From a virus, in the IMG/VR virus record IMGVR_UViG_3300020197_000166, positions 1 through 23,632 of that record: a DNA stretch of 23,632 nt. One strand, written 5' to 3'. A program made the translations under genes and the position numbers. Numbering within the stretch: the stretch's first letter is position 1; the number at the start of each line of letters is the position of its first letter. Below are positions 1-23,632 of the stretch, piece by piece. The notes below the pieces were generated by a model. The model saw only the letters and a list, made by a program, of their open reading frames with translations, did no database searches and was not told the origin of the DNA.

Positions 1-262
1 GGCCGTCGCGGAGAGCGCGGCGATCGCGGCGGCGCCGGCGGCGGCCACCCCGCCGCCCGCGAAAACGTTCTCGACGCCGTTCGGCGCCCGGGCCACGACG
101 CGCACGGTGTGGGACTACGAGGTGACCGAGGCGGGGGAGATCCCGCGCGAGTACCTCGTCGTCGACGCCGCGGCGGTGCGCAAGGCGATCGCGAGCGGGG
201 TCCGCACGATCCCCGGCCTCCGCATCTTCGAGCGCGAGTCGCTCTCCGTGAGGGCGTCGTGA
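1..262 (+). CDS. Conserved phage protein, C-terminal fragment
   Basis: This is the 3' end of a gene that begins before the window; the reading frame is open from base 2 to the TGA at 260-262. About 86 residues are visible. An Ala/Pro-rich stretch is followed by a compact ending containing W-D-Y-E-V-T, P-R-E-Y-L-V-V-D and I-P-G-L-R-I-F. I have a general memory of similar P-R-E-Y-L ... I-P-G-x-R-I endings on phage early proteins encoded near recombination nucleases, but I cannot name the family with confidence. The stop overlaps the GTG of the next gene (GTGA), so the two are probably translated together. The neighbouring nuclease suggests a role in DNA recombination or replication, which is inference only. 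Confidence 0.7.
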   Translation, partial: AVAESAAIAAAPAAATPPPAKTFSTPFGARATTRTVWDYEVTEAGEIPREYLVVDAAAVRKAIASGVRTIPGLRIFERESLSVRAS

Positions 263-672
263 GCACGCCGGCGACCTGTCATCCGGAGCGCGCCCACGAG
301 GCGCGGGGTCTCTGCGAGCCGTGCTATCGCAAGGCTCGCTACGCGGCGCAACGGGCGCCGGGTGAGCGCGGCCGGCGCGGCGCGCTCGCCGAACGACTCG
401 TCCGCTACGTCGTGCCGGAGCCCATGTCGGGCTGCTGGCTGTGGATCGGCGCTCTCGTCGGTAAGGGGTACGGCGTGCTTGCCCGCGGCGGCAAGCGCGG
501 CGGATATCTGTACGCGCATCGCGTCTCTTACGAGATCGCCCGTGGCGCCATCGCGCCGGGCCTCGAGATCGACCACCTCTGCCGCACGAAGACGTGCGTC
601 AATCCCGCCCACCTTGAAGCAGTGACATCCGCGGAAAACGCGCGCCGCGCGGTGCTCGCGAGGACGGCATGA
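259..672 (+). CDS. HNH endonuclease (HNH_3 type)
   Basis: The 137-residue protein has a Cys/His N-terminus (C7, H8, C19, C22) that may bind zinc. It is followed by an HNH_3-type domain: S-G-C-W-L-W at 57-62, A-H-R at 86-88, then I-D-H-L-C with D105, H106 and C108, and C-V-N-P-A-H-L with C113, N115 and H118. HNH_3 proteins are DNA nucleases, many of them free-standing homing endonucleases of phages. The GTG at 259 is chosen because it overlaps the previous stop and gives a complete domain; the longer frame from 109 would run inside the previous gene. The stop overlaps the ATG of the nuclease at 669. It is probably a selfish insert in the recombination operon rather than a phage core gene. Confidence 0.9.
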   Translation: MSTPATCHPERAHEARGLCEPCYRKARYAAQRAPGERGRRGALAERLVRYVVPEPMSGCWLWIGALVGKGYGVLARGGKRGGYLYAHRVSYEIARGAIAPGLEIDHLCRTKTCVNPAHLEAVTSAENARRAVLARTA

Positions 673-1652
673 CCACAACGCAGCTCACGCTCACAGCTCA
701 AGCGGAAGCCGAAGCGATCCTCACGCCCGAAGGGTTCGCGCATCGGCAGCGAGACGTGCTGGAGCAGCAAGTGAAGGTCTTTCCGGCGAGAGCTTTCTAT
801 CCGTCCTCGCTCGGCCACCCGTGCGATCGGTTCATCGTGTGGAATTTCACGCGGTGGGACACGAAGGCGAAGCACGAGGCGACGCTGCAGAGCATCTTCG
901 ACGAGGGCCGATTCCACCAGCCCGACATCTACCGCCGCCTCGAGGCGCTCGGCTTCGAGCTCGTCCGTGAGAGCGACCGCCCGGTCCAGTACCACGTGGG
1001 CGGTGGCGTGATCTCCGGCCGCCCGGACGGCCGCATCACGGGCTACCGCGGCATCAAGTACAAGCCCGCCCTGGTCCTCGAAGGGAAGTCGATGTCGGAC
1101 TACCAGTGGCAGGCGACGAAGACCGTCGAGGATCTCCGCGAGGCCGAGAGCCCGTGGACGCGCTCGTACTACGCGCAGGGCCAGCTCTACTGCTTCAACG
1201 AGAACCTGCCGCGCGGCGTCTTCGTCCTGAAGAACAAGGCGACCGGGCTCCTGAAGCTGATCCCGTTCGAGCTCGACTACGAGTACGCCGAAGCCCTCCT
1301 GCAGCGCGTCGAGCGCCTGCATCCGATGATCGTTGCGAAGCAGGACCCGGACCCGATCCCGTTCACGAAGAGTGTCTGCGGCGGGTGCGGCTTCGCCAAG
1401 CAGTGTTACCCGGCGAAGTCGTTCGGCGAGGGCGCGGCCTACCTCGACAACCCGGCACTCATCGCGCTCCTGGAGCGGCGCGATCAGCTCGCGGAGGGCG
1501 CGAGCGAGCACGGCCGCGTCGACAAGGCGGCGAAGGAGATCCTCAAGCACGAGGGCATCAAGTTCGCGGTCGTCGGGCCGTTCGTGGTCGAGGGGAAGGA
1601 AGCGAGCGACGGCTCGGTGCGGTACACGATCACCCGGCAGGCCGCGGCATGA
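669..1652 (+). CDS. Cas4/RecB-like PD-(D/E)XK nuclease with probable Fe-S cluster
   Basis: The 327-residue protein shows the nuclease core in order: H83 in G-R-F-H, D120 in G-R-P-D-G, E138-x-K140 in L-E-G-K-S, and the downstream Y-Y-A-Q-G-Q-L-Y helix at about 167-174. Four cysteines, C52 before the core and C237, C240 and C246 after it, match the arrangement that holds a 4Fe-4S cluster in Cas4 and AddB-type nucleases. Phage members of this family process DNA ends for recombination or replication. The gene overlaps the HNH gene before it and the helical protein after it by ATGA. The first 60 or so codons use more A/T-ending codons than the rest. No cas1, cas2 or CRISPR array is present, so a phage recombination exonuclease is more likely than a CRISPR adaptation protein. 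Confidence 0.85.
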   Translation: MTTTQLTLTAQAEAEAILTPEGFAHRQRDVLEQQVKVFPARAFYPSSLGHPCDRFIVWNFTRWDTKAKHEATLQSIFDEGRFHQPDIYRRLEALGFELVRESDRPVQYHVGGGVISGRPDGRITGYRGIKYKPALVLEGKSMSDYQWQATKTVEDLREAESPWTRSYYAQGQLYCFNENLPRGVFVLKNKATGLLKLIPFELDYEYAEALLQRVERLHPMIVAKQDPDPIPFTKSVCGGCGFAKQCYPAKSFGEGAAYLDNPALIALLERRDQLAEGASEHGRVDKAAKEILKHEGIKFAVVGPFVVEGKEASDGSVRYTITRQAAA

Positions 1653-2104
1653 CGACGACGACCGAGCGCTCTCGCGGCCAGGTCCTCGTCGACGGCGTCA
1701 AGGCGCTCGTCGCCAAGGCGGGCGGTCCCGCCGAGCTCACGCCGACGTTCGAGACGCTGCTCGTCGAGGCGATCGACGCCGCGGTCGACAACAACAAGCT
1801 GGCCTCGATCGAACACGCCCAGGCCGTCGCCCTCATGGACGCGCTCTTCACGCGCGTCGACTTCGAGCAGACCGGCTATGAGCCCAACTACGCGTTCCTC
1901 GGCGCGCTGCGCGTCGCATATCCCGACCTGCCTGCCCGCGACGGGCTGCGGCTGTGGCACCGCGAGCAGCTCGGCGAGTACTTCGACGAGATCAAGGCCG
2001 CGCGCAAGGCGCTCGCGGAGATCTTCACCGACCTCGGCCGCGCCCTGGCCGACGTGGACGCGCCGGCGCCGCCGTCGACCGCGGACGACGACGTCCCGTT
2101 CTGA
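1649..2104 (+). CDS. Helical protein of unknown fold with SSB-like C-terminal tip
   Basis: I do not recognise the family of this 151-residue protein. The body looks alpha-helical and has no evident OB fold. The end is distinctive: a linker rich in Ala, Pro, Ser and Thr leads to the last six residues D-D-D-V-P-F. This is nearly identical to the D-D-D-I-P-F tip of bacterial SSB, which binds recombination and replication proteins such as PriA, RecO, RecQ and exonuclease I. The gene sits between the Cas4-like nuclease and the RRM gene with ATGA and TGATG junctions. I infer that it may dock on host SSB-binding proteins or compete with SSB for them. The start at 1649 is the ATG overlapping the nuclease stop; upstream extensions only run into the nuclease gene. 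Confidence 0.8.
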   Translation: MTTTTERSRGQVLVDGVKALVAKAGGPAELTPTFETLLVEAIDAAVDNNKLASIEHAQAVALMDALFTRVDFEQTGYEPNYAFLGALRVAYPDLPARDGLRLWHREQLGEYFDEIKAARKALAEIFTDLGRALADVDAPAPPSTADDDVPF

Positions 2105-2364
2105 TGAAGCTCTTCGTCGGCGGCCTGCGCAGCACCACGACGAGCGACCGGCTCGCGGCCCTGTTCGCCGGCGCGCCCGGCTTCCTCGGCGCCCAGGTCA
2201 TCACGGACCGCGCGACGGGGCTGAGCCGCCGCTTCGGGTACGTGGAGTTCGCGAGCGACCGCGCCGCCGTCGACGCGCAGGAGCAGTTCAACGGCGCCGA
2301 GCTCGACGGCAACCGGATCCGCATCGAGATCGCCAAGCCGCGCCCCGCGGAGCGGTGGGCGTGA
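2104..2364 (+). CDS. RRM-type RNA-binding protein
   Basis: The 86-residue protein is a single RNA recognition motif. RNP2 is K-L-F-V-G-G-L at residues 2-8 and RNP1 is R-R-F-G-Y-V-E-F at 42-49, with aromatic residues at F44, Y46 and F49; a typical D-R-x-T-G-x-S-R loop precedes RNP1. The end, R-I-R-I-E-I-A-K-P-R, matches beta 4 of the fold. Single-RRM proteins bind single-stranded RNA and are known in cyanobacteria and some other bacteria, but are uncommon in phages. The ATG overlaps the previous stop (TGATG). It could regulate phage or host mRNAs, or bind single-stranded nucleic acid during recombination; the sequence does not decide between these. Confidence 0.9.
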   Translation: MKLFVGGLRSTTTSDRLAALFAGAPGFLGAQVITDRATGLSRRFGYVEFASDRAAVDAQEQFNGAELDGNRIRIEIAKPRPAERWA

Positions 2365-2441
2365 ACACGCTCGCTGCCCGACCCGGCTATCATCCCGCCA
2401 CTCGGCGGCCGATCGTTCCAGCCGCCCCGCGGGAGGCGGCG

Positions 2442-3386
2442 ATGATGATCTCGGTGCTCGGCGATCGGTGCAGCGCGGCGATGGCGACGGCGGGGAGCCC
2501 GAAGACCACGCTCACGGAGTACGCCAGGATCTGGCGGCAGTACGTGACCTTCCTCACGGCGGAGCTCGCGCTCACCGACGACGTGCGGCACTTCACGGAC
2601 GACACCTGCCGCGCGTTCATGGCCTACCTCGGGACGCTCGGGGTGAAGCCCAACACCGTCCGCCACAAGCTCTCGACGCTCTCCACGCTGGCGAAGTTCG
2701 CCATGCGCGAGCGGGACGAGCGCAAGCGGCCGTACCTGTCCCACAACCCGCTCGCCACGTTTGAATGGCCGAGGCGCCAGCGCACGAAGAAGGAGTTTCT
2801 GTACCCCGACGAGCTGCGCGCCTTCCTCGCGCTCGAGCGGCCGGTCCATGAATCCGTCGCGCGCGACCTCTTCATCGACACGGAGCTCCGGGTGAGCGAG
2901 CTCTGCCGCGCGAACGTCGAGCACTTCGTGAAGCTCGTGGATGGCTGGGTGCTCTACACGACGGTGAAGGGCGAAGGACGCCAGGACGAGCTGGTGCCGA
3001 TCCCGGTCTCGACGCCCGTCGCCGAGAGCGTGGTGGCGTATCTCGACGGCCGCGTGGAGACACTGACGCGCCTACCGAAGGGCAAGCGCCCGCTGCTCGT
3101 GAACTCGCGCGGGGAGCGCTGGACCCGCTACGCGCTCGGCAACGCGATCCGGCGTATGGGCGAAGCGGCCGGGATCGAGCGCATCCGCGTGAGCCCGCAC
3201 AAGCTGCGCCGTACCGGCAACGTCGTCGCGCGCTACGGCGGCGTCGACCAGCCGACCCGCTCGGCGCTGCTCAACCACCTCAGCCCGACCACGATCAAGG
3301 ACTACGACGGGACCGTGCCGGGCGAACTCTCGAAGGCGCGCGAGCAGGCCCGGTCCGTGGGCTTGCGGCGCTATCTCGGCGGGTGA
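2442..3386 (+). CDS. int: Tyrosine recombinase / integrase
   Basis: From ATG 2442 the product has 314 residues: an N-terminal SAM-like core-binding domain at about 20-95 and a C-terminal catalytic domain. The catalytic set is complete: R150 in E-L-R-V-S-E-L, K176 in T-V-K-G-E-G, H253 and R256 in S-P-H-K-L-R-R-T, H279 in L-L-N-H-L-S, and Y288 in K-D-Y-D-G. The size fits XerC/D-like enzymes and simple phage integrases. ATG 2442 is preferred because GGGAGG lies five bases upstream; a GTG at 2361 overlapping the RRM stop would add 27 unconserved-looking residues. It probably integrates the phage genome, although dimer resolution cannot be excluded. Its place inside the recombination operon, not beside a recognisable repressor, is slightly unusual. 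Confidence 0.9.
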   Translation: MMISVLGDRCSAAMATAGSPKTTLTEYARIWRQYVTFLTAELALTDDVRHFTDDTCRAFMAYLGTLGVKPNTVRHKLSTLSTLAKFAMRERDERKRPYLSHNPLATFEWPRRQRTKKEFLYPDELRAFLALERPVHESVARDLFIDTELRVSELCRANVEHFVKLVDGWVLYTTVKGEGRQDELVPIPVSTPVAESVVAYLDGRVETLTRLPKGKRPLLVNSRGERWTRYALGNAIRRMGEAAGIERIRVSPHKLRRTGNVVARYGGVDQPTRSALLNHLSPTTIKDYDGTVPGELSKAREQARSVGLRRYLGG

Positions 3387-3630
3387 TTGTGACTCGACCC
3401 CAAGCACGTGGCGCGCTCATAATCACCAGCGGTGAATCTCCAGCATCCGCGCGACGTTACGCCGAGCACACCCAAAGCGGAGGCTTTGCAAACAACCGCC
3501 CCGGTGTCGGGCGGAATCGCCTAGCAACCGCACGCACTTACGCGCCGCTCGCGCGCGGCCCCAAAAACCTCGAAAAAGGGGCCTGTCACCCAACCACCGC
3601 ACATAATCACCTCGTCGCGGGCGCCGCCTG
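3387..3630. promoter_or_regulatory. Intergenic region after the integrase with repeated TCACC/GGTGA elements
   Basis: This 244-base stretch is less GC-rich than its surroundings. It carries GGTGATT at 3382-3388, AATCACC at 3421-3427, GGTGAAT at 3431-3437 and AATCACC at 3605-3611. The middle pair forms an inverted repeat, TCACC-AGC-GGTGA. The ten bases CATAATCACC occur twice, at 3418-3427 and 3602-3611. The location beside the integrase fits an attachment region with arm sites, or operators and a promoter for the zinc-protein chain that follows. An 82-codon frame (GTG 3383 to TGA 3631) spans the gap and touches both neighbours, but its many A/T-ending codons are unlike this genome and its product has no recognisable feature, so I do not call it a gene. 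Confidence 0.4.
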
Positions 3631-4359
3631 ATGCTCGCGTGCCCCAACGAGTCCTGCCCCGAGACGAAGCCCACGAAGGGCGAGCTCCTCGCGCACCTCC
3701 TCTACGGCCACGGGCTCGGCCAGTACACCGCCGAGCGTCTGGCCGATCGCGCCGTCACGGTCGAGCCGTCTGCGGTGGCCGCGGCGCCCCCGAAGCCCGA
3801 GCGCGCGTGTACGAACTGCGGCGAGCCGCACGACGACCCGGATCATCGGCGCTGCGACCGGTGCCGGTCGTGTCCGCGGTGCAGCGCTGGCCCCGGCGGC
3901 GCGCGCCACACCGTCGCTGACTGTCCGAAGCGCACGGACGGCGAGCCGCTCCCGGACTCCCGCCGCGACCCCTTCGGCCTCGACAAGGCCGGGATCAAGA
4001 CGCACGTCGAGCCGCCCGCAGCACCGCCCGCTCCCATTCCACCGATCAAGGAGACGCCTATGCCCCCGAAGGTCAAGCCGCCGTGCAAGCTCTGCGCGAA
4101 GTTCGCGCCCGACAAGTGCAAGCGTCACGGCGGTAAGGACCGCTCGACGTCGAACCGCGGCCGCGGGCGTACCCGGGGGGGCAGTCCGTCGAAGCCGCGC
4201 GCCGCCGCGGAGCCGTCCGTGCGTAAGAACGGTCTCCCGTCCTTCGATGCCGCGCTCGCGTTCCTCGACACCCAGATCGAGCAGGTCGAGGCGCGTCTGG
4301 TCAAGCTGAAGGCCGCGCGCGACGGCATGGCGATGCTCGTGGAGCACGCGGGCGCGTGA
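3631..4359 (+). CDS. Multi-zinc-finger protein with basic linker and C-terminal coiled coil
   Basis: I know no family for the whole 242-residue protein. Residues 4-27 fit a classical C2H2 finger, C-x4-C-x12-H-x4-H, with Leu three residues before the first His. A second cysteine cluster at about 60-85 runs C-T-N-C ... C-D-R-C-R-S-C-P-R-C, and a third near 152-167 reads C-K-L-C ... C-K-R-H. Between them is a Pro-rich linker, then a basic R-G-R-G-R-T-R-G-G stretch suited to nucleic acid binding. The last 40 residues form a probable coiled coil. It heads the chain of small genes after the intergenic gap. Binding to DNA or RNA is likely but inferred. An internal ATG at 4061 could yield a shorter form lacking the first fingers. 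Confidence 0.75.
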   Translation: MLACPNESCPETKPTKGELLAHLLYGHGLGQYTAERLADRAVTVEPSAVAAAPPKPERACTNCGEPHDDPDHRRCDRCRSCPRCSAGPGGARHTVADCPKRTDGEPLPDSRRDPFGLDKAGIKTHVEPPAAPPAPIPPIKETPMPPKVKPPCKLCAKFAPDKCKRHGGKDRSTSNRGRGRTRGGSPSKPRAAAEPSVRKNGLPSFDAALAFLDTQIEQVEARLVKLKAARDGMAMLVEHAGA

Positions 4360-4775
4360 CCGACGCCGCCACGCGGCAGTTCGTGCGCGAGACACGCCGC
4401 CTGATGGTGGCAGCACTGGACACCCTCACGCGGAGCCTCGCCGCCGCCGACCGGGCCACGGCGGAGGCGCGCGGCGACGAGGCGGACCGCTCCGTCGAGA
4501 ACGAAGCGGTCGAGTGGACGTCGAGCCTCCGCGCGCGGAAGACCGAGGACGCGGCGGCCCTGCGCCGCGCGGTCGCCCGCATCGACGCCGGCGAGTACTT
4601 CACCTGCGAGGACTGTGGCGGGGACATCCCGCGTCGCCGCCTTGAAGTGATCCGCACCGCGACGACCTGCGTCGCCTGCCAGGCGAAGCGCGAACGCGCG
4701 GCCGCGGACGTCCCGCGCGACTACGGCATCCGCCCCGAGCGGCGGATCACCAGCCGGCCGCTGGAGGACCAGTGA
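4356..4775 (+). CDS. DksA/TraR-family zinc-finger protein
   Basis: The 139-residue protein ends in the family zinc finger: C84-E-D-C87 ... C105-V-A-C108-Q, within G-E-Y-F-T-C-E-D-C-G-G-D-I-P-R-R-R-L. The N-terminal half is helical and includes D41-E-A-D44-R-S46, close to the D-x-x-D-x-A tip motif by which DksA reaches into the RNA polymerase secondary channel; Ser replaces the Ala. DksA/TraR proteins modulate transcription initiation in concert with or instead of ppGpp. At 139 residues it is nearer DksA (about 150) than TraR (about 70). The GTG start overlaps the previous stop as GTGA. I infer that it redirects host polymerase during infection. Confidence 0.88.
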   Translation: MTDAATRQFVRETRRLMVAALDTLTRSLAAADRATAEARGDEADRSVENEAVEWTSSLRARKTEDAAALRRAVARIDAGEYFTCEDCGGDIPRRRLEVIRTATTCVACQAKRERAAADVPRDYGIRPERRITSRPLEDQ

Positions 4776-5002
4776 CGCCGGGCGCCTTCGTCGCGCGCTA
4801 CGCACTGCTCATCCCTCGTGACCAGCGTGCCGGCTTCCGCGAGGACCTGCACCGCCTGATGGAGCACGAGCGCCAGATCGAGCGGCGCCGGCTCACCACC
4901 GACGCGGCCTATCTCGACGTCGCCCGCGCGCTGACCGCGCAGGAGAACCGGCGTGCGGGCCTGCGCGTCGTCACCTTCACCAGCACCGGAGGAACCGCCT
5001 GA
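4772..5002 (+). CDS. Small hypothetical phage protein
   Basis: This 76-residue product has no family that I recognise. It looks mainly helical and highly charged, with an R-x-E-D-L-H-R-L-M-E-H-E-R-Q-I-E-R-R-R segment that may form an amphipathic helix, and has no cysteines or membrane segment. The GTG start overlaps the DksA-like stop (GTGA), and the stop overlaps the ATG of the metallopeptidase-like gene. The sequence GGAGGAACC near its end (from about 4988) is the ribosome binding site of that next gene. Codon use is typical of the phage, which supports real coding. Confidence 0.7.
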   Translation: MTPGAFVARYALLIPRDQRAGFREDLHRLMEHERQIERRRLTTDAAYLDVARALTAQENRRAGLRVVTFTSTGGTA

Positions 5003-5499
5003 TGGCACGACGTGCGCGTGCGCCGAAGAAGCCGAAGGACCCGAAGATCGAGCCCGAGCGGCTGCCGCTCGTCGAGAAGGCCATCCACGAGCTGATCGCC
5101 GAGTACCAGATCGGCAACCTCGAGCGGATCACGATCGTCGCGCGGAGCAAGGCGGGCAAGGCTTCGGGCCCGCCGTGCGGCCGGATCGTGAAGGTCTCCA
5201 TCGTCTCGAAGGCGGTCAACGCGCTCCTGAAGGACGAGGAGATCGGCGCCGTCCAGTACGCCGTCGACGTCAAGGTCCACGCCTGGGACAAGCTCGACGC
5301 TGACGAGAAGAAGCGCGAGCTGCTGCACGCCGTCTGTCACATGGGCGGCTACGACGACCACGACCGGCTCTTTCTCGTGCAGCACGAGATCGAGGAGTTT
5401 CAGCGCGTGGTCGACGTCTTCGGCGCCTACGCGCCCTCCATCACCAAGTTCGCGAAGGCGGCGAAGCAGCTGCCGCTCGCGGGGACCGAGAAGAAGTGA
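5002..5499 (+). CDS. Putative phage metallopeptidase-like protein with degenerate HExxH
   Basis: The 165-residue protein resembles the putative phage metallopeptidase family. It has a Lys-rich N-terminus, a central beta-rich part, then L-L-H-A-V-C-H at 107-113, followed by H128-E-I-E-E-F and V-F-G-A-Y. Family members usually carry H-E-L-x-H followed by H-D-x-E-E-F. Both zinc-binding histidines, H109 and H113, are kept here, but the catalytic Glu is replaced by A110. The protein may therefore bind metal without peptidase activity. The ATG is preceded by GGAGG and overlaps the previous stop. The function of even the intact family is not established, so the role stays open. Confidence 0.65.
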   Translation: MARRARAPKKPKDPKIEPERLPLVEKAIHELIAEYQIGNLERITIVARSKAGKASGPPCGRIVKVSIVSKAVNALLKDEEIGAVQYAVDVKVHAWDKLDADEKKRELLHAVCHMGGYDDHDRLFLVQHEIEEFQRVVDVFGAYAPSITKFAKAAKQLPLAGTEKK

Positions 5500-5804
5500 G
5501 CGCCGACGTCCCCATGACCGAGGCGACGGGCCGGCGGATCGCCGACGCGACGGAGCGGCTCGTGGAGCTGCTCGGGCCCGCGCTCGGCGATCCGCGGCGC
5601 CTCTGCGTGCACGGCTTCAGCATCGCCCGGTGTCGGCTCTGCCCGACCGTGGCGTTCCCCGCGGGCGAGCCCGGCCCGTCGCTCGCGCGGCAGCTCATCG
5701 AGTCGTTCGCGGGCCTGCGGTCGTCCCTCGACGATGCCTTCGAGCTCTGCGGCCACGGCTTCGCGCGCCGCGTGTGCGCGAGGTGCATGGAGCCGCTCCG
5801 GTGA
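5496..5804 (+). CDS. Small protein with two C-x-H-G-F zinc motifs
   Basis: The 102-residue product has no known family that I can name. It contains two copies of one motif: C-V-H-G-F-S-I-A-R-C-R-L-C near residue 37 and C-G-H-G-F-A-R-R-V-C-A-R-C near residue 86, that is C-x-H-G-F-x4-C-x2-C. Each could supply a zinc site, or the two could pair. The helical segment between them has no special feature. A related motif occurs in the gene at 9168. The GTG start overlaps the previous stop. The stop overlaps the GTG of the HNH gene, which I believe was originally the start of the RuvC-like gene. Confidence 0.7.
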   Translation: MSADVPMTEATGRRIADATERLVELLGPALGDPRRLCVHGFSIARCRLCPTVAFPAGEPGPSLARQLIESFAGLRSSLDDAFELCGHGFARRVCARCMEPLR

Positions 5805-6370
5805 ACGTCCTCGCCCTCGACCTCGCGACGCTGCGGCACCTGTACGTCGATGAGAGGAAGACGACGCGCGAAATCGGCGCGCTCGTCGGCCTCGGCCATC
5901 GGTCGGTGGTGCGGATGCTGAAGTCCCACGACATTCCGGCGCGTCGTCGCGGTGAGCGCCGGTCGACGCTCGACGAGCGATTCGTAGAAAAGTTCGTCGT
6001 CACGGCGTCGGGCTGCTGGGAGTGGATCGCTGCGAAAAGCCCGGACGGCTACGGCCTCTTCAACCACACGCCGGGCAAGTCGGGCCGGGCGCACCGCTGG
6101 TCCTACGCACGCTTCGTGGGCCCGATCCCCGAGGGCTACGAGGTCGACCACCTCTGCCGCAACCGCGCGTGCGTGAATCCGGACCACCTCGAAGCCGTCA
6201 CGAAGCGCGAGAACGTCATCCGCGGCACGTCGTTCGCCGCGGTCAATGCCAGCAAGGCCCACTGCCCGAACGGCCATCCGCTCGTCGCGGGTTCGGGACA
6301 GCGGGTTTGCCGTGTCTGCCGACGAGCGTCCTCGCTCGCCTACTACCACCGGATGCGAGGCGCCGCATGA
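5801..6370 (+). CDS. HNH homing-type endonuclease with N-terminal HTH, fused to the first codons of the RuvC-like gene
   Basis: The 189-residue protein has three parts. Residues 1-10 are M-N-V-L-A-L-D-L-A-T, identical to the start of the RuvC-like protein encoded next. Residues 11-47 form a helix-turn-helix with T-R-E-I-G-A-L-V-G-L. The HNH_3 domain follows from about 69: S-G-C-W-E-W, A-H-R-W at 97-100, D116-H117-L-C119 and C124-V-N126-P-D-H129-L. A final Cys pair set, C155 and C170-x2-C173, may bind zinc. The protein appears to use the start codon and ribosome binding context of its target gene. The family makes site-specific breaks and promotes its own spread. The GTG at 5801 overlaps the upstream stop, and no alternative start lies before the HTH. 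Confidence 0.9.
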   Translation: MNVLALDLATLRHLYVDERKTTREIGALVGLGHRSVVRMLKSHDIPARRRGERRSTLDERFVEKFVVTASGCWEWIAAKSPDGYGLFNHTPGKSGRAHRWSYARFVGPIPEGYEVDHLCRNRACVNPDHLEAVTKRENVIRGTSFAAVNASKAHCPNGHPLVAGSGQRVCRVCRRASSLAYYHRMRGAA

Positions 6371-6867
6371 ACGTGCTGGCGTTGGATTTAGCCACTAAGA
6401 CAGGTTGGGCCCTCGGCGCCGAGCGCATGACCGAGAGCGGCGTCCAGGTCTTCGACGTCAAGCGCGGTGAGTCGCCGGGCATGCGCTACGTGCGCTTCCG
6501 GCGCTGGCTCGACGAGATCGCGACGGCCGCCGACCTGATCGTCTACGAGCAGACGGTTTCGTCGCCCGGCCGCATCGCCGTGGAGATCGCCGACGGGCTC
6601 GCCACGCGCGTGCAGGAGTACTGCGCGCTCCAGAAGCTCAGCGGCCGGTCCGTCGAGCACCAGCCGGTGTATCCCGCCACGATCAAGAAGTTCGTCACCG
6701 GCAAGGGCAACGCGAAGAAGCCCGCCGTCATCGAGGCGGTGATCCGGCGCGGCTGGTTCCCCGCGGGGCGCGACGCGGACGACAACGAGATCGACGCGAT
6801 CGCGCTCTTTCACTACGCCCTGGCCGAGATCGTCCCGCAGTCCATCCCCACGACGAAAGCGAGGTGA
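6367..6867 (+). CDS. RuvC-like Holliday junction resolvase (RNase H fold)
   Basis: The 166-residue protein keeps the acidic set of phage RuvC-like nucleases: D7 in L-A-L-D-L-A-T-K-T-G, E61 in I-V-Y-E-Q, and D138/D139, E141 and D143 in D-A-D-D-N-E-I-D-A. A basic G-K-G-N-A-K-K stretch at 112-118 precedes the last motif, as in relatives. The likely role is cutting branched DNA during recombination or before packaging. The first 13 codons include TTG, GAT, TTA, ACT, ACA and GGT, rare in this genome, whereas codons from 14 onward return to G/C endings. The ATG overlaps the HNH stop. The 5' end looks like a recoded replacement created by the HNH insertion. Confidence 0.88.
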   Translation: MNVLALDLATKTGWALGAERMTESGVQVFDVKRGESPGMRYVRFRRWLDEIATAADLIVYEQTVSSPGRIAVEIADGLATRVQEYCALQKLSGRSVEHQPVYPATIKKFVTGKGNAKKPAVIEAVIRRGWFPAGRDADDNEIDAIALFHYALAEIVPQSIPTTKAR

Positions 6868-6872
6868 TCACG

Positions 6873-6962
6873 ATGAACCGTCTCCACATCGACGACCCGA
6901 AGGACGAGCAGAAGGACGAGCCGGTCGAGAAGCCGGCCGACGAGCAGCCCCAGGCGCCCTAA
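6873..6962 (+). CDS. 29-residue charged small protein
   Basis: A short frame of 29 codons starts at ATG 6873 with GAGGTG six bases upstream and ends in TAA. The product is very rich in Asp, Glu, Lys and Pro, with repeated D-E-Q/P-x-x-E-K elements, and is likely disordered. The good ribosome binding site and G/C-ending codons favour real translation, but there is no homologue I can name. It follows the resolvase by five bases and precedes a hairpin. Confidence 0.5.
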   Translation: MNRLHIDDPKDEQKDEPVEKPADEQPQAP

Positions 6963-6981
6963 CCGGGCGCGGACCGATCTC

Positions 6982-7013
6982 GCGCGCCGCTCGGCTCCCG
7001 TCGGGCGGCGCGC
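6982..7013. other. GC-rich stem-loop between small genes
   Basis: GCGCGCCGC (6982-6990) pairs perfectly with GCGGCGCGC (7005-7013) around a 14-base loop that can itself form a short CGG/CCG stem. There is no T tract, so it is not a typical intrinsic terminator. It may protect the mRNA or separate expression of the genes on either side. It lies in the only sizeable gap of this gene chain. Confidence 0.45.
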
Positions 7014-7031
7014 CAACCCAAGGAGCGAGGC

Positions 7032-7460
7032 ATGGCACCAGAGGCAGCGACCATGAAGATCGACATTCCGGGCGTGGATTTCGGCGCCCTTGCTCGGCAG
7101 GCCATCGCGGAGCGCCTCACCGAGTCGCTGGTCGGCGCCGACGATGCGATCCGCAAGATCGTCGTCGCCGCGATGCAGGTCAAGGTCGGCAGCGACGGGA
7201 AGGTCGGCACCTACGCCTCGCACAACGACACGCCGTACGTCGAGTGGCTCGCGCAGGACCTCGTCCGGCAGGCGACGCGCGCCGTCCTCGCGCGCAAGGT
7301 CGAGGCGCTGCGCCCGGCGATCGAGCGCGCGGTCGAGGACGCGCTCAAGAGCAGCCTCAAGGCCGCCGCGAAGGCGCTGACGGAGGCGTTCATCGCGTCG
7401 GCCAGGAACAGTTACACCGTCGACGTGGGCGTGACGTTCAAGGAGCGGGCGCCGCGATGA
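7032..7460 (+). CDS. Conserved phage protein of unknown function (helical)
   Basis: The 142-residue product starts at ATG 7032 after AAGGAG at 7020-7025. It begins with a short I-D-I-P-G-V-D-F-G-A-L-A motif, then long amphipathic helices, including T-P-Y-V-E-W-L-A near 69-76 and an Ala/Lys-rich stretch at about 95-120. I have a general memory of phage proteins with this I-P-G-V-D-F start and P-Y-V-E-W-L motif, but no function for them. No cysteines or membrane segment are seen. It may be a structural or nucleic-acid-associated helical protein; nothing here proves either. The stop overlaps the next ATG. Confidence 0.7.
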   Translation: MAPEAATMKIDIPGVDFGALARQAIAERLTESLVGADDAIRKIVVAAMQVKVGSDGKVGTYASHNDTPYVEWLAQDLVRQATRAVLARKVEALRPAIERAVEDALKSSLKAAAKALTEAFIASARNSYTVDVGVTFKERAPR

Positions 7461-7681
7461 TGCGCCCCCGCACCGAGATCGAGCACGACAAGAACGGCTG
7501 CGCCCTGGACGAGCTGCCGGTCCTCCAGCTCGAAGTCCTCCTCGACATCCGCGACCTGCTGACCACGATCAAAGATCACGTCGAGTTCACGAGCACGACC
7601 GTGCAGTACATGCAGGACCCGAACGGGCCGCTGATGGCGACGCTCAACGGGATCTACACGAACACGGCCACGAGGCGCTGA
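7457..7681 (+). CDS. Small hypothetical phage protein
   Basis: This product has 74 residues from the ATG at 7457, which overlaps the previous stop (ATGA); the second ATG at 7460 is equally possible. The central L-P-V-L-Q-L-E-V-L-L-D-I-R-D-L-L-T-T-I stretch should form an amphipathic helix and the C-terminus is polar. I do not recognise a family. It is translationally linked to the membrane peptide that follows (stop shared with the ATG at 7681). Confidence 0.65.
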   Translation: MMRPRTEIEHDKNGCALDELPVLQLEVLLDIRDLLTTIKDHVEFTSTTVQYMQDPNGPLMATLNGIYTNTATRR

Positions 7682-7830
7682 TGGTCACCACGCACTACCT
7701 CGTCTGGGGCGTGTGGCTCACGGTCGAGTGGGACACCTTCACGCTCGGCCTGACCTACCTCGGCGTGGCGCTCCTCCCGCTCGTGAGCGCGGCGGTGGTC
7801 GCGTGGCGGGTCGGGCGAAGGGGGCGGTGA
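7681..7830 (+). CDS. Single-span membrane peptide
   Basis: A 49-residue frame starts at ATG 7681, which shares its first base with the previous stop, and ends at 7830, which shares its last base with the radical SAM start. The C-terminal half is a hydrophobic segment, roughly residues 23-42 (L-G-L-T-Y-L-G-V-A-L-L-P-L-V-S-A-A), followed by a positive end R-V-G-R-R-G-R, as expected for an inner-membrane anchor with its C-terminus in the cytoplasm. Such peptides can be holin-like or anti-host factors, but no lysis genes are adjacent. Confidence 0.6.
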   Translation: MVTTHYLVWGVWLTVEWDTFTLGLTYLGVALLPLVSAAVVAWRVGRRGR

Positions 7831-8636
7831 TGCTGAACCCGGACGGCGTCTCGGTGAAGGGCTGCGACGTGATCTACGCGCCCAAGGGCCAAGCGCTCGA
7901 ATACGCCCCGCTCACGTGCAGCCCGTATCGCGGCTGCGGGCACCGCTGCGTCTACTGCTACGTCCCGGCGGCGATCCATATCTCGCGTGCCGAGTTCGAC
8001 GCGGGCGCGGACCCGAAGAAGAACTACCTCGACCGGCTCACCGCCGAGGCGTCGAAGTACGCGCAGCACGGCATCCGCGCGCAGGTCCTCATGTCGTTCA
8101 CCACCGACCCGTACAACCCCGACGACGTGCGCATCGGGCTCACCCGAGAGGTGATCCGCGTGCTGCACTCCTTCGGGCTCGGGGTGTGCACGCTCACGAA
8201 GGGCGGGCACCGCGCGCTCCGCGACCTCGACCTCTTCGACCCCGCAACCGACGCGTTCGCCTCGACGCTGACGACGCTGAGTGCGGAGCAGTCGCGTGCG
8301 TGGGAGCCGCACGCCGCGCTCCCGACCGCACGCGTCGAGACGCTTCAGCGCTTCCACGACGCCGGGATCTTCACGTGGGTGTCCCTTGAGCCCGTGTTCG
8401 ACGTCGAACAGACGCTCGCGATCATCCGCGCCACGGCGCCGTTCGTCGACCTCTACAAGGTCGGCAAGATCAACTATCACCGCATCGCGCGCGACATCGA
8501 CTGGTGCCGCTTCACCGCCGACGTGACCGCGCTGCTGGCCGAGCTCGGGAAGCGCCACTACATCAAGCGCGACCTGCAGCCGTTCCTGCCCGACGGGTAC
8601 GACAACCCGCTGCGCGTCGACCAGGTGCGGGCGTGA
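7830..8636 (+). CDS. Radical SAM protein, SplB-like (spore photoproduct lyase superfamily)
   Basis: The 268-residue protein carries the radical SAM cluster motif C36-G-H-R-C40-V-Y-C43 inside Y-R-G-C-G-H-R-C-V-Y-C-Y, then S-F-T-T-D-P-Y-N-P-D-D at about 90-100, both typical of the SplB-like family (COG1533). It lacks a long extra domain. SplB itself repairs the UV thymine dimer of spores, but most relatives have unknown substrates. The enzyme would use a 4Fe-4S cluster and S-adenosylmethionine. The ATG overlaps the stop of the membrane peptide. It may repair or modify phage DNA, or modify another substrate; the sequence gives only the superfamily. Confidence 0.88.
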   Translation: MLNPDGVSVKGCDVIYAPKGQALEYAPLTCSPYRGCGHRCVYCYVPAAIHISRAEFDAGADPKKNYLDRLTAEASKYAQHGIRAQVLMSFTTDPYNPDDVRIGLTREVIRVLHSFGLGVCTLTKGGHRALRDLDLFDPATDAFASTLTTLSAEQSRAWEPHAALPTARVETLQRFHDAGIFTWVSLEPVFDVEQTLAIIRATAPFVDLYKVGKINYHRIARDIDWCRFTADVTALLAELGKRHYIKRDLQPFLPDGYDNPLRVDQVRA

Positions 8637-8641
8637 GGTCC

Positions 8642-9004
8642 ATGTCGTTCGCGCTGACGACGACGCAGGTGCTCGCCATGACCAAGACCGTCACGCGGCG
8701 TACCGGCTGGACGTTCCTGAAGCCCGGCGACGTCGTGCGCGCCGTCGAGAAGGCGCAGGGCTTGAAGAAGGGCGAGAAGGTCAAGCCGCTCGCCACGCTG
8801 GAGATCGTGGACGTCCGGCGCGAGCCGCTCTCGCAGATCGAGCGCTATCCGGACGGCGGCGCCGATGAGGTGACGCGCGAGGGCTTCCCTCGCATGCGAC
8901 CGATCGACTTCATCCAGTGGTTCGCCGAGACGCACCGCTGTCAGCTCGACGACTACGTCACGCGCATCGAGTTCCGCTACGTCGCACCGGTGATGCCCGC
9001 ATGA
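8642..9004 (+). CDS. ASCH/PUA-like domain protein
   Basis: The 120-residue protein begins F-A-L-T-T-T-Q-V and continues K-T-V-T-R-R-T-G-W and F-L-K-P-G-D-V-V, the usual opening of small phage ASCH-like proteins, followed by L-A-T-L-E-I-V-D-V-R-R-E-P-L and a C-terminal R-I-E-F-R-Y-V strand. ASCH domains resemble the PUA RNA-binding fold and are thought to bind RNA or modified bases. The ATG at 8642 is preferred because homologues seem to start at this motif; a GTG at 8633 overlapping the radical SAM stop would add three residues. The stop overlaps the next ATG. The radical SAM/ASCH pairing may be functional, which is inference. Confidence 0.7.
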   Translation: MSFALTTTQVLAMTKTVTRRTGWTFLKPGDVVRAVEKAQGLKKGEKVKPLATLEIVDVRREPLSQIERYPDGGADEVTREGFPRMRPIDFIQWFAETHRCQLDDYVTRIEFRYVAPVMPA

Positions 9005-9168
9005 CCCCCGCCCAGATCGCCGCGCTCTCAGATCGAGAACTTGAGGCCGAGTACGAGCGCGTCACCGCCGAGTGCCTCGCGGCCCTGCACGCGCTCAACG
9101 CGCAGCAGACCCTCAAGAGCGCCCTCTTCCGCGAACGCGCGCGGCGGATGGCGCGGCCGGTGGCGTGA
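9001..9168 (+). CDS. Short helical hypothetical protein
   Basis: A 55-residue product from ATG 9001 overlaps the previous stop (ATGA). It is predicted to be one or two charged helices (L-S-D-R-E-L-E-A-E-Y-E-R-V), possibly a small coiled coil. There are no recognisable domains. Codon use is typical. The stop shares a base with the next ATG. Confidence 0.6.
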   Translation: MTPAQIAALSDRELEAEYERVTAECLAALHALNAQQTLKSALFRERARRMARPVA

Positions 9169-9611
9169 TGACCTGCCGTCCGGACGACACGGCGTTCAGC
9201 GACGACGACCTCAGCGACGACGAGAAATGCGCGCACGGCGTCTCCTACGTCTACTACTGCAGCGACTGTGCGCTCGACGCCGAAGACGGCGAAGAGGCCG
9301 ACGACTTCGAGGACGAGGAGGACGACGGCATCGAGGGGCTTGACGATGCCGACCCGAAGCTCGCGTGCGCGCGCCACGGGTGCGGTCACCGCGCCGATCG
9401 CCATGCCGATATGCGGACCCCGCGCGGACAGGAACTGTTCTGGGGCCGCTGCAAGGCCGACGACTGCGCGTGCGTCGAGTTCGCCTACGAGCCGACGTGC
9501 GACCCGACGCGGCCCATCTCCGTCGTGACCGCCAAGAGCGGTGTCCGCTACGAGCGATGCTCGTGCGGGATCGTCAATGAGATCCGCCCCGACGAGGCGA
9601 CGACCTCGTGA
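9168..9611 (+). CDS. Acidic zinc-binding protein with CxH-G and CxC modules
   Basis: The 147-residue protein has a first Cys motif, C-A-H-G-V ... C-S-D-C, near residue 22, similar to the motif repeated in the gene at 5496. A strongly acidic stretch of Asp and Glu follows (about 40-60). The second module reads H-G-C-G-H-R-A-D-R-H ... G-R-C-K-A-D-D-C-A-C-V-E-F, that is C-G-H-x4-H ... C-x4-C-x-C. I know similar small modules from phages of high-GC hosts but have no function for them. The ATG at 9168 overlaps the previous stop (TGATG). The acidic stretch could mimic DNA, an untested idea. Confidence 0.7.
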   Translation: MTCRPDDTAFSDDDLSDDEKCAHGVSYVYYCSDCALDAEDGEEADDFEDEEDDGIEGLDDADPKLACARHGCGHRADRHADMRTPRGQELFWGRCKADDCACVEFAYEPTCDPTRPISVVTAKSGVRYERCSCGIVNEIRPDEATTS

Positions 9612-9805
9612 CGGCCTGCCCCGACTGCGCCGAGCACTACCACTGCGGGAGTTGCCCGTGCTGCACGTCGTCGCGCGATGCCGCGCGCGGCCTCTTCGAC
9701 ACCCAGCCCGTCCCCGATCCCAAGCAGGCGGCGCGGGAGGCGGAGCTGCGCTGGGCGCGTGGCGCGTTCGAGGTCGTGCGGGATCCGCTCGGGCGGGTGG
9801 CGTGA
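9608..9805 (+). CDS. Small cysteine-rich protein
   Basis: The 65-residue product has a dense metal-binding start: C4, C7, H10, H12, C13, C16, C18 and C19. The rest is a polar helix. I do not recognise a family. The GTG start overlaps the previous stop (GTGA). A GTGA also ends this gene and would open an eight-codon frame (9802-9828) that leads to the GTG of the methyltransferase. Confidence 0.6.
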   Translation: MTACPDCAEHYHCGSCPCCTSSRDAARGLFDTQPVPDPKQAAREAELRWARGAFEVVRDPLGRVA

Positions 9806-9824
9806 ATGGTCTGGGGCGCCTCCA

Positions 9825-10637
9825 GTGACCGATCCGAACACCGGCGACGCGGCGACGCCCTCTCCCTCGCGCTGGCTCCCGATGAGAGAGAGAGAGAGAG
9901 AGGGAGAGAGAGGGAGAGGGAGAGGAAGTCGCGGCGGGGCGCCGATCTGGGTCATGCACGGTGAGGGCTTCGGGCTGATGCCGAAGCCGCGCTGGATGTA
10001 CGCGTCGTCGACGCCGCGCCAGAGCCGGCGCTGCACGTGCCCCGACCTGAAGTGCGTGCGCCATGGCTACGACCGGACCCTGCGCGGCAAGCGCACCGAG
10101 GTGCTGGCGAAGCGCGACGTCGAGGGCGGCCGGATGCTGCCGCATGACGCACAGGCCGACCCCGACGGCTTCGCGGTCTACGGCCGGTACCCGCGCGGCT
10201 TCCTCCGCCACGTCCTGAAGCTCAGGCTGCTCGGCGACGTGGCGCGCGGCGACGTGCTGCACGTCTGCTCGGGCACGCTGAGCGCGTCCGAGCGGTGGAC
10301 CGTGGACGTCCGCGCCGAAGCGCGACCCCGCGTGCAGGCGAGCGGCGCCGCGCTCCCGTTCCGTGACGCGAGCTTCAAGGCGGTCATGCTCGACCCGCCG
10401 TACTCCGACACGTACGCGCGAAGCCTCTACGGCGTCGACAATCCGCGACCCTCGCACCTGCTGCGCGAGGCGGCGCGCGTCGTCGCCCCCGGGGGTCGCA
10501 TCGGCATCCTGCACGTCGCGATCCCGTTCGCGCCGGCGGGCGCCCATTTGGTGCGCGTGTATCCCGTGTCAACGGGCGTCGGCTTCCGCATTCGCGCGTT
10601 CACGATCTACGAGCGCGCGCAGGCGGGCCTGCTGTGA
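9825..10637 (+). CDS. SAM-dependent methyltransferase with DPPY motif
   Basis: From GTG 9825 the product is 270 residues. A class I methyltransferase core lies in the second half: V-L-H-V-C-S-G for the SAM-binding strand and loop, A-L-P-F-R-D-A-S-F-K-A-V before the catalytic D-P-P-Y-S-D-T-Y-A-R, then A-A-R-V-V-A-P-G-G-R-I-G. DPPY is the motif of N6-adenine and N4-cytosine DNA methylases, so DNA methylation, perhaps for protection from host restriction, is likely. Residues about 20-35 are an Arg/Glu/Gly run encoded by a GA microsatellite. Starts at ATG 9882 (just before the tract) and ATG 9954 (after it) are also in frame, and 9954 would give a cleaner protein. No restriction enzyme gene is nearby. 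Confidence 0.75.
   Translation: MTDPNTGDAATPSPSRWLPMREREREGERGRGRGSRGGAPIWVMHGEGFGLMPKPRWMYASSTPRQSRRCTCPDLKCVRHGYDRTLRGKRTEVLAKRDVEGGRMLPHDAQADPDGFAVYGRYPRGFLRHVLKLRLLGDVARGDVLHVCSGTLSASERWTVDVRAEARPRVQASGAALPFRDASFKAVMLDPPYSDTYARSLYGVDNPRPSHLLREAARVVAPGGRIGILHVAIPFAPAGAHLVRVYPVSTGVGFRIRAFTIYERAQAGLL
9884..9928 (+). repeat. GA microsatellite / 45-base purine run
   Basis: All 45 bases are purines, beginning with nine and a half perfect GA units (9884-9902) and continuing with GGGA/GAGA variants. The tract lies in the 5' part of the methyltransferase frame. Loss or gain of one GA unit would shift the frame for any start upstream of it. Mirror-symmetric purine runs of this kind can also form triplex DNA. 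Confidence 0.9.
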
Positions 10638-10827
10638 CCGTGTGCACCTGCCGCCACCTGGTGCGCCGCCACGCCAAGGACGGGGTCTGCCTCGAAGGCG
10701 CCCCCCCCCGCATCGGTTCGCGAAACCGCGTTGCCGCTGCGTCCGGCCCGTGGCCCTCCGCGGCGTGGTCGGGCTGCAGCGCACGTTCTTCGGTGAGGAC
10801 GAACCTTTGAAAGCGAGGAGAGGATGA
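10634..10827 (+). CDS. Small zinc-binding protein, frame interrupted at a C9 run
   Basis: The frame opens at GTG 10634, overlapping the methyltransferase stop, and encodes C-T-C-R-H-L-V-R-R-H ... G-V-C. At the run of nine C (10701-10709) it goes astray and ends at an unrelated TGA near 10806. One extra C would join it to a second frame giving H-R-F-A-K-P-R-C-R-C-V-R-P and stopping at 10827, exactly over the ATG of the next gene (ATGA). The joined protein, about 64 residues, would complete the C-x-C-x-H-x4-H ... C ... C-x-C module seen at 9168 and 15233. A base missed in the run, phase variation or programmed slippage could each explain this. Confidence 0.65.
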
Positions 10828-12365
10828 CGACCGAGTTCCAGATGATCAAGCTGAGCGATCTGCACGAGTCGAAGCACAACGTGCGCAAGCACTTCAACCC
10901 GGAGGCGATGGCGCGGCTGACCGAGAGCGTGCGCCAGCACAACATCATCACGCCGTTCGTGGTCCGGCCGAACGCGGACGGCTACGAGATCGCCGCGGGG
11001 CATCGCCGCTTCCGTGCGGCGACCGAGGTCGGCCTCGCCGAGGTGCCGGCCATCGTCCGCGAGATGACCGACACCGAGTTCCTCGAAGTCCTCACGATCG
11101 AGAACCTCCAGCGCGAGGACATTCACCCGCTGGAGGAGGCCGACGGCTACCGCGCGCTGATGCAGCCGCCCGCGAGCTACGACGTGGAGGCCATCGCCGC
11201 GAAGATCGACAAGTCCGTCGCCTACGTCTACGCGCGACTGAAGCTCGCCGAGCTGATCGACGACGCCCGCAAGGCGTTCCTCGACGGCAAGATCACCGCC
11301 GGGCACGCCATCCTGCTGGCGCGGCTGCAGCCGAAGGACCAGGCCGAGGCGCTGCGCGCCGCGACGCCCGCGTGGGAGGACCAGCCGATCTCCGTGCGGA
11401 AGCTCGGCGACTGGATCCGCGATCGCGTCGTCATGGATCTCACGAAGGCGCCGTTCGACATCGCGGACGCCACCCTCGTGAAGAAGGCCGGCGCGTGCGG
11501 CCCGTGCCCCAAGCGTGCCGGGGCCAATCCCGATCTCTTCGGCGACATCGCCGAGGGCGACCGCTGCCTCGACCGCGCGTGCTTCGCGGCGAAGGACGCC
11601 GCGCACATGGACCGGCTGCGCAAGGCCGCGGTGAAGGCGGCCGGCAAGACGCCCGTCGTCGACATCAGCGGGGGCTACAGCTCCACGGGCGGCAGCCTCA
11701 CGTGCACCGAGTTCTACGCGGCAGGCGACAAGACGTGCAAGCACGCCGCGATCGGCTTCATCGTGGATCCCGCCCAGAACCCCAAGCTCGTCCGCGGCGA
11801 GACGCTCGCGATCTGCACCGGCACCCACAACTGCGAGGTCCACGGCGGCCGGAAGGCGTCGGCCCGGCCCAGCGCGCAGCCGACGCGCGGTGGTGCCGCG
11901 GCACCGCAGGTCCACGAGTCGATCGAGGCGAAGACCGAGCGCCTCGTGCGCGAGCGCCTCCTCGCCGCCCTCCTCAAGAAGACGTGGCCCGTCACCGCGC
12001 GCGACCTGCTGGGCGTCGTCGAGTGGACCGTGATGAGCATAAGCTTCGGCGTGCTCTGGCCCGTCGCGCTCGCGTACGGGATCAACCCGAAGCAGCCCGC
12101 GAACGGCGCCGAGGCGTTCCTGCTGAAGCAGGCGAAGGGCTTCAAGCAGGCGAGCCAGCTACAAGGGATGCTCGTCCTGCTGGAGACCGCGCATCGCGCC
12201 GTCGAGGACGGCAACGACAAGGTCCTGACGGCCTTCGCGAAGGCCAAGGGCGTGAACGTCGCCGCGATCGAGGACCAGGTCGCCGAGGAGCTGGCGCCGA
12301 AGAAGCCCGCGAAGCCCGCCACCGGCAGCGCCGCCAAGAAGAAGTCCACCGCGAAGAAGAAGTAG
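10824..12365 (+). CDS. ParB/Spo0J-like nuclease-or-CTPase domain protein
   Basis: The 513-residue protein has a ParB N-terminal domain: I-K-L-S-D-L at 8-13, N-V-R-K-H-F near 19, G-H-R-R-F-R-A-A at 59-66 and E-N-L-Q-R-E-D-I-H-P-L-E-E-A at 93-106. A KorB-like helix-turn-helix follows at about 118-145. The middle carries cysteine pairs (C-G-P-C ... C-L-D-R-A-C near 221-255). The C-terminus is a helical domain ending in a Lys/Ala/Pro tail like histone H1. A strong GAGGAGAGG site lies directly before the ATG. Phage ParB-like proteins act in partition, transcription control or DNA nicking; no ParA gene is visible, so partition is not assured. It could bind the repeat cluster at 17941. Confidence 0.85.
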   Translation: MTTEFQMIKLSDLHESKHNVRKHFNPEAMARLTESVRQHNIITPFVVRPNADGYEIAAGHRRFRAATEVGLAEVPAIVREMTDTEFLEVLTIENLQREDIHPLEEADGYRALMQPPASYDVEAIAAKIDKSVAYVYARLKLAELIDDARKAFLDGKITAGHAILLARLQPKDQAEALRAATPAWEDQPISVRKLGDWIRDRVVMDLTKAPFDIADATLVKKAGACGPCPKRAGANPDLFGDIAEGDRCLDRACFAAKDAAHMDRLRKAAVKAAGKTPVVDISGGYSSTGGSLTCTEFYAAGDKTCKHAAIGFIVDPAQNPKLVRGETLAICTGTHNCEVHGGRKASARPSAQPTRGGAAAPQVHESIEAKTERLVRERLLAALLKKTWPVTARDLLGVVEWTVMSISFGVLWPVALAYGINPKQPANGAEAFLLKQAKGFKQASQLQGMLVLLETAHRAVEDGNDKVLTAFAKAKGVNVAAIEDQVAEELAPKKPAKPATGSAAKKKSTAKKK

Positions 12366-12374
12366 GGGGCCACC

Positions 12375-12653
12375 ATGACCAAGAGCCAGACCATTCGCGC
12401 GCTCGCCGCGCAGAGCGGCCAGCCGCGCAAGACGATCGTCGCGTTTCTCGCGGCGCTGTTCGACCTCGCGCGCAGCCAGGCGCGTCACACGTCCACCGTG
12501 CCCGGCTTCGGCAAGCTGAGCCTCCGTGATCGCAGGGCCCGCATCGGCCGCAACCCGCGCACCGGGGAGCCCGTGAAGATCCCGGCGAAGCGCGTCGTGA
12601 AGTTCCGGCTCGCGAAGACGCTGAAGGACGCGGTGCTGGCGACGTCGGCATGA
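12375..12653 (+). CDS. HU/IHF-family DNA-binding protein
   Basis: The 92-residue product has the family length and signature: N-terminal helices (T-K-S-Q-T-I-R-A-L-A), then P-G-F-G-K-L-S-L and the DNA-binding arm G-R-N-P-R-T-G-E-P-V-K-I-P-A, followed by V-V-K-F-R. HU-like proteins bend and compact DNA and assist replication and recombination complexes. The ATG is preceded by AGGGGG. It follows the ParB-like gene by nine bases, suggesting shared transcription and perhaps joint action on phage DNA structure. The arm is intact, so it should be functional. Confidence 0.93.
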   Translation: MTKSQTIRALAAQSGQPRKTIVAFLAALFDLARSQARHTSTVPGFGKLSLRDRRARIGRNPRTGEPVKIPAKRVVKFRLAKTLKDAVLATSA

Positions 12654-12709
12654 AGCTCGCCCTCGCGCCCGACCTGACGCCCCCCGTCGACGTCGTCAAG
12701 AGAACGTAG
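12650..12709 (+). CDS. Possible 19-residue leader peptide
   Basis: A 19-codon frame begins at ATG 12650, overlapping the HU-like stop as ATGA, and ends at TAG 12707-12709. That stop overlaps the AGGAGG ribosome binding site (12708-12713) of the next gene, so its translation could couple the two. The peptide, rich in Leu, Pro and Val, has no recognisable feature, and the frame may be fortuitous. Confidence 0.3.
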   Translation: MKLALAPDLTPPVDVVKRT

Positions 12710-12719
12710 GAGGCAATCT

Positions 12720-13442
12720 ATGACCGCCACCGTCAAGGACATCACCGTGCTCGCGCTGAACCCGGAGCAGATGCGCCCCGCGCAGGAGTCGCTCGTGCGC
12801 TGGGCGGACGACAAGCTGCGGGCGCTGACCGCCGACGCCGAGGAGCAGAGCCGCGCGATGGAGGAGGCGGCGCGCACGCCGTTCACGAACCAGCGCAGTC
12901 AGTGGCGGCGCGAGCTGGACAAGACGGCGAAGCTCATCACGTTCTACGTGAAGGTGCGCGACGCGCTGCGGGCGGGCTACATCATCGTGCCGGACTTTCC
13001 CGTGGACGTGTTCGCGGTCCGCACGGATGCCGACACGCCGGAGGGGAGCGTCACGTGGTCCCGGCGGCCGTGGCGGCGCGAGGGCGTCTTCGTGGAACGC
13101 TCGCGCGCGCTGGCGTCCGGAGAAGGCGCGTACGTCTCGCCGGCCGTGGCGCACTCGACGCGGGCGTTCACGGAGCCGGACGGCAAGGGCGGCGAGGTCC
13201 AGCGGTACGAGATCACCGCCACCGAGTTCCGCGACGTGGCGATCCCCTCGCGGCTCGTCCGTCCGGAGATCCTCGACGCCACCAACAAGGCGCTCGCGCT
13301 GAAGCTCTTTGATGAGCTCGGCCTCGTCGGGCGTCCGCGTCAGGACCCCATCATCGTCGGCAAGATCGTGGACCCGCGCGACCCGAGCACGCGCCGCGTG
13401 TCGTTCTTCGTCGCGTGGTGGCTGGACACGGCGACGCTGTGA
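12720..13442 (+). CDS. Hypothetical phage protein, 240 residues
   Basis: The gene starts at ATG 12720 behind a perfect AGGAGG. The N-terminal 80 residues are helical and charged, perhaps a coiled coil (A-D-A-E-E-Q-S-R-A-M-E-E-A-A). The central and C-terminal parts look mixed alpha/beta, with V-P-D-F-P-V-D-V-F-A-V-R and W-S-R-R-P-W-R-R-E-G. No cysteines or membrane segments are present. I do not recognise the family. The strong ribosome binding site suggests higher expression than its neighbours. Its stop overlaps the next ATG (TGATG). Confidence 0.75.
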   Translation: MTATVKDITVLALNPEQMRPAQESLVRWADDKLRALTADAEEQSRAMEEAARTPFTNQRSQWRRELDKTAKLITFYVKVRDALRAGYIIVPDFPVDVFAVRTDADTPEGSVTWSRRPWRREGVFVERSRALASGEGAYVSPAVAHSTRAFTEPDGKGGEVQRYEITATEFRDVAIPSRLVRPEILDATNKALALKLFDELGLVGRPRQDPIIVGKIVDPRDPSTRRVSFFVAWWLDTATL

Positions 13443-14605
13443 TGGACGCCAACGTGACCCCCGGCGGGGCGGACGCCCTGGCCGAGGCGCTGCGGGAGAT
13501 GCTCAGCCAGTACGACTGGACCGATCCTGCCGCCACGGTCGAGGCGCTGGCCGAGGAGTTCTATCAGGAAATGGGCGTGATGGCGCCCGGCAAGTCCGTG
13601 CCGATCGGCATGGATCAGCCGAGCGACGACGAGCGCCGCAGCCGATACGGGCGGTGGATTCGTCAGCGCGGTCAGCGCATCTGCAACGCGGCCCGCGCCG
13701 CCCTCGCCGCCCAGCGTCCGGGGCCACGAGACGAGCCGGAGGAGGCGGCTTCGCTTCGCTCGGATATCGCCGGGCTAGAAGCCGAACTGATGACGCTCTC
13801 GCGGCTCGCCGACATCGCTGCCGACGATCTGGCGCGGGCGCTCTACGACGCCGAAGTGGAGTCGCGCGAAGATGACGGGTCCGTAGAGCCCGATACCGCT
13901 GAGGCGTGGGACGAACTTCCCGACGAGGGAGACGAAGCCAGCAAAGCGGAATGGCGCGCGCACGCGGCCCGAGTGATCGCCGCCCTGGCGTCGCTGGAAC
14001 GCGCGGAGCGCGCCAACGAATCCTCAAGCGGCGGCGTCTCCCGCCCCGACGGGGCCGCGACCCCGCGAGCGGACGATGAGGGGGCGGGCTCGCAGGCTCG
14101 CCCGGCTGACGCCGTGCTGACCGCGTGGGTGAGGGAGCGGGCGCGTTGCCAGTTCTCGCGGCTCGGCGTCGGGCACGAGGACTGCGACTGCTGGGCGTGC
14201 CAAGCGTACCGGATCGCGGGTCGCACCGAAGGTGCCGCGACCGCAGGGAGCGCCCCTACCCGATGCTCGGTCTCGTTCGCGCATCCGCGTCACGACTCGT
14301 GTCCGGGACTCAGCGTCAGCGACGCGCAGCCGTTCGCCCGCACGACGGACGCGGAGGGGCAGGGGGCGGGGCTGCACGCGGTGATCGCTCGATCGCTGGA
14401 GTGGCGGCAGCACCGCGCCGCGCACATCGAGACGTGCGGGCCGTGCCGGATGGAGGCGCGCGCGATTGAACGGACGCGGCCCGACCTCGCCCCGGAGCAC
14501 TGCTTCATCGTGCAGGCCCGTGACGACGCGGCAGTGCTGGCCGAGGCGCTCGCGGCGCAGCCGCCGGAGGGGCGCAGCCCCGACGCCAGCGAAGGGGGCG
14601 CGTAA
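13442..14605 (+). CDS. Large hypothetical protein with C-terminal cysteine clusters
   Basis: The 387-residue product is unknown to me. The first part is helical and includes Y-G-R-W-I-R-Q-R-G-Q-R-I-C near 75. A central acidic, low-complexity region (about 100-220) separates it from a Cys/His-rich area with H-E-D-C-D-C-W-A-C and later C-G-P-C. The end is Glu/Ala-rich. More codons end in A or T here than in the replication genes, which may mark a later acquisition. It begins at ATG 13442 overlapping the previous stop and ends in TAA just before the GTG of the next gene. It could be a fusion of shorter modules. Confidence 0.6.
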   Translation: MDANVTPGGADALAEALREMLSQYDWTDPAATVEALAEEFYQEMGVMAPGKSVPIGMDQPSDDERRSRYGRWIRQRGQRICNAARAALAAQRPGPRDEPEEAASLRSDIAGLEAELMTLSRLADIAADDLARALYDAEVESREDDGSVEPDTAEAWDELPDEGDEASKAEWRAHAARVIAALASLERAERANESSSGGVSRPDGAATPRADDEGAGSQARPADAVLTAWVRERARCQFSRLGVGHEDCDCWACQAYRIAGRTEGAATAGSAPTRCSVSFAHPRHDSCPGLSVSDAQPFARTTDAEGQGAGLHAVIARSLEWRQHRAAHIETCGPCRMEARAIERTRPDLAPEHCFIVQARDDAAVLAEALAAQPPEGRSPDASEGGA

Positions 14606-15067
14606 GTGGCGCTCACTGGCGTTCGCGGCTCGCAGGGCTCGCCCGTGGAACCGTGGACGCGGGAGCAGATCGAGTACTCGGTGCGCTCTCGCTACTGTCA
14701 GTCGTGGGAGACAGGGGAACTGCGCGAGTGGAAGACCAAGGATGATTTCCACATCGCGCACCGTCTGCCGCTCACGGCGATGACGCGGAAAGCGCGCGAT
14801 CTGCGCGGGTGCGCGATGACGTTCGGACGCATGCTCCCGGCTGGCGGCGCTGGAAAGCACGGGGAGAGAGGCTCGGGGCACGAGCCATCACAGTTCTCGT
14901 TCCGCATGCGCGTGTGTCTGCGACCGTTCGACCACGAGGGAGCGCACTCCGGGCCGATCATGTACCTGCACGTGCCGTCACGGAGCTGTTCCGAGCCGTC
15001 CGACGGCGAGGCCATCAACAACGAATCCGACGCGGGCGGGGCGGCTCGTCAGGGGAGGGGGCGCTGA
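14606..15067 (+). CDS. Hypothetical phage protein, 153 residues
   Basis: The frame starts at GTG 14606 after GAAGGGGG and ends at TGA 15067. Segments such as P-W-T-R-E-Q-I-E-Y-S-V-R-S-R-Y-C and R-V-C-L-R-P-F-D-H-E-G-A-H-S-G look like real protein; the latter Cys/His segment resembles small zinc motifs of phages. The C-terminal 30 residues are low complexity. I cannot assign a family. Its start region resembles that of the gene at 15069. Confidence 0.55.
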   Translation: MALTGVRGSQGSPVEPWTREQIEYSVRSRYCQSWETGELREWKTKDDFHIAHRLPLTAMTRKARDLRGCAMTFGRMLPAGGAGKHGERGSGHEPSQFSFRMRVCLRPFDHEGAHSGPIMYLHVPSRSCSEPSDGEAINNESDAGGAARQGRGR

Positions 15068-15068
15068 G

Positions 15069-15236
15069 ATGGCGCTCGCAGAGCCGAGCGGCGCGCAGGG
15101 CGCGCGATGTAACGAGTGCGCGCTGTCGTTGGATGCGCGTCGTCCGGCGTTCGCCTGTCCGAGATGCGAAACGCTGGTCTGTCGTGAGTGCTTGGAGTTC
15201 TGGCACCCGGACTGTCAGGAGGCGAGATACGCATGA
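15069..15236 (+). CDS. Small cross-brace-like zinc finger protein
   Basis: The 55-residue product has eight regularly spaced metal ligands: C14, C17, C30, C33, C38, C41, H46 and C49. The pattern C-x2-C-x12-C-x2-C-x4-C-x2-C-x4-H-x2-C recalls cross-brace, FYVE/RING/PHD-like zinc folds that bind two zinc ions. Small proteins of this type occur in phages, without a known role. The ATG follows a GGGGAGGGGG site, and the stop overlaps the next ATG (ATGA). It may be an adaptor or nucleic acid binder, which is inference. Confidence 0.65.
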   Translation: MALAEPSGAQGARCNECALSLDARRPAFACPRCETLVCRECLEFWHPDCQEARYA

Positions 15237-15400
15237 GTCCGTTTAATCGTGATCTCGGCGCGGTCTGCGAATGCGGCCACGAGGCGGCGCTACACATCCT
15301 GCTGCCCGGCCATCCCGATGGCGCGGTGGAGTGTCAGGGCGCGGATTGCGAGTGCGGCAAGGTGCGCGTAGTCGTCCGTGCGCGGAACCGTTGGGCATGA
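15233..15400 (+). CDS. Small zinc-binding protein of the CxC...CxC type
   Basis: The 55-residue product contains C-E-C-G-H-E-A-A-L-H, then V-E-C and D-C-E-C-G-K, that is C-x-C-G-H-x4-H ... C ... C-x-C. The same module is found in the gene at 9168 and, across a frame break, at 10634. The ATG overlaps the previous stop (ATGA). No function is known to me; the recurrence suggests a shared zinc fold. Confidence 0.65.
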   Translation: MSPFNRDLGAVCECGHEAALHILLPGHPDGAVECQGADCECGKVRVVVRARNRWA

Positions 15401-15477
15401 TGCCCGCGAGCGCCGCGAGCCACGCGCCGCGCGTGCCGACCGATGCTCAGACGGCCCCACGGAGGCGCACCCCATGA
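15397..15477 (+). CDS. Possible 26-residue bridging frame
   Basis: A 26-codon frame begins at ATG 15397, overlapping the previous stop, and ends at TGA 15477 over the ATG of the next gene (ATGA on both sides). The product, rich in Ala, Pro, Arg and Thr, has no recognisable feature. It may only serve to carry ribosomes across the gap, or be accidental. Confidence 0.35.
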   Translation: MMPASAASHAPRVPTDAQTAPRRRTP

Positions 15478-15662
15478 CCGCGCCCCGCTGCCCGTACGCC
15501 AGCGCGCCCACGCGCCAGCCGCACGTGCTGCAGCCGCTGCCGATCGCCAGCATCGTGACCTTCCACGTCGACGATCGCCCCGTGCCTGCCGTCGCCTGGA
15601 CGAGCTGCATAGGCTGCGGGTCGAGCGTCGCCATCCCGCTGATCACCCCGGGCAAGGAGTAA
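15474..15662 (+). CDS. Small hypothetical protein
   Basis: The 62-residue product from ATG 15474 has a strand-like middle (I-A-S-I-V-T-F-H-V-D-D) and C-I-G-C near the end, which alone would not hold a structural zinc unless C6 joins in. I do not recognise the family. It is the last + strand gene before the convergent minus-strand gene at 15737. Confidence 0.55.
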   Translation: MTAPRCPYASAPTRQPHVLQPLPIASIVTFHVDDRPVPAVAWTSCIGCGSSVAIPLITPGKE

Positions 15663-15716
15663 GCGGAGCCCTATCTGATTCGCTCCACGTGCGTCCGGAA
15701 GTGCTCGTCATCGGTC

Positions 15717-15735
15717 GGGGAGAAAGCTCTGCCCC
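15717..15735. terminator. Weak hairpin between convergent genes
   Basis: GGGGAGA (15717-15723) can pair with TCT and CCCC (15728-15735) around an AAGC loop, with one bulged G. It lies between the + gene ending at 15662 and the minus gene ending at 15737, where a two-way terminator would be expected. There is no clear T tract, so the call is tentative. Confidence 0.3.
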
Positions 15736-15736
15736 A

Positions 15737-15901
15737 TCACTTCGGGATCGGGATCGGCGGCAGCGGCGGGATCGGTTCCCAGCGGCCGCTCCGCAGGTCG
15801 CCGGCAGCGGTGCGCCAGCCGTCGACGTCGGCGGAGATCGTGCCGCAGCCATCGCACATGACGTACGGCACCGCGTGCAACCCGGGGCACTCCCGCGCCA
15901 T
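15737..15901 (-). CDS. Minus-strand small protein with C-D-G-C-G motif
   Basis: On the minus strand an ATG at 15901 follows GGAGGAG at a suitable distance and opens a 54-residue frame ending at 15737. The product has C5-P-G-L-H ... C16-D-G-C19-G, a possible zinc site, then G-W-R-T-A-A-G-D-L-R-S-G-R-W and a Pro/Ile-rich end. The good ribosome site and the sensible composition favour a real gene. The longer open frame on the same strand up to 17212 is an antisense shadow of the helicase. It is divergent from the helicase gene and may be a moron-like insertion. The function is unknown. Confidence 0.6.
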   Translation of the reverse strand: MARECPGLHAVPYVMCDGCGTISADVDGWRTAAGDLRSGRWEPIPPLPPIPIPK

Positions 15902-15985
15902 GGTGCTCCTCCGAGCTGCCCCGTTCTCAGCGTCCGCGCGATCGGCGCCCGGCGCTAGTACGGAAGCGGCGTGCGGGGCGCGCCC
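15902..15985. promoter_or_regulatory. Divergent intergenic region
   Basis: These 84 bases separate the start of the minus-strand gene from the helicase start and so should hold at least one promoter in each direction. I see the minus-strand ribosome site next to 15901 but no convincing -35/-10 pair. Confidence 0.35.
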
Positions 15986-17515
15986 ATGAGCGAGTCGATC
16001 GACCGGATCCCGCCGCATAACGCCGAGGCCGAGCGCGCGGTCCTCGGCGCGATCCTTCTCGAAGGCGCGCCGGCGCTCCAGAAGCTCGGCGCGCTCGAGG
16101 CCGGCGACTTCTACTTCGAAGCCCACCGCGAGCTCTTCAACACCATGGTGGTGATGGCGGCGGCCGGTGCCGACGTCGACGTCCTCACGGTCAGCGAGGA
16201 ACTGCGGCGCCGCGACCAGATGGAGTTCGTCGGCGGCCCGCCGCGCCTGGCGCTCCTCCTCGAGCAGGCGTCCATCCTGGCCCATGTGCAGAGTTACGCG
16301 GCGATCGTGCGGCAGCACGCTACGCTCCGCGAGCTCATCCAGACGTCGACGCAGATCATCACCCAGGCGTTCGACGCTAAGGACGACGCGCAGCTCGCCG
16401 TCGACCAGGCGCTCGGCGCGATGGAGCGCCTGGCGAAGCGCGCGGTCGTCGCGGACAGTCCGTTCCAGGCACACCAGGTGGCCGCGCTCATCGCGCTCGA
16501 CATCCCAGAGCCAGTCTTCGTCGTCGACAAGTGGATCTCCGCCGAGGGGCTCAACTTCGTCGTCGGCGATTCCGAGGCCTACAAGAGCTGGTTCACGCTG
16601 TACCTCGCGCTGTGCGTGGCGGCCGGCTCGCCGCTGTTCGAGCTCTTCCCGGTGCGGCAGTGCCCGACACTGGTGATCTCCGAAGAGAACGGCATCGCCG
16701 AGGACCGCATGCGCGCGGACAAGCTGTGCCGCGGCATGGGCTTCGACCCGGCGTCGACGCCGTGCTACATCGCCTCGGACAGCGCCTTCAACTTCGACGT
16801 GCCGGCGAAGTGCGCCGCGCTCCGCGCCTTCGTCGAGGCGCACGGGATCCGGCTCATCGTCATCGACTCCTTCGTCCGCGTGCACCGCCGCAAGGAGCAG
16901 GACGCCGGCGAGATGAACGCGCTCTACCAGGACCGGATGAAGCCGCTGATCCGTGGGGGCGTCGCCCTCGTGCTGCTCCACCACAAGCGCAAGGCGCAGC
17001 AGGGGGCACAGCCGTCGACGCCCAACGACAACGACGACATCCGAGGCTCGGGCGACATCCGCGCCGCCTCGCACGCCGTGCTCTTCCTCAAGTCCGTCGG
17101 CGACGGCAAGGTGATCGTCACGCACAACAAGGCGCGCAGCGGAGGCAAGAAGCAGGACCCGTACGTCTTCGAGCTCCACGACGTCGACACCGGCGGCGTC
17201 GAGCTCATCCACCGCGGGAAGCCGGCCGACGTCGTCGACAAGACGGCGGCGGCAAAGGAGGCGATCAAGGCGTGGGCGCTCGAGCGAGGGCCTGGGCTGC
17301 CGTTCACGCGCGAGCAGCTCGTCGCGCAGTTCAAAGGGACATACGGCTGGAAGGTCCTCAACCCCGCCCTGAAGGAGCTCTCCGACGGCGGCTATCCGCT
17401 GAAGAAGGACAAGGTGAAGGGACAGCGCGCGCCGTTCTACGCACTCGTCAATACGGATGCGGCCGAGGTGGGTGGGCTCGCCGCCGCCGAGGACGACGGC
17501 GACGTGCCCTTCTGA
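15986..17515 (+). CDS. DnaB N-domain / RepA-type (AAA_25) replicative helicase with SSB-like tip
   Basis: From ATG 15986 the protein has 509 residues. Residues 5-130 are a DnaB N-terminal domain (I-P-P-H-N-A-E-A-E-R-A-V-L-G-A-I-L-L). A RecA-fold ATPase of the RepA/AAA_25 type follows: G-L-N-F-V-V-G-D-S-E-A-Y-K200-S201 as Walker A, without the usual second Gly but with Lys-Ser, V-I-S-E-E-N as the acidic strand, I-V-I-D294-S as Walker B, and L-L-H-H-K-R-K. A winged-helix-like part lies at about 420-487. The last residues, E-D-D-G-D-V-P-F, copy the SSB tip. It probably unwinds the phage origin and may recruit host replication proteins through the tip. The GTG at 15971 is an alternative start. 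The gene is flanked by minus-strand genes. Confidence 0.85.
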   Translation: MSESIDRIPPHNAEAERAVLGAILLEGAPALQKLGALEAGDFYFEAHRELFNTMVVMAAAGADVDVLTVSEELRRRDQMEFVGGPPRLALLLEQASILAHVQSYAAIVRQHATLRELIQTSTQIITQAFDAKDDAQLAVDQALGAMERLAKRAVVADSPFQAHQVAALIALDIPEPVFVVDKWISAEGLNFVVGDSEAYKSWFTLYLALCVAAGSPLFELFPVRQCPTLVISEENGIAEDRMRADKLCRGMGFDPASTPCYIASDSAFNFDVPAKCAALRAFVEAHGIRLIVIDSFVRVHRRKEQDAGEMNALYQDRMKPLIRGGVALVLLHHKRKAQQGAQPSTPNDNDDIRGSGDIRAASHAVLFLKSVGDGKVIVTHNKARSGGKKQDPYVFELHDVDTGGVELIHRGKPADVVDKTAAAKEAIKAWALERGPGLPFTREQLVAQFKGTYGWKVLNPALKELSDGGYPLKKDKVKGQRAPFYALVNTDAAEVGGLAAAEDDGDVPF

Positions 17516-17526
17516 TGGTGCGAGTG

Positions 17527-17772
17527 CTAGGCGATCGTTTCGGTGAACGTTACCGCGGCCCCGTGCATGACGAAGCCGTCCGCTTCAATCGCCTCGGCTT
17601 CGCGGCGGCCGATGGCGATGAGCCCGTCCCTCAGCTCGTAGTTCCGCTTCTGCAGAACCCAGGCGTGCTTCGCGGCGGGTGCCGACAGCGCGATCTCGGT
17701 GAGCGGCTTCCCGGCGGGTACGGAGAGGTACGTGGTGGGGTGTGTCTCGCTGACGTACGTGTCGATCTGCAT
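17527..17772 (-). CDS. Minus-strand small hypothetical protein
   Basis: On the minus strand the ATG at 17772 is preceded by GAGGAG with a five-base gap, and the 81-residue frame ends at 17527, eleven bases from the helicase stop. The product has Y-L-S-V-P-A-G-K-P-L-T-E-I-A-L-S and a Lys/Arg-rich centre, with no Cys cluster or membrane segment. I do not recognise it. The strong ribosome site makes it much more credible than the overlapping + strand frame that runs to 18000. Like the gene at 15737 it is oriented against the operon and may be expressed separately, perhaps in lysogeny. Confidence 0.65.
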   Translation of the reverse strand: MQIDTYVSETHPTTYLSVPAGKPLTEIALSAPAAKHAWVLQKRNYELRDGLIAIGRREAEAIEADGFVMHGAAVTFTETIA

Positions 17773-17803
17773 TCGGTCTCCTCAAAGGTCCGCGGCCGTC
17801 AGA

Positions 17804-17820
17804 TGGCCCATTCCGGGCCA
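17804..17820. promoter_or_regulatory. Palindrome upstream of the minus-strand gene
   Basis: TGGCCC-ATTCC-GGGCCA is a perfect six-base inverted repeat located 32 bases upstream of the minus-strand start. It could be an operator for that gene or a small hairpin in its leader. The rest of 17773-17940 shows nothing else that I can support. Confidence 0.4.
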
Positions 17821-17940
17821 GCAATTCGGCGCGCGGCCACGACCATTATCGCATCGCGGCAGACGGTGGTCCCGGCCCGCATATGTCTATACAACCCCAT
17901 CCGCATGAGCGTGTTCGTACCTCGATTTCACAAGCAGCCT

Positions 17941-18130
17941 CGGGAAACGCTCAAACGTTTCCCGACAAGGGAAACGCTCAGGGAAACGTTCGTGTCGTGA
18001 GGTCGCAAGTGCATGTCATTGCTCGCCTCAAGCGTTTCCCTTCGCTGAGCGTGAACCTATCCGCGCCCGGCGTCTTCATGAACGTTTTCCGTTTCCCTGT
18101 CCCTTTACCAGGAGGGACAGGGGAAACGTT
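17941..18130. repeat. Cluster of GGGAAACG(T/C)T repeats, candidate origin, packaging site or operator field
   Basis: A ten-base motif occurs at 17942-17951, 17969-17978, 17981-17990 and 18121-18130 on the + strand, and at 17954-17963 and 18031-18040 on the minus strand. Variants lie at 18081-18090 and 18088-18097. The first two copies form a perfect inverted repeat, CGGGAAACG with CGTTTCCCG, spaced by six bases. The cluster lies after the helicase gene and before the terminase genes. Iterons of an origin, a site for the ParB-like protein, or the cos/pac recognition site of the small terminase are all plausible. Confidence 0.75.
18090..18128. other. Long hairpin within the repeat cluster
   Basis: The left arm from 18090 (CGTTTCCCTGTCCCT) pairs with the right arm 18113-18128 (AGGGACAGGGGAAACG) with a single bulged base, around the loop TTACCAGG. 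This is the longest inverted repeat that I see in the window. No T tract follows, so it is more likely a protein site or origin/packaging structure than a terminator. Confidence 0.7.
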
Positions 18131-18207
18131 CGTGAGCCGAGGACATGTTCGTGCACACGGATGCCGGCGAGACACGCAGTCGCTCGTAGGCCGCGCGCGT
18201 GTAGGTC

Positions 18208-18399
18208 ATGCGTGAAATACAGTTCACATGGCGTGACGGCTGTGATAGGCCTGATCGCGTGATCACCCGCGCGCGATTCCGGGGGCCCCTGTCGATCGGC
18301 GGCGGAGAGCGGGTGGGCGAAGGCGCCGGTTTCACCCAGGCTTTCGGGGCGGCCTGGAGCCTCAACAGCAAGGGCCTCAACGTCAGGCACGCCCGGTGA
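18208..18399 (+). CDS. Doubtful small frame before the terminase genes
   Basis: A 63-codon frame from ATG 18208 ends over the GTG of the small terminase (GTGA), the junction style of this phage. Against it are the weak ribosome site, mixed codon use and a product without recognisable features. The segment also contains TGATC-GCGT-GATCA at 18252-18265, an inverted repeat that could be regulatory. I would regard the stretch 18131-18395 as possibly a leader rather than a gene. Confidence 0.3.
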   Translation: MREIQFTWRDGCDRPDRVITRARFRGPLSIGGGERVGEGAGFTQAFGAAWSLNSKGLNVRHAR

Positions 18400-18986
18400 C
18401 GCGCAAGCGGCGCGGGAAGCGCCCCGGCAAGGCCAGCAAGAAGCGCCCACACGCCCCGCGCGAGACTGCGGCGGCCGACTCCGGCCCCAAGCTCGTCCTC
18501 GAGGTCTCGCGTCTGCAGCTCGCCGCGCTGCTCGGCGTGCACGAGGACACCGTCTCGAAGTTCAGCGCGAAGGGTATGCCGGTCTTCCGCGCCGGCGGCA
18601 ACGGCGAGAGCTCCGTCTACGACGCGGTCGCCTGTCTCGCCTGGTGGCGCGAGCAGCAGAACGTGACGACGGGCGGCGGCGCCAATCTCGCCGGCGCCCG
18701 CGCGCGGCTCTCCACGATCCAGTCCGAGCGCGCCGAGCTGGAGCTCCGACGGCGCCGCGGCGACCTCGTCGAAGCCGCTGACGTCCAGCGCGAGTGGCTC
18801 GGCATCGTCACCGCGACGCGCGAGCGCTTCCGCGCGCTGCCGAGCGCTGTCGCCGACCGCTTGGTCACCGCGGCCGCGTCCGGTGGCACCGCTGGCGTGC
18901 AGCGCGAGCTGGCGACGGAGATCGACACGGTGCTCACGGAGCTTTCGCGGACCGGCGCCGACGCGCCGGCGGAGGCGCGCGCGTGA
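18396..18986 (+). CDS. Terminase small subunit, gpNu1-like
   Basis: The 196-residue protein begins with a very basic stretch. A winged helix-turn-helix of the lambda gpNu1 type follows at about 34-80: L-A-A-L-L-G-V-H-E-D-T-V-S-K-F, then G-M-P-V-F-R-A-G-G-N-G and a Y-D-A-V-A-C-L-A-W-W end. The remainder is helical, suited to oligomer formation and contact with the large subunit. Small terminases recognise the packaging site. The large subunit gene follows with a GTGA overlap, which supports the call. Its site may be the repeat cluster about 300 bases upstream. GTG 18396 is the only start that keeps the HTH and sits at the upstream frame end. Confidence 0.85.
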   Translation: MTRKRRGKRPGKASKKRPHAPRETAAADSGPKLVLEVSRLQLAALLGVHEDTVSKFSAKGMPVFRAGGNGESSVYDAVACLAWWREQQNVTTGGGANLAGARARLSTIQSERAELELRRRRGDLVEAADVQREWLGIVTATRERFRALPSAVADRLVTAAASGGTAGVQRELATEIDTVLTELSRTGADAPAEARA

Positions 18987-20881
18987 TCCGCGCGCTCGTC
19001 GCAGCCGCCTGGCTCGCGTTCGCACCGCCGAAGGCGATGACCGTGACCGAGTGGGCCGACGCGCACCGGGTGCTGTCCTCCGAATCGAGCGCCGAGCCGG
19101 GGCAGTGGCGCACCGCGCGCGTGCCGTACCTGCGGCCGATCATGGACGCGATCACGGACCCCGACGTCGACCTGCTTGCGCTCGAGTGCGGGAGCCAGTG
19201 CGGCAAGTCGGAGGTGATCCTCAACGCGATCGGGCGCGCGATCGACATTGCGCCCGGCCCGCTGCTCCTCGTGCAGCCGACGCTCGACGACGCGCGCAAG
19301 TTCTCGCGCCATCGCATCACCGGCATGCTGCGCGACACGCCCGCGCTGCGCGGCAAGGTCCGCACGTCTCGCGTGAAGGACGCGAGCGCGAGCACGCTCT
19401 TGAAAACCTTCGCCGGCGGCCATGTCACGCTCGCCGGCGCGAACAGCCCGAGCGGGCTCGCGTCGACGCCGATCCGCGATCTCTTCGGCGACGAGATCGA
19501 CCGCTGGCCGCGGGAGGCGGGCGATGAAGGCGATCCGTGGGACATCGCCGACAAGCGCACGACGACGTTCTGGAACCGCACGCGCGTCGCGGCGTCATCG
19601 CCGACAGACGAAGGCGCCTCGAAGATCCACAAGCTCTTCCTGAGCGGCGACCAGCGTCGGTTCTTCGTGCCGTGCCCGCACTGCGACACGCGCTTCGTGC
19701 TGTGCTGGCAGAAGCCGGTTTCCGGCGTCGTATGCGGCTTCGTGAAGTGGCCGGAGGGCCGGCCGGAGGCGGCCTACGTCGAGTGTCCGGGCTGCGCGCG
19801 CCCGATCGCGCACAGCGCGAAGCCGTGGATGCTGGCGCGCGCCGAAGACCGGCCGACGCGCCCCGAGCAGGACGGGCCGCCCGCGCCGCGGACGCGCTCG
19901 TTTCACGTGAGCGCGCTCTACTCGCCCTGGATCTCGTGGGGCGCGCTCGCCGTCGAGTTTCTGACGGCGACGCGCGACGGCCGGGAGGCGCTGAAGGTCT
20001 TCGTCAACACACGTCTGGCCGAGGTCTGGAAGGAGCCCACGGGGCAGATCGCGCCGAACGTGCTGCTCGAGCGGCGCGAGCGCTACGAGCCCGAGGTGCC
20101 CGCGGGCGCGTGCTGCCTCACGCTCGGCGTCGACGTCCAGGACTCCTGGCTCGAGTGGCGCATCGACGCGTGGGGCCCGGGCGAAGAGTGCTGGCTCGCG
20201 ATCGACCTGAACCGAATCCCCGGCGATCCGTCGCGTCCCGAGCCGTGGAAGGAGCTCGAGCAGGTCCTGCGGCGGACGTACCGCCACGCGTGCGGCGCCG
20301 AGCTGCCCGTCCTCGCGACGTGCGTGGACACCGCCGGCCACCGGACGAACTACGCGTACGACTTCGTGCGTCGCCACGCCGAGCGCCGGGTGTACGCCAC
20401 CATCGGCCGCGCCGGCGTCTGGCCGTGGGGCCTCGTCTCCCCGCCGTCGCCGAAGCGCAGCGGTGACAACCCGCGCCCCGTGGAGCTCTACACGATCGCC
20501 GTCGACACGGCGAAGTCGCTCCTCGCGTCCGGGCTGCGCGAGACGCAGCCGGGCCCGGGCTTCATCCACCTGCCGCGGCGCGTGGACGTCGCCGAGGAGT
20601 TCTGTGCCCAGCTCGTGAGCGAGCGCGCGGTCACGCGAATGGAGCGCGGCCTCGCGGTCACGCGCTGGGAGAAGACCCGTCCGCGCAACGAGCAGCTCGA
20701 CCTGTGGTCGCTGTCGATCGCCGCGCTCCGGCTGCTACGGCCGCGCTTCGAGGACATGGCGCGGGTGCTGGCCGAGTACCAGCTCCCCGCCGCCGCGCAG
20801 CCGTCTGCACTCGCCCCCACGCCGGCGCCCGCGCGGCCCGGCTCGCAGATCATCCGCTCGCGCTACCTGGCAGGAGGCTGA
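18983..20881 (+). CDS. Terminase large subunit, gpA family
   Basis: From GTG 18983 the protein has 632 residues, close to lambda gpA (641). Visible are the family start M-T-V-T-E-W-A-D, Walker A G-S-Q-C-G-K75-S76, L-F-G-D-E-I-D-R-W as Walker B with the catalytic Glu, zinc-like pairs C-P-H-C and C-P-G-C in the middle, and the nuclease domain with L-G-V-D-V-Q-D and C-V-D-T-A-G-H. The C-terminal tail is Ala/Pro-rich. It packages DNA into proheads with ATP and cuts concatemers, in lambda at cos sites. The start overlaps the small subunit stop; a longer frame from 18794 lies within that gene. Confidence 0.97.
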   Translation: MIRALVAAAWLAFAPPKAMTVTEWADAHRVLSSESSAEPGQWRTARVPYLRPIMDAITDPDVDLLALECGSQCGKSEVILNAIGRAIDIAPGPLLLVQPTLDDARKFSRHRITGMLRDTPALRGKVRTSRVKDASASTLLKTFAGGHVTLAGANSPSGLASTPIRDLFGDEIDRWPREAGDEGDPWDIADKRTTTFWNRTRVAASSPTDEGASKIHKLFLSGDQRRFFVPCPHCDTRFVLCWQKPVSGVVCGFVKWPEGRPEAAYVECPGCARPIAHSAKPWMLARAEDRPTRPEQDGPPAPRTRSFHVSALYSPWISWGALAVEFLTATRDGREALKVFVNTRLAEVWKEPTGQIAPNVLLERRERYEPEVPAGACCLTLGVDVQDSWLEWRIDAWGPGEECWLAIDLNRIPGDPSRPEPWKELEQVLRRTYRHACGAELPVLATCVDTAGHRTNYAYDFVRRHAERRVYATIGRAGVWPWGLVSPPSPKRSGDNPRPVELYTIAVDTAKSLLASGLRETQPGPGFIHLPRRVDVAEEFCAQLVSERAVTRMERGLAVTRWEKTRPRNEQLDLWSLSIAALRLLRPRFEDMARVLAEYQLPAAAQPSALAPTPAPARPGSQIIRSRYLAGG

Positions 20882-20883
20882 CG

Positions 20884-21087
20884 ATGGCGTACACCGAGGC
20901 GCAGGCTGAGACTCTCCGGACCGCGATCGCGCGCGGGGTGAAGCGCGTCCGGTACGCCGATCGCGAGGTCGAGTACGCCGACCTCGACGCGATGCGGGCG
21001 GCGCTCGCGGACATGGAGGCGGCGCTCGCGAGCGCGAACTCGCAACCCCGGCAGTTTCTGGGCTACTCGCGTAAAGGTTTGGCATGA
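20884..21087 (+). CDS. gpW-like head-tail joining protein
   Basis: The 67-residue product matches lambda gpW (68 residues) in size and position between the large terminase and portal genes. It has a helical start, a short strand R-V-R-Y-A-D-R-E-V-E-Y, then the helix L-D-A-M-R-A-A-L-A-D-M-E and a basic end. gpW closes the portal after packaging and allows tail joining. GGAGG precedes the ATG by six bases. Confidence 0.88.
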   Translation: MAYTEAQAETLRTAIARGVKRVRYADREVEYADLDAMRAALADMEAALASANSQPRQFLGYSRKGLA

Positions 21088-22583
21088 GCTGGCGCCAGAC
21101 GATCGTCCGCGGGGTGGCGCGCGTGCTCGGCGTGCGAAACGAAGCGTCGGCCTTCGAGGCCGCGGGGACCGGGCGCCGCGCCCGGTCGTGGGTCAGCAGT
21201 ACCGTCGGCCCGAACGCCGGGCTCCTGGGCAGCCTCGCGCTGTTGCGCGCGCGCTCGCGCGCGGCCGTGCGCAACGACGGCGTCGCCAGCGGCATCATCG
21301 CGGATCTCGTCAGCGATCTCATCGGCACGGGAGTGCGTCCGCTCTCGCAAGCGCCGGACAAGGCGTTCCAGGCCGAGGTCCAGCGGCTGTGGGCGCGGTG
21401 GTCGCATGAAAGCGACCCGGAGGGCCTGCACTCGATTTACGGACAGCAGGCGCTCGTCGTGCGCGCGATGGCCGAGGGCGGCGACACGTTCGCGCGGTTC
21501 CGGCCGCGCCGGGCGAGCGACGGGCTCTCGGTGCCGCTCCAGCTCCAGATCCTCGAGGCCGAGGTCTGCCCGAGCGCGCACACCGGCATGTACGGCGGCC
21601 ACAAGATCCGCGGCGGCATCGAGTTCGATCCGATCGGCCGGCGCGCGGCGTATTACTTCTACCGGCAGCACCCCGGCGAGGCGCTAGATCTCGATACCTC
21701 GCGGCTGCTCCGCGTGCCCGCCGACGAGGTGCTGCACGTGTACCCCGTGCTGCGGCCGGGGCAGATCCGTGGTCTGCCGCACCTCACGCAGGCGCTCGTG
21801 CGGCTCTACGAGCTCGACCAGATGGACGACGCCACGCTCGTGCGGGTGAAGCTCGCGAACATGTTCGTCGGCTTCTACATCCCGCCGCCGGGCGACACCG
21901 GCGCCACGACCAACCCGATCACGGGCGAGACGACGATCACGCGCGACGCCAACGGCATGCCGGAGCTGATCTTCGAGCCGGGCACCCTCCAGCGCACCCA
22001 GTCCGGGGCCGAGCTGAAGTTCAGCGAGCCGCCTGACGCCGGCGACGGTTACGACGACTTCATGCGGCGCCAGCTCCGCGCGGCGGCGACGGCGGCGGGG
22101 ACGTCGTACGAGATGCTCACCGGCGACATGCGCGACGTGAACGACCGCACCGTGCGCGTGCTCGTAAACAAGCTCCGCCGCCGGCTCGGCCAGCTCATGG
22201 CGCACGTCGTGGTGGATCGCTTCTGCCAGCCGACCTGGGAGCAGTGGTTCGACGCCGCGCTCTACTCCGGCGCGCTGCGCCCGCCCGCGGCCTACTACGA
22301 CGCACCGGATCTCTGGCGCGCGGTCCGCTGGCAGGGGCAGCGCCACGAGTATCTGAATCCGGTCCAGGACGTCGAGGCCACGCGCACGGAGGTGCGGTCC
22401 GGCCTCACGAGCCTCTCGGCCGAGATCACCGCGCGCGGCGAAGATCCCGACCTGGTCTTCGAGCAGCTCGCCGCGGACCAGCGGCATCTGCGCGAGCTCG
22501 GCGTCGTCGTGGAGTCGGACGCCGCGGTGCCGCTCAGCAAGGGGCTGCCGGACACCGCGCCGGCCGGCGACACGCGACCCTGA
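21084..22583 (+). CDS. Portal protein, lambda gpB family
   Basis: The 499-residue protein fits the lambda-type portal family in length and order. Typical pieces are the start M-S-W-R-Q, R-N-D-G-V-A-S-G-I-I-A-D-L-V near 63-76, G-E-A-L-D ... V-P-A-D-E-V-L-H near 190-215, and G-T-S-Y-E-M-L-T-G-D near 338-347. It forms the dodecameric ring at one vertex through which DNA passes. The ATG overlaps the gpW-like stop. The C-terminal part contains acidic, probably flexible segments. Confidence 0.95.
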   Translation: MSWRQTIVRGVARVLGVRNEASAFEAAGTGRRARSWVSSTVGPNAGLLGSLALLRARSRAAVRNDGVASGIIADLVSDLIGTGVRPLSQAPDKAFQAEVQRLWARWSHESDPEGLHSIYGQQALVVRAMAEGGDTFARFRPRRASDGLSVPLQLQILEAEVCPSAHTGMYGGHKIRGGIEFDPIGRRAAYYFYRQHPGEALDLDTSRLLRVPADEVLHVYPVLRPGQIRGLPHLTQALVRLYELDQMDDATLVRVKLANMFVGFYIPPPGDTGATTNPITGETTITRDANGMPELIFEPGTLQRTQSGAELKFSEPPDAGDGYDDFMRRQLRAAATAAGTSYEMLTGDMRDVNDRTVRVLVNKLRRRLGQLMAHVVVDRFCQPTWEQWFDAALYSGALRPPAAYYDAPDLWRAVRWQGQRHEYLNPVQDVEATRTEVRSGLTSLSAEITARGEDPDLVFEQLAADQRHLRELGVVVESDAAVPLSKGLPDTAPAGDTRP

Positions 22584-22819
22584 GCCCGGCGCTGGCCGCC
22601 CACGAGGTCGAGCGGTACTACACGCTGAAGCAGGCGGCGGAGCGGCTCGGATTCCCGACCCCGCACGCGCTGCGGATGTACATCAAGCGCCGCGACGCCC
22701 TGCTGACCCTGCTGCGGTGCCGCCGGGTCGGCCGTAGCAGCATTCTCTTGGTGCCCGAAGCGGTGCTCCTGACGATCCGTTCCGAAACCGTGTCAAGCCC
22801 AATTTCACCTTCACGCTAG
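22580..22819 (+). CDS. Winged-helix / excisionase-like DNA-binding protein, probable CTG start
   Basis: The frame encodes Y-Y-T-L-K-Q-A-A-E-R-L-G-F-P-T-P-H-A-L-R-M-Y-I-K-R-R, a MerR/excisionase-type helix-turn-helix, followed by a wing containing R-R-V-G-R-S-S-I-L-L-V. No ATG, GTG or TTG lies between the end of the portal gene and this motif; the first ATG (22677) would cut the helix. The codon CTG at 22580 overlaps the portal stop as CTGA, mirroring the usual RTGA junctions, and gives 79 residues. It may regulate late or lysogeny functions or bind the palindromes just after it. Confidence 0.65.
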   Translation: MSPALAAHEVERYYTLKQAAERLGFPTPHALRMYIKRRDALLTLLRCRRVGRSSILLVPEAVLLTIRSETVSSPISPSR

Positions 22820-22867
22820 CCTTCACACTAGCCTTCACACGGATCCGGTCGGATCCGAACCCCGGGG
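22808..22867. repeat. Tandem 12-base repeats and palindromes between HTH gene and protease
   Basis: Two 12-base units CCTTCAC(G/A)CTAG (22808-22819 and 22820-22831) are followed by a partial third (22832-22840). Next come two palindromes CGGATCCG separated by GT (22840-22857), then CCCCGGGG (22860-22867). The stop of the HTH gene falls inside the first unit. The layout suggests operators or a transcription-processing signal. Confidence 0.7.
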
Positions 22868-22915
22868 TAATGATCGGCGCGTGATGCAGCGCCTTCAGCC
22901 CACGGGGGATGCCTG

Positions 22916-23632
22916 ATGCCGATGCCGTCCGCCTCGCCGCGCCACTGGTACCGGGTCGCCGCGCTCGCCGACGGGCAGCCGACCACCGCGGACCTGTACA
23001 TCTTCGACGTCATCGGCAAGTCGTTTTGGGACGAAGAGGCGGTCTCGGCGACGAAGTTCCTGGCCGATGTCCAGGCGCTCCCCGCATCCGTCACGACCAT
23101 CCGGCTTCACATCGCGAGCCCCGGCGGCAACCCCTTCGACGCGGTCGCGATCGCGAACACCCTGCGGAACGAGGTGCGCAGCAACGCGCGCCGCATCGAG
23201 GTGTCGATCGACGGGCTGGCGGCCAGCGCCGCGAGCATCATCGCGATGGCCGGGGACGTGGTCCGCATGGCGGACAACGGGCTCTTCATGATCCACGAGT
23301 CGTGGGCGTGGGCGATGGGCAACAAGCGCGAGGCGCGTCATATCGCCGAGATGCTCGAGAGCATCGACCGGTCGGCGATCGCCACGTACCGCTGGCATTC
23401 CGCGCTGCCCGAGGACGAGATCGCGGCGCTCATGGAAGCCGTCACGTGGATGGACGCGGAGACGGCGAAAGCCAAGGGCTTCATCGACGAGGTCGTGCCC
23501 GGCGTGGCCGTGGCGGCGCGTTTCCGCCCCGACGCCGTCGCCATGCTCGGCGCCGTGCCCGACGCGTATCGCGAGCGGGTCGCCGCGCTCGTGAAGGCCG
23601 AGGATACGCCGCCCGCGGACGACGCAGACCCC
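22916..23632 (+). CDS. ClpP-like head maturation protease, 3' end outside window
   Basis: At least 239 residues are present, open at the window edge. The ClpP-like serine protease fold shows L-H-I-A-S-P-G-G-N near 64-72, the nucleophile S104 in G-L-A-A-S-A-A-S, H127 in F-M-I-H-E-S, and D151 in E-S-I-D-R-S as the probable third residue. Phage members cut scaffold and capsid precursors during head assembly, which fits the position after the portal gene. The ATG at 22916 follows GGGGGA; an in-frame ATG at 22922 is also possible. The C-terminus is acidic and Ala-rich, perhaps leading into a scaffold part. The major capsid gene would be expected next. Confidence 0.93.
   Translation, partial: MPMPSASPRHWYRVAALADGQPTTADLYIFDVIGKSFWDEEAVSATKFLADVQALPASVTTIRLHIASPGGNPFDAVAIANTLRNEVRSNARRIEVSIDGLAASAASIIAMAGDVVRMADNGLFMIHESWAWAMGNKREARHIAEMLESIDRSAIATYRWHSALPEDEIAALMEAVTWMDAETAKAKGFIDEVVPGVAVAARFRPDAVAMLGAVPDAYRERVAALVKAEDTPPADDADP

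Follow-up and report, generated by a model that had tools for sequence, protein, structure and literature searches.

An HNH homing-endonuclease element has very probably inserted into a viral RuvC-like gene, in frame and just after codon 10, capturing the start of that gene and leaving a diverged copy of its 5′ end behind. The window, by which we mean the whole 23,632-nt stretch analysed, is a complete IMG/VR virus entry (23.6 kb, 70% G+C) from an uncultured virus, and no close copy of it was found. The locus is laid out as follows.

5496–5804, + strand: small Cys-rich gene upstream, called from the sequence, without a Pfam or PHROG match
5801–5830, + strand: RuvC-like start with codons 1–10, apparently native, now opening the HNH gene (codon comparison; likeness to the relative L004)
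5801–6370, + strand: HNH endonuclease gene, 189 aa (Pfam HNH_3, E = 1.4e-17; PHROG 826, E = 3e-50)
about residues 11–53 of the HNH protein: HTH-like segment
residues 97–139 of the HNH protein (about 6089–6217): HNH_3 domain
C-terminal part of the HNH protein: Cys pairs
5831–6405, + strand: putative mobile unit, made up of the HNH body and the recoded 5′ end (proposed from the mapped Malisha/Spooky insertion, by analogy)
6367–6867, + strand: RuvC-like gene (PHROG 159, RuvC-like resolvase, E = 9.9e-23)
6367–6405, + strand: recoded replacement, RuvC codons 1–13 (codon usage and simulation)
6406–6867, + strand: rest of the RuvC-like resolvase gene, normal codons

The TGA of the upstream gene overlaps the GTG start at 5801 (GTGA), and this overlap is presumably the original junction between the upstream gene and the RuvC-like gene. 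The HNH stop is in turn overlapped by the RuvC-like ATG at 6367 (ATGA). Captured start, HTH-like segment, HNH_3 domain and C-terminal Cys pairs follow each other in the 189-residue HNH protein; the nuclease domain is of the phage homing type (HNH_3 and PHROG 826), and no solved structure matched the protein. A second HNH_3 gene is located at 109–672 of the window. Its stop is overlapped by the ATG (at 669) of the gene that follows, and no N-terminal capture was seen there. Many phage homing endonucleases reside in introns, and the HNH gene could in principle be the ORF of a self-splicing intron. However, no Rfam match was obtained in the window, L378, L284, L249 or L227, and a splicing intron has no need of a second 5′ end. 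A group I or II intron was rejected on the lack of an Rfam match around the HNH gene, and we regard the intron explanation as extremely improbable.

The HNH and RuvC-like proteins both begin (M/V)NVLALDLAT, with 10/10 identical residues when the GTG start is counted as M. HNH codons 1–10 read GTG AAC GTC CTC GCC CTC GAC CTC GCG ACG, and RuvC-like codons 1–10 read ATG AAC GTG CTG GCG TTG GAT TTA GCC ACT. Nine of the ten codons differ, AAC is the only one in common, and 19/30 nt match. Given the amino-acid composition of the window, two given starts would agree over 9 residues with a probability of approximately 3e-11. Its codon usage also sets the second copy apart: no other stretch found in the window is as aberrant. 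RuvC codons 2–13 score z = −7.5 against the codon usage of the window, as compared with −5.7 for the lowest of 3,982 other twelve-codon stretches, in a control that is conservative and harder to beat because 1653–2051 was read in the wrong frame. TTA does not occur in the 3,974 other codons of the window, a simulation of 200,000 codings produced none as unusual, and normal codons return from codon 14. The first-pass annotation had described the ten shared residues with their nine differing codons and the aberrant second copy, and both descriptions hold. It had also placed Asp7, the residue of the RuvC-like protein that would be catalytic by analogy with the family, within the duplicated stretch, and by position this is correct.

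The closest HNH-free relative of the RuvC-like gene is L004 (65% aa identity). Its G/C-rich 5′ end reads ATGAACATCCTGGCCCTGGATCTCGCGACC and matches the HNH copy at 24/30 nt and the recoded RuvC copy at 22/30. More distant G/C-rich RuvC relatives are also nearer to the HNH copy. L004 is therefore consistent, at the sequence level, with the HNH gene carrying the native 5′ end of the RuvC-like gene; the difference is slight, though, and L004 lacks synteny with the window and has a different upstream region. The first-pass annotation had predicted an empty locus in which the first codons of the HNH gene read straight into the body of the target. At the window this prediction stands as far as the likeness of L004 to the HNH copy goes, but not as to synteny. 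A syntenic empty allele of the window locus was not found. The upstream gene (5496–5804) was tried as a handle for such an allele, and the search returned no relatives. The RuvC-like gene had only relatives of <60% identity in phages and plasmids, and no HNH motif was seen in the flanks of 80 RuvC relatives (0/80). Two observations had been named in advance as counting against the homing reading. HNH homologues elsewhere with these ten residues were not seen among the HNH relatives, and an A/T-rich 5′ end in genes lacking the HNH was seen only in distant relatives (37–41% aa identity, e.g., L009 and L018). In view of the small margin and the non-syntenic L004, we searched for the same architecture elsewhere.

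HNH relatives were gathered by protein and by pattern, around 250 HNH_3 genes were surveyed, and each HNH gene start was checked for similarity to the starts near the stop of that gene. In an ungapped N-terminal scan, five HNH genes scored at least 37, against a maximum of 35 in 4,608 permuted pairs. Among adjacent gene pairs, this threshold was reached by 5/185 HNH pairs and by 6/5,755 non-HNH pairs (p = 1e-5; p = 1.6e-4 without L291, which was left out in the second test since it had been found via its target). When gaps were allowed, the comparison of 251 HNH genes also brought in Malisha, which the ungapped scan had under-scored owing to a one-codon offset, as well as L227, L229, and L247. 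The permuted null of this comparison reaches 64, mostly via HNH-domain pairs, and only Malisha (91) and L227 (66) stand above it. L229 and L247 are included on account of their register, their location at the HNH stop and the homology to L227. In all, seven further target genes show the architecture of the window, giving eight.

RuvC-like resolvase: the window
HTH gene: L102, likely case
head-to-tail adaptor: L283, L291
small gene: L213, L279
PHROG 11517: L249
lysin B: Malisha
small HTH or excisionase-like gene: L227, L229, likely case
RusA-like resolvase: L247, likely case

In all eight, the two copies flank the HNH gene and the next start is near the HNH stop. This regularity bears on whether the structure is the product of ordinary illegitimate fusion or of tandem duplication, with an HNH gene that is inactive and no homing. 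Phage genomes are mosaic, and the HNH activity is here a prediction from sequence. Against such a fusion stand the recurrence at eight target genes in one arrangement, the enrichment of HNH pairs over other gene pairs, the intact HNH motifs, and the occupation of the same site in L283 and L291, which together make it quite unlikely.

Several further observations were made in the survey. Capture was seen in Malisha only among the 19 named-phage regions examined. No relatives of the L213 target were found in phages, and the L102 target has no relatives besides itself, so it provides no empty site. The matches in L106 (MNH) and L191 were not counted, as they are short and weak or reflect a shared CW motif. 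In L227 the HNH ORF (510–1371) is fused to the first codons of the small HTH or excisionase-like gene, and in L229 an HNH ORF on the reverse strand, ending near 1613, is likewise fused to the first codons of such a gene. In both, the own start of the target is strongly A/T-rich and the gene is otherwise G/C-rich. The RuvC-like gene of the window and the RusA-like gene of L247 belong to two unrelated families of Holliday junction resolvases targeted by such HNH genes. On the reverse strand of L177 (HNH stop near 12832) and of L176 (near 9361), the C-terminal residues of the HNH protein are similar to the end of the gene just upstream (EARAAGV and FPEKA, respectively), which may be a C-terminal mirror of the start-capture arrangement. 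Neighbouring non-HNH genes on the reverse strand of L274 and L235 have the common N-terminus MAKMMSPNTTIWWV and are possibly tandem paralogues.

HNH-free alleles were found at four of the parallel loci (lysin B, head-to-tail adaptor, L249 and L213), and at these four independent loci the predicted empty allele, in which the first codons of the HNH gene continue directly into the target body, was observed. A defined insertion site with empty alleles is thus present at each of them, and the window locus is consistent with one through L004. The clearest pair is cultured. The Gordonia phages Malisha (with HNH) and Spooky (without the insert) are relatives, and both were grown on Gordonia terrae 3612. 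The upstream flank of Malisha HNH gp29 is identical to that of Spooky lysin B over 120/120 nt, and the first 27 codons of gp29 are DNA-identical to the start of Spooky lysin B. Past these codons, Spooky continues into lysin B and Malisha into the HNH gene, and the two loci differ by about 659 nt. Malisha lysin B matches that of Spooky at 66/102 nt over its first 34 codons and then at 73/78 over the next 26. In these alleles, then, the native start has been taken over by the HNH gene, and the element supplies a diverged 5′ replacement. Two parts of the first-pass annotation, an HNH gene sitting on the old start of its target and a synonymous replacement of the target 5′ end, are borne out by this pair, and the homing insertion that it proposed gains support from the parallel empty and occupied alleles. 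The finished genome of the isolate Malisha, along with other independent contigs of the same structure, also speaks against an assembly chimera of a metagenomic contig. That the window comes from an uncultured virus and lacks a close copy would suit a chimera; we nevertheless consider this explanation hardly credible.

The other three loci agree. The empty adaptors L285 and L287 read MAAPPV(E/Q)VPCEP-WTTPEEV. In the occupied adaptor L283, MAAPPVEVPCEP is on the HNH gene and MAAPPEQVPCSP-WTTPEEV on the target; its HNH copy matches the empty L285 at 34/36 nt and its target copy at 24/36. The HNH of L291 is at the same site as that of L283. In the adaptor relatives L288, L289 and L290 (gene from 2001, 501 and 2001, respectively), the match is split by approximately 345 nt near residue 171. 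For L249, the HNH copy matches the empties L312 and L314 at 32/33 nt, and the target copy at 21/33 and 20/33. For L213, the last 22 nt before the start codon are identical in the empty L351 and the HNH gene. Here the two copies differ little (27/33), and the target copy is close to the natural allele L349 (31/33, with a body of 90% aa identity), so recoding is not always strong.

The main rival concerns the source of the spelling. With the same insertion history, the second copy could have come by co-conversion from a donor allele with a diverged 5′ end, and its different spelling would then be a passive by-product rather than one selected for immunity. The likeness of the L213 target copy and body to L349 fits this origin, which may be the true one in L213. 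The amino-acid changes held by the copies at L283, L213 and L249 point the same way, as does the attribution of the supplied ends in fungal mitochondria to horizontal transfer (PMC3630166). On the other hand, codons for the same residue differ between copies more often than expected (62/88 observed vs. 47.9 expected, z 3.25, in a pooled test that counts both L283 and L291). The third-position G+C also dips locally to 0.38 in L227, 0.38 in L229 and 0.70 in the window, as compared with 0.89–0.96 in the target bodies; the A/T-rich spelling ends near the junction, and target and HNH bodies stay G/C-rich. We consider a diverged donor a possible source, though the less probable one.

In the mechanism we propose, the element would consist of the HNH body and a replacement 5′ end of the target. 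By analogy with Malisha, the mobile unit of the window may have entered after codon 10 and replaced RuvC codons 11–13. Insertion in frame behind the first codons would provide the HNH gene with a native start and ribosome-binding context, and the HNH protein, translated from the old start signals, would have resolvase residues 1–10 as its N-terminus. Directly behind the HNH stop would then come the diverged copy that replaces the lost 5′ end, and the resolvase would still be made, from a new ATG coupled to that stop (ATGA). As the protein is restored across the insertion site, only a different DNA spelling can spare the carrier from its own enzyme. The HNH protein would accordingly be predicted to cleave the native site, the re-spelling to protect the element from this cleavage, and the element to be mobile and transferable. 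Somewhat better than evenly, we favour the broader view of a widespread natural home-and-rescue drive in phages. On this view, conserved genes would be targeted at their first codons by HNH elements that take over the start signal and bring along a rescue copy, its spelling selected for maximal difference from the cleavage site.

Free-standing homing endonucleases are usually thought to be harmless by sitting between genes. The element described here is inside the coding start of a gene, yet leaves the target gene working. Expression, harmlessness and, probably, self-immunity would be handled by a single arrangement. For annotators, an HNH gene whose N-terminus recurs in the adjacent gene shows where the element went in and probably what its enzyme targets. 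With Malisha and Spooky both in culture, homing and immunity can be tested together.

Among phage systems, free-standing HNH and GIY-YIG homing endonucleases (T4 mob and seg genes) are comparable in that the HNH genes likewise adjoin conserved genes, and transmission to genomes lacking the endonuclease genes is known for the T4 examples (PMC2988022). The available text of this review of T4-type elements describes neither a captured start codon nor a recoded target 5′ end (PMC2988022), and the available part of a survey of phage nucleases holds no such phage case (PMC10448857). The first-pass annotation knew of no described phage case at the 5′ end, and none was found in searches of an open-access library. 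Its parallel with fungal mitochondria is correct for C-terminal replacement: in Glomus (atp6, atp9, cox2, nad3) and Allomyces (atp6), mobile endonuclease ORFs replace C-terminal gene ends (PMC3630166). It does not hold as a C-terminal phenomenon only, since N-terminal duplications around mobile introns occur in Tremella fuciformis mitochondria (PMC7315562). There, as in the phage element, the N-terminal part of a host gene is duplicated around an inserted mobile element, but the elements are introns or former introns, without the phage HNH gene and without coupled bacterial start and stop codons (PMC7315562). The fungal end replacements resemble the phage element in that an endonuclease element lies in a conserved gene and supplies a new end for it (PMC3630166). 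The native and supplied ends of Glomus atp6 share 63.5% nt and 91% aa identity (PMC3630166), and the same low DNA and high protein identity beside an endonuclease is seen in the window (19/30 nt, 10/10 residues). The fungal elements, however, act at the 3′ end, encode LAGLIDADG or GIY-YIG enzymes, reside in organelles and displace the native end (PMC3630166). The window gene is not an organelle enzyme of either type; it is an HNH_3 gene at a 5′ end in a phage record, and it starts from the native end. The engineered home-and-rescue drive HomeR also cuts a gene with a nuclease and carries a re-coded piece of that gene as rescue (PMC7968924). HomeR is man-made, CRISPR-based and directed at a 3′ end in Drosophila (PMC7968924), and its likeness to the phage element is one of logic only. 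Together, the parallels with this engineered drive and with the fungal mitochondrial elements suggest repeated invention.
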